A DNA stretch of 55,655 nt, from the NCBI RefSeq assembly GCF_025352645.1, contig NZ_JANXSO010000036.1:1-55655 (forward strand), read 5' to 3'. The stretch's first letter is position 1, and every line of letters starts with the position of its first letter. This DNA is from Iodobacter sp. GTDB taxonomy: Bacteria; Pseudomonadota; Gammaproteobacteria; Burkholderiales; Chitinibacteraceae. Of this stretch, positions 1 to 55,655 are shown one piece after another. Made by a program: the position numbers and the translations under genes. Under the pieces are notes generated by a model that saw only the letters and a program-made list of their open reading frames with translations, did no database searches and had not been told where the DNA came from.

Positions 1-51
1 GAACTCAGGCAAAGACAAGCCCTTTTGCATTTGGATGCCATTGACGGACAT
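1..51 (-). CDS. IS1595-family (ISXO2-like) transposase, N-terminal fragment cut by the window edge
   Basis: Seventeen codons run off the left edge and read MSVNGIQMQKGLSLPEF. The pattern QxQxGLSxxEF is typical of the extreme N-terminus of IS1595/ISXO2-type transposases, which move insertion sequences by a DDE-type reaction. A strong Shine-Dalgarno (GGAGG, six bases before the ATG) supports the start. The rest of the protein and the far end of the element lie outside the window, so intactness cannot be judged. The call rests on a short match recalled from the family, not on a search. The element sits just downstream of, and probably interrupts, a small secreted-protein gene on the same strand. 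Confidence 0.7.
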   Translation of the reverse strand, partial: MSVNGIQMQKGLSLPEF

Positions 52-85
52 GATTCACCTCCGTAAAGCAGAACGTTCGTTCACT

Positions 86-229
86 TTACGCCGCACGAAT
101 TGCTAAATCAAGGGTTCCGGAGCAAGAGACATAATCAGGTAGGTTTTTATAATCAGGCTGAAACGCATGCGCAGAATTAGCCATAGAAAATAGTAGTCCA
201 ATTATAAGTAAACATTTCTTTAATAGCAT
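86..229 (-). pseudogene. Exported protein, probably truncated by the adjacent insertion sequence
   Basis: A 47-codon frame starts at an ATG with an AGGG motif eight bases upstream. It encodes a clear signal peptide: lysines at 4-5, a hydrophobic core at about 7-15 and an AHA cleavage site at 20-22. The mature part reads FQPDYKNLPDYVSCS, then a few residues to a stop 34 bases before the transposase ATG. The last ten codons are likely insertion-sequence DNA, so this appears to be the 5' end of a gene cut by the element. Related LP(D/N)YxSC coding fragments occur near 48.25 and 48.43 kb. The parent protein is not recognised. A genuine 47-residue secreted peptide is the alternative. Confidence 0.5.
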
Positions 230-250
230 ATTTAATACCCTATTCATTAA

Positions 251-417
251 TGTGTAAGTCAATCGAGTTACACATAATAATAAAAGCTACACCATTTGGT
301 AAATATGCTATTTTGTAACATGTGTAACCAAGCTGAAGTTAATAAATTCAAATACACAAACCGCTCGTTTATTATTTGAATGTGGTACTGTATTGCAAAT
401 TAAAATTTATTTACACA
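251..417. promoter_or_regulatory. Four TGTGTAA heptamers, possible operator cluster
   Basis: The heptamer TGTGTAA occurs four times in 167 bp: at 251-257 (+), 268-274 (-), 321-327 (+) and 411-417 (-). The first pair forms an inverted repeat with a 10-base spacer. The stretch lies between the divergent starts of the truncated exported gene (ATG at 229, minus strand) and the unrecognised gene starting at 484 (plus strand), where operators would be expected. No regulator is identified. AT-rich DNA raises the chance of coincidental matches. Confidence 0.35.
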
Positions 418-483
418 TATTGCATACAGGGTATTTAAGTTATTTACTTCAACGCTTCATAGATTGTTTTATTTAAAGTATTT

Positions 484-2043
484 ATGACTAAACCACTATC
501 CCCAATTGTGATTGAATTATCTACGCCTTACCTGGCTGGGGATGAGCCCCTACGTTACCAATCCCTGTGGTTGTTAGTGCGCATGGTTTACGCTCAGCAA
601 ATCGAAAAACGTCTCTTAACTGCCGCCATCATCCGCGCTAATTTTCCACAGGCACAAGCTATTCGGATGTTAATTTCACGCGCATTTGCAGAATATTCAC
701 GCCTACACATCACCGTAGGCTGGGGGCATGATCAACAGCTAAATGTCGCGATGTTAAATCCGGCACAACGCAGCCGAGGGCCGTTTTGGCTAACGCAGAA
801 CAGCTTAGAATGCCTAAAATTTACCCAGCAAGGCGTAAGCCTAACCCCCTGCGACCTGGCAACCTTTTTAGGATTACCAACCCCTGCACTACCCAGAATG
901 GGCATATCAGGTGAGCGCAAGGGTGTGGATTATGTCATGCAGGATATGAGTTTTTGGAAGCACCTCACTCAAGGAATGCGTGAAGGTCACGATGGCTTTG
1001 TCCGTCCAGCCGCTTTACGCATGAGTGATCCATTTTTGCTTGCTCAAGAGTGCGCCCACGATGATTTTCAGCAGGCGCTCGCCCTGATGAAAGCCAGTCT
1101 GGCATGGCGTCGCAGCGATTTATTGCCTGAGAGCAAACAAGCCTTAAAGCGCTTTGAACATATTATTGCGGTGGGACAATTAGCAAGTGCTCAGCCCACA
1201 TTTGCGGCAATGGCACAAATCGTACACGCATGGGATCGCTATACTCATAGCGATATTGAAGCAGCACGCATGCTACTGCTTCAGCTAGAAGCCTCAACCA
1301 CACTTGGCCCTGTGGTGCGCTACAACCCTCGCGTACGCTTTGAATACCTTAATTTAAGTGCCTTATTGTACAAATATGACGCGATGGCCGAAGGCTGTAC
1401 GCTGCGGCAAGAATCCGCCGATGCTGCATTACAAGCGCTAAGCTATGCCTTAGAAGCCGCATGTGAGGCCGATTCTATTGATGCCGTACAACACGTGGCA
1501 GCTAATATCGGCTGGTGTTTATGGCTATTTAGCCAACTCAAATTATTAAAGCTCACTCAAGCAAGCGTGCAAGTTCAGGCCATGCGCTGGCTAGGCTTAT
1601 CAGAATGGATTTGTGATCGGTTTGGTGTTGGTAGTGCCTCAGCGTGGAACACCATTTTTATCCTGCGCATTGCACGCGGTAATTGCTTGCCTGAGGGTGC
1701 GGCTTCCTTAGAGGCATTTCGCCTACAACAGCCTTTATCATTAACAGCAGCGGCCACGGCATTACAACCTTTCCCAGCCCCATTTTCAGCGAGTAAAGGC
1801 TTTAGCAATTGGTTTTCTTGGGCGCAATTTACGCTAGAAGAATACGACAGTGGCCGTGTCAACTTCCCCGCTTTACAGCTAGCCAATCTCTTACTAGAAG
1901 CAGCATGGTTTTGTGTATATGAGCAGGGAGCAAGCCTCATCGCCTATCAAATCATAGAGCGATTGCGCGCCTTGCTATTTGAATTACGCCCAAGCGAGCG
2001 AGTATTTTTTCGTGATGCTTTGACGTATATTCCCCTGCCCTAA
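484..2043 (+). CDS. Unrecognised 519-residue protein, probably cytoplasmic and largely helical
   Basis: I do not recognise this protein. It has no signal peptide and no convincing membrane segment. The N-terminal ~110 residues include a helical stretch (about 38-80, with ANFPQAQAIRMLISRAF) that could be a DNA-binding or packing domain. The remainder is rich in leucine, alanine and aromatic residues in helix-like spacing (about 185-400), resembling TPR-type helical arrays without a clear repeat. The ATG at 484 has only a weak ribosome-binding site, but no better start is visible. It is transcribed away from the insertion-sequence fragment, with an AT-rich upstream region holding repeated TGTGTAA motifs. 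Function unknown; a regulatory or scaffold role is only a guess. Confidence 0.7.
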   Translation: MTKPLSPIVIELSTPYLAGDEPLRYQSLWLLVRMVYAQQIEKRLLTAAIIRANFPQAQAIRMLISRAFAEYSRLHITVGWGHDQQLNVAMLNPAQRSRGPFWLTQNSLECLKFTQQGVSLTPCDLATFLGLPTPALPRMGISGERKGVDYVMQDMSFWKHLTQGMREGHDGFVRPAALRMSDPFLLAQECAHDDFQQALALMKASLAWRRSDLLPESKQALKRFEHIIAVGQLASAQPTFAAMAQIVHAWDRYTHSDIEAARMLLLQLEASTTLGPVVRYNPRVRFEYLNLSALLYKYDAMAEGCTLRQESADAALQALSYALEAACEADSIDAVQHVAANIGWCLWLFSQLKLLKLTQASVQVQAMRWLGLSEWICDRFGVGSASAWNTIFILRIARGNCLPEGAASLEAFRLQQPLSLTAAATALQPFPAPFSASKGFSNWFSWAQFTLEEYDSGRVNFPALQLANLLLEAAWFCVYEQGASLIAYQIIERLRALLFELRPSERVFFRDALTYIPLP

Positions 2044-2124
2044 TAAGTAAACGTGTGCCATATAGGGTAAGGGGTGCGCAAAAAAGTGATCAGAAGAGGG
2101 GCCTCCAGCAGCGCAACTCAATAA

Positions 2125-2147
2125 CGGCCAGACTTTGCATCTGGCCG
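2125..2147 (+). terminator. Hairpin between convergent genes, probable terminator
   Basis: A perfect 8-bp stem (CGGCCAGA / TCTGGCCG) with a 7-base loop is followed on the plus strand by a moderately T-rich run. It lies 80 bp after the stop at 2043 and just before the convergent PsiF-like gene, so it probably ends the plus-strand transcript and may serve the other one too. Confidence 0.5.
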
Positions 2148-2152
2148 CTGGT

Positions 2153-2431
2153 TTATTTCTTCAAACAAGAGCTCATAAAGGCTTTACGCTCATCACCTTT
2201 TTTACCCGTTGCGTCTTTATTACATTGCTTCATTTTATCTTGCTGAGTCATGGGTGCTGAGGCAGGGGCCGCCTTTAAACAGCTACTCATAAATGATTTA
2301 CGTGCATCGCCCTTTAAGGATTGCGTGGCTGCATCTTTATTACACGTTGCCATTTTTTCTTGCTGTGGGCCCGCATAAGCGCTGCCAACACACAGCGCCA
2401 ACAAGCTAGCTACTAAACTTAATTTCAACAT
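2153..2431 (-). CDS. psiF: PsiF-repeat periplasmic protein
   Basis: This is a small exported protein of 92 residues with two PsiF repeats, each of the form CNKDA...KGD(A/E)RK(S/A)FMSSCLK. The first starts about residue 30 and the second about residue 69, separated by an Ala/Pro linker. A signal peptide with a hydrophobic core and cleavage near AYA-GP precedes them. The family takes its name from a phosphate-starvation-inducible E. coli gene; its biochemical role is not established. The paired cysteines in each repeat suggest periplasmic disulfides. I chose the second ATG (2431) because AGGGAG lies six bases before it; the ATG at 2437 abuts that motif. It is convergent with the unknown gene upstream. 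Confidence 0.85.
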   Translation of the reverse strand: MLKLSLVASLLALCVGSAYAGPQQEKMATCNKDAATQSLKGDARKSFMSSCLKAAPASAPMTQQDKMKQCNKDATGKKGDERKAFMSSCLKK

Positions 2432-2456
2432 CGCCATCTCCCTTTAAAAAAACAAA

Positions 2457-4661
2457 TTAAAACTGATTTCCCAGCATCAAGTAATAACGCAGTTTTTTAT
2501 TATCCCCATAAGCAGCGCCTAAGTAAAAAGGCCCGAGGTAGGTGTCTGCAGCCCAAAACCCTGTTACTGAATTATGCCAACCATCTTTATCATCATTTAA
2601 GGGATTGAACGTGCGGCCAGCTTCAAATGCCGCCCCCAAATAGCTGCCCCCTACGCTCAACCCTAATAGAGTCACCGGTGAATAAATCTGCGCCTTGGCG
2701 TAAATGGTGTTTTCCCCAAGCAATTCATTTTTGCGATAACTAGATAAATTTAAAAAACCACCCAGCGACTGTGAATCTGGCAAAAATGGCGCGTCTTTAT
2801 GCGAGTAATGACCGCGTACAGCAAAGTTACCTCTTACACCCCCCACAGAAAACGCATGCTGAGCATCTAAGATCACTCGGCCATAGGGCTTAAAATCACC
2901 TTGCCCTTGTAAAGCATAATAAGAAGATAGATGAAATAAATTGCCCTTTGAGGGAAAATTAAGATTATCTAATTGATCATAATACATACTCATACGAACA
3001 CCGTAATCCCCCATAACATCATAGGAGCCTAGGTTTTCTCCGATTTGCTTTACTGCATCATAGTGCTGATACGCCACACCTAAACGCACCTCACCAAAGC
3101 GCGTCAAACTTGATCCTAAATCAATACCAATGCCTGATTGTGTATAACGATATTGAGCGATATTTTCGCCATTCCTCCAGATAGAAACAGGGCTAGATTT
3201 AAACTGAACAGAGGGTGCAATAAAAGCATAACCATCTAATTGCAATGGCTGATAAAACTCTGATTGAAACTCCATTGTGTCCCCAACCCTAAACGAGTTT
3301 TTCCACTCTGCCCCTAAAGAATTAATCCACGTACGGCGGTACATGCCCGTTAAGCTATATGGATTATTACCTTCAAAATCAGTCCCCATTCCCAAACCAA
3401 AGGAAAGAAAATTAGGTCCCCAATCTTTTTCTATTGGAATTAAAGTAAGACGCTGCGCACCATCGTGATCTGTAAGCTCATAATCTAACTGAGAAAAATC
3501 TCCTCGAGCGTAGACTTCAGATAAGCGCTTATGAAAAATCTCTGACTCTAATGGTATGCCAATTCGCACATCAACCGCTTCTTTCAAAACGTCTGGATTA
3601 ATTTTGCGCATAGGCGTTACTTCAACCATTTGCACAGGCTGCGGTGCCATTTTTTTAGCTAATCTTTGCTGTTGCCAAGCTTTATATTCTGCCTCAGGCA
3701 AAGCATATTTACTCAACTGATATAAGCTGAGCGTTGCGGCCTCTTCTCCCTTGCTAATCAAATCTTTACCACGTTTAAAATCAGAAGAACTTAAGCCACC
3801 TAAATTAGGCGTAATCAAAATATCACGTGGAGTAAGGCTATCTAATTGCGGCTTTACATTTTGTGCCACCATTAAGCGCGTATATTGATCGGCAGTACTT
3901 AAAATACTATTAATGTCTTCTCTATTTAAAGGCTGAGCGCCCACATCCACGGCAATAATCACATCAGCACAAAGTGAGCGGGCTACATCCACCGGCACAT
4001 TTCTCGCCAATCCCCCATCCACTAATAAGCGCGAACCTTGAGCAACCGCAGGAAACAAGCCTGGCACTGCCATACTTGCCCGCATGGCGGTTACAATATC
4101 CCCATCTTTTAGTACCACCATTTCACCGTTTTCAATATCAGTCGCCACCGCCCGATAGGGAATCGCTAGCGCATCAAAAGATGAAATCGTGCCGCCAAAA
4201 GTCATTTCACGTAGAAATAATTCAATTTTTTGTGTGCTAATTGCAGCAGAAGGCAGAGCCACTTCGCCAGAATCTCTAAGCCCCAACTCAATGCCCACTA
4301 AATTGAGCTTATCATCTTGTTTTTTACGAATAGCGCTTAATTGCCTAGGTAAACTAGAGCTTAATAAATCATCCCAATTGGCATCCGTTGCCCTTTTTTC
4401 CATTTCAGCCGGTGTGCGGCCTGCAGCGTAAGCACCCGCAACTAAGGAGCCAATACTGGTCCCCACGACACAATCAATAGGGATTCGTGCTTCTTCAAGT
4501 ACCTTCAATATACCAATATGGGCCAAGCCACGTGCGCCGCCGCCGCCCAGCACCAAGCCAATACGAGGACGATCTGCTGCAGAGGCAAGCTGCGATAGGC
4601 CCATCACTGCTAATAAACAAATAATGCCGGATTTATTCAGAAAACTTCTAGCACGAAGCAT
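2457..4661 (-). CDS. Patatin-like phospholipase with outer-membrane barrel (PlpD/type Vd-like)
   Basis: The layout matches type Vd autotransporters such as PlpD: a signal peptide, a patatin lipase domain, a POTRA-like linker and a C-terminal BamA/TamA-type beta barrel ending in a terminal aromatic (GNQF). The patatin domain carries the glycine-rich oxyanion loop GGGGARG (about residue 42 from the upstream start), the nucleophile motif GTSIG (Ser about 72) and the DGG motif (Asp about 218), so the Ser-Asp dyad is intact. The barrel fills roughly the last 330 residues. The expected role is lipid hydrolysis by a protein anchored in the outer membrane; whether the lipase is released is unknown. 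The ATG at 4661 has AGGA eight bases upstream; the in-frame ATG at 4670 is too close to it. It is divergent from the GDPD gene with about 50 bp between them. Confidence 0.85.
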   Translation of the reverse strand: MLRARSFLNKSGIICLLAVMGLSQLASAADRPRIGLVLGGGGARGLAHIGILKVLEEARIPIDCVVGTSIGSLVAGAYAAGRTPAEMEKRATDANWDDLLSSSLPRQLSAIRKKQDDKLNLVGIELGLRDSGEVALPSAAISTQKIELFLREMTFGGTISSFDALAIPYRAVATDIENGEMVVLKDGDIVTAMRASMAVPGLFPAVAQGSRLLVDGGLARNVPVDVARSLCADVIIAVDVGAQPLNREDINSILSTADQYTRLMVAQNVKPQLDSLTPRDILITPNLGGLSSSDFKRGKDLISKGEEAATLSLYQLSKYALPEAEYKAWQQQRLAKKMAPQPVQMVEVTPMRKINPDVLKEAVDVRIGIPLESEIFHKRLSEVYARGDFSQLDYELTDHDGAQRLTLIPIEKDWGPNFLSFGLGMGTDFEGNNPYSLTGMYRRTWINSLGAEWKNSFRVGDTMEFQSEFYQPLQLDGYAFIAPSVQFKSSPVSIWRNGENIAQYRYTQSGIGIDLGSSLTRFGEVRLGVAYQHYDAVKQIGENLGSYDVMGDYGVRMSMYYDQLDNLNFPSKGNLFHLSSYYALQGQGDFKPYGRVILDAQHAFSVGGVRGNFAVRGHYSHKDAPFLPDSQSLGGFLNLSSYRKNELLGENTIYAKAQIYSPVTLLGLSVGGSYLGAAFEAGRTFNPLNDDKDGWHNSVTGFWAADTYLGPFYLGAAYGDNKKLRYYLMLGNQF

Positions 4662-4715
4662 GCACCGCATCCTATTATTGAAACATCAATTTTTTTCAAG
4701 AGTGTAACCCATTCT

Positions 4716-5390
4716 ATGTTGCGACTTGCACATCGCGGTTTACACCGTACAGCTCCAGAAAACACGCTTGCAGCCTTTGCATTAAGCTTAACCGCAGGTT
4801 TTAAAGGAATAGAGACAGATGTTAGGCTGGCCGCCGATGGCGAGGCCATTTTATACCACGATAGAAATGCCCCAAATGGCATAGCGGTAGCAGCATTAAG
4901 TCGGAATGAATTGTCTCATTTAGCCGGCTATTTAGTCCCTACTTTAGCCGAAGCGCTCGATGCATTTCCAGATGCTTATTGGAATATTGAAATAAAAACC
5001 CCATCCGTATTACCTAGCTGCATGAGCATACTAAAAAACTATGTTGATCATCACCAGCTGCTTATCACCTCTTTTCGCCATGAAATTATAATAAGTGTAG
5101 CTAAAGAATTAAAAATTGATTGCGGCTTGCTCATTGCTCACCGCCCAGCACAAATCCACGAACTCCTCCTCTCTGCTTTACCCTACCCACGTTTACGTAC
5201 CTTAGTGTGGGATTACGAAGCCCTAGACAATGAGTTAATCCAACAAAGCCATGCGCAGGGGTTTAATAACTTTGCCTATGGCGCACAAACAGAAGCCGAG
5301 CACCTTATTTGCCAAACGTTTTCCTTACAAGGCATTATTACTGACTATCCAGAATTTATTGGCTTAACGCCTCCAATCGCGCGGCAATAA
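4716..5390 (+). CDS. Glycerophosphodiester phosphodiesterase family protein
   Basis: This 224-residue GDPD-fold enzyme hydrolyses glycerophosphodiesters to glycerol-3-phosphate and an alcohol. The family's active-site residues are present: His6-Arg7 at the N-terminus (HRG), the metal ligands Glu33 and Asp35 (ETD), His48-Asp49 (HDR) and Glu92/Lys94 (EIK). Its length and lack of a signal peptide fit a cytoplasmic UgpQ-like enzyme rather than periplasmic GlpQ. It is divergent from the patatin-type phospholipase, which could release such diesters from phospholipids; that link is inference. The ribosome-binding site is weak, but the start places the HRG motif at the usual position. Confidence 0.88.
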   Translation: MLRLAHRGLHRTAPENTLAAFALSLTAGFKGIETDVRLAADGEAILYHDRNAPNGIAVAALSRNELSHLAGYLVPTLAEALDAFPDAYWNIEIKTPSVLPSCMSILKNYVDHHQLLITSFRHEIIISVAKELKIDCGLLIAHRPAQIHELLLSALPYPRLRTLVWDYEALDNELIQQSHAQGFNNFAYGAQTEAEHLICQTFSLQGIITDYPEFIGLTPPIARQ

Positions 5391-5457
5391 GCCATATTGC
5401 TGGCGCTGGGTAAACAAAACCTACCGTTCTTATTTTTTAATGAGTTAGGTGAATAAA

Positions 5458-6237
5458 ATGCATTTAATAACTCGTAATTGCATATTAAATTTACTGTTAA
5501 TCGTTAGCCCTCATCTTTTTGCTGCTAATGATATGATTAAAATTCGCCTTTCCAATCAAGAATGGGCTCCCTATATGGGGAAAAATTTAGCTTCTTATGG
5601 TATTTTTTCTAAGTTAGTTTTAGAGGCCTTTGCCCGAGAAAATGTTCAAGTTAGCTATGAGTTCTACCCCAATAATCGCACCTTAGAAGTGGCACGCAAG
5701 GGGATTTTAGATGGTAGCTTTGGCTGGGCCATATCGGCAGAGCGGCAATTAGATCTGCTTTATACCGATCCCGTTCTTTCTGCCAATATGGTTTTCTTTG
5801 AGCGCGTAGGTGCAAAAAAAAAATGGGAAAAGCTCAGTGATTTAAAAAAGTCACGCATTGGCATTACTTTAGGCAATTTTTATTCTGAAGAATTTGCTCA
5901 ACTCCAAAAACAACATGTATTAATAACGGATACCGGCACAGATGATATTACTGGCTTTCGCAAACTGCTTGCAGGTCATATTGATCTGTTTCCTATCGAT
6001 GTAGAAGTAGGGCAATATTTATTGCAGCAAAATTTCCCCGCAGATAAACGTGCACAAATTACTTGGCAGAAACAAGCTTTTTGGATCGCCCCAATGCATG
6101 TGGTTATTTGGAACAAACACCCCCGTGCTGAGGAACTGATCGCCCGTTTTAATCTAGGCTTAAAAAAAATGAAGGACACTGGTGATTTTCAAAAAATTCT
6201 TGATGAAACTCGCAAGCAAATTAATCAAGAAAAATAA
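5458..6237 (+). CDS. Solute-binding protein of the amino-acid ABC transporter type (SBP family 3)
   Basis: This exported protein of about 259 residues has a hydrophobic signal peptide (cleavage near LFA-AN) followed by a bilobed periplasmic-binding fold. Typical features are the early WAPYM segment, a YEFYPNNR motif, the mid-domain GSFGWAISAERQ, and IGITLGNFYSEEF at the lobe crossover. No permease or ATPase genes adjoin it, so it may serve a distant transporter or act as a sensor ligand-binding protein. I prefer the ATG at 5458, six bases after AGGTG, over the in-frame GTG at 5449. The substrate cannot be told from sequence. Confidence 0.8.
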   Translation: MHLITRNCILNLLLIVSPHLFAANDMIKIRLSNQEWAPYMGKNLASYGIFSKLVLEAFARENVQVSYEFYPNNRTLEVARKGILDGSFGWAISAERQLDLLYTDPVLSANMVFFERVGAKKKWEKLSDLKKSRIGITLGNFYSEEFAQLQKQHVLITDTGTDDITGFRKLLAGHIDLFPIDVEVGQYLLQQNFPADKRAQITWQKQAFWIAPMHVVIWNKHPRAEELIARFNLGLKKMKDTGDFQKILDETRKQINQEK

Positions 6238-6496
6238 AGAAGAGGCTAAATTCACTCTCTTTTCTGGGGGCCTCGAAAAATCTATATTGCTAAATAAGAC
6301 AGCACTTTAAAAAATAGACGCTGCGTATGTTTGATATGTAAGGAGATTTTTTTAAAGCAGAACGCAGTATTATGAGATCAGATGGGTTTTTCGAGGTTAC
6401 CTTCTGTGCTTTTTGTAGATGCAAAATTGTTCTACATAACATCAGTGAAAAAAGCCGTAAAATGCAGATCTTCATGCCCTTATTAGAATCTGCCTT

Positions 6497-8803
6497 ATGC
6501 TGCCTTCAATTCACCAACGTATTGCCAGCGAAATCGTCTGCCGCCCCGCCCAAGTTGCAGCGGCAGTTCAGCTATTAGACGACGGTGCCACCGTTCCTTT
6601 TATATCCCGCTACCGCAAGGAAGTGACCGGCGGGCTGGATGACACCCAGCTGCGTAATCTGGAAGTGCGCCTTAGCTATCTACGTGAATTAGAAGAGCGC
6701 CGTAGCGCCATCATCAGCAATATCACCGAGCAGGGCAAGCTTAGCCCAGAGCTAAATATCCAGCTGCTTAGCGCCGATAATAAACAGCGCTTAGAAGACC
6801 TCTACCTGCCATTCAAACAAAAACGCCGCAGCAAAGCACTCATCGCCAGAGAAGCGGGCCTCGCCCCGCTGGCCGAACAGCTGCTGGCTAACCCTAATCT
6901 CAATCCAGAACACGCCGCCAGCACTTTCCTGAATGCAGATATCACGGACACCAAAGCGGCGCTAGAGGGCGCGCGCGCCATTTTAATAGAAAGCTTTAGC
7001 GAAGACGCCGAGCTCATTGCTAAGCTGCGTAGCCATTTGCATAGCCAAGCCAGCAGCAAAACAACCGTGATTGAAGGCAAGCAAGAAGAAGGCGCTAAAT
7101 TTACCGATTATTTTGATTACCATGAAAAAATATCAGCCATGCCATCGCACCGTATTTTGGCGATTTTGCGCGGTAGAAATGAAGGCGTTTTGCAATTATC
7201 GGTGCTGCTACCCGAGGAATTAGAGGCTGCTAGCCTGCGTAATGCGCCCCCAAATAGCTGTGAAATGCGCATTGCCGAGCGCTTTGGCGTGCAAAACCTA
7301 GGCCGTCCTGCCGACAAATGGCTGAATGACACCGTACGCCAGAGCTGGCGCACTAAAATCTTTACTAGCTTAGAGGCAGAACTACTCAGCCAGCTGCGCG
7401 AGCAGGCTGATATTGAAGCCATTAAAGTGTTTGCCAGCAATATGAAAGACCTGCTGCTGGCCGCGCCTGCTGGGCCCAAAGTCACCATCGGTCTAGACCC
7501 TGGGCTGCGTACTGGCGTAAAAGTGGCCGTGGTAGACCGCACTGGCAAGCTACTCGATATCGCAACGATTTATCCGCACGAGCCGCGCAAAGCGTGGAAC
7601 GATGCGCTCGCGACCCTTGCTTCGCTAGCAAAAAAACACCGCGTAGAGCTCATCTCAATCGGCAATGGCACGGCCAGCCGTGAAACCGACAAATTAGCCA
7701 TTGAGCTGATCAAGCTACTGCCTGAGCTGGCGATGCAAAAGCTGGTGGTGTCTGAAGCGGGGGCATCGGTTTACTCCGCGTCCGAGCTGGCTGCCAAAGA
7801 ATTCCCAGAGCTGGATGTCAGCATCCGTGGCGCGGTATCGATTGCCCGGCGCTTGCAAGACCCGCTGGCAGAGCTGGTAAAAATCGACCCCAAGGCCATA
7901 GGCGTAGGCCAGTATCAACACGATGTAAACCAAAATGAGCTGGCTAGAATGCTCGATACCGTGATTGAAGATTGCGTAAATGCGGTGGGGGTGGATGTAA
8001 ACTCGGCGTCGGTGCCGCTGCTAAGCCGCGTCTCTGGGCTAACGGCCACTATGGCGGCCAATATTGTGAGCTATCGCGATCAACACGGCGCTTTTGCAGA
8101 ACGTAAAGCACTGCTAAAAGTACCGCGTATTGGCGATAAAAGCTTTGAGCTGGCGGCAGGATTTTTACGCGTGATGGCGGGCAGTAATCCACTAGATGCT
8201 TCAGCGGTTCACCCAGAAGCCTATCCGTTGGTAGAAAAAATCATCGCTAAGGTTGGCAAGAATATCGGCCAAATTATTGGCGACAGCACGCTGCTCAAAA
8301 GCCTAAACCCCAGCGAGCTGGCCGATGCGCAATTTGGCGTGCCCACCATTAAAGATATTCTGAGCGAGCTGGAAAAACCCGGCCGCGATCCACGCCCAGA
8401 GTTTAAAACGGCCAGCTTTGCCGAAGGCGTAGAAAAAATTTCTGACCTGAAACTGGAAATGGTGCTGGAAGGCGTAGTGACCAATGTGACCAACTTTGGG
8501 GCATTCATTGATATTGGTGTGCATCAAGATGGCCTTGTACATATCTCGGCACTGGCCAACCGCTTTATTAAAGACCCGCGTGAAGTGGTTAAAACCGGCG
8601 ATGTGGTTAAAGTGAAAGTGCTTGAAATCGACGTGCCCCGCAAACGCATTGCACTGACCATGCGCCTGAGTGATAGCGTAGCGCCAAGCGCGGATATGGC
8701 CAAGCAAAGCATGACACCAAAAGACAGGAAAATAGTGGAGCGCCAGCCAGAAGCCCAAGGCGCAATGGCTGCAGCATTGGCGGCTTTAAAAACGAAGCGG
8801 TAA
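6497..8803 (+). CDS. tex: Tex, RNA-binding transcription accessory protein
   Basis: This 768-residue protein is highly typical of the Tex/YhgF family. In order: an N-terminal helical region with PFISRYRKE near residue 36, a YqgF/RuvC-like nuclease-fold domain starting around residue 331 (GLDPGLRTG), helix-hairpin-helix repeats around 500-555, and a C-terminal S1 RNA-binding domain at about 655-720 (NFGAFIDIG, then DGLVHIS). Tex is a conserved cytoplasmic nucleic-acid-binding factor linked to transcription and RNA metabolism. The ATG at 6497 gives the family's usual N-terminus. The coding region is more GC-rich than the AT-rich accessory genes on its left. Confidence 0.95.
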
Positions 8804-8814
8804 AAGGATGAAAT

Positions 8815-8906
8815 ATAACTTGGGCTAGGGTCTGTTGACGTTTCATTCGCAATTGCGCTGAGCCGAGAAACGTCAACAACCCCTAGGCTTATCAAGCCCA
8901 AGTTAT
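8815..8906. repeat. 92-bp nested inverted repeat after tex (MITE-like or terminator)
   Basis: Two nested palindromes surround a short core. The outer arms are ATAACTTGGGCT and its complement. The inner arms start at CTAGGG (8825) and end at CCCTAG (8886) and include TGTTGACGTTTC / GAAACGTCAACA. The core resembles the first half of another intergenic repeat at about 22151-22190. It lies between the convergent tex and the small gene at 8944, so it could act as a bidirectional terminator, but its size and partial recurrence suggest a small mobile repeat. Confidence 0.6.
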
Positions 8907-8943
8907 CTCTTTATCAGCGCCTTCAAAATCAATTTAACCCAGG

Positions 8944-9363
8944 CTAAGCGCTGGTTGCCAAGCCTGCCGCAGACTCGGCCTCCCCAATGGAGGCAATAGC
9001 CTGATACTTTGCCAGCGCATTTTCAACCCGCTGCGCTTGCCGAGGATGAAAAGGCGTCTCCTGCCTAGTGTTTGCTTGCTGAGCTGCATAGATAGCGGGA
9101 GCCATCCAAATTTGTGACTGCAATAATTGATTTTCTACCGATTTGCTACTGGCGATATTTCTTGCTTGCTCATCTGAGGGAGCGGGAGCACTTGCTATTT
9201 GATTAGCACGATTGCTAACTTGCTGTGCCTTAATCTCGGCCTCGGCGCGCGCAGCCAACCCTTGCAAGCGAAACTGCTGCTTTTGGTTCGCAACATCAAG
9301 TTGATTGCGCGGGCTCCTAGCCGGAGCTGAGATTTGCATTTGGGCATCCATAGCCCCTATCAT
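8944..9363 (-). CDS. Unrecognised small Ala/Gln-rich protein
   Basis: This 139-residue protein has no recognised family. It has no signal peptide or membrane segment and is strongly enriched in alanine and glutamine. The middle (about 20-60) looks like a long amphipathic helix or coiled coil (NQKQQFRLQGLAARAEAEIKA-type composition). It lies 63 bp downstream of the Dcu-type transporter on the same strand and may be co-transcribed with it. Both the ATG at 9363 and an in-frame ATG at 9351 are possible starts; neither has well-spaced Shine-Dalgarno support. Confidence 0.55.
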   Translation of the reverse strand: MIGAMDAQMQISAPARSPRNQLDVANQKQQFRLQGLAARAEAEIKAQQVSNRANQIASAPAPSDEQARNIASSKSVENQLLQSQIWMAPAIYAAQQANTRQETPFHPRQAQRVENALAKYQAIASIGEAESAAGLATSA

Positions 9364-9426
9364 CTGCGATTTTTCTTAGATCCGGCCAGTGAGCATTACC
9401 CAGAGTTAAAGGTAATATTCTTTATA

Positions 9427-10740
9427 TTACAAGAGGATACGTGCCAAAGCGAAGCCAGAACCCACTGAAACCACGGAGCAGACTAGCCCTGGCAGCATAA
9501 AGCTATGATTCAGTAAATATTTGCCAATTCGGGTTGTGCCGGTGCGATCAAAGTTAATTGCCGCAATCACGGTTGGATAATTAGGGATAAAAAAGTAACC
9601 ATTAACGCTAGGAAACATAGCAATAAGAGCGGGGGCAGGTATGCCTAAGGCGATCCCCAAAGGTAGCAAAGCGCGAATCGTTGCAGCTTGCGAATAAAGC
9701 ATGATGGACATACCAAACAAGGCAATCGAGAACAACCAAGGTTGTGCCATCACAATCTCTTTTACTGATCCAGAAAACAGCGCCATATTGGCGTGAATAA
9801 ACGTATCCCCCATCCATGCCACACCAAAAATCCCAATCACAGCAGCAGAGCCCGCGCGGAATACCGATCCCTTCACCACCTCATCTGGCTTTACTTTGCA
9901 AAACAATAAAATCAGCGCAGAAGCAGACAGCATCACAATTTCAATCGCTTGAGACATCTCGAGCTGCACGCTTTTACCCGCCACATCCCAGCTAGGGCGC
10001 AAGGCTGGAAAAGTACCTAGCATCACCACCGAAATCACCGCAAGCAGAAAAACCCATACCGAACGGCTAGCCTCTTTAGGCAGCAGTAGTTGTTCTGCCT
10101 TTTGCAGCGCTTGAATTTCACCCCGCTCTAATTTTTCGCGGTAAACCGGATCAAGCTGTAATTCACAGCCTTGCCGGCTTGCGGCAAACGCCCCAGCCAA
10201 GGTTCCCAATAGCGTGGCTGGAATAGCAATCTGTAAAATATCACCCAAATGAATCCCAGCAGGGGAAAGCAAAGAAAGCAATGCCACCGTTGCTGCAGAA
10301 ATAGGGCTTGCCGTAATGGCGGCTTGTGATGCAATCACCGCAATAGATAAAGGCCGCTCAGGCCGTACCCCCGATTCATGCGCAACTTCGGCAATCACGG
10401 GCAATACGGCGTAGGCAACGTGGCCAGTGCCTGCAAAAAGAGTAAAGCAATAAGTCACCAAGGGCGCATACAAGGTGATGCGCTTGGGATCTTTGCGCAG
10501 CAGTTTTTCAGCAATGCGCACCAAAAAATCCATCCCACCTGCCGCCTGCAAACACCCAGCCGTGGTGATAACGGCAAGAATCATGAGCATGACATCAATG
10601 GGAGCGGTGGTCGGCTGTAAACCAAAGATAAATACCAAGATTGCCAAGCCTAAACCTCCCATCACCCCAAGGCCGACTCCAGAGAGCCTTGCCCCAAGCA
10701 AGATGGCAGCAATAACTACCAAAAACTGTAAAGCAATCAC
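9427..10740 (-). CDS. Anaerobic C4-dicarboxylate transporter, Dcu (DcuA/DcuB) family
   Basis: This inner-membrane protein of about 437 residues has many hydrophobic segments and matches DcuA/DcuB throughout: an N-terminal helix ending LGARLSGVGLGVMGGLG, then TAPIDVMLMI, TLFAGTGHVAYAVLPVI and SQAAITASPISAA. The family exchanges or imports fumarate, malate, succinate and aspartate, mainly under oxygen limitation. A longer open frame exists, but the GTG at 10740 has AAGGA eight bases upstream and gives the family's usual N-terminus and length (E. coli DcuA is 433 residues). DcuA versus DcuB cannot be settled here. I found no clear FNR site upstream. Confidence 0.9.
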   Translation of the reverse strand: MIALQFLVVIAAILLGARLSGVGLGVMGGLGLAILVFIFGLQPTTAPIDVMLMILAVITTAGCLQAAGGMDFLVRIAEKLLRKDPKRITLYAPLVTYCFTLFAGTGHVAYAVLPVIAEVAHESGVRPERPLSIAVIASQAAITASPISAATVALLSLLSPAGIHLGDILQIAIPATLLGTLAGAFAASRQGCELQLDPVYREKLERGEIQALQKAEQLLLPKEASRSVWVFLLAVISVVMLGTFPALRPSWDVAGKSVQLEMSQAIEIVMLSASALILLFCKVKPDEVVKGSVFRAGSAAVIGIFGVAWMGDTFIHANMALFSGSVKEIVMAQPWLFSIALFGMSIMLYSQAATIRALLPLGIALGIPAPALIAMFPSVNGYFFIPNYPTVIAAINFDRTGTTRIGKYLLNHSFMLPGLVCSVVSVGSGFALARILL

Positions 10741-10924
10741 AATCAATATCCTTATAAAATGCCAATGGGCATACTGCCATGCCCATGATGAAACTCTAAT
10801 GAGGTAACGCAAACCTATTCCAAATTTAAAGATAGTGACCACAGGTCTGTGTTATGGCGTGCGATGATTGAAGCTATTCGCGCAGCAGAGTATGGTTAAG
10901 TAGGAACTTCTGGGAGAACACGTC

Positions 10925-11740
10925 ATGGCTATCGGTATATCAACTAACCTGCCCTCGCTGAATGCGCAAAATAGCTTAAGTGGTACACAAAAAGCGCTCG
11001 GCAATACGCTTAGTGAGCTTTCCTCTGCACAGCGCAGCACAACAACAGACCCTGCTAGCACCATCCTGATCGAGCAGTTTGCGGCGCAAATTGCCGGCAG
11101 CAATCAGGCTATATCTAACCTTAATGATGGCATTTCACTCACCCAAGTTGCCGATGGTGCACTTGAAAGCCTGCAAGACAATACCCAGCGTATCCGTGAA
11201 CTATCCGTTGCGGCGGGCAACGACACGCTCAGTAGCCAAGATCGATCCGCCATTCAAGAAGAAGCCAATCAACTGGCTTTATCTAATAGCGATATCGTAC
11301 AAAACAGTAATTTTAATGGCCAATCTTTGCTGCAAGGCCAGGGGAATTTGAATTTTCAGGCAGGTGCCAATGCGGGTGATCAGCTCTCTATTTCAAGGCC
11401 TGACCTGACTCAACTTAATAGCAGCTCAGGGCAAATCAATTTATCCAGTGCCGCATCTGCTGGGCAGGCGTTATCTAAGCTGGATAGCGATTTAGCCTCG
11501 GTTTCTAGTGCCAGATCCGATTATGGCGCAGTCAGTAATCGGCTCACAGCAAGCGCCGCCAATTTGCAAAACCGCGCAGAAAACCTTTCCGCAGCAAAAA
11601 GCCGGATTGCAGACACAGATTACGCAGCCAGCACTGCAAACCTAGCGCAGCAACAAATCCGCACACAAGCCAATACAGCCGTGCAGGCGCAAGCAAACGC
11701 AGCCCCACAACAAGTATTGTCTTTGCTTAAATCCGCCTAG
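10925..11740 (+). CDS. Short divergent flagellin
   Basis: This 271-residue protein has the flagellin D0/D1 core at both ends: N-terminal ISTNLPSLNAQNSL, SNLNDGISLTQVADGALESL and RIRELSVAAGN, and C-terminal RIADTDYAASTANLAQQQI. It has almost no variable central domain. The normally well-conserved LSSGxRINSAxDDAAG stretch is replaced by LSSAQRSTTTDPAST, and the C-terminus ends LLKSA. A good GGGAGA ribosome-binding site precedes the ATG. No other flagellar genes are nearby, so it is an orphan paralogue. It may be a minor filament subunit, an alternative flagellin or a decaying copy. I did not find a convincing sigma-28 promoter. Confidence 0.85.
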   Translation: MAIGISTNLPSLNAQNSLSGTQKALGNTLSELSSAQRSTTTDPASTILIEQFAAQIAGSNQAISNLNDGISLTQVADGALESLQDNTQRIRELSVAAGNDTLSSQDRSAIQEEANQLALSNSDIVQNSNFNGQSLLQGQGNLNFQAGANAGDQLSISRPDLTQLNSSSGQINLSSAASAGQALSKLDSDLASVSSARSDYGAVSNRLTASAANLQNRAENLSAAKSRIADTDYAASTANLAQQQIRTQANTAVQAQANAAPQQVLSLLKSA

Positions 11741-11787
11741 GTTTAATTTGCAACGGTGCTGATCCATAAACCTTATCTAGGTAAAGC

Positions 11788-12696
11788 CTAGATAAGCGCC
11801 AGTTCATCTTGCACCACACAATTGCGGCCCGATGTTTTGGCAATATAAAGCTGAATATCTGCGCGCTGATACAGATGGCTTGGGTCTGTACCATTAGAAA
11901 CTGCAACACCAACACTCACCGTCACAAATTCAGAGATCGTTGAGGCTTGATGTGGCATTGCTAATGCTTGCACCGTTTGCCTGATGCGCTCCGCCACCAC
12001 ATACGCGCCTGCTAAGGTTGTTTCTGGTAACAAACAGGCAAACTCTTCACCACCGATGCGGGCAGTTAAATCAGCGGGGCGGCGTAGCTCGGTAGTAATC
12101 ACACCAGCAATACGTCTTAGGCACTCATCCCCTGCGGGGTGTCCATAGCTATCGTTGTATCGCTTAAAAAAATCCACATCGATTAAAACCAAGGAAAGTT
12201 GCCCACCCTGCCTTTGTAATCGCTGTGCCTCTTGTTTTAAAGCCTCATCAAAATGACGACGATTGGCTAGCCCAGTTAAAGCATCGGTAATTGCAAGACG
12301 ATGCAAAAGCTCTCGGGTGCGCTTCATTTCAAGCTGATTGCGAATACGCGCCTTAATACTCAATGCTCGGCAAGGCTTCACAATATAATCAGCACCGCCT
12401 ACGGCAAAGCCTTTTTCTTCTTGCTCAGGATCGCCCAAAGATGTCACAAAGATTACAGGAATATTGGCACAAAGAGGATCATCTTTGATTCTTTCACAAA
12501 TGGCATAGCCATTCATATCCGGCAGCATCACATCTAATAAAATGAGATCCGGCTTAGGCAACTCTTTCAGTGCAATTAATGCATCATGGCCGCTTACGGC
12601 AAATCTCAGCTCATATTGATCATCCAGCATGGCTGCCAACATTTCAATATTACTAGGCTCATCATCGACAATAAGAACAATAGGCTGGTGAATCAA
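11788..12696 (-). CDS. Response regulator with GGDEF output (diguanylate cyclase)
   Basis: The architecture is an N-terminal receiver with the acidic pair near the start (VDDE) and phosphoacceptor Asp in LILLDVMLPD, then a GGDEF domain with an intact GGEEF active-site motif. An inhibitory I-site RPAD lies five residues before it. The protein should make cyclic-di-GMP when phosphorylated, as in PleD/WspR-type regulators. It starts 84 bp downstream of the hybrid kinase on the same strand, which makes that kinase the probable phosphodonor. I chose the TTG at 12696, six bases after GGAG; a longer frame begins at another TTG (12726), and the first ATG is too far inside the receiver. Confidence 0.88.
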   Translation of the reverse strand: MIHQPIVLIVDDEPSNIEMLAAMLDDQYELRFAVSGHDALIALKELPKPDLILLDVMLPDMNGYAICERIKDDPLCANIPVIFVTSLGDPEQEEKGFAVGGADYIVKPCRALSIKARIRNQLEMKRTRELLHRLAITDALTGLANRRHFDEALKQEAQRLQRQGGQLSLVLIDVDFFKRYNDSYGHPAGDECLRRIAGVITTELRRPADLTARIGGEEFACLLPETTLAGAYVVAERIRQTVQALAMPHQASTISEFVTVSVGVAVSNGTDPSHLYQRADIQLYIAKTSGRNCVVQDELALI

Positions 12697-12780
12697 GACA
12701 AGCTCCAATACATTAAACGGCTTCAAACTTGGTCATAAACTTTAAGAGCCCGATGCTCCACGCTCATTAACTTAAATAAC

Positions 12781-15700
12781 TTATCCAAAATTACTTTTTA
12801 TATCAAAGGATTGCAATGCATTCCTTGCCGCTTGAAAATCTAACTGATCCAAAGCTTGTGCCATCACCAGCGCCTTACTTTTATTAAGCTTACGCAAGCT
12901 CGTTTGTAGCTCTAAAAAGCACTTACGCGCACGCAAACTTCTTACCCTAAGCAGCTCGTCTAGCTCACTCACTCTTACCAAGGTAAGCTCTTCGCCGCCA
13001 CTTGGCACTTCAACAAGCAACTCATCCGAGCCCTTCTCTCCTAGCCAAGCATCAATACTTGCCACCACCACGCCCAGTGCGGTGTTTAACTCAGTCAGCA
13101 AGGCATCTACCTCGGTATGCCCAAGGTGCAGCTGATCTTCTAATTTTTGAGCTAAATGATAGACAGGTAAAGCTTCTAATGTACCAGCCACGCCTTTAAG
13201 AGAATGAGCCAAACGCTCCGCCTCAAACAGCTCCCCTTTCGTGAGCAATAGCAGTAGCCGTGGGGCTGTATCGGCGTATTGATCACGCAGCCTAGGTAAC
13301 ATGCGTTTTAATAATGCCAAACTACCTAAACGCTCTAAGGCCTTATCTAAACCAAGCCCTGCCAGCTCGGGCAGGGCCTCTGCTACATTATCAGTAGCGA
13401 ATAACAAGTTTGTGTCGCTCACATTACTTCCTATCCAACGTAACAAGACTTTCAACAAATGCTGAGGATTGATGGGTTTTGCCAGATGGTCATTCATTCC
13501 TACTTCTAAGCAACGACGGCGTTCTGCATCCATGGCATGTGCAGTTAAGGCAATAATGGGTAAATCTACTGGGGATAATTTCATCCGAATAATGCGCGTT
13601 GCCTCCATACCATCCATTTCAGGCATTTGCACATCCATTAAAATCACATCGTATTTTTTTTGCTGCTGCAAAATAAGATCAACCACCTCACGCCCATTCT
13701 CAACGGAATCCACTACCGCGCCTAAGGAGCTTAATAGAGCCGTACTCATTTCACTTAATAATGGAGTATCTTCTGCTAATAAAATACGCATCCCCAGTAA
13801 TGGCTCAGATTTAGGGGAAAGTATCATTTTTGAAATGGCAGCGTTGTTTAATTCCAAACTAGATTCTATTGTCGCATATAGTGAATGCGCAATAATAGGT
13901 TTACTTAAAGAATAAACAGGAGAATGCGGACCCCAACGGTTCATTATTTCATCATGACTTAATACAGAGGTCAGAAAAACCGTCGCCATTTTTGCACGGA
14001 TATCCCATATTTTTTGCACCGCCTCTATATTCGTATTTTCTAATACATAAGCATCAATAATGAGCACATCATAAGGCTGCTGCACCCTTTCTAGCTCCTG
14101 CACTACTTCAACAGCAGTGCAAACACTTTTAACTTGCACGCCCATTTTATCTAAATACAAACACAACTGAATTCGTGTTGCCGTATGTGCTTCGGCCAGT
14201 AAAACTCGGCGCCCTAAATATTGAGGGATGAGCATTGCAGCTTGATTACTTTGTTTTAAACAAAGTGAAAATTTAAAACTAGATCCTCTTCCAAGCGTGC
14301 TATCAACACTAATCCCCCCACCCATAATATGCGCCAACTGCTGGCTAATCGCCAATCCTAGGCCCGAGCCACCAAAGCGCCGAGTGGTGGATGAATCTGC
14401 CTGAGTAAAAGGCTGAAACAAACGGTTTAATACCTCAGGACTAATTCCAATTCCTGAGTCATGGATACTAAAATTAAACTCAAATTCTTGATTGCCTTTA
14501 TTACAACAAGACACCGCTAATTCAACCTCGCCCGACTCGGTGAATTTAATCGCATTATTAATTAAATTAAGTAATATCTGCCCTAAGCGCAAAGAATCAC
14601 CAATCAGCCACTGAGGTGCATTCACATCCACACTATAAACCAGTGCCAATTTCTTTTTTTCTGCCTGAATAACACCAACACCCGCTAGATTTTCTAGTAA
14701 GAGAAACAAATCAAATGGTGACTCTTCTAACTCTAATTTACCCGCTTCTATTTTTGAAATATCCAAAATATCATTAATCACCCCAAGCAATAAATTAGCC
14801 GATGATTGCACCTTTGCCAAGTAATCTCGTTGCCTATTGGCGAGAGGCGTATCAAAGAGCAAATGGGTATAACCCAGAATTGCAGTTAAAGGCGTTCTTA
14901 TTTCATGACTCATATTGGCTAAAAAATCGCCTTTAACTTGCAAAGCGGCTTCTGCCTGATCCCTCGACACAACTAATTCTGCTGATTGAGCCCTTAATAA
15001 AACACTGGCATTTCTAAATACCAATAAGCTTTGTGCCATAACAGAAATTTCGTCTCGACCACTGGTATTAATTTCCACATCCAAATGCCCATCGGCAATA
15101 TTCTGCATATTGCTAGATAAATTGACTAATCTGGAGCTAATCCTCCTTCTGATATAAATAGAACCAATTCCAAGTGATATCAGCAAACTAAAAAATGTAA
15201 GCCCAGCCAAAAGCCATGTACTTTTAGTTAATCGCTGTGATAGCGTTGACATTTCTCCATTTAGCTCATGTTTTAGTGCATATTCAGTTGATTGTGCTTG
15301 ATTAACGAGTAATTGAGTAGCCATCTGATTTTTTATAATAAGCTGCTGTAATTCATTATCTAACTTAATTTTTTTAAAGCTAACAGAAAATACACCATCT
15401 TCTGCCTCGGCTAAAAGAATCAGACTATATAGCTCACGATGTAAATTTTTCAATTCATCGCTATGTTTAATTTCAAGCAATGTTTTTTTAGCCTTAGCCG
15501 TAGCCTGCTCAAACATTTTTTTTATTTCTTCTAAGCGAATTAAACTTTGGGCATTGGCAGCTTGGGCAATTAAACTAGCTAGCAACACCACATCCCCCCG
15601 AAAATGCTGCACAGCACTTAAAGATGCCACCTGCTCAGCGACTAAAACCACCACGGCATTGGTGGAATCAAGCGTGATTTGATCACTGCGTGAAATCATT

Positions 15701-16569
15701 TTTAGAGTGGTTTGACTAATTAAGGGCACTAAAACCGCATCAAATATCGCCACCGATCGTGCAACCTCCCGTCTTACATCAAGCAAAGGGCGATGCAAAC
15801 TTGCCGCTAAGTTTTTTCCAGCCTCTTGGGCTAAGGGATCAGCGTGCAGTAAATTGGCTTGCATGCCCGCAAGTAAGCTCATACCCCGTTTTGCCAAGCC
15901 CGTTTCACCTTGCTCACTAACCACCGCGGCCAAACGAAAGGCCTCAGCCCGCGCCTGTTGTAAGGCATGCAATTCTGAAAATTCGGTATCAATCAAAGAA
16001 TGGACGGAGGCACCTGCAGCAATCGATGCTCGCCTAGTTGCCGAGAGCAAATCTGCATTTTTAGCCAGCAAAATAGGATCAATCGCCTGCAAAAATCGCT
16101 GCTGAGCGTCACCCGTGTTTTGCAAAATAATATTTTTTCGCTCGCTCAACAGCAATTGCTGAATCACCAACTCATCCGTTGGAAGTACATTTTTTGATAA
16201 TTCAAGTACTAAGGTAGTTAGCGTTTCAGCATCTTTTGTGCGGCTCAAGGCCAAAGCATCAATTTGCTTAGGTAGATCTGATAGCGCTAGCTGAACGCGG
16301 GATAAGGCGCTGTCTCGGGCTGGCAAATTTTGGGCATTCGCAAGGCTAGCTAGCGCGGATGAAAACTCCAAGCTACTGGCCTCTAAACGGGCGGAAGCAA
16401 TCGCTGCAGGGAAACTTTGCTTAGAAACCACCGAGTACGTGCTGTCTACAGAATGAAACGCCCATAAAGCAGCGCCCGATGCAAATAACGTCGTTGCAGC
16501 AACCACACCAAAGGCTAAGCGAAGGCGCAGCGCAATCGACTGCCTGAATAATCGTTGTTGTGTGGGCAT
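12781..16569 (-). CDS. Hybrid sensor histidine kinase with two receivers and Hpt
   Basis: This large inner-membrane phosphorelay kinase has about 1262 residues. Numbered from the longest frame (add 6): first membrane segment about 25-45, a long helical sensor region to about 450, second membrane segment about 458-478, HAMP about 480-532, HisKA with SHEIRTPL (His561), and HATPase with NAIKF, DSGIGI (710) and GGSGLGLAI (739). The first receiver (about 794-905) has Asp845 but a weak acidic pair. The second (about 934-1050) is canonical with Asp985 in ILMDVQMPEMDG, and a C-terminal Hpt has HSLKG (His1128). The layout resembles BarA/GacS-type kinases. The input signal is unknown. The ATG at 16569 is preferred, nine bases after GGAG. 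The GGDEF response regulator follows directly. Confidence 0.9.
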   Translation of the reverse strand: MPTQQRLFRQSIALRLRLAFGVVAATTLFASGAALWAFHSVDSTYSVVSKQSFPAAIASARLEASSLEFSSALASLANAQNLPARDSALSRVQLALSDLPKQIDALALSRTKDAETLTTLVLELSKNVLPTDELVIQQLLLSERKNIILQNTGDAQQRFLQAIDPILLAKNADLLSATRRASIAAGASVHSLIDTEFSELHALQQARAEAFRLAAVVSEQGETGLAKRGMSLLAGMQANLLHADPLAQEAGKNLAASLHRPLLDVRREVARSVAIFDAVLVPLISQTTLKMISRSDQITLDSTNAVVVLVAEQVASLSAVQHFRGDVVLLASLIAQAANAQSLIRLEEIKKMFEQATAKAKKTLLEIKHSDELKNLHRELYSLILLAEAEDGVFSVSFKKIKLDNELQQLIIKNQMATQLLVNQAQSTEYALKHELNGEMSTLSQRLTKSTWLLAGLTFFSLLISLGIGSIYIRRRISSRLVNLSSNMQNIADGHLDVEINTSGRDEISVMAQSLLVFRNASVLLRAQSAELVVSRDQAEAALQVKGDFLANMSHEIRTPLTAILGYTHLLFDTPLANRQRDYLAKVQSSANLLLGVINDILDISKIEAGKLELEESPFDLFLLLENLAGVGVIQAEKKKLALVYSVDVNAPQWLIGDSLRLGQILLNLINNAIKFTESGEVELAVSCCNKGNQEFEFNFSIHDSGIGISPEVLNRLFQPFTQADSSTTRRFGGSGLGLAISQQLAHIMGGGISVDSTLGRGSSFKFSLCLKQSNQAAMLIPQYLGRRVLLAEAHTATRIQLCLYLDKMGVQVKSVCTAVEVVQELERVQQPYDVLIIDAYVLENTNIEAVQKIWDIRAKMATVFLTSVLSHDEIMNRWGPHSPVYSLSKPIIAHSLYATIESSLELNNAAISKMILSPKSEPLLGMRILLAEDTPLLSEMSTALLSSLGAVVDSVENGREVVDLILQQQKKYDVILMDVQMPEMDGMEATRIIRMKLSPVDLPIIALTAHAMDAERRRCLEVGMNDHLAKPINPQHLLKVLLRWIGSNVSDTNLLFATDNVAEALPELAGLGLDKALERLGSLALLKRMLPRLRDQYADTAPRLLLLLTKGELFEAERLAHSLKGVAGTLEALPVYHLAQKLEDQLHLGHTEVDALLTELNTALGVVVASIDAWLGEKGSDELLVEVPSGGEELTLVRVSELDELLRVRSLRARKCFLELQTSLRKLNKSKALVMAQALDQLDFQAARNALQSFDIKSNFG

Positions 16570-16749
16570 TACCCCCATCTCCAGCAAAACAGCCTAGGTT
16601 TCATTTCACTTTCTTGAATATTAATCTACCGAATAGAAACATTCTTTAAAATTTCCAATACCTTACATTCAAATGAGATATATGATTTTAAAATCATCTT
16701 TACATGCGCTATGACGTCAATTATGTGTAACCGTTATCTGGAGCCAAAC

Positions 16750-18381
16750 ATGCTAAACGCTTCGCTTATGTTCGCAAATATTCCCAGCAAGCAACCATCA
16801 TTACGGGCAGCATATGAAGCTTGGCTTAACGCTCGCGCAACACAGCCTAAAATTGAAAAGCAAACTAATGCTAATCAATTAAGAGTGGGTATTGTTGGTG
16901 CGGGCATGGCGGGGCTGTATGCGGCTTTATTGCTTAAAAGTCGGGGGATAGATTGTCATTTATATGAGGCACACCCCACTCGATTAGGCGGGCGCGTGTA
17001 TACCCATCGCTTTAATCATGAACCCAATCAGTATTTTGAAGCGGGTGCAATGCGCTTGCCAGAAACCCCTGAGCAACAGCCAGTATTTGATCTAATTGGC
17101 TTTTTAAATGAACAAGGTGCTCCCGAATCTAATATCGAGCTTATTCCTTATAATTTATATGATCCAAGTGGCAACTTAGTGTATGTCAATGGCAAGCGGG
17201 CTTTTAGTGGCTCCACGATGACTTTGGATTACGCCAATCAGCATCCAGAAGCGCTTGGCTTTAAGCTGCCACCCGATGAGTGTAACAAAACAGCCTCACA
17301 GCTACTTGATGAAGTGCTGCAACCCTTTTTCGACTTACTAGAAGTCGATTTCGACTTAGGCTTTGCCAAAATTGTGCAGTACGATAATTACTCGCTCTAT
17401 ACCTATCTAACAGAAATTGCAGGCTGGAGTATGGAGAAAGTTAATTATGTAGAGGTCATGACCTCGGCCACCAATCAGTTTCACAGCAGCTTTACCGAGC
17501 TGGTGATTGAAAGCATGGATTTTTCTGGTGCTAAATGGCGCACCATTGCCAATGGCATGGATAGGTTGCCTAATGCTTGTGCCCAGTTAATGGGTGAGGA
17601 CGCCATTTCAATGGATACTCCTGTTCGGCAAATTGAAAACCTGACGGATGGCCGCGTTGCGGTGCATTACGGTGATGTGGGCGAATTCGCCATTTTTGAC
17701 CGCGTTATTATGGCAATTCCGCCTGCGGCACTGCGCATGATAGACACCCCTCAGTGGTCTCCCACCAAGATGCAAGCGATTCGTGCTATGCATTACGAGC
17801 CTCTGTATAAAATTGGCTTACGCTTTAAAACGCGTTTCTGGGAGCAGGGAGCACACCCCGCTATGGGCGGGCAGTCTGCCACGGATTTACCGATGCGCTG
17901 GTGCGTTTATCCCTCCTACGGCCTTGGCGATTCGGGAGCCGGTGTGCTGCTGCTGTATTCATGGATGAGTGATGCCTACAACTGGCTGCCTCAAAGCCAA
18001 GAAGAACGAATACGGCTGGCAATCAGAGATTTACAAAATCTCTACCAAGATACGGTGGATATAGAGGCCGAATTTATCGAATCCTATGATGTGGCTTGGC
18101 CATCCGAATGGGCCACTGGGGATGCGATGTTTTTCCCAGGGCAATTTAGGCAGTTATTTAATAGCGCTCGGCAACCAGAGCAGCACATTTACTTTGCGGG
18201 AGAGCATTTAAGCGTGCATCACACTTGGATTGTGGGCGCTTTAGACTCTGCGCTACTCGCCTGCCAACAGCTACTGGGTGATGACTCACTCAGCCCATTA
18301 CGCGCCAGCGCCATGCCTGCCCTCAGCCCACATCAGCACGACTACAGCAAATGTGTCGCCGCCCCCGTGTTGCAGCGCTAA
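16750..18381 (+). CDS. Flavin amine oxidase, L-amino-acid-oxidase-like
   Basis: This FAD-dependent oxidoreductase of about 543 residues has a dinucleotide-binding GxGxxG (VGAGMAGLYAA, about 47), the RLGGR motif (about 77) and the EAGAMRLP segment (about 97) characteristic of L-amino-acid oxidases. The C-terminal FAD-contact region YFAGEHLSVHHTWIVGAL lies near 480. Enzymes of this group deaminate amino acids oxidatively and release hydrogen peroxide and ammonia; several bacterial ones are antimicrobial. No signal peptide is evident. The ATG at 16750 has GGAG six bases upstream and is preferred over ATGs at 16711 and 16723. A TRAP-type binding-protein gene begins 10 bp after the stop, implying co-transcription. 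The substrate is not determinable. Confidence 0.87.
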   Translation: MLNASLMFANIPSKQPSLRAAYEAWLNARATQPKIEKQTNANQLRVGIVGAGMAGLYAALLLKSRGIDCHLYEAHPTRLGGRVYTHRFNHEPNQYFEAGAMRLPETPEQQPVFDLIGFLNEQGAPESNIELIPYNLYDPSGNLVYVNGKRAFSGSTMTLDYANQHPEALGFKLPPDECNKTASQLLDEVLQPFFDLLEVDFDLGFAKIVQYDNYSLYTYLTEIAGWSMEKVNYVEVMTSATNQFHSSFTELVIESMDFSGAKWRTIANGMDRLPNACAQLMGEDAISMDTPVRQIENLTDGRVAVHYGDVGEFAIFDRVIMAIPPAALRMIDTPQWSPTKMQAIRAMHYEPLYKIGLRFKTRFWEQGAHPAMGGQSATDLPMRWCVYPSYGLGDSGAGVLLLYSWMSDAYNWLPQSQEERIRLAIRDLQNLYQDTVDIEAEFIESYDVAWPSEWATGDAMFFPGQFRQLFNSARQPEQHIYFAGEHLSVHHTWIVGALDSALLACQQLLGDDSLSPLRASAMPALSPHQHDYSKCVAAPVLQR

Positions 18382-18391
18382 GGATTCCGAA

Positions 18392-19432
18392 ATGTGGACT
18401 AAATTAACCATCATCGTAGCGCTGCTCCTCAGCCCTCACCTTCACGCCGAAGAAGAGCCCGCCGCCGAGCCACTTAAAGCCATTGGCTCTTGGAGCATGC
18501 TGAGCCAGTTTAAAGATTATGAAAAACCTTTCTGGACCGAGCAACTCCCCAAGCAAAGCCAAGGCAGAATCAAAGTAAGCCTCAACGCGTTTAATGATGT
18601 GGGCTTAAAAGGCAGCGAAGTCTTGCGCTTGATGAAGCTAGGGATGACTGACTTTGGCACCACCATCTTGGCGTATATCTCCGAGCAAGATCCACGGGCA
18701 GAGGCTGTGGATCTTGCTGGGCTAACCATCAATGCTGAGATGGAGCGCAATGTAGTTAACAGCTACCGCCCCGTGCTCGAGCAGTATTTTGAACAAAAGC
18801 ATGGCATTAAAGTACTGGCGATGTGGCCCTATTCTGCCCAACTCTTAATGTGCAATAGCCCAGTTAAAAACCTAGAGGGGCTAAAGGGCAAAAAAGTACG
18901 TGTCAGTATGCGTACCACCAGCGATCTAATCGAAGCCTACGGCGCAATCACGCTCAGTATTCCTTTTGATCAGGTGTATAACAAAATGAAAGATAAGCAG
19001 CTAGATTGCCTGATTACTTCGGCGCTAGCCGCCCACACGGCGCACTTTTATCAAGTTGCAACGCATATCTACAATTTGCCGTTAGGCTGGAGCGTGGTGA
19101 TGCTTGGGGTAAATCAAGCCTCATGGGCAAAGATTGAAGAACGTGATCAAAAAAGTATTGAAACAGGTATCAAAAAGCTCGCGGATGACCTGTGGCAAGC
19201 CGCTGATACACAAACGGCCTTGGGGATCGCCTGCAACACGGGGAAAAACTGCAGCCTTGCCGAGCAAGGATCAATGACGCTCATCACCCCCAGCGCAAAC
19301 GATGAAGCGCGATTAGCCAAAACAGTAAAACAAGTTGTACTTAAGCGCTGGGCCGAGCGCTGCGGCAAAGAGTGTGTGAATGAATGGAATAAAAGCATAG
19401 GAAAGTTGCTAAACATATCCTTAGTAGAATAG
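18392..19432 (+). CDS. TRAP transporter solute-binding protein (DctP type)
   Basis: This exported protein of about 346 residues has a signal peptide (MWTKLTIIVALLLSPHLHA) and a DctP-fold body with typical segments: GSEVLRLMKLGMTDFGTT, LEGLKGKKVRV and AITLSIPFDQVYNKMKDKQLDCLI. Such proteins deliver organic acids or related solutes to DctQ/DctM membrane subunits, but no such genes are in the window, so it is an orphan component here. The ATG has AAGGA seven bases upstream. The gene follows the amino-acid-oxidase-like gene by 10 bp. Four cysteines in the C-terminal third (CNTGKNC and CGKEC) could form disulfides and are not a general family feature. Confidence 0.87.
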   Translation: MWTKLTIIVALLLSPHLHAEEEPAAEPLKAIGSWSMLSQFKDYEKPFWTEQLPKQSQGRIKVSLNAFNDVGLKGSEVLRLMKLGMTDFGTTILAYISEQDPRAEAVDLAGLTINAEMERNVVNSYRPVLEQYFEQKHGIKVLAMWPYSAQLLMCNSPVKNLEGLKGKKVRVSMRTTSDLIEAYGAITLSIPFDQVYNKMKDKQLDCLITSALAAHTAHFYQVATHIYNLPLGWSVVMLGVNQASWAKIEERDQKSIETGIKKLADDLWQAADTQTALGIACNTGKNCSLAEQGSMTLITPSANDEARLAKTVKQVVLKRWAERCGKECVNEWNKSIGKLLNISLVE

Positions 19433-19615
19433 CTGTGTGCTTTTGATCCCCCGCGTGCCTGACTGAAGTCATGGTTCGCCATGCTTTATCAGCTTTAAAA
19501 TCGCCGAATAACACAGTATCTTTACAAAACAATGACCGTTAAGTAGCGGTGCACAAAAAATAAGCAGTTCTATTTATCTTCAAATAAACAGCAACTTAAG
19601 CACAACATCAACAGC

Positions 19616-19667
19616 TTATCCACAGCACAGCACTTGGTTTTAGGGGATAAAACCCAAGATATCCACA
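19616..19667 (+). other. DnaA-box-like sequences upstream of tag
   Basis: A perfect TTATCCACA lies at 19616-19624 and a one-mismatch ATATCCACA at 19659-19667, in the 285-bp gap before tag. Two 9-mers are too few for an origin. They could titrate DnaA or be chance matches. Confidence 0.3.
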
Positions 19668-19717
19668 AGCCCCTCTAGTAAGCTGCAGTGAATCACTCAT
19701 CTCATCCCTTGGACACC

Positions 19718-20287
19718 ATGCCTATTCTTTTAAACCGCTGCGCTTGGTGCAGCGACGATCCGCTCTACCAAAACTATCACGATTATGAATGGGGCGTGCC
19801 GCTGCATGATGATCAAGCACTGTTTGAGTTGTTATGCCTAGAAGGCGCGCAGGCGGGGCTATCGTGGATCACCATCTTAAAAAAGCGTGCTCACTACCGC
19901 CTAGTATTTGATGGTTTTGACGCGCAGAAAATGGCCAACTACGACGCAGAAAAAGTCGCTAGCCTGCTGAGCGATGCAGGCATTATCCGTAACCGTGCCA
20001 AAGTGGCGGCTTTTATTGGCAACGCCACAGCTTATTTGAAACTTCGCGAAGAAACAGGCTCGTTTGCAGATTTTCTCTGGCAGTTTGTAAACCACCAAAC
20101 CATCATCAGCCACTGGACAAGCCCTAAAGATGCCCTTGCCACCAGCCCTGAATCGGAAGCCATGAGCAAAGCGCTTAAAAAACGCGGCTTTAAATTTGTT
20201 GGCCCCACCATTTGCTACGCTTTTATGCAGGCTAGCGGCATGGTGGATGACCACAGCCCCGATTGCTGGAAGCGTCATCCTAGTTAA
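19718..20287 (+). CDS. tag: DNA-3-methyladenine glycosylase I
   Basis: This 189-residue base-excision repair enzyme removes 3-methyladenine from alkylated DNA. The family's conserved parts are clear: CAWCSDDPLYQNYHDYEWGVP at the N-terminus, QAGLSWITILKKR and the helix-hairpin-helix region (about 35-110), and the C-terminal DDHSPDCW. Residues matching the zinc-binding Cys/His set (N-terminal Cys, a His in YHD, and C-terminal His and Cys) are present. I prefer the ATG at 19718 to a GTG at 19688 because it gives the usual N-terminus and a length near E. coli Tag (187 residues). It stands alone on its strand. Confidence 0.94.
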   Translation: MPILLNRCAWCSDDPLYQNYHDYEWGVPLHDDQALFELLCLEGAQAGLSWITILKKRAHYRLVFDGFDAQKMANYDAEKVASLLSDAGIIRNRAKVAAFIGNATAYLKLREETGSFADFLWQFVNHQTIISHWTSPKDALATSPESEAMSKALKKRGFKFVGPTICYAFMQASGMVDDHSPDCWKRHPS

Positions 20288-20376
20288 GAGCGGAGTAGCA
20301 ATCAAGTTGAGATAAGAGGCCTCTATGAGGCACTCTTTAAAAATCCAAACAGCAGAAAATTTGAACCCGCAGTCAC

Positions 20377-22029
20377 TTAGAGTTTGAAGCGCCCAACCAC
20401 CAAGCGCAACTCACCCGCCAGCGCATTTAAATTAGCGATAACAACGCGGGCTTCTTGCAAAGAGGCATTACCCTCTAGTGCCATGGCGCTGATTTTTTCT
20501 GCAGAGCGAGCCATTTCAGTGGTTGCCGCTGACTGCTCATTGGCCGACTTAGCAATATCTTGGGTGCGCATAACCACTTCTTGCATCCGCTGGCGAATAC
20601 TGCGAATTTGTAGCGAGGCCTCACCCGCCAAGCTTGCCCCGCCACGCACAGCACTATACGTGCTGCCCATACTAGTCACCGCCTGCTGCGATTGCTCACG
20701 CATGGCACCTATCATTTGCCCAATTTCTACGGTTGCTTGACCGGTGCGTTCCGCTAGCTTTCGCACCTCATCCGCCACCACCGCAAAACCACGCCCCTGC
20801 TCACCAGCTCTGGCCGCCTCAATTGCTGCATTGAGCGCTAATAAATTAGTTTGATCCGATATGTCTTTAATTACGCCAACAATGGTACTGATCTGCTCTG
20901 AGCGTTTATCCAGCGCATTCATTACAGCGGACAATTCTTCTACATGCGCGGCCACTCGGGCAATTTCATCAGCCACCCGCTCCACTGATTGCGCCGATTC
21001 CTCAGATAAATGCCCAGTACTCTGTACAACCTCATCCGCCTCACGGGTATTGGAAGCAATTTGATTAATACTATGGGTAATAGATTCTATGGTGTTTGCT
21101 GCGGATGCTGCCATATTACTCTGAGTATTAGCGTCACTAGACAAGGTTTGCGCCAACTCATCAATGCTGCGTACCCCCTCCACCAGCTTCACCGTTTCTT
21201 GCTGCACACTCAGAAACATCGTCCTGAGCTGTGACATAAACGTATTGACATGCAAAATAATTTCGCCGATTTCGTCTTGTGACTGCACCGGCAAGCAGAT
21301 GGTTAAATCCCCATTGCCCTGAGTCAGGCTTTGCATCATGTCGCGTAATCGGGTCAGAGGCTTAGAGATTAAATTACCTAGTAAGGCAGACACCACTACA
21401 GCCAGAGCCAACATCACGGCCCCCGTTAGCACCGCGCTTAGTGCCGCCTTTTGCACCGAAGCGGCGATCACATCCGCATTCATATCGGCACAGGCCACAT
21501 ATGGCAAGCCTTTAGAGGTTTTAAGCGGCAAGATAATCGAACGCAAGTGCCCATATATTGGGTCATCTGTTTCTATAAATTGCGCCTTGCCTGTTTGTAA
21601 GGCCAACAAGACAGCGGGCTCTTCAGCCGGTACATCACTTGGTTTAAGGTAGAAGTCAAATTGTTTATCGGCAACTTGGGCCTCAGCCATAGAGGCTTGG
21701 GTATAAAACACTTTGCCATCGATCACAGTAAAGCCATAGATATACATCACATCCATAAAGTGGGCCGCTTCGGTCAATAAAAGCGATTCACGCCGCTTGG
21801 CGGCAAGATCAACCTTACTTCTGTCTGGCAATGTATCGGGGTAATCGCGCCCAATAATATAAACATAGGCTTGAGCCGCAGCGGTCAGCTGGGCATCCAC
21901 CTTATTTAAGGCCGCTTCACGGGTGAGTATCACTTGCTTAGCAGTGAAAACACCAATGGTTAGAAATGAGACTAGCAAAAAGGCCAGTTGCAATTTGAAG
22001 CGCAAATTAATACGCGAAAAAAAATTCAT
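20377..22029 (-). CDS. Methyl-accepting chemotaxis protein
   Basis: This 550-residue transmembrane chemoreceptor has a first membrane helix about 12-32, a periplasmic Cache-like sensor domain about 33-196 (with [16 protein letters not shown] and a FDFYLKPSD segment), a second helix about 197-217, HAMP to about 270, and the cytoplasmic signalling coiled coil. The hairpin tip is highly conserved ([20 protein letters not shown], near 390). There is no C-terminal CheR-docking pentapeptide. It presumably senses a small molecule in the periplasm and signals to CheA/CheW, which are not in this window. The ligand is unknown. Confidence 0.93.
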
Positions 22030-22150
22030 TTATGCCACCCCTATTGTCAACAGCAGCTTTAACGATAGCTTAAGTGCAGGGAGTGGCAAGGTATTAGATT
22101 AGACTTGGCTAATTTAATTAATGACTCAATAAAAAAGCAATCGGCACGCC

Positions 22151-22256
22151 TAGGGGCTGTTAGTGTTTGATTCACAACTGCGCTAAGACGAAAATCCAGC
22201 ACGGATACTGGATCTCCGACTAAAACCCTCAGAGACGACGACTTACTCAGATCGCT
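22151..22256 (+). repeat. Composite intergenic repeat upstream of the chemoreceptor gene
   Basis: The first half (22151-22190) resembles the core of the inverted repeat after tex: TAGGG(T/G)CTGTT, ATTC(G/A)CAA(T/C)TGCGCT, then AG(C/A)CGA. The second half (about 22188-22240) resembles repeats at 40405-40466 and 48015-48068, sharing CGAAAATCCAG, then (C/T)CCGA(T/C)(T/A)AAAA, a C-T/C-C stretch and GA(T/C)GACG. It therefore joins two repeat types in one non-coding gap. Confidence 0.5.
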
Positions 22257-22268
22257 CCTCGGGATTTA

Positions 22269-23642
22269 TCACAAGGCAGCCATTTCTTCCGTGGTAAATA
22301 AGCGTGAAATCAAAGACTTTTCAAAGCCCTCTTCCATAGGAATAGAGATTTTCACGCCATTGCCTGCGGCGATATCGCAAGGCTTGCCGCTTTTATCACG
22401 CATTTCTGCCAAGGTAATAATCCGATTACCACTTGGGTGAATGATTTCTAGCTGATCGCCAACGGCAAAGCGATTTTTCACTTCGATTTTAGCCCAGCCA
22501 TCTTTAATACTAATCACTTCGCCCACAAACTGGCTTTGTTTGGCTTTGGAATGGCCATCCAGGTAATTTTGCGCCTCGTGGGTGTAATGACGCTGATAAA
22601 AGCCATCGGTGTAACCACGGTTGGCCAAGCCATCTAGATCTGCCAACAGCGCCGGATTAAACGGGCGCCCCGCCACCGCATCATCAATCGCTTGGCGATA
22701 CACCTGAGCAGTACGCGCCACGTAGTAAAGCGATTTAGTCCGGCCTTCAATCTTTAGCGAATCCACACCAATTTTGCTGAGACGCTCAATATGCTGCACC
22801 GCACGCAGATCTTTGGAATTCATAATATACGTACCGTGCTCGTCTTCCAGAATCGGCATCAGCTCATCTGGGCGGCTTTGCTCGGCAATTAAATAGGTTT
22901 TATCGGCAGCAGGATGGCGCTCAGCACCACCACAGGCGGCAAAGCTTTGATTCGCCTCTGCCATGGCCTTATTAAAATCAAACTGAATCACTTGTGGTTT
23001 TACATCGCCAGCGTCATCTTCCACCGTGTCATTCATTTTGTAATCCCAACGGCAGGCATTGGTACAGGTGCCTTGGTTAGGATCGCGGTGGTTAAAGTAG
23101 CCAGATAAAAGACAGCGGCCAGAATAAGCAATGCATAGCGCGCCGTGTACAAACACTTCTAATTCCATATCTGGGCAAAGCTGACGGATTTCTTCGACTT
23201 CATCAAGACTCATTTCACGGGATAAAATCACCCGCTCCAGCCCCATCGATTTCCAGAACTTCACCCCAGCATAATTCACCGTATTGGCCTGCACCGAAAG
23301 ATGGATGACCTGCTCAGGCCATTTCTCCCGCACCATCATAATCAGGCCTGGGTCGGCCATGATCAGCGCATCGGGTTTCATGGCGATCACTGGCTCCATA
23401 TCCGCTAAATAAGTTTTTACTTTGGCGTTATGCGGCAGGATATTGCTGGCAACAAAGAATTTCTTGCCCCGCTGATGCGCCTCAATAATCCCCTGGCCAA
23501 TTTGTTCAAGCTTAAATTCATTATTACGTGCGCGCAGCGAATAGCGCGGCTGGCCGGCGTAAACCGCATCAGCGCCAAAATCAAAGGCAGCACGCATTTT
23601 ATCTAAAGTGCCAGCGGGGAGGAGAAGTTCAGGGGCTTTCAT
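22269..23642 (-). CDS. trhP: Peptidase U32-family tRNA hydroxylation protein TrhP (YegQ)
   Basis: This protein of about 457 residues is of the U32 family as found in YegQ/TrhP, which with a partner route installs 5-hydroxyuridine at the wobble position of certain tRNAs. The family signatures include the start MKAPELLLPAGTLDKMRAAFDFGADAVY-like region, EVFVHGALCIAYSGRC (U32 signature) and later cysteines of CTNACRW that form part of the iron-sulfur-binding set. SKDL and KIEGR motifs follow at about 275-305. The ATG at 23642 gives the conserved N-terminus; a longer frame with a non-ATG start exists upstream. It stands alone on its strand. Confidence 0.92.
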   Translation of the reverse strand: MKAPELLLPAGTLDKMRAAFDFGADAVYAGQPRYSLRARNNEFKLEQIGQGIIEAHQRGKKFFVASNILPHNAKVKTYLADMEPVIAMKPDALIMADPGLIMMVREKWPEQVIHLSVQANTVNYAGVKFWKSMGLERVILSREMSLDEVEEIRQLCPDMELEVFVHGALCIAYSGRCLLSGYFNHRDPNQGTCTNACRWDYKMNDTVEDDAGDVKPQVIQFDFNKAMAEANQSFAACGGAERHPAADKTYLIAEQSRPDELMPILEDEHGTYIMNSKDLRAVQHIERLSKIGVDSLKIEGRTKSLYYVARTAQVYRQAIDDAVAGRPFNPALLADLDGLANRGYTDGFYQRHYTHEAQNYLDGHSKAKQSQFVGEVISIKDGWAKIEVKNRFAVGDQLEIIHPSGNRIITLAEMRDKSGKPCDIAAGNGVKISIPMEEGFEKSLISRLFTTEEMAAL

Positions 23643-24050
23643 GGGCGTAGTGTCTCGTGCGGCCTGAATTATGCAATTCAAGCGAGGAAAAACCGCGATT
23701 ATAGCACGGTCTTCTTTGCCTATTTTTTAATCAGCCGCAAAAAAACATCTGAAAACAGCAGCTTAATAGGCTTATCCACAAGCCATCCACGGACTTACAG
23801 GGTTATTTATTGGATAATAAAATGCGTTGCTTAAAATTTAAGCAACGCAAAAAAAACCTGCCAGAGCAAGGACTTGGCTAACTTGTCCACAGGACGTACA
23901 CAGCCTTGTTCGCCCTGAACGGGGATAAGCGGTAGAAATAACGGCTAGAGGCTCAGCGAAACAAGCGCTGAGCCCCAGCTACAGTAGGCCATACAAGGCT
24001 AATTTGCTCAGCTTGGCAACAAAACCATCACAATACCAGCGTCTTAAAAA
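23643..24050. other. Non-coding gap with DnaA-box-like motifs and a palindrome
   Basis: No gene is visible in these 408 bp. They hold a perfect TTATCCACA (23772-23780), a one-mismatch TTGTCCACA (23883-23891) and the palindromic hairpin at 23824-23848. The 5' part presumably contains the trhP promoter. Confidence 0.5.
23824..23848 (-). terminator. Palindromic hairpin, probable terminator of the DUF2798 gene
   Basis: A 25-bp near-perfect palindrome (arms GCGTTGCTT / AAGCAACGC) has an eight-A run on its right side and ATTTTATT on the minus-strand exit side. It lies about 200 bp downstream of the DUF2798 stop and upstream of trhP. Confidence 0.5.
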
Positions 24051-24320
24051 TTAGTTCTTTACCAGCAAAACCGTTAGCTTTTTTACCAAGGGCAGCACCA
24101 ATAAAAGCGTAGGAAATGCAACTAACCAAGACAGGCCCCATGCACTAGGCCATAGCTCAAACAGCCGGTAGCTAAAGCCAACACCACGTAAAGTACTAAT
24201 CAAAGAAACAACGCAGGTCATAAAAATAGAAAGTAAAAAAGGCAGCACAAAGTGCGCGTACTTAGCCGGAACTTTTAGCCCAGCTTTTGTAGCAAGAGAG
24301 GAAGAATTTGAAGATTTCAT
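24051..24320 (-). CDS. DUF2798-type small membrane protein
   Basis: This protein of 89 residues has two predicted membrane segments (about 23-43 and 58-79) and the pattern KYAHFVLPFLLSIFMTCVVS...WLVAFP typical of DUF2798 proteins, whose function is not established. A GGAG motif six bases before the ATG at 24320 decides the start; the open frame runs further upstream. The upstream region holds three short palindromes (24351-24374, 24384-24397 and 24419-24432). It is on the same strand as the small gene at 24480 but 159 bp away. Confidence 0.75.
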   Translation of the reverse strand: MKSSNSSSLATKAGLKVPAKYAHFVLPFLLSIFMTCVVSLISTLRGVGFSYRLFELWPSAWGLSWLVAFPTLLLVLPLVKKLTVLLVKN

Positions 24321-24383
24321 AGCAGACTCCATAAGCCGAACAAGCAAGCGCCCTCTTTTTGCTAATAGCAAAAGAGACAAGCA

Positions 24384-24397
24384 CCGGACATGTCCGG
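24384..24397. promoter_or_regulatory. Perfect 14-bp palindrome upstream of the DUF2798 gene
   Basis: CCGGACATGTCCGG is a perfect palindrome 64 bp upstream of the preferred start. It is flanked by a hairpin (24351-24374) and a second palindrome, CGTAAACGCTTACG (24419-24432). An operator is possible; no binding protein is identified. Confidence 0.3.
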
Positions 24398-24479
24398 CGG
24401 CTTTGGCGCGTTGATTGACGTAAACGCTTACGGCAAATCAAGAGATGATTTACGCAATTATCATATCAAAACACAAATA

Positions 24480-24767
24480 TCACTGCAATAGACTTACCCA
24501 TTGTTGAATTTTCCAAGTCCAGCGCTTAATCAACAATGGTGGGGTATAAATTATAAAAACACTATCCCCTGTGCAGCTCACCCAGCCAGCCTCTTCAATC
24601 AGGAACGCCTCACCCTCCGCTAACATCACAGTTTGAGGCAGCAATAACTCTCCCAAGTAATGCGATGTAAGTTGCAGGTGCAGCTTGCCATGCTGCACCA
24701 CAATCTGTGTTCCAGCTCTCAAATAACCACGTAGCATCTGCCCTTTGCGTAATAACTGCTTTTCCAT
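24480..24767 (-). CDS. Small protein, possibly DUF2917 family
   Basis: This 95-residue protein opens with a LxxGQxLRGxLxxGTQIVVQHGKLHLQ-type pattern and follows with short beta-strand-like segments (LLLPQTVMLAEGEAFLIEEAGWV), resembling the small beta-barrel of DUF2917, which is common in betaproteobacteria and of unknown function. GGGAG seven bases before the ATG supports the start. It is divergent from the MocR-type regulator with about 190 bp between them, a common arrangement for a regulator and its target; that relation is inference. Confidence 0.55.
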   Translation of the reverse strand: MEKQLLRKGQMLRGYLRAGTQIVVQHGKLHLQLTSHYLGELLLPQTVMLAEGEAFLIEEAGWVSCTGDSVFIIYTPPLLIKRWTWKIQQWVSLLQ

Positions 24768-24959
24768 TGCGAAGCTCCCATGTAGAGCAAGCTATTTTAT
24801 TACGTAGCTAAATGCAAAAACAGCGACAAGATGGGGGTATCTGCTACGCAGCAGAAGCCTAAAATACACGCTGTTATGCTGTGATTTTTAGCCATCTATA
24901 TCTATGGCAAAGGCATGATTTAAAGCATGATGGTCTTAAGATAAAAAGCAGAGGCAGCT

Positions 24960-26402
24960 ATGGATTATCTTTATCAGCGTTGGGCCGCACATTATCTGGC
25001 CGCTATCCTTGCAGGTGCGCTCAAGGTTGGCGAGCGCATGCCATCCCTAAGGGAGCTGATGCGCATGCACGACATCAGCCTCTCTACCGCCTTGCAGCTC
25101 TGCCGCCAGCTTGAATCAGATGGCTATCTAGAGGCTAAGCCACGCACTGGTTATTTTGTTCGCCCCCGTATGCAAATCAAACCGGTTACCGAGCCGCAGC
25201 TGAATATCGATCCAGCGCAATATGTAGGGATTCATGCCCGTGTATCAGATTTTATTGCGCGAGGTAGGTTACAGCCCATTAAGCATAATTTTTCTGTAGC
25301 ACGTTGCTCTCCCGACCTATACCCAGGCGAAGCACTTAAAAATGCTGCCATACGGGCGCTGCGGCAAACGCCCAATCTATTTGTTAATGCGGTCCCCAAT
25401 AAAGGAGAGTTAGCATTCAGATCGGTACTGGCCAAACGTGCCATGAAAATGGGAGTGCTCATCTCACCCGACAAGGTACTTGTCACCCACGGCTGTATCG
25501 AAGCATTGAATCTGGCGCTAAGGGCAGTGGCTCAACCTGGCGACACCATCGCGGTAGAATCGCCCACCTTCTATGGCCTATTACAGGTTTTAGAAACCTT
25601 AGGCATGCAGGCGATTGAGATTCCCACCAGCCCGCAAACCGGCATTTCTATTGAGGCGCTGGAGCTGGCTTGCCAGACTTACCAAAATATTAAAGCCGTG
25701 GTGGTGGTGCCACATTTGCAAAACCCGCTGGGCAGCATCATGCCCGAGGCACATAAAGACCGGCTGGCCGCATTGTGCGAAGCACGCAATATCCCGTTGA
25801 TCGAGGACGATACCTATAGCGAGCTGGTAAACGATGACATCACGCTGCGGGCAATTAAGGCGCGGGATAAAACCGGCAATGTGATTTACTGCGCGTCGCT
25901 ACATAAGATTTTGGCCCCCGGCATGCGCTTAGGCTGGATGACAGGTGGGCGCTGGCAGGCACGAATTGAGATGCTGAAATACGCCCAAACCCGCGATAAC
26001 GAAGCTTGGTCGCAGATTGCTGCTGCAGAATATATGGCATCTAGTGCTTATGATCGGCATTTGCGTCAATTACGCAGCACGCTTAAAACCCAGCGTGAAC
26101 GCACAGCAGAGGCGATTGCCCGATATTTTCCGGCAGGAACACGGCTAAATATGCCCAATGGTGGGCTAGCCTTATGGGTAGAGCTACCTGGGCAGTTGTC
26201 TTCAAAGCGGGTATTTGATGCGGCACTGAACAAAGGAATTTTGATTGCCCCTGGGTTGATGTTTTCAAACTCCAAGCGCTTTGAGCACTTTATTCGCATC
26301 AACTGCGGCTGGCCGTTTAGCCCAGAAATTGATCGTGCTTTGCAAAGCTTAGGTGAATTAATTAGCGCCATGAGCAACAACACTGCCGAACTAGCCTACT
26401 AA
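24960..26402 (+). CDS. MocR-type regulator: GntR wHTH fused to class-I aminotransferase domain
   Basis: This 480-residue protein has an N-terminal GntR winged helix (residues 1-70, with GERMPSLRELMRMHDISLSTALQLCRQLE-type spacing) fused to a fold-type I PLP aminotransferase domain. The aminotransferase core motifs are present: the NPLG segment (PHLQNPLGS), DDTYSEL, and the PLP-Schiff-base lysine in SLHKILAPGMRLGW, then RINCG near the end. MocR-type proteins such as PdxR and GabR use the PLP domain to sense a cofactor or amino acid while the winged helix binds DNA. The target here is unknown; the divergent small gene is a candidate. An AGAGG motif precedes the ATG. Confidence 0.9.
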   Translation: MDYLYQRWAAHYLAAILAGALKVGERMPSLRELMRMHDISLSTALQLCRQLESDGYLEAKPRTGYFVRPRMQIKPVTEPQLNIDPAQYVGIHARVSDFIARGRLQPIKHNFSVARCSPDLYPGEALKNAAIRALRQTPNLFVNAVPNKGELAFRSVLAKRAMKMGVLISPDKVLVTHGCIEALNLALRAVAQPGDTIAVESPTFYGLLQVLETLGMQAIEIPTSPQTGISIEALELACQTYQNIKAVVVVPHLQNPLGSIMPEAHKDRLAALCEARNIPLIEDDTYSELVNDDITLRAIKARDKTGNVIYCASLHKILAPGMRLGWMTGGRWQARIEMLKYAQTRDNEAWSQIAAAEYMASSAYDRHLRQLRSTLKTQRERTAEAIARYFPAGTRLNMPNGGLALWVELPGQLSSKRVFDAALNKGILIAPGLMFSNSKRFEHFIRINCGWPFSPEIDRALQSLGELISAMSNNTAELAY

Positions 26403-26413
26403 GCCCACTAGGC

Positions 26414-27703
26414 TTAGATTTCTCTTAGCTGCGCAATTAAATCTTTTAAGGCCTCTTGGGTAACGCCATCTAAGCTAGGTGCTCGCCGCTCAATTTCATT
26501 GGCTAAATCAAACAACATCCATTCCATTTCGCTCAGCATAGCCTGCAATTCCGCCAGCATTTCTGGGTCGTTTTCGCCAAAGGCATAAATCATTTTTACA
26601 TCATCAGGATTTAACCCAGCCTGTAAAATCAAAGAGCGAATACTATCCATACGCTCAAATAAAAAACTTAGCGGAGAGTAGCTCACCCCGCCTGCTTTTA
26701 CCTGCCCTTCTAGCATGGCATGCAAAGCCATCCACGCTTGCAGCAAGTCCGCAATATGAGCTAATTGCAAGGAAGCATCTTTACTCACCACCGGATAAGT
26801 CACCTCATGCGGAGATGAGCGCAGCAAATCACGTAACACTCGCACCGCCGCAGGATCAAAGCGGCATTGATTCAAAGTAAAGAGAACATCCAATCGTGGC
26901 AAATCAAACCGGCGTAATACGGCATCAGAAACATCAGCAATGGCAATAATCTGTGCCAGCGAGTGAATCGCTTCTTTACGTAAACCATAGGGATAGCCAC
27001 TGCCATCTAGCCGCTCATGGTGGTGCAAAATAGCCTGTGCAGCGGCAATAGGAAACTGTGGTAAAGCATGCACCAGTACATAACTTGTAATCGGGTGAAC
27101 GTGAATATAGCGCCGCTCTTGTGGCGTAATATGGTGGCCCTTGGTGAGAAGCTCTGGATCGGTATGCATCTCACCTAAATCATGGCACAAAGCAGCTAAA
27201 GCGAGAGACTCATACTCAGCAGAAGATAAGTCAAGCTGCTGCGCCATCGCATTCGAAACAATACACATTCTAAGTGCATGCTCAAATAACTCAGGCCGCT
27301 GATCTTGCATCACCGTTAGCCTAAATCGAATTGGCATCGGCAAAGATAATGCCGCGAGCTGATGCTTAATGGCTAAAGGATCACCCGCTCTAGTCAGCAA
27401 CCTAGCCAAAGTTGCATCTTTTTCTAGTATTTTTCCAACCTCAAAAGCCAGCTGCCCACCATCAACAGGCCGATCCGTTACCAAGAGTTGGTCGATCGGC
27501 GTGGCTAATTTGTGCTTAGCCAAAAGATCAAATTGGCGACTATTAATCTTCGCCCCCTTGGCCAGCAGCTTCATCCCATTGGCGGCAAAAATATCTTGGT
27601 CCGCAACCACATCACGGTGATCCCCCATTTGCATAGCTGCACGCACGTAGTGAGGGTTTTCATCGGGCAATTCAGATAACTGAGATAAAGGGTCTGCCGT
27701 CAT
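26414..27703 (-). CDS. HD-GYP-like phosphodiesterase, putative cyclic-di-GMP hydrolase
   Basis: This protein of about 429 residues has a central HD-GYP domain with HDLGEMH, HHHERLDGSGYP and ADVSDAVL motifs, so the metal-binding HD residues and the GYP signature are both present. Such enzymes degrade cyclic-di-GMP. The N-terminal ~110 residues resemble the small beta-rich segment seen in some HD-GYP proteins (LLAKGAKINSRQFDLL). The C-terminal ~120 residues are helical and unassigned. There is no membrane segment. The ATG at 27703 starts MTADPL; a longer frame uses a non-ATG codon. It is 12 bp from, and convergent with, the MocR-type gene. Confidence 0.82.
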   Translation of the reverse strand: MTADPLSQLSELPDENPHYVRAAMQMGDHRDVVADQDIFAANGMKLLAKGAKINSRQFDLLAKHKLATPIDQLLVTDRPVDGGQLAFEVGKILEKDATLARLLTRAGDPLAIKHQLAALSLPMPIRFRLTVMQDQRPELFEHALRMCIVSNAMAQQLDLSSAEYESLALAALCHDLGEMHTDPELLTKGHHITPQERRYIHVHPITSYVLVHALPQFPIAAAQAILHHHERLDGSGYPYGLRKEAIHSLAQIIAIADVSDAVLRRFDLPRLDVLFTLNQCRFDPAAVRVLRDLLRSSPHEVTYPVVSKDASLQLAHIADLLQAWMALHAMLEGQVKAGGVSYSPLSFLFERMDSIRSLILQAGLNPDDVKMIYAFGENDPEMLAELQAMLSEMEWMLFDLANEIERRAPSLDGVTQEALKDLIAQLREI

Positions 27704-27860
27704 GATGGTGCAATTTAGCAAGAAGACTTCACTAGTCTAGGTTATTTAAAACCTTACAAAAACTTATCTTATTTAAATCAGATTGAATGCCCGATAGCCT
27801 TTCCCCATCGTCGCTAATGCCCCTAAATTTTGCTAGCAATAACACGTACTCTTTTACATA

Positions 27861-27890
27861 TAAAAAAACGAGGCATCGCCTCGTTTTTTA
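27861..27890. terminator. Bidirectional terminator downstream of dxs
   Basis: A 7-bp GC-rich stem (ACGAGGC / GCCTCGT) with a 3-base loop is flanked by A7 on one side and T7 on the other. It sits 20 bp after the dxs stop and is a typical rho-independent terminator for the xseB-ispA-dxs transcript. Confidence 0.85.
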
Positions 27891-27910
27891 TCCGCAATCA
27901 AAGCAGTGCT

Positions 27911-29758
27911 TTATATCGCCCAGCGCTCACGAATGCTGGCTTCAATCCCTGCAGCATCTAAGCCACACTCTGCCCATTGCACCTGTTGCTCTGCGTGCTC
28001 GATATAACGATCAGGAATCCCCAATTGCAAGCATGGCTTACAGCTAAGCTGCGCCATCATGCTCTCTAGCACTGCCGAGCCTGCTCCACCCATAATCGAG
28101 CCTTCTTCAACCGTGACCAGATAATCATGGCTCGCTGCCAACTCAAGAATTAACGCTGCATCAATGGGTTTCACAAAGCGCATATTCACCACAGTAGCGT
28201 CTAGCGCCTCGCCTGCCTCTAAAGCCGCAGCAAGCACCGTACCGAACGCGAGGATCGCTACTTTACTGCCACGGCGGCGAACGTCTGCACTGCCCATGGC
28301 AATAGCCGTCATGCTGCTTTGCACCTCAACACCTGGGCCAGTGCCACGAGGGTAGCGCACCGCACTTGGGCCATCGTGCAAAAACGCCGTATATAGCATT
28401 TGGCGGCATTCGTTTTCGTCGCTAGGCGTCAGCACCACCATATTGGGGATACAACGCAAAAAGGAGATATCAAATGATCCTGCATGAGTTGGGCCATCTG
28501 CCCCTACCTGCCCTGCGCGGTCAATCGCAAACACCACGGGTAGATTTTGAATCGCTACATCGTGAATCAACTGATCATAAGCGCGCTGCAAGAAAGTTGA
28601 ATAGATTGCCACCACGGGCTTAAAGCCCTCACAAGCCAAACCAGCGGCAAAGGTCACCGCGTGTTGCTCGGCAATACCCACATCAAAGTAACGCTCAGGG
28701 TATTCTTGCTCAAAGCGCACTAAGCCCGAACCTTCGCGCATGGCAGGCGTGATGCCAAGCAGGCGTTGGTCTATTTTTGCCATATCACACAGCCAATCAC
28801 CAAACACCTTGGTGTAGCTGACTTTGGTGGCTTTAGCCCCCAACATGCCGTCTTCTTTTGCAAATGGGGTCACTGCGTGGTATTTCACCGGATCAGCAAC
28901 CGCTTTTTTATAGCCCTCGCCCTTACGTGTCACCACATGCAGAAACTGTGGGCCTTTTAGCTGCTTGATGTTCGCCAGTGTTGTAACCAGCGTATCTAAA
29001 TCATGGCCATCGATGGGGCCAATATAATTAAAGCCAAACTGCTCAAACATCGTACCCGGTGTCAGTAGACCTTTGACGTGTTCCTCACCTTTTTTGGCGA
29101 GTTCTTTTAAAGGCGGTACAACATCTAGCACACGGCCAGAAGCACTACGAATCCCGTTATAAAACTTACTAGAAAGCAATTTAGACAGGTAATTTGTCAG
29201 CGCACCGACATTCGGTGAGATCGACATTTCATTATCGTTCAGCACCACCAGTAGATTCACATCACGATCACCCGCATTATTGAGCGCTTCAAAAGCTTGA
29301 CCAGCGGTCATTGCACCATCACCAATCACGGCGATCGCATGGCGATCCTCACCTTTTAGCTTCGCCGCTTCAGCAAAACCTAAGGCAGCAGCAATCGAGG
29401 TACTGGAATGACCCACACCAAAGGTGTCGTATTCGCTTTCTTCGCGCTTAGGAAAAGCAGCCAAGCCGTGCTGTTTACGCATGGTATGCATACGCTGACG
29501 ACGACCGGTGAGAATTTTATGTGGATAACTTTGATGGCCAACATCCCAAACCAAACGGTCATACGGCGTGTTAAACACGTAGTGCAAGGCCACCGTCAGC
29601 TCAATAGCTCCTAAATTAGAAGCAAAATGTCCGCCCGTCTGGCTTACCGAATCTAGTAAACAATTGCGTAACTCGTTGGCTAATTGTGGCAGATCATCTC
29701 GGGCTAGCTTTTTTAGCTCGGCAGGACAGGCAACCGTGTCAAGTAAGGGATAACTCAT
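27911..29758 (-). CDS. dxs: 1-deoxy-D-xylulose-5-phosphate synthase
   Basis: This thiamine-diphosphate enzyme condenses pyruvate with glyceraldehyde-3-phosphate, the first step of the methylerythritol-phosphate route to isoprenoids. Length (about 615 residues) and motifs match Dxs: [26 protein letters not shown], the TPP/metal site GDGAMTAGQ (about 145) with [13 protein letters not shown], then [15 protein letters not shown] (about 412) in the central domain. I prefer the ATG at 29758 (MSYPLLD); an ATG at 29773 and a longer non-ATG frame also exist, and none has a strong Shine-Dalgarno. It is the last gene of the xseB-ispA-dxs operon. Confidence 0.95.
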
Positions 29759-29878
29759 CTCTAGCTTCTTCATATTTTTTATGCGTTCCACTGTAAAACC
29801 AGCCAGCAGACGCAATTTATGGGCTGCGGCAAGCTGTTCTTTGCGCGTTTGTTAAGCACAACGATTTAAGGGGTGCAA

Positions 29879-30772
29879 CTAACTAGAACGCTCCACAATA
29901 AAATCCGCCAGCATGATCAAGTAGCGTGCTTTCTCACCAAATGGTGCAATCGTTGCCAAGGCATCGGCCTTCAGTTCGGCAGCCTTCTCTTTTGCCGCAG
30001 CTAAGCCCAGCAAAGAAACATAGGTCGGTTTATTATTGGCCGCATCTTTACCTGCAGTTTTACCCAAGGTTGCCGAATCAGCTTCCTCATCCAAAATATC
30101 ATCAACCACTTGAAAAGCCAGCCCAATACAGCGCGCGTAGTGATCTAATCGGCGTCTATCCTCATCACTGATCGCTTCGCCACAATAAGACCCTAATAAC
30201 ACTGCGGCCCGAATCAAAGCACCGGTTTTTAAGCCGTGCATCCGTTCTAGCTCAGGCAAGCTCAAGGCTTGACCCACGCTGTAAAGATCAATCCCCTGCC
30301 CGCCGCACATGCCTAAGCTACCTGAGGCGCGGGCTAAGATATTCACCATCGTGAGTTGATCGCTCGCCGAATCGGCAAGGGTATACATAGAAAGCAGATC
30401 AAACGCCACAGTCTGCAGCGCATCCCCTGCCAATAAAGCCGATGCCTCGCCAAAAGCCACATGACAGGTAGGCTTGCCACGGCGTAACACATCGTTATCC
30501 ATCGCGGGCATATCATCATGCACTAGGGAGTAAGCGTGGATCAGCTCCACCGCTGCGCCCGCATATTGCAAGCGCTCTAGAGGTGCATTCACGACCACAC
30601 CAGCGGCAAACGCCAGTAATGGGCGAACGCGCTTGCCACCATCCAACACGCAATAACGCATGGCCTTATGCAGCTCTGCCGGTAGGACATCTTGTGCAGG
30701 TAAAACAGCCGCAAGGGTTTGTTCCATCTGAGACTGGACGCTTTGCATCCAGTGGTTAAATTCTAAAGTCAT
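29879..30772 (-). CDS. ispA: Farnesyl diphosphate synthase (polyprenyl synthetase)
   Basis: This 297-residue prenyltransferase elongates DMAPP and IPP to farnesyl diphosphate. Both aspartate-rich magnesium sites are present, DDMPAMD (about 86) and DDILDEE (about 221), along with GGKRVRP near residue 50 and GKTAGKD. Its ATG immediately follows the xseB stop codon with no spacer, implying translational coupling, and dxs begins about 120 bp downstream. Small xseB, ispA and dxs in this order are a classic proteobacterial operon. Confidence 0.95.
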   Translation of the reverse strand: MTLEFNHWMQSVQSQMEQTLAAVLPAQDVLPAELHKAMRYCVLDGGKRVRPLLAFAAGVVVNAPLERLQYAGAAVELIHAYSLVHDDMPAMDNDVLRRGKPTCHVAFGEASALLAGDALQTVAFDLLSMYTLADSASDQLTMVNILARASGSLGMCGGQGIDLYSVGQALSLPELERMHGLKTGALIRAAVLLGSYCGEAISDEDRRRLDHYARCIGLAFQVVDDILDEEADSATLGKTAGKDAANNKPTYVSLLGLAAAKEKAAELKADALATIAPFGEKARYLIMLADFIVERSS

Positions 30773-31003
30773 TTATGCATTATCCGCAGGGAAGGGCTTG
30801 AGTTCTGCGCCTTCAAGCACTCGAATACGTTGTTCTGCGTCTGCCAATCGGCTTTCGCAAAACTGCAGTAATTCTGTGCCGCGCTTGTAAGTAGTAAGAG
30901 CAGTTTCTAGCGGCAAATTGCCCGCTTCCATTTCAGCAATCAAGCTCTCCAACTCTTGGAGGCCTACTTCAAAGCTCTCGGGGGGTTTAGTTGCTTTCGG
31001 CAT
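30773..31003 (-). CDS. xseB: Exodeoxyribonuclease VII small subunit
   Basis: This 76-residue protein matches the small-subunit family: SFEVGLQELESLIAEMEAGNLPLE near the N-terminus, then LTTYKRGTELLQFCESRLADAE. It pairs with XseA, which is not in the window, to degrade single-stranded DNA. Its stop codon directly abuts the ispA start. Length fits the family's usual ~80 residues. Confidence 0.95.
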   Translation of the reverse strand: MPKATKPPESFEVGLQELESLIAEMEAGNLPLETALTTYKRGTELLQFCESRLADAEQRIRVLEGAELKPFPADNA

Positions 31004-31276
31004 ACGCTAACTTTCCCGAATAAAGTTGTAAACGATAGTCCTCAGGGACTACCCAGTCAATCTTGATAATTACGGTTATCTAAGCGCCACTACCGCCCAT
31101 CAAAAATAGGCGAGTTGCCTCTCATACCGCAATTTATAGCTAGCAGAGCAGGCAAACAGCTTAAATTCTTTCAACAGACTGAAATGAACTCTTACAATAG
31201 TCAATACAAACTGCGCCAATTTTACCTCAAAAATTATTTATAAAATATTCGAGTTAGAATAAAGCGCTATTTATTT

Positions 31277-32140
31277 ATGGTTATCTCAATGCGTATTGCC
31301 TATTTGATCCTTTGCCACGCCCATCCAGAACAATTAGGCAGGCTTTGCCAGCAACTTCAGCATCGTGATGCACGCATTTATATTCATGTGGATGGCAATA
31401 CCGCGGATCAAACCGTGCAGGCCATGCACGCCAATGTGCCTGATGGGGCTCAGTTTATTCATCGGCAAGCTTGCCGCTGGGGTGGTTTTTCATTGGTCAG
31501 TGCCAGCCTTGAGCTTATTAGGGCCGCACTGAAAGATGGTTGTGATTATTTAGTTTTGCTTTCTGCTCAAGATTTTCCACTTAAAACGCATGAGCAGATT
31601 GTGGCAAAACTCAGCGGGCACGCAGGTTTTATTGAGTTTCGCCGCCAACCCGATCCCCATTTTGATATCCGTTACCGCTATCAAAGCTATCATCCTGAGC
31701 GGCTTAATGGCCGTTTAGCTGGCAAATTATTACAAAAAATACAGCGGCCTTTAAACCGACTCGGCTTATTCAAGCGGCCATTACCCCCGCCATTAAAGGC
31801 GATTTACTCGGGCTCGCAATGGTGGTGCTTATCAGCAAACGCCTGCCAAACACTGCTTGATTATTGCGAAATTTATCCTGAGTTAATTCGCTTTTTTCGC
31901 CACACCTTGGTGCCCGATGAGATGTTTGTGCAAACCGTGTTAATGCACACGCCATTGGCCGATGTGCTGATTAATGATTCTTTGCACTATTTAGAATGGA
32001 AAACAGGCGCTTGGTCACCGCGTATTTTTGATCTCAAGGATCTGCCTTGCTTACAAAACAGCTCGGCGCTTTTCGCTAGAAAATTCTCTGTCGATGGCGA
32101 GTTAAGCAAGCAATTAAGCCAGTATTTAAGCCCTATATAA
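31277..32140 (+). CDS. GT14-like glycosyltransferase (core-2/I-branching family)
   Basis: This 287-residue protein has the beta-1,6-N-acetylglucosaminyltransferase-like fold: AYLILCHAHPEQL at the N-terminus, IYIHVDG, LVLLSAQDFPL, SGSQWWCLS (about 176) and the PDEMFVQTVL motif (about 215). In eukaryotes this fold transfers GlcNAc or xylose to branch glycans; bacterial members usually serve surface polysaccharide or lipopolysaccharide synthesis. No signal peptide or membrane helix. ATGs at 31277 and 31289 are both plausible. It precedes the GlmS-like gene by 94 bp on the same strand, suggesting joint function. Acceptor and donor are unknown. Confidence 0.82.
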   Translation: MVISMRIAYLILCHAHPEQLGRLCQQLQHRDARIYIHVDGNTADQTVQAMHANVPDGAQFIHRQACRWGGFSLVSASLELIRAALKDGCDYLVLLSAQDFPLKTHEQIVAKLSGHAGFIEFRRQPDPHFDIRYRYQSYHPERLNGRLAGKLLQKIQRPLNRLGLFKRPLPPPLKAIYSGSQWWCLSANACQTLLDYCEIYPELIRFFRHTLVPDEMFVQTVLMHTPLADVLINDSLHYLEWKTGAWSPRIFDLKDLPCLQNSSALFARKFSVDGELSKQLSQYLSPI

Positions 32141-32234
32141 TTAAGCACCAACTAACAATTCTTACAAAATTAGCCATGCCATTTTATATTTTATGCCCGA
32201 TAATTAAAAGATTGCATAAACACTGAGAAAAAAT

Positions 32235-34016
32235 ATGGGTGCTTTGATTGGAGTGATTGCCCAGGACAATGTGCTAAAAAACATCAACCAGCACCTCAGC
32301 CCCCTTATCGAGCAAGGTTATTGCAGCGCAACCTTGCTGCGGGAGCAGAGCACACCCCTTGCCTGCCCTATTCTCACCCTGCACTTACACTTAAATGATT
32401 TAAGCGCAAAACGCAGCTTGATCCGGCTAGATTGGGACAAGCCCAATAGCACAAGCATCGCTACCTGCCGCGAAACACTTTCAGTCTGCTGCCGTGGCCT
32501 GATTGAAAATACCGAAGAGCTACAAGACAGGCTCGCCATTTTGGGCTATCTGCACGATAAACCCAGCACGGCACAACTTGCCGCAGATCTCATCCATTGG
32601 CATTACCGTACCCAACATGATTTACTGCAAGCCGTGCATTTAGCCGCGAGTGAAATCATCGGGGTCTTTGCATTAGGCGTAGTTGCTAGTGATGATCCTG
32701 AGCACATCGTTTGCACCTCCAAGCATATCCCGCTGTTTATAGCCCAAGGTAAAAACACGGCAGGGTTTAGCGATCAAGCACAAGCATTGCAAAGCATTGC
32801 TCCTGAAATAGTGCGCTTAGAGTTTGGTGATACCGCTAGGCTTAGTAGCCATGACTGCCGTATTTTGAATCAAGAGGGAAGCCCTTGCCAAAGAGTATGT
32901 GATGAGGTTCAACAGGCCCAAATAAAGTTACACGGCTTTCATCACTATATGCAAAAAGAAATCAATGAACAGGCGGCTATTTTTGCCGACATTCTTGACC
33001 ACACCCGCTCTGATGCCAACCTAGCCCAGCTACTTGATGGCGATGCGGCCAGTATTCTTTGCGATGTAGAAGGCGTTACCTTGCTAGCCAGTGGCAGTAG
33101 CTACCACGCCTCCCTCCTTGCGCGTTACTGGTTTGAATCTTTGGCTGGCCTACCCTGCTCGGTGGAATTGGCCAGCGAATATCGCTACCGAGAGGCCGTG
33201 CAGCACCACAATACGCTGATCATTGCGATATCTCAGTCTGGTGAAACCGCCGACACCATTGCTGCACTTAAATATGCACAAAGCCAAGATCATAAGCACA
33301 CCCTTGCAATATCAAACGCCTCCCCCAGTACCCTGATGCAATTAGCCCGCTTTCAGTTTTTTTTAGCCGCTGGCCCAGAAATTGGCGTGACCTCCACCAA
33401 AACATTCAGCACCCAGCTGCTCGCTTTGTTTCGGCTTGCTCTGAGTTTTGGAAAATTACGCGGCCATCTTACCCCCGCCTCTGAAGCCAGTGCGATTGAT
33501 GATCTGCAAAGACTACCCCGTGCCGCTAGCGATTTATTCTCCATCACCCCACAAATACAAGAATGGGCACATAGAATATATAAGAGTAAGCAGCTGTTTT
33601 TTGTGGGCCGCCATCTTTATTACCCCCTTGCACAGGAAGCGGCGCTAAAGATGCAAGAAGTGGCCTATATTCATTCTTTTGGCTTTCCTGCTGGCGAGCT
33701 AATCCACGGCCCACTAACCATGGTAAACAAAGACTTACCCGTCATTGCCTGTTTACCTTGGAACCGCTTAACTGAAAAACTACTGGCTAATTTACAAGAA
33801 GTACGTGCGCGCGGTGGCGAATTATTTATCTTATCCGATACCGGATTAGCCTCGGCGGATCACTTTAATGTGATTTGTATGCCGCATAATTTGCACGACT
33901 TAACCCCTATTCTCTACGGCATAGCCTTACAAACTCTTGCATATGAAACTGCAATACTGCAAGACAATGAAATAGATTCACCAAGATTTTTAAGTAAATC
34001 AGTAACAAAAATATAA
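32235..34016 (+). CDS. GlmS paralogue with degenerate glutaminase and intact isomerase domains
   Basis: This 593-residue protein aligns end to end with glucosamine-6-phosphate synthase (609 residues in E. coli). The N-terminal half has lost the glutaminase residues: no nucleophile Cys after the initiator (it starts MGALIGVIAQ), no HTRWATHG arginine loop, CRGLIEN instead of HNGIIEN, and no TDTE aspartate. The C-terminal SIS domains keep GSSYHASLLARYWFESLAG (about 281), SQSGETADT (about 332), the ALK..E pair (E. coli K485/E488), GELIHGP (H504) and the terminal SKSV lysine (K603). Cys300 of the CGTS motif is Ser. I infer an isomerase that works without glutamine, or one altered in substrate. A functional glmS presumably lies elsewhere in the genome. 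Confidence 0.85.
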   Translation: MGALIGVIAQDNVLKNINQHLSPLIEQGYCSATLLREQSTPLACPILTLHLHLNDLSAKRSLIRLDWDKPNSTSIATCRETLSVCCRGLIENTEELQDRLAILGYLHDKPSTAQLAADLIHWHYRTQHDLLQAVHLAASEIIGVFALGVVASDDPEHIVCTSKHIPLFIAQGKNTAGFSDQAQALQSIAPEIVRLEFGDTARLSSHDCRILNQEGSPCQRVCDEVQQAQIKLHGFHHYMQKEINEQAAIFADILDHTRSDANLAQLLDGDAASILCDVEGVTLLASGSSYHASLLARYWFESLAGLPCSVELASEYRYREAVQHHNTLIIAISQSGETADTIAALKYAQSQDHKHTLAISNASPSTLMQLARFQFFLAAGPEIGVTSTKTFSTQLLALFRLALSFGKLRGHLTPASEASAIDDLQRLPRAASDLFSITPQIQEWAHRIYKSKQLFFVGRHLYYPLAQEAALKMQEVAYIHSFGFPAGELIHGPLTMVNKDLPVIACLPWNRLTEKLLANLQEVRARGGELFILSDTGLASADHFNVICMPHNLHDLTPILYGIALQTLAYETAILQDNEIDSPRFLSKSVTKI

Positions 34017-34174
34017 GAAAAATTAAGTTTAAAAAATAATGACGACAGCTAAGATTAAACAAAATAATTTGATCGGTAAGTCGTATTTTTTCACTAATTT
34101 TTTGTCATAACAATGCAATGCAATAGTCATATTCTTCGCCGTTTTTCTACCTCACATTGATCTAGAGACGCCCG

Positions 34175-35830
34175 ATGAGAATGACCACGCAATTAAAATG
34201 GGTGAGTAGCCTAACTGTAACCGCCTTGGTTTTTCTTGCTGGCTGGATGACTTGGGAAACCAAAGCGCTAGCCCATGATTTTCAATTTAATCGCGATAGC
34301 CAAAATGCAGTGACTGCACTGAATAAAATTCGCAACACCATGTTGATTATTTCACGGCTAGATCCACTTGCAGATACCGCTGCCAAACAATTAAATAACG
34401 CAGAGCAAGCAGTCTTAGCGGCCCTCCCCAGCATTAAAAACCAACTTGCCAGCGCTGAACAAAAGAAACTAGATATAGCCCTTGCTGAGCATTGGAGCAA
34501 CTATCTCACCCAATTCAAAAGTGCCGTTAAAATTGCGGCAAACAGCCCACAAGACGCGTTAAGCATCCCAGAACAAATTTATAAAAATGATTTAGAGCCT
34601 ACTTTAACCACCATAAATCAATTAGAAACCGGCCTACAAAGCCAATCACAAGCCGCCAATCAAGCCATTGATGCCCACATGACTCAACTTTTACAGGCCG
34701 TGCTTCTCCCGCTGTTATTTAGTGCCTTACTGATCGTGGCCAGCCAATTGCATTTTGCCCGCAAACTTAAACAGCGTTTAAATGCCATGGCCATAGAAAC
34801 AGCAAGGCTAGAAACCGGTGATTTAACCGGAAGAATGGCAGAAACCCCAGATGAAATGGGCGAATTAGGCAGCGGGATTAATCGCTTTTTAAACCAACTG
34901 GAAATCACGCTACAAGAAGCACGCCAAGCCTCACAACTTTCCCGCGATGAAGCCAGCCACGTCACTCATCTGGCCAAAGCCAATCACGAAGGCGCTACGC
35001 TACAAACCGATCATTTGCTAGAAATTGGCTCAAGCAGCGTATTACTGCAAGACTCTATCAGCCATATTAGTCAGCAAGCAGTTCGCACCGCCAGTATTAG
35101 CCAGCAATCTTTACATAGCGTGCAAGCAGCCAATTCGGCAGGCCAAGATTCAATGCTCAAGCTAGAAGCGCTGACTTGCGATTTCAGCCAAATTGAAACC
35201 GCCATGCAGGCCCTAACCGGCGCAATCTGCCAAATCGTTAGCGTTGCAACTATGATTGAGGATATTGCAGGGCAAACCAATTTACTTGCCCTAAATGCCG
35301 CCATTGAAGCCGCCCGAGCAGGCGAGCATGGTCGTGGCTTTGCGGTAGTGGCAGATGAAGTACGTAAACTCTCACATCTAACCGCAGGCTCTACCCAAGA
35401 TATTCGCCGAATTCTTAAAGACACCCAAACCCGCAGCAAAGAAACACTGAATGCGATGCAATCTGCCGCATCTCGGGTAACAGAATGCCAGCAAGACAGC
35501 CATACCATTAGCCATGCTCTGGGCGAAATCAATCTAGCAGCCAGCCAAGTCAATAATATGATGGAAACGATTGCCAATGCGGTGGAGGAACAAAATAGCT
35601 CAAGCGAAGCCATTAACGAGCGCTTGCGAGATATTGGAGGCAATGCATTAGCAAGTAGCCAGCGCAGTGAGCAGATGCTCAGTGAAATGAACGAGCTCAC
35701 CCATGCGGCAAATCATCTAGATACACAGCTGGCTTTTTTTCAATTTCGCCGCCATGCACACAATAATAAAGATCATCGACGTATGATCAGTAAAACCCAA
35801 ACTCCGCATGGTTTACCTTTAGCTGCTTAA
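34175..35830 (+). CDS. Methyl-accepting chemotaxis protein
   Basis: This 551-residue chemoreceptor has a first membrane helix about 11-27, a helical periplasmic sensor region about 30-170 (4-helix-bundle-like), a second helix about 173-192, HAMP about 195-250, and the signalling domain whose tip reads [20 protein letters not shown] (about 366-385). It has a charged C-terminal tail without an obvious CheR-docking sequence. It follows the GlmS-like gene on the same strand, 158 bp apart, and is probably independently transcribed. A second receptor lies at 20.4-22.0 kb. Ligand unknown. Confidence 0.92.
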
Positions 35831-35834
35831 ACAA

Positions 35835-35866
35835 AAAGCCCCCAGTGTTGAAGATCTGGGGGCTTT
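35835..35866. terminator. Bidirectional terminator between the chemoreceptor gene and the yqj-like operon
   Basis: An 11-bp stem (AAAGCCCCCAG / CTGGGGGCTTT) with a 10-base loop lies five bases after the chemoreceptor stop and just before the convergent yqjK-like stop. The A and T runs on either side allow use in both directions. Confidence 0.85.
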
Positions 35867-35868
35867 GT

Positions 35869-36135
35869 TTAACGACGTATTTTTATGATAAATCGGGCAA
35901 TTTGCAAGAGGCCCATGCCAATCGCAAGGTGTTTTTTCCAGCCTTCAGAGCGTAAAGCCAGCCTAGCTAATTTAAGCCAGCCTAAGATGCCCGCTTGAGG
36001 CTGGCTCATGGCTAAGCCCTCTTGCAGCACATTCATAGGCTGGGCCAAGGCTCTTAATTCTTGCCTCAGCTCTTGGCGCTGCTGCTCTGCCTTTAACTGC
36101 AAAAACTGCTTACGGTAGAAGCGCGCTAGTTTCAT
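35869..36135 (-). CDS. Small YqjK-like protein
   Basis: This 88-residue protein is basic and has an N-terminal Gln/Arg-rich helix (about 10-30) and a weakly hydrophobic C-terminal half. It is the third gene of a small operon with a YqjE-like and a YqjD/ElaB-like protein and overlaps the YqjE-like stop by 4 bp (ATGA). This order matches E. coli yqjD-yqjE-yqjK. The call rests mostly on context; sequence similarity is not obvious. Confidence 0.6.
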   Translation of the reverse strand: MKLARFYRKQFLQLKAEQQRQELRQELRALAQPMNVLQEGLAMSQPQAGILGWLKLARLALRSEGWKKHLAIGMGLLQIARFIIKIRR

Positions 36136-36518
36136 GCTTCATCCTCAGCCGTTTGGCGCAATAAAGCCTTGCGATCTCTCGCCAACTCAGCACATGTGGC
36201 TGGAAATAAATCAGCCGCATGCTTTAAGCGATAGCGCAGCCAACACAGGCAAGCCAAGGCACTGCCGCCGTAAACCAGCATCAGCCCAAGCGCAACTGCA
36301 ATGCGATGACTATCCCAAAAGATAATCAACAGTAACACCGCAGCTAAGGCAAGGCTTAATCCACCCAAGACCGCCGCCAGTATGCCTAAAATTAAATGGC
36401 CCAGAAAACGCTGCGAAGCATCTTGCAGCTCTAAACCAAATAGCTCTAGATGAGTACCTGCCAAGCCCACAGCCTGTGCTAAAACACGCTGGATACCTGC
36501 CAAATAGGGCAAGGCCAC
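36132..36518 (-). CDS. YqjE-like membrane protein (phage-holin-family fold)
   Basis: This inner-membrane protein of about 128 residues has two hydrophobic segments (about 43-67 and 74-97 counted from the GTG start) and an N-terminal amphipathic helix (LAGIQRVLAQAVGLAGTHLELFGLEL) typical of the YqjE family. I chose the GTG at 36518 because it lies two bases after the stop of the upstream gene; a longer frame would overlap it. Function of the family is unclear. It is co-operonic with the genes on both sides. Confidence 0.75.
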   Translation of the reverse strand: MALPYLAGIQRVLAQAVGLAGTHLELFGLELQDASQRFLGHLILGILAAVLGGLSLALAAVLLLIIFWDSHRIAVALGLMLVYGGSALACLCWLRYRLKHAADLFPATCAELARDRKALLRQTAEDEA

Positions 36519-36520
36519 AA

Positions 36521-36820
36521 TTAGCGGCGCGAGATCAGCATGCCTACCAAAGCACCTACAGCAGCAGCCACGCCAATGGCTTGCCAAGGGTGATCGTGTA
36601 CATATTCATCAGTGACTTTTGCAGCTTGCTTAGCCTTTGCCACCGCCACTTGTTCAACTTCAACTAAACGTGTTTTAGCGGAGCGCAAACGCTCAACAGC
36701 TCGTGCATACAGCGCCTCAGCATCTTTACCCCCCGCTTGCGAGGCCTCTAGCAAAAGCTGTTCAGCTTCTTGTAAAATATCTTGGGATTGGTCGAGTAAA
36801 GTTTCACTTTTGGTATTCAT
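36521..36820 (-). CDS. YqjD/ElaB-family (DUF883) membrane-associated protein
   Basis: This 99-residue protein has a long charged amphipathic helix (about 5-75) and a C-terminal membrane anchor of the form DHPWQAIGVAAAVGALVGMLISRR, the hallmark of DUF883 proteins such as YqjD and ElaB, some of which tether ribosomes to the inner membrane in stationary phase. It is first in the three-gene yqj-like operon. An AGGAGC motif precedes the ATG. Confidence 0.88.
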   Translation of the reverse strand: MNTKSETLLDQSQDILQEAEQLLLEASQAGGKDAEALYARAVERLRSAKTRLVEVEQVAVAKAKQAAKVTDEYVHDHPWQAIGVAAAVGALVGMLISRR

Positions 36821-37079
36821 AAGAAAAGCTCCTTAGAACTACGTGAGAAAAAGACTGACACTGCATAGAATTACTTTTAAAGCAAAAGTTCCATTTACTT
36901 GTAATACATGACAACCATAGCAAATAAACATCATTCACGACATATACAAAAATTACGAATAAATGCAGCGGGCTTTATATAAATAAAAAGCATTAATAAA
37001 TAATTTCATTATGCCAACTTATTTTATTTTTTTCGACTTTTTTATCGTAAATAAAAATCGTTTTAAGCCTCATCAGCAA

Positions 37080-37913
37080 TCAAGAAAAACGCATTGATAA
37101 ATCTATTGCTTGAATATCTTTAGTTAATTTACCAATCGAAATTCTTTGCACGCCCGTTTCCGCGATCTCGCGCACCGTGTTTTCATCCACGCCGCCAGAG
37201 GCCTCTAAAACTGCGCTCTGCCCAGCCAAAGCCACCGCCGCACGTAAGTCAGTTAAATTCATGTTATCTAATAGCACCGACACTGCCCCTGCGTGCAAAG
37301 CCTGTTCTAACTCATGAATAGTTTCTACTTCAATTTGGATCGTTACATCGGCTGGAGCCAACTTTACTGCTGCAGCCAAAGCAGCCGCAATACTGCCCGC
37401 CGCCATAATATGGTTTTCTTTAATTAAGATGCCATCATATAAACCAATCCGCTGATTGAGGCCCCCGCCCACCGTAACTGCATATTTTTGCGCCAGCCTT
37501 AGCCCAGGGATTGTTTTACGCGTGTCATGAATCTTGGCCGAGGTATGTGCCACCAAATCTACATAACGGCGCGTCTCAGTAGCCACCGCAGAGAGGGTTT
37601 GTAAATAATTAAGCGCACTACGCTCGGCAGTCAGTAAGCTACGTGCTGGGCCAAGAATAAGGCAGAGCACTTGATCTGCCGCGATACGCTCGCCTTCTTC
37701 CACCATCCACTGTACTTGCACCTCATCATCTACTTGGCGGAACACTTCATCAAACCAAGCCCGCCCGCACAATACCGCACTCTGCCTTGCAATCACCGTG
37801 GCACTACTTTGGATATCTGAAGCAATCAGCATGGCCGTCCAATCACAGCGACCAATATCTTCCTGTAAGGCTGCAGCAACGTGAGAGGCGATGAGGTGTG
37901 AAGCAGGAATCAT
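37080..37913 (-). CDS. nadC: Nicotinate-nucleotide pyrophosphorylase (carboxylating)
   Basis: This 277-residue quinolinate phosphoribosyltransferase converts quinolinate and PRPP to nicotinate mononucleotide in NAD biosynthesis. Characteristic stretches are TSAKIHDTRKTIPGLR (about 128), KYAVTVGGGLNQRIGLYDGILIKENHI, and VLLDNMNLTDL with VLEASGGVDENTV toward the C-terminus. The length is standard. It lies downstream of the phosphomannomutase gene on the same strand, 62 bp away. nadA and nadB are not in the window. Confidence 0.96.
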   Translation of the reverse strand: MIPASHLIASHVAAALQEDIGRCDWTAMLIASDIQSSATVIARQSAVLCGRAWFDEVFRQVDDEVQVQWMVEEGERIAADQVLCLILGPARSLLTAERSALNYLQTLSAVATETRRYVDLVAHTSAKIHDTRKTIPGLRLAQKYAVTVGGGLNQRIGLYDGILIKENHIMAAGSIAAALAAAVKLAPADVTIQIEVETIHELEQALHAGAVSVLLDNMNLTDLRAAVALAGQSAVLEASGGVDENTVREIAETGVQRISIGKLTKDIQAIDLSMRFS

Positions 37914-37975
37914 TGTTTTTCCAATCGTGGTTCAATTTAGGGTATTTATTAGAAACTTTGCAAAACATTATGGCA

Positions 37976-39322
37976 TTAAATAGGAAGCTGTAGCGGTGCA
38001 ATAGCCGCCGCTAATTCGGCGCGAATCCTCGCCAAACCCAGCGCAGTTTGCGATTCAATTCTGAGCGTTAATACTGGTGTGGTATTTGATGCCCGAATCA
38101 AGCCAAAACCATCGGCATATTCAATCCGTAAACCATCAATCGCAAAAATACGTAAGGCCAGCGGAAACACGGCTTTTTTAGCAATCTCAGCCACCAGTTG
38201 ATGGCCATCTTGCGCCAGGCTCACTTGTAATTCTGGGGTAACTAACGATCTAGGTAAAGCTTGCAGAGCCTGTGCTAAATCTTGCTCTGACATCATGTGT
38301 AAAAACTTCGCCCCAGCAAACAGTGCATCATCATCGGGCCAATCATTAAAGGCAAAGTGCCCAGACAACTCACCCGCCACCAGCGCCTTTGTGGCCTGTA
38401 AATGGCGCTTCATATGTCCATGCCCCGTTGGAATCGCCTCACAACTACCGCCTTTGCTCCTCACCCAATCTGCAATCAGACCGCTCGATTTTACATCGTA
38501 GAGAATGTGCCCAGGCTGCTTGGCTAAGGCGGCTGCAGCAAAAAGCATTAATAGCCTATCGCCTGCAATGCTATCGCCATGCTCTGTTACTACACCTAAG
38601 CGATCCCCATCGCCATCAAATGCCAAGCCTAAGTCGGCAGCATGTGCTACGACGGCCCGTTTTAAATCAGCCAGATTTTCTTCTACCTGTGGGTCGGGGT
38701 GATGGTTGGGGAAAGCACCATCCACCTGACAATACAGCTCAATCACCTCACAGCCCAAAGCGCGATACAACGCTGGGGCAAACGCGCCTGGCACGCCATT
38801 CCCACAATCCACCACTACCTTAAAAGACCGTTGCAGAGGAACAGCCGCCGCCACAGCAGCGTAATAAGCTTGGCAGACGTCTAAAGGCTGAACTTGGCCT
38901 TGACCCGCAATAAAATCATCGTTTTCTATACGCTGGCGTAAGGCTTGCAAAGCCTCGCCATCAATGGTTTCACCCGCTAAGGTCATTTTAATGCCGTTAT
39001 AATCACTAGGATTATGGCTGCCAGTAATCATTACACCAGAACCATTACTATACTGACGGGCCGCAAAATACAGCAGGGGCGTAGCTGCCAAGCCCATATC
39101 CAGCACCGTGATCCCACTAGCAACTAGCGCATCAATTAAAGCGCGCGCTAAAGCGGGGCTAGAGAAGCGGCCATCTCTGGCCACCGCAATTTGCTGCACC
39201 CCCTGTGCATGCGCTTCCGCCCCCAATGCCAGCCCAACAAAATGGGCTACCTCGGGGGTGAGTAATGAGGTTTGAGCACGAATATCGTAGGCTTTAAACA
39301 GACCATGAGCTAAGACGGGCAC
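37976..39322 (-). CDS. Phosphomannomutase/phosphoglucomutase (AlgC/ManB type)
   Basis: This alpha-D-phosphohexomutase of about 448 residues interconverts hexose-1- and hexose-6-phosphates for surface polysaccharide precursors. The four family motifs are intact: the phosphoserine loop TGSHNP (about 97), metal loop DGDGDR (about 239), sugar loop GELSGH (about 317) and phosphate loop RASNTTP (about 409). I chose the GTG at 39322, seven bases after AAGGGA, over a TTG at 39328. It is 12 bp downstream of the YheT-family hydrolase gene and probably co-transcribed with it. AlgC- versus ManB-type preference is not resolvable here. Confidence 0.92.
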   Translation of the reverse strand: MPVLAHGLFKAYDIRAQTSLLTPEVAHFVGLALGAEAHAQGVQQIAVARDGRFSSPALARALIDALVASGITVLDMGLAATPLLYFAARQYSNGSGVMITGSHNPSDYNGIKMTLAGETIDGEALQALRQRIENDDFIAGQGQVQPLDVCQAYYAAVAAAVPLQRSFKVVVDCGNGVPGAFAPALYRALGCEVIELYCQVDGAFPNHHPDPQVEENLADLKRAVVAHAADLGLAFDGDGDRLGVVTEHGDSIAGDRLLMLFAAAALAKQPGHILYDVKSSGLIADWVRSKGGSCEAIPTGHGHMKRHLQATKALVAGELSGHFAFNDWPDDDALFAGAKFLHMMSEQDLAQALQALPRSLVTPELQVSLAQDGHQLVAEIAKKAVFPLALRIFAIDGLRIEYADGFGLIRASNTTPVLTLRIESQTALGLARIRAELAAAIAPLQLPI

Positions 39323-39334
39323 AAGCAAATCCCT

Positions 39335-40333
39335 TTAACGAGGCAACGGTAAATGGCACTGAAAAAAACGATGCAGTGTTTCTGGTAACCATTGCAATTG
39401 CCCAGGAATAGCACCCGACACAAAGCCAACGTGTCCTCCTTCCAAGGTTTGCAATAAGGTAACGCTATTTGATACCTCTGCTGGCAAAGGCAAAGATTCA
39501 AACGGTACAAAAGGATCGTTTTTAGCATTGATAATTAAGCTAGGTAAGCGAATCAAAGGTAAATAAGGCTTACTGCTGGCCTCTTGCCAATAATGTTCTA
39601 CGCTTTTAAAGCCATGTATCGGAGCCGTCAATAAATCATCAAATTCACGCAAGGTATTTACGCGGCGTAAGCCCTCTTTATCTAAAAAAGGATTATCAAC
39701 CAGCTTCAGCTTAGCAAAGGTCTTCTTACGTAAGCTGCGTAAAAATTCACGTGTGTACACGCGGCGATTAAAACCCTGATCCAAGGCCTCACCCGTGGCC
39801 GCTAAATCCATCGGCGCACATACCGCAGCGGCGGCATCGATCACTGCCGCTGCCGCATCGCCCTGCTCTCCCAGCCACTTTAATAAGGCATTGCCTCCGA
39901 GCGACACCCCTACTGCAAAAATAGGCACATCTGGATTTTGAGCGCGAATCCGGCATAGTACCCAATCAATTTCGGCCGAATCCCCCGCATGATAAGCCCT
40001 AGGCAAGCGATTTAGCACATTGCCACAGGAGCGAAAATGCGGCACCACACCACGCCAACCAAGCGGATACAAGTAATCAAATAAAGAGGTGGCGTAATGG
40101 CTACGCGAACTGCCCTCCAAACCATGAAACAACACCACCAGCGGCGTACCCGCACGGCCATCCACCCAATCCACTACGATCGAATCTAAATCAGGCGTAA
40201 TCCACGCTTCTCGCCGATAGATAGGCGTTTTTTTCCACATCAAGGTAGCGGGATACAAAGTTTGCGCATGCCCCCCAGGTAGCCATGCAGGGGCTGGATA
40301 CTCGGTGGTTTCAAAGGGAATGGCACAAGACAT
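39335..40333 (-). CDS. YheT-family alpha/beta-fold hydrolase
   Basis: This 332-residue protein is of the YheT/ABHD group of alpha/beta hydrolases. Visible features are the N-terminal WLPGGHAQTLYPA, the oxyanion region LFHGLEGSSRSHY (about 68), the nucleophile elbow GVSLGGN (Ser144), a late NAKNDPFVP acid region and the catalytic-His segment GGHVGF (about 306). The substrate of the family is unsettled; esterase activity is expected. It has no signal peptide. It leads into the phosphomannomutase gene. Confidence 0.9.
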   Translation of the reverse strand: MSCAIPFETTEYPAPAWLPGGHAQTLYPATLMWKKTPIYRREAWITPDLDSIVVDWVDGRAGTPLVVLFHGLEGSSRSHYATSLFDYLYPLGWRGVVPHFRSCGNVLNRLPRAYHAGDSAEIDWVLCRIRAQNPDVPIFAVGVSLGGNALLKWLGEQGDAAAAVIDAAAAVCAPMDLAATGEALDQGFNRRVYTREFLRSLRKKTFAKLKLVDNPFLDKEGLRRVNTLREFDDLLTAPIHGFKSVEHYWQEASSKPYLPLIRLPSLIINAKNDPFVPFESLPLPAEVSNSVTLLQTLEGGHVGFVSGAIPGQLQWLPETLHRFFQCHLPLPR

Positions 40334-40404
40334 AGCGATAAGAAGCCTAAATAAGAACTTGATTAGCTGCTCTACCCAGCACTAGCTGGGTTATTCCCGC
40401 GCAA

Positions 40405-40466
40405 GCGAAAATCCAGTCGCGGTGTAATCCCCCTAGCTCCCCGATAAAAACATTCGAGGATGACGC
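40405..40466 (+). repeat. Dispersed intergenic repeat copy
   Basis: This stretch begins CGAAAATCCAG and ends CCCCGATAAAAACATTCGAG then GATGACG. Copies with the same layout lie near 22188-22240 and 48015-48068. It is also reminiscent of the widespread dRS3-like CCCGCGNAAGCGNGAATCC repeats. It lies between the YheT-family and ybiT genes. Confidence 0.5.
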
Positions 40467-40534
40467 ATTTTTCGTAGGTTTTAGTGCCCATTTTTTTTGC
40501 AGAGCAAAGCAGCTAATCAAGAATAATAATGAAA

Positions 40535-40560
40535 TAAAGGGGCGAATAATCGCCCCTTTA
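40535..40560. terminator. Terminator downstream of ybiT
   Basis: An 11-bp stem (TAAAGGGGCGA / TCGCCCCTTTA) with a 4-base loop, followed in both directions by T-rich DNA, lies 73 bp beyond the ybiT stop codon. No gene converges on it from the left, since the hydrolase gene transcribes away. Confidence 0.75.
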
Positions 40561-40632
40561 TTTTACTACAATCACTTACATACTACGTCAATTAAATACT
40601 AGAAATAGTGCAAGCACATTTGAGGTTTCAAC

Positions 40633-42237
40633 TTAATCCAAACCACGGCTAGCCAAGTAATCTTCGTAACCGCCCACATAGTAGATATATGTGCCGTCGC
40701 CATTGAGCTCTAAGATTTGTGTCGCCAGCGAGCTTACAAAGATTCGGTCATGCGACACGAATAGCAAAGTGCCTTTATATAAATCTAAAGCTAAGTTTAA
40801 AGATTCGATCGACTCCATATCCATATGGTTGGTCGGCTCATCCATAATCAACACATTCGGCGTTTCTAAAATCAGCTTACCGTACAGCATGCGGCCTTTT
40901 TCACCGCCAGACAGTACCTTAACTGATTTCTTAACATCGTCACCGCTAAATAATAGGCGACCTAGAATCCCTCGGATCACTTGATCATCTGTACCAGGCT
41001 GGCTCCACTGCTTAACCCAGTCAAACAGCGTGATGTCTTCTTCAAAATCAGCTTCGTGATCCTGAGCAAAATAACCCAGCTGTGCTTTTTCGGCCCACTT
41101 AATCTTGCCGCTATCTGGATTAATCACATCCATCAAAAGCTTCACTAGGGTAGATTTACCCACGCCGTTACCACCAATCACCGCAATCTTCTGACCCGCT
41201 TCTAAAATCAGATCTAAATTCTGTATCAAAGGCTTATCAAAAGACTTAGACACGCCAGCAAGCTCAACAGCCTGACGGTGTAGTTTGGCTTTTTCATCCA
41301 CGTCAAAGCGGATATAAGGATTCTGACGGGAGGATGGCTTCACCTCTACCATAGCTTCCTTAATCTTATCTGCCAGTTTCAAACGGCTGGTAGCCTGACG
41401 CGCTTTCGATTTATTAGCAGAGAAACGCGCAGCAAAAGAATTTAACTCAGCTACTTTTTCTTTCGCCTTAGCGTTGTCTGTCAGCAGGCGATCACGTGCT
41501 TGCGTAGAAGCAATCATATAATCATCGTAAGTACCAGGGTAAATACGAATCTCACGGAAATCAACGTCAGCGACGTGCGTACACACTTGATTCAAAAAGT
41601 GACGATCGTGCGAAATAATAATCATAGTGGAATCGCGCTCATTCAACGCGTCTTCCAACCAGCGAATGGTATTAATATCCAAGTTATTGGTTGGCTCATC
41701 CAGCAGCAATACTTCTGGATTAGAAAACAAGGCTTGCGCCAGTAATACACGTAGCTTCCAACCTGGTGCCACATCGCTCATTGGGCCAGTGTGCTGCTCA
41801 ATAGGAATCCCCGCACCCAACAGCAGCGCACCCGCACGCGCTTCAGCAGTATAACCATCGTACTCGGCCACTTTGCCTTCTAAATCGGCCGCGCGCATAT
41901 AATCATCTTCGGTGGCTTCTAAATTGGCGTAAATCGCATCGCGCTCAGCCAGCACCGCCCATAACTCAGTATGGCCTTGCATCACCACATCAATCACGCG
42001 GCAATCTTCAAAAGCAAACTGATCTTGCTTGAGCTTACCCAAACGAACGCCAGGCTCTAGACTTACATTACCGCCCGTTGGTTCTAGATCGCCACCCAAA
42101 ATTTTCATAAAAGTGGATTTACCGCAACCGTTTGCACCAATCAAGCCATAACGATTACCGTCACCAAACTTAACTGAAACCCTTTCAAACAAAGGTTTCG
42201 CGCCAAATTGCATTGTAATATTTGCAGTACTAATCAT
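40633..42237 (-). CDS. ybiT: ABC-F family ATPase YbiT
   Basis: This 534-residue soluble protein has two ABC cassettes and no membrane domain, as in ABC-F translation factors. Cassette 1: GANGCGKST (about 34) and [11 protein letters not shown]; its signature is the diverged [18 protein letters not shown] characteristic of YbiT. Cassette 2: GGNGVGKST (about 353), LSGGEKGR (about 435) and [11 protein letters not shown]. The interdomain linker is rich in charged residues and the C-terminus ends shortly after cassette 2, consistent with YbiT rather than EttA, Uup or YheS. ABC-F proteins act at the ribosomal E site. It stands alone, with a long non-coding region upstream. Confidence 0.9.
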
Positions 42238-43016
42238 GGTTTGTTTGCCCTATTGCTACCCAGATACATCGTTGTATTCTTTAAAAGAAATGGTAATTTA
42301 CCTGCACAGCGCGCAAGCTCATCGTTACATCACTGATAAAAACTTATAAAAACTGAAATATTTTTTCCGCCTGATCGCGAGTTGGCTCCTGCGCCGCTGC
42401 CAGCCGTAAAAAGCCCGTAAAAAAATCCTAACTATGCAGTTTACTCAGCCCAGATGACTGTTAAGGTACAAAACCAACAGCAAGCTAGGGATCGTTCTTT
42501 ACAGGCAGTGAGTTTGATTTAAGCTACGTTTTTTCTCTTAACGATGCAAAAGCTTCGTCAAAAGTAAGAATATAGATTCTGCCCGCCTAGTTTTATTTCA
42601 CACTACGCCAACAGAAAGGCGCTGATTTTATCACACCGCAGCGCCGCTATGCCCTTGCCGCACAGCGGAGGGTTTTAGTTTGCTATTTTTCGGTGGAAAA
42701 AGAAGCAAGCTGTAGCTTAAGAAAAGCTAACAACACAGCAGCGTTTATGGCAGCGCTGCCGCTGCCGCTTGACTATACTCTGACAAAGAAAATCAAGATG
42801 GCTAGCAGGCGGTTTTGATTTTTAAACTATATACTTCTTTAATTTTAAATTACGAGAAGTGTAAAAAACATATAATCAAAGTTTACTTCAATTAAATATG
42901 ACTCTCGCTGATTTTTAGCCATTTTATAATGCTGCTGTAAACAGTAATACCTTACTTGTAATACAGAACTAGACGCTTTACTCTCAAAACGAATTAGTAT
43001 CATTGGGTAAAAAAAG
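42238..43016. other. 780-bp non-coding region between divergent ybiT and the PilZ-like gene
   Basis: I see no credible gene. Short frames on both strands lack ribosome-binding sites and family features. The left part should hold the ybiT promoter and the right end the promoter of the downstream gene. Several GC-rich patches (near 42640-42680 and 42740-42770) stand out from the AT-rich surroundings. Confidence 0.4.
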
Positions 43017-44540
43017 ATGTTTGACATAAAAGGCCTTGTAAATTCACTCTTTCGCCCCGCCACGCAAGAAGGCGTGTTTGACCTTAAATCAGCAACTATA
43101 TTTATGGATGAGCTGCCAGAAAGTGATATTTTGCAAGCTCAAATGGAAATCGTAAAAGCGCTGCAGCAGCTCAATCAAAACCCCCAAATCAGCAGTAATG
43201 AGCTTTTTAAAACCATCCCCTATCTGGATGAAAAAGCCGGCCCATTACAAAGCCATTTACTAGATATTTACCATGGGCGGATCATCGAAGAAGGTATATC
43301 ACCCCATCAAGTACTGCCCACCATCTTATCGTTTTGGCAAGAAATGGCCACGGGCTACTTAAGCGGCATCAAGCTAGCAAGCCAAAAAATTAGTCGCACC
43401 CAAGACAAAAAGCTGCAGTTATTTACCCTAAGAGCCGTTGAACTCTTTGCCACGCAAGCACGCTATGCCTATTTGCGTCATATGGATCTAGACAATCATA
43501 TTTGGCGAAACCTGAACCGCTTATATCATTTTGCTGAGCAAAATAATTTTGCAAAAACGCCACAAACCACTTACAGCAGCAGTGAACCTTCAAGCATTCA
43601 AGATCATTACATCCAAACGCTTATGTTATCGCTAGCTAACCCTGACAAAGTTCAATCCAGCCAAATTAACCTGATTGCTGCATGGTTAAAAAAATGGAGC
43701 CTGCTTATTGAGCTAAAGTCTGAGTTAAAACCGCAACAACACCTATTTGCAATCAATATCACAGGAACAGGCAAACCCAAGCGTATACGCCGAGATATGG
43801 TGGGTGAAAACTGGCGTTATTGGTCTACCACCGCCGTTGCCGAGCAAATAACCCTGCTGATTACGCAGCTAAACCAAGGCCAATCCGCAGCCAATCTTGG
43901 CTTACCTGAAGAAACATCATCACCTGCCAATTTAGATTTACTGCAAACTCTGAGTAATCTTTGGTCACGCGATGCGCTAACCCCAGTAAGGCAACATGAA
44001 AGACAAAACAATACAAAATCAATCCATGTGATTACGGGGATTCAAAAAATAGTCCCATTTATTATGCAACAAACCGCGGCAAGCAGCGCAGACCATTTGG
44101 AAGCTCAAAAATGGGAGTTAGCTGATGCAAGCGCGGGGGGCTTTGGCTTGAACTATCACAGCGACACTCCATTAGAAGTAGGCGAGTTTCTGGGTTTAGC
44201 CAATATTGGCCAGCACCCTTTTACGATAGGTATTGTGCGCCGGGTGAATCGCAGCCAAAAAGGCATGATGAGTATTGGTGTAGAAACGCTGACTCAAAGC
44301 CCTGTGATCGTCACCTTAACCCCTTTACTAACAGAAGATAGCTTTCAGTGTATTTATGCCCCAGAAGGCCCTAGTACTAACCCTGCACGCTTCCTCATTA
44401 TTCCTAGCGCTTTTTTTACCGAGAACAGAGAATATAAATTCACTGCCCAAGATAAATCTTACCGTATTCGCTTATCCCCAGCGATGGAGCACACCGAGCA
44501 CTGCGTATTAGCTAAGTTTGCAGTACTTGAAAAACTCTAA
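43017..44540 (+). CDS. Protein with long helical N-terminal part and PilZ-like C-terminal domain
   Basis: This 507-residue protein has no signal peptide. The first ~350 residues are predominantly helical and unassigned. The last ~130 residues look like a PilZ-type beta barrel: WELADASAGGFGLNY (DxSxxG motif, about 365), LEVGEFLGLANIGQHPFTIGIVRRVNR, then MSIGVETL. In PilZ domains this DxSxxG motif contacts cyclic-di-GMP; the preceding RxxxR motif is not clearly seen, so binding is not assured. It precedes tRNA-Ser on the same strand. A GGDEF regulator and an HD-GYP protein elsewhere in the window make a cyclic-di-GMP link plausible, but that is inference. Confidence 0.65.
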   Translation: MFDIKGLVNSLFRPATQEGVFDLKSATIFMDELPESDILQAQMEIVKALQQLNQNPQISSNELFKTIPYLDEKAGPLQSHLLDIYHGRIIEEGISPHQVLPTILSFWQEMATGYLSGIKLASQKISRTQDKKLQLFTLRAVELFATQARYAYLRHMDLDNHIWRNLNRLYHFAEQNNFAKTPQTTYSSSEPSSIQDHYIQTLMLSLANPDKVQSSQINLIAAWLKKWSLLIELKSELKPQQHLFAINITGTGKPKRIRRDMVGENWRYWSTTAVAEQITLLITQLNQGQSAANLGLPEETSSPANLDLLQTLSNLWSRDALTPVRQHERQNNTKSIHVITGIQKIVPFIMQQTAASSADHLEAQKWELADASAGGFGLNYHSDTPLEVGEFLGLANIGQHPFTIGIVRRVNRSQKGMMSIGVETLTQSPVIVTLTPLLTEDSFQCIYAPEGPSTNPARFLIIPSAFFTENREYKFTAQDKSYRIRLSPAMEHTEHCVLAKFAVLEKL

Positions 44541-44623
44541 AGTGCTTGTGTACCGCGCTTTATCAGCGTTTTTTTAAACATTTTAAGTATCCAAACAAAA
44601 AAAGCTATTTTCTATTCAAATTG

Positions 44624-44653
44624 TTTACACAAGCCTAAAAAAGCTGCTAGAAT
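44624..44653 (+). promoter_or_regulatory. Probable promoter of tRNA-Ser
   Basis: TTTACA (44624-44629) and TAGAAT (44648-44653) are separated by 18 bp and lie about 35 bp before the tRNA. They match the sigma-70 pattern well enough to be the tRNA promoter. Confidence 0.55.
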
Positions 44654-44688
44654 GCGTTCCTGTCTGAGTTGCAAGACAAAGACACAAA

Positions 44689-44778
44689 GGAAGTGTGGCC
44701 GAGTGGTTTAAGGCAGCAGTCTTGAAAACTGCCGAGGATGCAAGTCCTCCGTGGGTTCGAATCCGACCGCTTCCGCCA
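44689..44778 (+). tRNA. tRNA-Ser (anticodon UGA)
   Basis: A 90-nt class II tRNA with a long variable arm. The acceptor stem pairs GGAAGTG with CGCTTCC (one G-T pair), the D-arm GTGGTTTAAGGC is usual for serine tRNAs, the anticodon loop has TGA, GGTTCGAATCC forms the T-arm, and the encoded 3' end is GCCA. It decodes UCA and related serine codons. Confidence 0.97.
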
Positions 44779-44790
44779 AGATTCAAAAAT

Positions 44791-44818
44791 AAAGCCCCTG
44801 ATGAAAATCAGGGGCTTT
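44791..44818 (+). terminator. Terminator of tRNA-Ser
   Basis: A 12-bp stem (AAAGCCCCTGAT / ATCAGGGGCTTT) with a GAAA tetraloop lies 12 bp after the tRNA 3' end and is followed by ATTCGTTTAT. This is a strong hairpin, well placed for tRNA transcript termination. Confidence 0.8.
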
Positions 44819-44882
44819 ATTCGTTTATGGCAACGTACAATGTCTACCCACCCCCCACCCCACACACACTTAACAAATGCAA

Positions 44883-44906
44883 AAAACCCCGCCTAAGCGG
44901 GGTTTT
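44883..44906 (-). terminator. Terminator of the first porin gene
   Basis: A stem CCCCGC / GCGGGG with a 4-base loop, flanked by A and T runs, lies 26 bp beyond the porin stop codon. On the minus strand it is followed by TTTTTT. Confidence 0.85.
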
Positions 44907-44931
44907 AATTTCGTTTAAATAATTTAAACGA

Positions 44932-46002
44932 TTAGAAGCCTGTCCATGTACCAACAACCAGACGTTGCATGCTGTCTTTGCTGCTATCGATACCTTGTGC
45001 TTGCCATGTGAAGCCCTCAGGCTTCAGACCTGCACCACCCAGTTTAATATAACGATACTGCACAAATGCCATAGTGTTCTTAGACAAATTGTAAGCAAGC
45101 TGAGTGCTTAGCTGATCAGCTTTTTTATCACCGGCGCCATTATCCTTTATATGCGTCCAGCCTGCATTCAGAGACAGTTTGTCATTGAAGCTATAGCCAA
45201 CCTTACCGTGGATTGCGTCTTCTTTAACATCAGTACGATCATATTTGTCATGCGCCCAGTCCAGAGACAAAGTCAAAGGACCAAAAGCACCACGGCCACC
45301 CACGAAGAATGTGCTGTCATAACCAGATGCAGACACTGCTGCAGTACCTGCAGTAACTTTACCTGTTGAATCTACTTTACCGTCAGTAGCAGCAGCACCG
45401 TTCTTTTGAGCTAGGTAAGATGCATCAATGTGGAAAGCACCAAATGTTGCGCCACCACCTAATTCATAACCTTGCGAACCATTCTTTTTATCAGTAAAAC
45501 CATTACCTAAGTCTGCAGATGCGAATACGTTAACAGCACCAAATGTGCCTTCGTAGCCAATCGCATTATCAAAGAAAGCGCTTGAGCCAACACCACGGTC
45601 TTCACCAGTGTTGCCCGAACCGTCAGTCAGGTAAGGCCAGTCTTTTTGCAGGTAAGTTTGTTGGAAAATGCGACCAAACTTAACCGAACCAAAGCCACCT
45701 TTAGCGCCGATGTAAGCTTCACGAGTACCAAATGCAACTGGAGCAGTTGCTTTATCGCTACCGCCAGGGCCTGGCTTTTGCGAAATACGCCAGATAGTGG
45801 ACATACCATTGTCCCACTTATCCACACCGTCAAAATTCAGAACAACCGGTGTATCAATAGCAAATTTGCCCTTACCATCAGCAGTTTGATTGCTGTAGTA
45901 CATAACATCCAGTTCTGCTGAACCACTAATAGTTACTTCAGCGTAAGCAGAAGCGGAGCAAGCAGCTGCAACAGCAGCCACGATCAGAGCACGTTTAAAC
46001 AT
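44932..46002 (-). CDS. Outer-membrane porin, betaproteobacterial general type
   Basis: This 356-residue porin has a signal peptide (cleavage after AYA) and then the classic start EVTISGSAELDVMY. Alternating strands form a 16-stranded barrel ending in RLVVGTWTGF with the C-terminal Phe needed for barrel assembly. The SVKFGRIFQ segment matches the family's first constriction-side strands. It likely allows passive uptake of small hydrophilic solutes. A paralogous porin lies 283 bp upstream on the same strand (46286-47389); the two share MFKRxLI and VTISGSAE at the N-terminus and similar tails, so they probably arose by tandem duplication. Each has its own terminator and upstream region. Confidence 0.92.
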   Translation of the reverse strand: MFKRALIVAAVAAACSASAYAEVTISGSAELDVMYYSNQTADGKGKFAIDTPVVLNFDGVDKWDNGMSTIWRISQKPGPGGSDKATAPVAFGTREAYIGAKGGFGSVKFGRIFQQTYLQKDWPYLTDGSGNTGEDRGVGSSAFFDNAIGYEGTFGAVNVFASADLGNGFTDKKNGSQGYELGGGATFGAFHIDASYLAQKNGAAATDGKVDSTGKVTAGTAAVSASGYDSTFFVGGRGAFGPLTLSLDWAHDKYDRTDVKEDAIHGKVGYSFNDKLSLNAGWTHIKDNGAGDKKADQLSTQLAYNLSKNTMAFVQYRYIKLGGAGLKPEGFTWQAQGIDSSKDSMQRLVVGTWTGF

Positions 46003-46192
46003 AATTCATCTCTCCTAAAGGCGAATTTGATTTTTTTAACTTCAGTACATCAAGGCATATATTGCTTGTGCTACCAGCCAAGAATACTCAATAGGTACAA
46101 ACCCACGCAATATTGCGTCGTATATCCGCAACATTGTGTGTCCCAAACGCAACACCGATTTGCTATAAATGGCGCAGATGCTGGCACGCACA

Positions 46193-46226
46193 AAAAAACG
46201 CCACGATTTACATCGTGGCGTTTTTT
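46193..46226 (-). terminator. Terminator of the second porin gene
   Basis: A 15-bp stem including AACGCCACGAT / ATCGTGGCGTT with a 4-base loop, flanked by A and T runs, lies 60 bp beyond the second porin stop codon. Confidence 0.85.
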
Positions 46227-46285
46227 AAGTGGCTAAGCGCCTCACCAGCATATTGCCGACGTATTGCTTATGAGCAGGTTCTAAA

Positions 46286-47389
46286 TTAGAACGCTGTCCA
46301 TGTACCTACCATCAGACGTGTTGCGTTTTTCTTGTCTGAACCGATAGCAAAACCATCAAGCTGTGTATCAGCTTTCATTACACTAGCTTTACCAGCTGTA
46401 TCTAACATGTGATGACGAACTTGTGCAAAAGCAACAGTGTTCTTAGACAGTGTGTAGTTGTACTGAGCGTTAATAACGTTCATGCCGTTATCAACTTTAT
46501 TGCCATCAGTCTTGCTGTCTTGCACACGTTGATAGCCAAGGTTGAAGTTGTTTTTGCCCATAGTGTAACCAGCAGCAACCAAGAATTGGTCAACTGTAGT
46601 TTTTTGGCCAGCTACAGCCAAATTAACAGTGCCATTCCATTCGTTACGCTTGTAACCAGCAGCTAAATCAAATGCGCCAGTCTTGTACTTAGCATCGATA
46701 TTGTAAGTACGCAGTTTGTTTTCTGCATTAGTACCTACAAGGAAGTCACCTGAGTTTCCCCAGCCCTTACCATTGCTACCAAATGTACCAGCGTCAGAAG
46801 AGGCACTTTTACCGTTCTTCGCTTCAGCAGCACCAGCAGCAACATTAAAACCGTAGCCAGTGTAGTTCGCTGTCAATTCCATAGCGCGGGCTGAGTTACG
46901 GCCGTTACCTAGATCATATTGACCAGCAAAGCTAAAGCCGCTGAATTTAGGTGAGAAGTAGCTTACGCCATTCGCGTATTGAACTTGTTGCGAACCAAAG
47001 TCAGCCCACAAATTGCCTGAACCATTGTTCGCGAAACCATCCATTTCAAGGTATTGGTTAGAGAACTGGTTACCGAAGCGAACTTCACCGAACTTAGTTT
47101 CGTAACCGATCCAAGCTTCACGTGCACCGAAGCTATCGTAACGACTTGGAGTCGCTACTTTTTGCGCCAGACGCCATTTTAGTGTATCACCAGTGTCCAG
47201 TTTGTCTGTACCGTCTACGTTGATCACAACGGCGATTTCTTCAGCAACTTTACCCTTGCCGTCTGTACCAGATTGGTTGGTCTTGTACATCAAGTCCATT
47301 TCAGCAGAACCGCTGATAGTTACGTCAGCGAATGCAGGAGCTGCAAACATTGCGGATACGGCAGTAGCGATAAGAACGCGCTTAAACAT
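46286..47389 (-). CDS. Outer-membrane porin, paralogue of the downstream porin
   Basis: This 367-residue porin has a signal peptide (cleavage after AFA), a DVTISGSAEMDLMY start, many amphipathic strands and the closing ATRLMVGTWTAF. KFGEVRFGNQFSNQ matches the family pattern near the first strands. Loops differ from the neighbouring paralogue, so permeability or selectivity may differ. Both porins are terminated separately, and a very AT-rich region of about 500 bp precedes this one, suggesting its own complex regulation. A role in sugar uptake next to the Entner-Doudoroff cluster is possible but not shown. Confidence 0.92.
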   Translation of the reverse strand: MFKRVLIATAVSAMFAAPAFADVTISGSAEMDLMYKTNQSGTDGKGKVAEEIAVVINVDGTDKLDTGDTLKWRLAQKVATPSRYDSFGAREAWIGYETKFGEVRFGNQFSNQYLEMDGFANNGSGNLWADFGSQQVQYANGVSYFSPKFSGFSFAGQYDLGNGRNSARAMELTANYTGYGFNVAAGAAEAKNGKSASSDAGTFGSNGKGWGNSGDFLVGTNAENKLRTYNIDAKYKTGAFDLAAGYKRNEWNGTVNLAVAGQKTTVDQFLVAAGYTMGKNNFNLGYQRVQDSKTDGNKVDNGMNVINAQYNYTLSKNTVAFAQVRHHMLDTAGKASVMKADTQLDGFAIGSDKKNATRLMVGTWTAF

Positions 47390-48014
47390 ACTGAAATTCC
47401 TTTATATTGGTTGAGCCACGAATTCACCGTGTGAATTCGGATCCATATGATTTTAAAGATCACCTTGTCGCGCTTTACTTAAAGTTAATTCATCACTACG
47501 AATCTGCTAATAAATAAAATATGCGTACTAGGTGCTCCGAAGCCCATATATAAACACAGCGATTAATTTTGTTCTGCTGTAAAAATACCAAACCCTTATA
47601 AGTAAAAATACCAACAAAGAAAAAAGGCACTTATACTAAGGGATAAACCTTATTTTTAATAAACGAGCGCGCATATACAGGTTAAAAATAAAAAAATCTC
47701 ACAAATAAAACCAAATAAAAATTCAAAAATTACCAAGATATTAATAAAAAAATTTGATATGAAAATCAAGAAATACCCATAAAAAAATTAAAAATATTTT
47801 CATACCTGTAATGACAAATAGAAATAAAAAAAGCCGGTAAATTCATTTGGCATTTAAAATTGTGTTGGTAAATGATAAAACTCCGTCATTAAGCAAGAGC
47901 AGATGTTGTTGATCTGCAACATCTATTAGTCCAAAGTATGTAAAAAAACATCGTATAAGTGCTCCGCAATAAGTTTTTCAACATGATGCAAATCAGGATC
48001 GCTCTAACCGCTTA

Positions 48015-48068
48015 GGCGAAAGTGCAGCGATACACTAGGATCCCCGATAAAAACACTCGGAGATGACG
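48015..48068 (+). repeat. Dispersed intergenic repeat copy
   Basis: It begins GGCGAAAGTGCAG and ends GATCCCCGATAAAAACACTC then GGAGATGACG. The layout matches copies at 22188-22240 and 40405-40466; the CCCCGATAAAAACA block is identical to the 40 kb copy. Confidence 0.5.
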
Positions 48069-48208
48069 CTTTTTGGGCCGATCTAAAATGCAGCTTGCTA
48101 CTTAGCAAGCTCAAGAATTTGCCACCTAGCTACTACGCCCAAGCAAAAGCACACATGAAGGTCCAAGTTACCTTCTAGCCCAGCGTGCGCTACTTCTAAG
48201 CAAGCGCA

Positions 48209-48295
48209 ATGGCCGTTTTAAGCCCAGGACAAACCCATGCATCCAAAGACAACAAAGACCTACCTAATTATGCCTCTTGCTTAATCTCATTATAA
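48209..48295 (+). pseudogene. Remnant of an exported protein gene with the LPNYASC motif
   Basis: A 28-codon frame ends in QTHASKDNKDLPNYASCL then ISL and a stop. It resembles the truncated gene at the left edge (SAHAFQPDYKNLPDYVSC), both in DNA (CCTACCT(A/G)ATTATG, then CTCTTGCT) and in protein, with one codon deleted. No clear signal peptide precedes it, so it looks like a decayed fragment. It could also be a small peptide gene. Confidence 0.4.
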
Positions 48296-48300
48296 ATATC

Positions 48301-48360
48301 GTAGGGCGGGGGAAACCCGCGTATTTCTTCTGCATGGCTCGCGGGTTTCACCCGCCCTAC
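48301..48360. repeat. 60-bp REP-like hairpin
   Basis: The ends GTAGGGCGGG and CCCGCCCTAC are perfect complements, and inner arms (GAAACCCGCG / CGCGGGTTTC) extend the stem with a short central interruption. It belongs to the same GTAGGG(C/T)GGG type as the hairpin at 54974-55038. It is flanked by inverted copies of the LP(D/N)YASC coding fragment. Confidence 0.75.
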
Positions 48361-48397
48361 TCATTCAAAAACCACGTCCAACACTCAAGAAATCCAT

Positions 48398-48466
48398 CTA
48401 CACGAAGTTCATTGAGCAAGAGGCATAATCAGGAAGACCTAAGCTAAAGCTATAAATCAACGATAG
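48398..48466 (-). pseudogene. Fragment with the GLPDYASC motif, opposite strand
   Basis: A frame open for about 25 codons reads SFSLGLPDYASCSMNFV to a stop. Eighteen of twenty bases around GATTATGCCTCTTGCTC match the copy at the left window edge. It has no visible start and faces the copy at 48209-48295 across the 60-bp hairpin. It is too short to assign. Confidence 0.35.
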
Positions 48467-48584
48467 GCTGGCTAGCTATGCATCAACTCGTGATGAACTT
48501 GAAGCGCTTATAGAGAGGCCTAGTGTGCCAAGCTTTAAATGCACGGGATTTTTATTTTTTTACATAGCCCAAAAATAGCAGGCA

Positions 48585-48616
48585 AAAAAATGCCCACATC
48601 GCTGTGGGCATTTTTT
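48585..48616 (-). terminator. Terminator of gapA
   Basis: A 13-bp stem (AAAAAATGCCCAC / GTGGGCATTTTTT) with a 6-base loop lies 20 bp beyond the gapA stop codon, with a T run on the exit side. Confidence 0.88.
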
Positions 48617-48635
48617 CACAAGCAGTAATGGGCGC

Positions 48636-49652
48636 TTATTTTGCGTTCCACAAAGCCTTAGTGGTATCCAGCATACGGTTGGAGAAACCCCACTCGTTGT
48701 CGTACCAAGACAGCACTTTCACCAGCGTGCCACCAGACACTTTAGTGTGTGATGCATCGTAAGTGGAAGACGCTGGATCATGGTTAAAGTCGATCGATAC
48801 CAAAGGCAGGTCGCTGTAATTCAACACGCCCTTCATTACGCCTTCTGATGCTTCTTTCATGATTTGGTTGATTTCTTCAACTGTTGTTGCACGTGCAGCA
48901 GTGAAAGTCAGATCAACCAAAGACACATTGATCGTTGGCACGCGCACAGCAAAACCATCCAGCTTGCCTTTCAACTCTGGCAATACCAGTGCAACCGCAG
49001 CGGCAGCACCCGTTTTAGCAGGAATCATCGAATGCGTTGCTGAACGAGCACGACGTAGATCTTCGTGATACACATCAGTCAGAACTTGGTCATTGGTGTA
49101 GCTGTGGATGGTGGTCATCAAGCCAGAAACCAGACCGATTTTATCGTGCAATGGCTTAACCAGCGGCGCAAGACAGTTGGTTGTGCATGATGCATTTGAA
49201 ATCACGGTATCTGTGGATTTCAGTGTGTCATGGTTTACGCCGAATACGATGGTCGCGTCTACATCGCTGCCACCAGGAGCAGAGATGATGACTTTTTTCG
49301 CGCCAGCAGTAATGTGCGCAGAAGCTTTTGCTTTGCTAGCAAAAAAGCCAGTACATTCCATCACCACGTCTACGCCGATCTCTGCCCATGGCAGATCAGC
49401 CGGGTTACGCTGAGCGCAAACGCGAATTTTATCGCCGTTTACGATCATGAAATCGCCATCAACCGATACTTTGCCAGCAAACTTGCCGTGCACAGTATCG
49501 TATTGTGTCAGGTGAGCGTTGGTTTTAGCATCGCCCAGATCATTAATTGCCACAATTTGGAATTCATCAGTGCGGCCAGATTCATACAAAGCGCGTAGTA
49601 CATTGCGACCGATACGACCGTAGCCGTTAATTGCGATACGAATTGCTGCCAT
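48636..49652 (-). CDS. gapA: Glyceraldehyde-3-phosphate dehydrogenase, type I
   Basis: This 338-residue enzyme oxidises and phosphorylates glyceraldehyde-3-phosphate to 1,3-bisphosphoglycerate. The NAD-binding start [14 protein letters not shown], the active-site [12 protein letters not shown] (Cys near 154) and the closing [15 protein letters not shown] are all present. It uses the glyceraldehyde-3-phosphate made by the Entner-Doudoroff aldolase encoded next to it. GGAG nine bases before the ATG marks the start. No HexR-like palindrome was found in the 228 bp upstream, so control may differ from edd/zwf. Confidence 0.97.
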
Positions 49653-49880
49653 TGCCTGGTGCTCCTCAGTGAGATCAGAAAAAGCGCTTACCTAGGGTAG
49701 GTAGGCATAAAAAATTGAATATAGAGCATAACCAACTGTCGTCTTGCTGACGATATGGCTATTCCCTATAAATAGTGAAATATTGATGCATATCTTAAGG
49801 CTGGCATATTTTTATGCCCACGCGAATTGAGCCATGCCATTACGCGTAGGTACAAAAGCCGTGCCCACCCTAAGTTTTAA

Positions 49881-50504
49881 TTATTTAGCCAATGCTGCTG
49901 CAGCGCGGGCCAAAGCGGTAATACCCGCCCAATCACCCGCTGCAACCATTTCCTTAGGGGCCAGCCACGAGCCGCCCACGCAGCCTACGTTTGGCAAGGC
50001 CAAGAGCTTAGGTGCAGATTCAAGGCTGACACCACCAGTTGGGCAGAATAAGATTTGTGGCAGCGGCCCACCGATGGCTTTAAGCATACCTAAGCTACCG
50101 GCTTGTTCAGCAGGGAATAATTTCAGCGCATCAAAGCCCTCTTCCAAAGCAGCAATCGCTTCAGAAGGCGTCATCACGCCTGGTAGTAATTCAATTTTTG
50201 CAGCACGAGCAGCAGCAGCTAGCTTAGGCGTAAGGCCTGGTGTTACGGCAAAAACTGCACCGGCCGCTTTCGCTTCAGCAAATTGCTCAGGACGCACCAC
50301 GGTACCCACACCCACAATAGCACCAGGCACATTATCAACAATCGCACGCACTGCAGCCAAAGCCGCTTCGGTACGTAAAGTCACTTCAAGAACACAGATA
50401 CCCCCCTCAACCAAGGCCTTGGCCAAGGGTACGGCGTGTTCTACTTTCTCGATGACCAAAACCGGCATCACCGGACAAGAGCGCATGATTTCGCGAATTT
50501 GCAT
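49881..50504 (-). CDS. eda: KDPG/KHG aldolase
   Basis: This 207-residue trimeric class I aldolase splits 2-keto-3-deoxy-6-phosphogluconate to pyruvate and glyceraldehyde-3-phosphate. The active-site Glu40 in LEVTLRT, Arg44 and the Schiff-base Lys128 in DALKLFPAEQ are intact, with PTGGV near the end binding phosphate. It lies 84 bp downstream of edd on the same strand, forming a likely edd-eda operon; a TGTAGTAAA half-site, like half of the HexR pattern, occurs in the gap. A long plus-strand frame over this gene is a shadow. Confidence 0.97.
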   Translation of the reverse strand: MQIREIMRSCPVMPVLVIEKVEHAVPLAKALVEGGICVLEVTLRTEAALAAVRAIVDNVPGAIVGVGTVVRPEQFAEAKAAGAVFAVTPGLTPKLAAAARAAKIELLPGVMTPSEAIAALEEGFDALKLFPAEQAGSLGMLKAIGGPLPQILFCPTGGVSLESAPKLLALPNVGCVGGSWLAPKEMVAAGDWAGITALARAAAALAK

Positions 50505-50588
50505 GGGTCGTTCTTCCTGTTCTGTAGTAAATGATGAAATGAGTAGGATGGGTTAAACGCAGCTCCCCCCATCCAACGTACAACTTAA

Positions 50589-52415
50589 TTAATGAGCCAA
50601 GCCCATACTGATCGCGCCTTCTTCTGCGCCGGTTGCTGCACCACGGAAAGTCGCGAACAACTCGCGCCCCATGCCATGTTCGTTCGCAGATAAATCTGCA
50701 GTATCCACGGTTCGAGCAGCCCATTCGGCCGCATCAACCAAGGCTTCAACCACGCCTGCATCGGCATCTAAGCGAATCATATCGCCGCTTCTCACCTTGC
50801 CAAGTGGCCCGCCGTTTAATACTTCGGGTGTCATATGAATCGCCGATGGCACCTTGCCCGATGCGCCCGACATGCGGCCATCGGTAACCAGCGCCACTTT
50901 AAAGCCACGATCTTGCAATAGGCCCAATACTGGGGTGAGCTTATGCAGCTCGGGCATGCCATTAGCACGCGGCCCTTGGAAGCGCAGCACCACCACAAAA
51001 TCTTTCTCTAACTCGCCACGCTTAAATGCGGCCAGCACATCGTCTTGATCATTAAACACAATGGCAGGGGCAAGCACGCTGCGGTTTTCTGGCTTAACAG
51101 CCGAAATTTTAATCACGGAGCGACCTAAATTACCGGCGAGGAGACGTAAACCACCATCGGCGCTAAATGGATTAGTGGCGTGACGAACCACATTGTCATC
51201 CACTGGCTCGGTAGGTGCAGCACGCCATACCGCCTTGCCCTCTTCGCCAAGGAAAGGCTCATTGGCGTAAGGGCGCAGGCTCTTGCCTGCTACGGTCAGC
51301 ACGTCTTCGTGCATTAAACCTGCATCCAGCAGCTCGCGAATCAAAAACCCCATCCCACCAGCGGCATGGAAGTGATTTACATCTGCCGAGCCATTGGGAT
51401 AAATTTTGGCGAGCAGCGGAATAATCGCCGACAAATCATCAAAATCTGTCCAATCAATAATAATGCCCGCAGCGCGCGCAATAGCGATTAAATGGATAGT
51501 GTGATTGGTTGAGCCGCCGGTTGCCATCAGGCCAACAATACCGTTCACAATGCATTTTTCATCGACCACTTTACCTACAGGGGTAAACTCATCGCCCTTA
51601 TACGTAATGGCAATCGCACGTTGTGCTGCCGCAACAGTCAAGGCATCACGCAGCGGTGTATTTGGGTTTACAAAGGCCGCACCTGGCAAGTGCAAGCCCA
51701 TCACTTCCATCAACATTTGATTAGAATTGGCCGTACCAAAAAAGGTGCAAGTACCCGCACCGTGGTAAGAGCCTTCTTCTGAAGCTAATAATTCTTCACG
51801 GCCACATTTACCTTCGGCAAATAATTGGCGCGCCTTGGCTTTTTCACTATTAGCAATGCCAGAAGTCATTGGCCCAGCGGGAACAAACACCGTTGGCAAA
51901 TGACCAAACTGCAGAGCACCAATCAATAAGCCCGGTACAATCTTGTCACAAACGCCTAAGCAAACTACGCTATCAAACACATTGTGCGATAGGCCAATTG
52001 CGGTAGACATTGCGATCACATCGCGGCTAAATAAGCTCAGCTCCATACCCGGCTGGCCTTGGGTTACCCCATCACACATTGCAGGTACGCCACCCGCAAA
52101 TTGTGCAGTTGCACCCGCTTGGCGAACAGCTTCTTTAATCAGAGCAGGGAAAGTTTCAAAGGGTTGGTGTGCCGACAGCATGTCATTGTATGCAGAGACA
52201 ATTCCCAAATTAGGTTGACGCATTTCGCGCATCATAATTTTGTCGTTTTCTGGCGCAGCAGCCCAAGCATGAGCCTGATTTGTACAGGCTAAACCTTTAC
52301 GCGATGGCTCCTTACTCGCAGCCAACTCAAGGCGGGCTAAATAACGTGAACGAGGCCCTTGGCTTCTTGCAATAATACGGGCGGTGACTTCAGCAAGCTT
52401 GGGATGAACAGACAT
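50589..52415 (-). CDS. edd: 6-phosphogluconate dehydratase
   Basis: This 608-residue enzyme dehydrates 6-phosphogluconate to KDPG, the committed Entner-Doudoroff step. It belongs to the IlvD/Edd [4Fe-4S] dehydratases: [17 protein letters not shown] at the N-terminus, [30 protein letters not shown]-type sequence, the cluster cysteine region [12 protein letters not shown] (about 155) and [14 protein letters not shown], then [18 protein letters not shown] near the C-terminus. The length matches E. coli Edd (603). It is divergent from zwf across a 335-bp region containing HexR-like operators, one close to each gene. Confidence 0.97.
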
Positions 52416-52475
52416 AAACAGGGGCTCCGAGTTACGGCGGCATCACGACGCCACGTACATTTCTATAAAATTGAG

Positions 52476-52490
52476 CGTAGTTTTACTACA
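52476..52490 (-). promoter_or_regulatory. HexR-like operator upstream of edd
   Basis: On the minus strand this reads TGTAGTAAAACTACG, one base off the HexR pattern TGTARTNNNAYTACA known from gammaproteobacteria. It lies 61-75 bp upstream of the edd start and overlaps a plausible -35 element (TTGTAG), with TATAGA about 18 bp further on. Confidence 0.7.
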
Positions 52491-52645
52491 AAGCATCTAT
52501 AACTTCAACCGCATCGACTGGGAATTTCCATTTCGTTGCGTTGCATCAATAGTCAACATTTACACAGGGTTACCATTCTACGCTACGTGTTAACCCCCAT
52601 CATTAACAGCCCTTGGCGAATTTCGTTTGCGCCACTATTTAGCTG

Positions 52646-52660
52646 TGTAGTAAGATTACA
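52646..52660 (+). promoter_or_regulatory. HexR-like operator upstream of zwf
   Basis: TGTAGTAAGATTACA fits the HexR operator pattern TGTARTNNNAYTACA exactly. It overlaps a plausible zwf promoter: TTGCGC (52627-52632) and TAAGAT (52651-52656), 18 bp apart. Binding here would block RNA polymerase. hexR lies two genes downstream. Confidence 0.75.
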
Positions 52661-52750
52661 AAGTCTTACGCGCCAAGTAGGCTCAACTGTGTTTTGCAGA
52701 GCAGTTCTGCCAAGGGCCAAAAACCGACTCAAGTAAAAGGATTTTCGCGG

Positions 52751-54205
52751 ATGACTCAGATCGACGCTTTCGACATGGTGCTGTTCGGCGGCACTGGTGA
52801 CTTGGTAATGCGTAAGTTGCTACCGGCACTGTACCACCAACATCAAGAAGGCAATCTGCCGCAAGAAGGGCGCATTGTCTGTTTGGGCCGTAGTGTTCCT
52901 GATACCGCCGCTTACCTCAAAAAGGCGCATGCCCTAGCCACTGGCTACCTAGGTAAGCACTATAACGATGCCGATTGGGCCTCGTTTGCTGAGCGCATTG
53001 AATACCTGCAATTGGATGCCAATCATCCTGCAGAATTCACCAAGCTAGCCGATACGCTAAACGCCTTTCCAAAGCGTGTACGCGTGTTTTACCTCTCCAC
53101 CGCACCTGATCTATTTGCGCCTATTTCCAAAAGTCTGTCCGAAGTAGGCCTTGCCGCTGGCAATGCCCGCGTAGTGCTTGAAAAGCCATTAGGGCACGAT
53201 TTAGCCTCATCAAATAAAATTAATGATGAAGTCGGTGAATATTTCCAAGAACACCAAATTTATCGAATCGACCATTATTTGGGCAAAGAACCTGTCCAAA
53301 ACTTAATGGCACTGCGCTTTGCCAATACCCTGCTTGAGCCACTTTGGCGCAGAGAATGGATTCGCGACGTACAAATTACTGTAACCGAACAAGTTGGCGT
53401 TGAATCCCGCGCGGATTTCTACGACAAAACCGGTGCGCTGCGCGATATGGTGCAAAACCATCTCTTGCAACTGCTCACCATCGTTGCGATGGAGCCGCCA
53501 GCATCGATCGATGCCGATGCGGTTCGTGATGAAAAACTCAAAATTTTACGTGCCTTAAAACCGCTCTCTACCGAAGACGTCCACACCAAAGTAGTACGTG
53601 GTCAGTATCGTGCAGGGGCGGTGGCAAGCAAACCTGTGCCTGGTTATTTAGACGAGCCAGATGTGCCTGCTGGCTCCAAAACCGAAACCTTCGTTGCACT
53701 TAAGGCAGAGATTCAAACTTGGCGTTGGGCAGGTGTACCGTTTTATCTGCGTACCGGCAAACGCCTTTCTGAGCGTCTTGCTGAGATCGTGATTAACTTC
53801 CGTGAAGCACCACACTCCATTTATGGCCGTAGCGCCAGCACGCCTAATCGCTTAGTGATTCAGCTGCAACCCGATGAATCGGTTCGCTTGTATATGATGG
53901 CAAAAGAGCCTGGTAATCAAGGCCGCTTGCGTCCTGTGCATCTAGATATGGATTTTAAAGAAACCTTTAAGACCCGCAGCCCAGAAGCTTATGAGCGCCT
54001 GTTGCTAGATGTAATTCGTGGTGATCTATCATTGTTTGTACGCCGCGACGAGCAACGTGCGGCATGGCGCTGGGTGGAGCCTATTATTGACAACTGGGAA
54101 AGCAGCACAGATGGCCCTAAGCCATACACTGCAGGCACTTGGGGGCCAGCAGCATCTTCTGCCTTGCTATCCCGTGATGGCCTTTGCTGGCACGAAGAAG
54201 AGTAA
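52751..54205 (+). CDS. zwf: Glucose-6-phosphate dehydrogenase
   Basis: This 484-residue enzyme oxidises glucose-6-phosphate to 6-phosphogluconolactone, feeding the Entner-Doudoroff and pentose phosphate routes. Signature parts are the NAD(P)-binding VLFGGTGDLVMRKLLPALY (about 10), EKPLGHD, the active-site RIDHYLGKEPVQN (about 177) and the later FYLRTGKRL. The ATG at 52751 has AAGGA nine bases upstream; the open frame extends 57 bp further but without support. A short hairpin follows before pgl, so some uncoupling of the two genes is possible. Confidence 0.97.
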   Translation: MTQIDAFDMVLFGGTGDLVMRKLLPALYHQHQEGNLPQEGRIVCLGRSVPDTAAYLKKAHALATGYLGKHYNDADWASFAERIEYLQLDANHPAEFTKLADTLNAFPKRVRVFYLSTAPDLFAPISKSLSEVGLAAGNARVVLEKPLGHDLASSNKINDEVGEYFQEHQIYRIDHYLGKEPVQNLMALRFANTLLEPLWRREWIRDVQITVTEQVGVESRADFYDKTGALRDMVQNHLLQLLTIVAMEPPASIDADAVRDEKLKILRALKPLSTEDVHTKVVRGQYRAGAVASKPVPGYLDEPDVPAGSKTETFVALKAEIQTWRWAGVPFYLRTGKRLSERLAEIVINFREAPHSIYGRSASTPNRLVIQLQPDESVRLYMMAKEPGNQGRLRPVHLDMDFKETFKTRSPEAYERLLLDVIRGDLSLFVRRDEQRAAWRWVEPIIDNWESSTDGPKPYTAGTWGPAASSALLSRDGLCWHEEE

Positions 54206-54218
54206 ATAATGTAACAAG

Positions 54219-54245
54219 CGGGCCGGTTTTCTGGCCCGTTCTTTC
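54219..54245 (+). terminator. Hairpin between zwf and pgl (possible attenuating terminator)
   Basis: A stem CGGGCC / GGCCCG with an 8-base loop is followed by TTCTTTC. It lies 13 bp after the zwf stop and 28 bp before pgl. It may reduce downstream transcription rather than stop it, since pgl follows closely. Confidence 0.55.
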
Positions 54246-54266
54246 ATCATCATTAAAGGTAACTAC

Positions 54267-54968
54267 ATGTCGTCTCTGTCCTGGCAGGAATTTGTCTCAA
54301 AAGATGAACTGGATCTTCAATTGGCTGACTTTATCGCTCAAGCATTAAGCGCGGCCATTGCTGCACGTGGCCAGGCAGGGATTGCGGTATCTGGCGGTAG
54401 AACGCCAGCAGGCATGTTTAAAGCGCTGCGTGTGAAAGAGCTAGATTGGTCAAAAGTAACCATTACCTTGGCCGATGAGCGTTGGGTTGCCCCCGATCAC
54501 GCCGATAGTAATGAGCGCCTAACCCGCGAAAATTTACTGCAAGATAAAGCCGCTAACGCCACATTTATCTCACAAGTTTCCAGTGCCCCAACTGCCCATG
54601 AAGGGCAAGCCACGATTGAAGCTCGCCTTGCTGCCCTGCCCGCTCCGCTTGATGTATTGATTTTAGGCATGGGGGACGATGGCCATACCGCATCGCTTTT
54701 CCCTGCTGCAGCAGAGCTAGAAGCCGCCTGTACCTCAACAGCACGTTGCGCGGCAGTCACCCCGCCAGCCGCACCGCATCAGCGCATTACGCTGACACTG
54801 CCCACCTTGGCAGCAGCCCGCTCGGTAATCGTACATATCACGAGTGATAGTAAAAAAGCATTATTGCAAGACGCTTTACTTGAGCAAAAAGCCGAAACAG
54901 AGCTATTTCCTATCCGCCGTGTGCTGGATAAATGTTTGGGGCTCAAACAGGTATTTTGGGCCGCATAA
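54267..54968 (+). CDS. pgl: 6-phosphogluconolactonase
   Basis: This 233-residue enzyme hydrolyses 6-phosphogluconolactone to 6-phosphogluconate. It belongs to the DevB/NagB-like family: [15 protein letters not shown] (about 43), [19 protein letters not shown] (about 70) and [15 protein letters not shown] (about 131) with the catalytic-region His. AAGG seven bases before the ATG supports the start. It links zwf to edd in the pathway and is followed by a REP-like hairpin and then hexR. Confidence 0.96.
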
Positions 54969-54973
54969 GAGAT

Positions 54974-55038
54974 GTAGGGTGGGCATCCTTGCCCACGCGT
55001 TGATGTCAAAGTTCTGCGTGGGCGAATGCCCACCCTAC
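54974..55038. repeat. 65-bp REP-like hairpin between pgl and hexR
   Basis: The outer arms GTAGGGTGGGCAT and ATGCCCACCCTAC are perfect complements, with inner complementary arms (GCCCACGC / GCGTGGGC) around a short loop. It is of the same type as the 48301-48360 hairpin. Its end is only 14 bp before the hexR ATG, so in RNA it would fold next to the ribosome-binding region. Confidence 0.8.
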
Positions 55039-55052
55039 AGTGAGAAAAATAC

Positions 55053-55655
55053 ATGCTCGAACGTATCAAGGCCGCACTCGATAGCCTCAGCAAATCAGAA
55101 CGAAAAGTGGCTGAATTAGTCATTGAGCAACCTAATTTGGTTGCTAATGCCCCCATCGCCCAAATTGCCGAGTTGGCACTGGTTTCACAGCCCACCGTGA
55201 TTCGCTTTTGTCGTTCACTCAACTGCTCTGGCCTGCAAGATTTTAAATTGCGGCTCACTCGCAGCTTGGTCTCTGGCGTGCCTTATGTGCACTCCATGGT
55301 CAGCCGCGATGACTCTGCACACGATCTAGCACGCAAATTATTTGATAACAATATTTCGCATCTGCTCCGTTGCCGTAATGAGCTAGACACCGATGTGTTG
55401 GAACGTGCAATTACCATTATGTCGAATGCCAAAAAGATCGAAGTCTATGGTCAGGGGCAATCCGGCGCAGTGGCCATTGATGCACAAAACAAGTTTTTCC
55501 GCTTGGGCGTACCTACCGTTTCCTATACCGATCCGCATATGCACGGCATGAGCGCATCGATGCTTGGGCCAGGAGATGCGGTGGTTGCCGTATCAAACTC
55601 AGGCCGCACTTTAGATTTACTGCGTTCAGTAGAAATTGCCCGCGATGCAGGAGCC
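55053..55655 (+). CDS. hexR: HexR-type transcriptional regulator (RpiR family), cut by the window edge
   Basis: The frame is open for 201 codons to the window end. The N-terminal RpiR-type helix-turn-helix includes MLERIKAALDSLSKSERKVAE then IAQIAELALVSQPTVIRFCRSL (about 35-57). A SIS sugar-phosphate-binding domain follows from about residue 125 (VYGQGQSGAVAIDAQNKF and SNSGRTLDLL). HexR proteins sense KDPG and repress zwf, edd and related genes. Its position after zwf-pgl and the two matching operators in the edd/zwf gap support the name. The C-terminus is outside the window. The ribosome-binding site is weak and lies beside a large hairpin. Confidence 0.9.
   Translation, partial: MLERIKAALDSLSKSERKVAELVIEQPNLVANAPIAQIAELALVSQPTVIRFCRSLNCSGLQDFKLRLTRSLVSGVPYVHSMVSRDDSAHDLARKLFDNNISHLLRCRNELDTDVLERAITIMSNAKKIEVYGQGQSGAVAIDAQNKFFRLGVPTVSYTDPHMHGMSASMLGPGDAVVAVSNSGRTLDLLRSVEIARDAGA

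Follow-up and report, generated by a model that had tools for sequence, protein, structure and literature searches.

The window analysed here is a stretch of 55,655 nucleotides from Iodobacter, a genus placed by NCBI in the Chitinibacteraceae; the source genome comprises 4.39 Mb in 181 contigs. The window carries a gene for a second GlmS-like protein, designated P0001, with the following features in and around it.

27911..31006, minus strand: dxs-like (27911-29815), ispA-like (29879-30772) and xseB-like (about 30782-31006) genes, named by inspection.
31277..32140, plus strand: Core-2/I-branching type glycosyltransferase (PF02485, 97.3 bits), directly upstream of P0001.
32235..34016, plus strand: glutaminase-dead GlmS paralogue P0001, 593 aa (TIGR01135, 461.2 bits; cut-off 418.05).
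32235..32939, plus strand: N-terminal domain of P0001 (residues 1-235), remnant of an Ntn-type glutaminase with Cys1, R73, N98 and D123 replaced (profile comparison, residue alignment).
32940..34013, plus strand: isomerase half of P0001, two SIS domains with substrate and catalytic residues kept (PF01380 in two stretches, 144.2 bits; residue alignment).
34175..35830, plus strand: methyl-accepting chemotaxis protein (MCP), downstream (family match).

Residues compared with GlmS are numbered as in the E. coli enzyme, counted with Cys1 as 1. The codes f1 (family) and g1, g11 and so on (genera) are labels of the search tool and not taxonomic names.

The frame of P0001 is intact and free of internal stops, as originally predicted. 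The open frame measures 598 aa versus 593 aa for the protein and begins only five codons 5′ of the ATG, so that no upstream start can bring back the MCGI motif; the N-terminus MGALIGVIAQ aligns straight onto MCGIVGAIAQ of the E. coli enzyme. The best solved match is 4amv, a glucosamine-fructose-6-phosphate aminotransferase (E 1.3e-101, residues 80-591). The TIGR01135 match lies above the curated equivalog cut-off, yet spans model positions 89-605 only; in a 60-genome phylum sample P0001 scored 460 bits over these positions, and the 62 other matches scored at least 719 bits over positions 1-607. P0001 aligns with GlmS along its whole length, as first proposed, with the same domain order, and its N-domain still matches the canonical one by profile. 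The predicted structure, from an alignment of P0001 and four loci only, has a mean pLDDT of 39.2, too low for the model to be used. Two MAG records carry copies 78% identical to P0001; no close copy was plasmid-borne, all 258 matching plasmid records being below 60% identity. A promoter and terminator scan gave counts close to the shuffled background.

The N-terminal half of P0001 is identical to E. coli GlmS at 53 of 225 aligned residues and carries the substitutions C1G, R26Q, R73D, H77P, N98R and D123T; W74 and G99 are retained. We take Cys1 to be the glutaminase nucleophile, and R73, N98 and D123 to be glutamine-binding and oxyanion residues, the Asn serving the oxyanion. The nucleophile Cys, the arginine of HTRWATHG and the aspartate of TDTE are missing, replaced by Gly, Asp and Thr respectively, as the original prediction held; its claim that the NG of HNGIIEN had gone is correct for the Asn and wrong for the Gly, which is still present (CRGLIEN). 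On Pfam GATase_7 the protein scores 19.0 bits, below the cut-off of 25; the canonical GlmS of the source genome reaches 67.2 bits on this model and 80.3 bits on GATase_6 (cut-off 27).

The C-terminal half is identical at 151 of 366 aligned residues and retains all twelve isomerase residues checked (G301, S303, S347, Q348, S349, T352, S401, K403, K485, E488, H504 and K603), which presumably have the roles assigned to them in E. coli GlmS (H504, E488, K485, K603 and others). Equivalents of the last-named four had been predicted, and so had the replacement of Cys300 by Ser (C300S). Other changes in this half are A602S and T302S, Ser at position 302 being also found in 15 of 33 canonical sequences.

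A search of 61 genomes turned up second GlmS-like copies in many members of the family. For 43 family genomes from 11 genera, a census made with three N-domain profiles placed subtype i in 18 genomes, subtype ii in nine and subtype iii in 14 (15 genes), and at least one glutaminase-dead GlmS in 33 of the 43. The census found none in genera g3 (four genomes), g5 (one) and g9 (three), and no intact one in G002 (C-terminal fragments only) and G004 (nothing), both of the same genus as P0001. Forty of the 42 full-length dead copies were inspected: Cys1, R26, N98 and D123 occur in 0/40, R73 is retained in nine and H77 in 0 to 4, depending on the alignment. Eleven isomerase residues (G301, S303, S347, Q348, S349, T352, K403, K485, E488, H504 and K603) are kept in 40/40, and S401 in 35, the five Ala exceptions all being of subtype iii from genus g11. 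All 33 canonical GlmS sequences keep Cys1 and every isomerase site listed for the dead copies. The glutaminase losses first noticed in P0001 are thus common to one sequence group, and no inspected member has the Cys1 that would speak for a sequencing or start-site error. One sequence, L030_G041, was sorted as dead by the start-codon rule, yet has Cys1 and groups with canonical GlmS.

Homology of the altered domain to the glutaminase is supported by profile comparison: 15 subtype i N-domains match 18 canonical ones at 99.9% probability over 229 columns, subtype ii matches subtype i at 99.9%, and the comparison for subtype iii gave 96.6%. The subtype i relative L051 clears the GATase_7 cut-off of 25 at 28.0 bits. 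Among columns invariant in canonical GlmS, the subtype of P0001 retains 8 of 64 in the N half versus 60 of 116 in the C half (Fisher p = 8e-8). Subtype i has Asp at the R73 position in 18/18 sequences and Arg at the N98 position in 17/18, and has gained conserved residues of its own in the N half, with R64, D66 and D180 invariant and R87 nearly so among 15 sequences.

The subtype i N-domain profile had no match at E 1e-48 in the 368 other genomes of a class draw. An order draw of 399 genomes gave seven matches above 280 bits, all within the family, the next scoring 161. This profile also matches canonical GlmS at lower scores, so that more divergent dead forms elsewhere would escape it; the subtype ii and iii profiles were searched within the family only. 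A literature search, with most subscription journals outside its reach, gave no description of a glutaminase-dead GlmS among the matches listed.

In a full-length tree a single branch divides the dead copies of all three subtypes from canonical GlmS, and a tree of the SIS half with order, class and phylum samples gives the same split with an SH-aLRT of 100. A single loss of the glutaminase therefore suffices; the date and exact root of the dead group are uncertain, since the trees are unrooted, quick and accompanied by long-branch warnings. Subtypes i and ii stand in divergent orientation beside xseB-, ispA- and dxs-like genes, the conserved site to which the flank of P0001 corresponds, and this common site speaks for inheritance in place. 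Subtype iii occupies other sites, where its neighbours are a photolyase-like gene, an MCP and an EamA-like transporter gene, or a pair of ABC permease genes (names by inspection). The canonical GlmS sequences of family f1 (L061 and other loci) are scattered in the SIS-half tree; replacement by transfer in some genera is possible.

Four Iodobacter dead-copy pairs with dS below 0.35 gave dN/dS values of 0.05-0.09 in the N half and 0.03-0.06 in the C half, the remaining Iodobacter pairs being left out for high or undefined dS. These values are similar to those of ten canonical glmS pairs (0.02-0.10 and 0.02-0.06); seven dead-copy pairs from other genera gave 0.07-0.31 in the N half and, where defined, 0.02-0.16 in the C half. 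P0001 is accordingly a real and constrained, family-specific, glutaminase-dead variant of GlmS. The view that it arose by selective loss rather than simple decay is sustained by the common losses, the kept isomerase residues, the low dN/dS (well under 1 in each half), and the predicted second, canonical glmS, which is present elsewhere in the genome (832 bits). A start-site error or recent pseudogene is ruled out by the short upstream frame, the census and dN/dS.

The PF02485 glycosyltransferase lies directly upstream of the dead gene in 7/7 intact loci of the same genus, in 7/7 g11 genomes and in G788 of g6; two g10 genomes have it upstream with two permease-like genes between. It was considered as an obligate partner and rejected: PF02485 occurs in 33 of the 43 genomes of the family, but genera g2 and g4 and five of six g6 genomes have dead GlmS without it, and g3, g5 and g9 show the reverse. 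Of 18 subtype i loci, 16 have an MCP match downstream on the same strand, within about 4.3 kb; the MCP gene adjoins the dead glmS in g1 and g7 and is 2 to 4.3 kb off in g8. There are many MCP genes, and the match is due in part to a shared signalling domain. Neither gene is an obligate partner, and the neighbours leave the function unsettled. At the far end of the window a HexR-like regulator gene with a SIS domain (55053-55655) runs off the contig; the rest of it may be the SIS stretch with which contig C14 starts. Its neighbourhood includes zwf-like and pgl genes and, on the opposite strand, genes resembling edd and eda; all of these but pgl were named by inspection.

Four g11 genomes (G034, G791, G792 and G793) depart from the pattern, with an orthologue at the same site that is shortened to 351-368 aa by loss of the entire N-domain. 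The changes S347A, Q348E, T352A, V399R, S401A and E488A occur in 4/4, the K603 position is gapped in one, and dN/dS among the four is 0.14-0.20. Loss of isomerase residues under such constraint suggests that this lineage puts the protein to a non-catalytic use, and these SIS-only orthologues (L085, L170, L171 and L172) are possible pseudoenzymes. Each of the genomes also holds a subtype iii copy, and those inspected (G034, G792 and G793) keep the isomerase set minus S401. Together with the two same-genus genomes without an intact copy, the g11 orthologues indicate that retained catalysis is not the sole use of the lineage. The glycosyltransferase gene of G004 is in two pieces; as a sign of joint loss this counts for less, since two-piece matches are also seen for dxs in G004 (L177) and for nadC in G002 (L060), and sequencing errors are possible there.

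Among known systems, P0001 resembles GlmS (TIGR01135; PDB 4amv, 1jxa) in full-length domain order, isomerase residues and the C-terminal tail PRxLxKSV, and is 40% identical to the canonical copy encoded elsewhere in its genome; unlike GlmS, it is without the glutaminase nucleophile, the glutamine-binding residues and the oxyanion Asn. Rhizobia possess, in addition to their housekeeping enzyme, a dedicated second GlmS called NodM; P0001 is likewise a second GlmS, but NodM retains its glutaminase. The FrlB-type fructoselysine 6-phosphate deglycase (NF008481) has a GlmS-like SIS fold, and P0001 scores only 18.8 bits against its cut-off of 430. NagB-II and GlmD (NF046059, NF041128; PDB 8eol) have the same kind of SIS domains and no active glutaminase, whereas P0001 keeps a remnant N-domain.

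Since the glutaminase residues were lost while the isomerase half was kept by selection, P0001 probably works without glutamine. Residues, grouping, gene order and selection are our grounds for what is most likely as to catalysis by P0001, its reaction and direction, and the role of its N-domain. On these grounds we lean, with modest confidence, towards an old family-specific paralogue that lost its glutaminase and retains a working hexose-6-phosphate site, either ammonia-linked or isomerase-only. Glutamine hydrolysis would have been lost, most simply once, in the paralogue group. P0001 would then open and bind fructose-6-phosphate, glucose-6-phosphate or glucosamine-6-phosphate through the equivalents of H504, E488, K485 and K603. 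In one form it would interconvert glucosamine-6-phosphate with fructose-6-phosphate and free ammonia; in the other, with no ammonia at the site, it would only isomerise sugar phosphates. The N-domain may survive as a lid of structural or regulatory use, its old glutamine pocket refilled by the Asp at the R73 position and the Arg at the N98 position. GlmS-type isomerisation without productive glutamine use has a precedent in human GFAT2, which converts Fru-6P to Glc-6P (PMC7948480); the same paper cites a Candida Gfa variant that keeps isomerase-only activity. Against an enzyme of this kind it may be said that evolution of the N half is quicker outside Iodobacter, with dN/dS reaching 0.31, and that the NagB (G000:C32, L106:4428-5174; TIGR00502, 278.7 bits, cut-off 236.9) and GlmS of this genome already cover both reaction directions. 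With both present, P0001 would be an addition, perhaps for a particular condition or polysaccharide branch.

The constrained, truncated orthologues without isomerase residues in 4/4 g11 genomes also fit a pseudoenzyme or regulator, in which P0001 would be a sugar-phosphate binder or a partner of canonical GlmS, serving as non-catalytic subunit or sensor. In the GlmS dimer a histidine from one subunit completes the active site of the other, so that mixed P0001/GlmS dimers are conceivable. The new conserved N-half residues of subtype i and the downstream MCP match point the same way; the MCP link may, however, be inherited gene order, and a mere binder would not need E488, K603 and H504, which are kept in every inspected copy. 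We regard such a role as possible but rather unlikely for P0001. A catabolic glucosamine-6-phosphate deaminase for chitin use, NagB-II- or GlmD-like, seems more doubtful still. SIS-only deaminases are related to P0001 in sequence, and chitin degraders are among the members of the family; but P0001 scores far under the deaminase cut-offs (NagB-II 104.6 bits against 430, GlmD 77.9 against 580), and the genome's own canonical GlmS outscores it with 135.3 and 98.8 respectively. The immediate neighbourhood showed no recognisable nag gene, and NagB supplies a separate deaminase already, PF01182 (the family common to NagB and Pgl) being found in 22 of 23 family genomes searched. That P0001 is a decaying, functionless duplicate would accord with the fragments in G002, the absence from G004 and the faster N half in some genera; open frames across 33 of the 43 genomes of the family, together with dN/dS well under 1, make it very improbable.

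Amino-sugar synthesis starts with GlmS, an enzyme that also serves as a model for how ammonia is channelled from one active site to another. The curated model TIGR01135 for glutamine-dependent GlmS passes P0001, a protein without the glutamine-using residues. A natural group in which one site of GlmS is lost and the other kept, with domain-less orthologues besides, offers material on the isomerase site without glutamine, and suits asking whether that site can take free ammonia. As a tentative and somewhat doubtful history, one family may have made a glutamine-independent hexosamine-phosphate enzyme from GlmS by a single glutaminase loss, with the pocket refilled and the domain put to new use as a lid or an allosteric element; one genus may then have shed both the domain and the isomerase chemistry, leaving a conserved sugar-phosphate-binding pseudoenzyme beside a glycosyltransferase.
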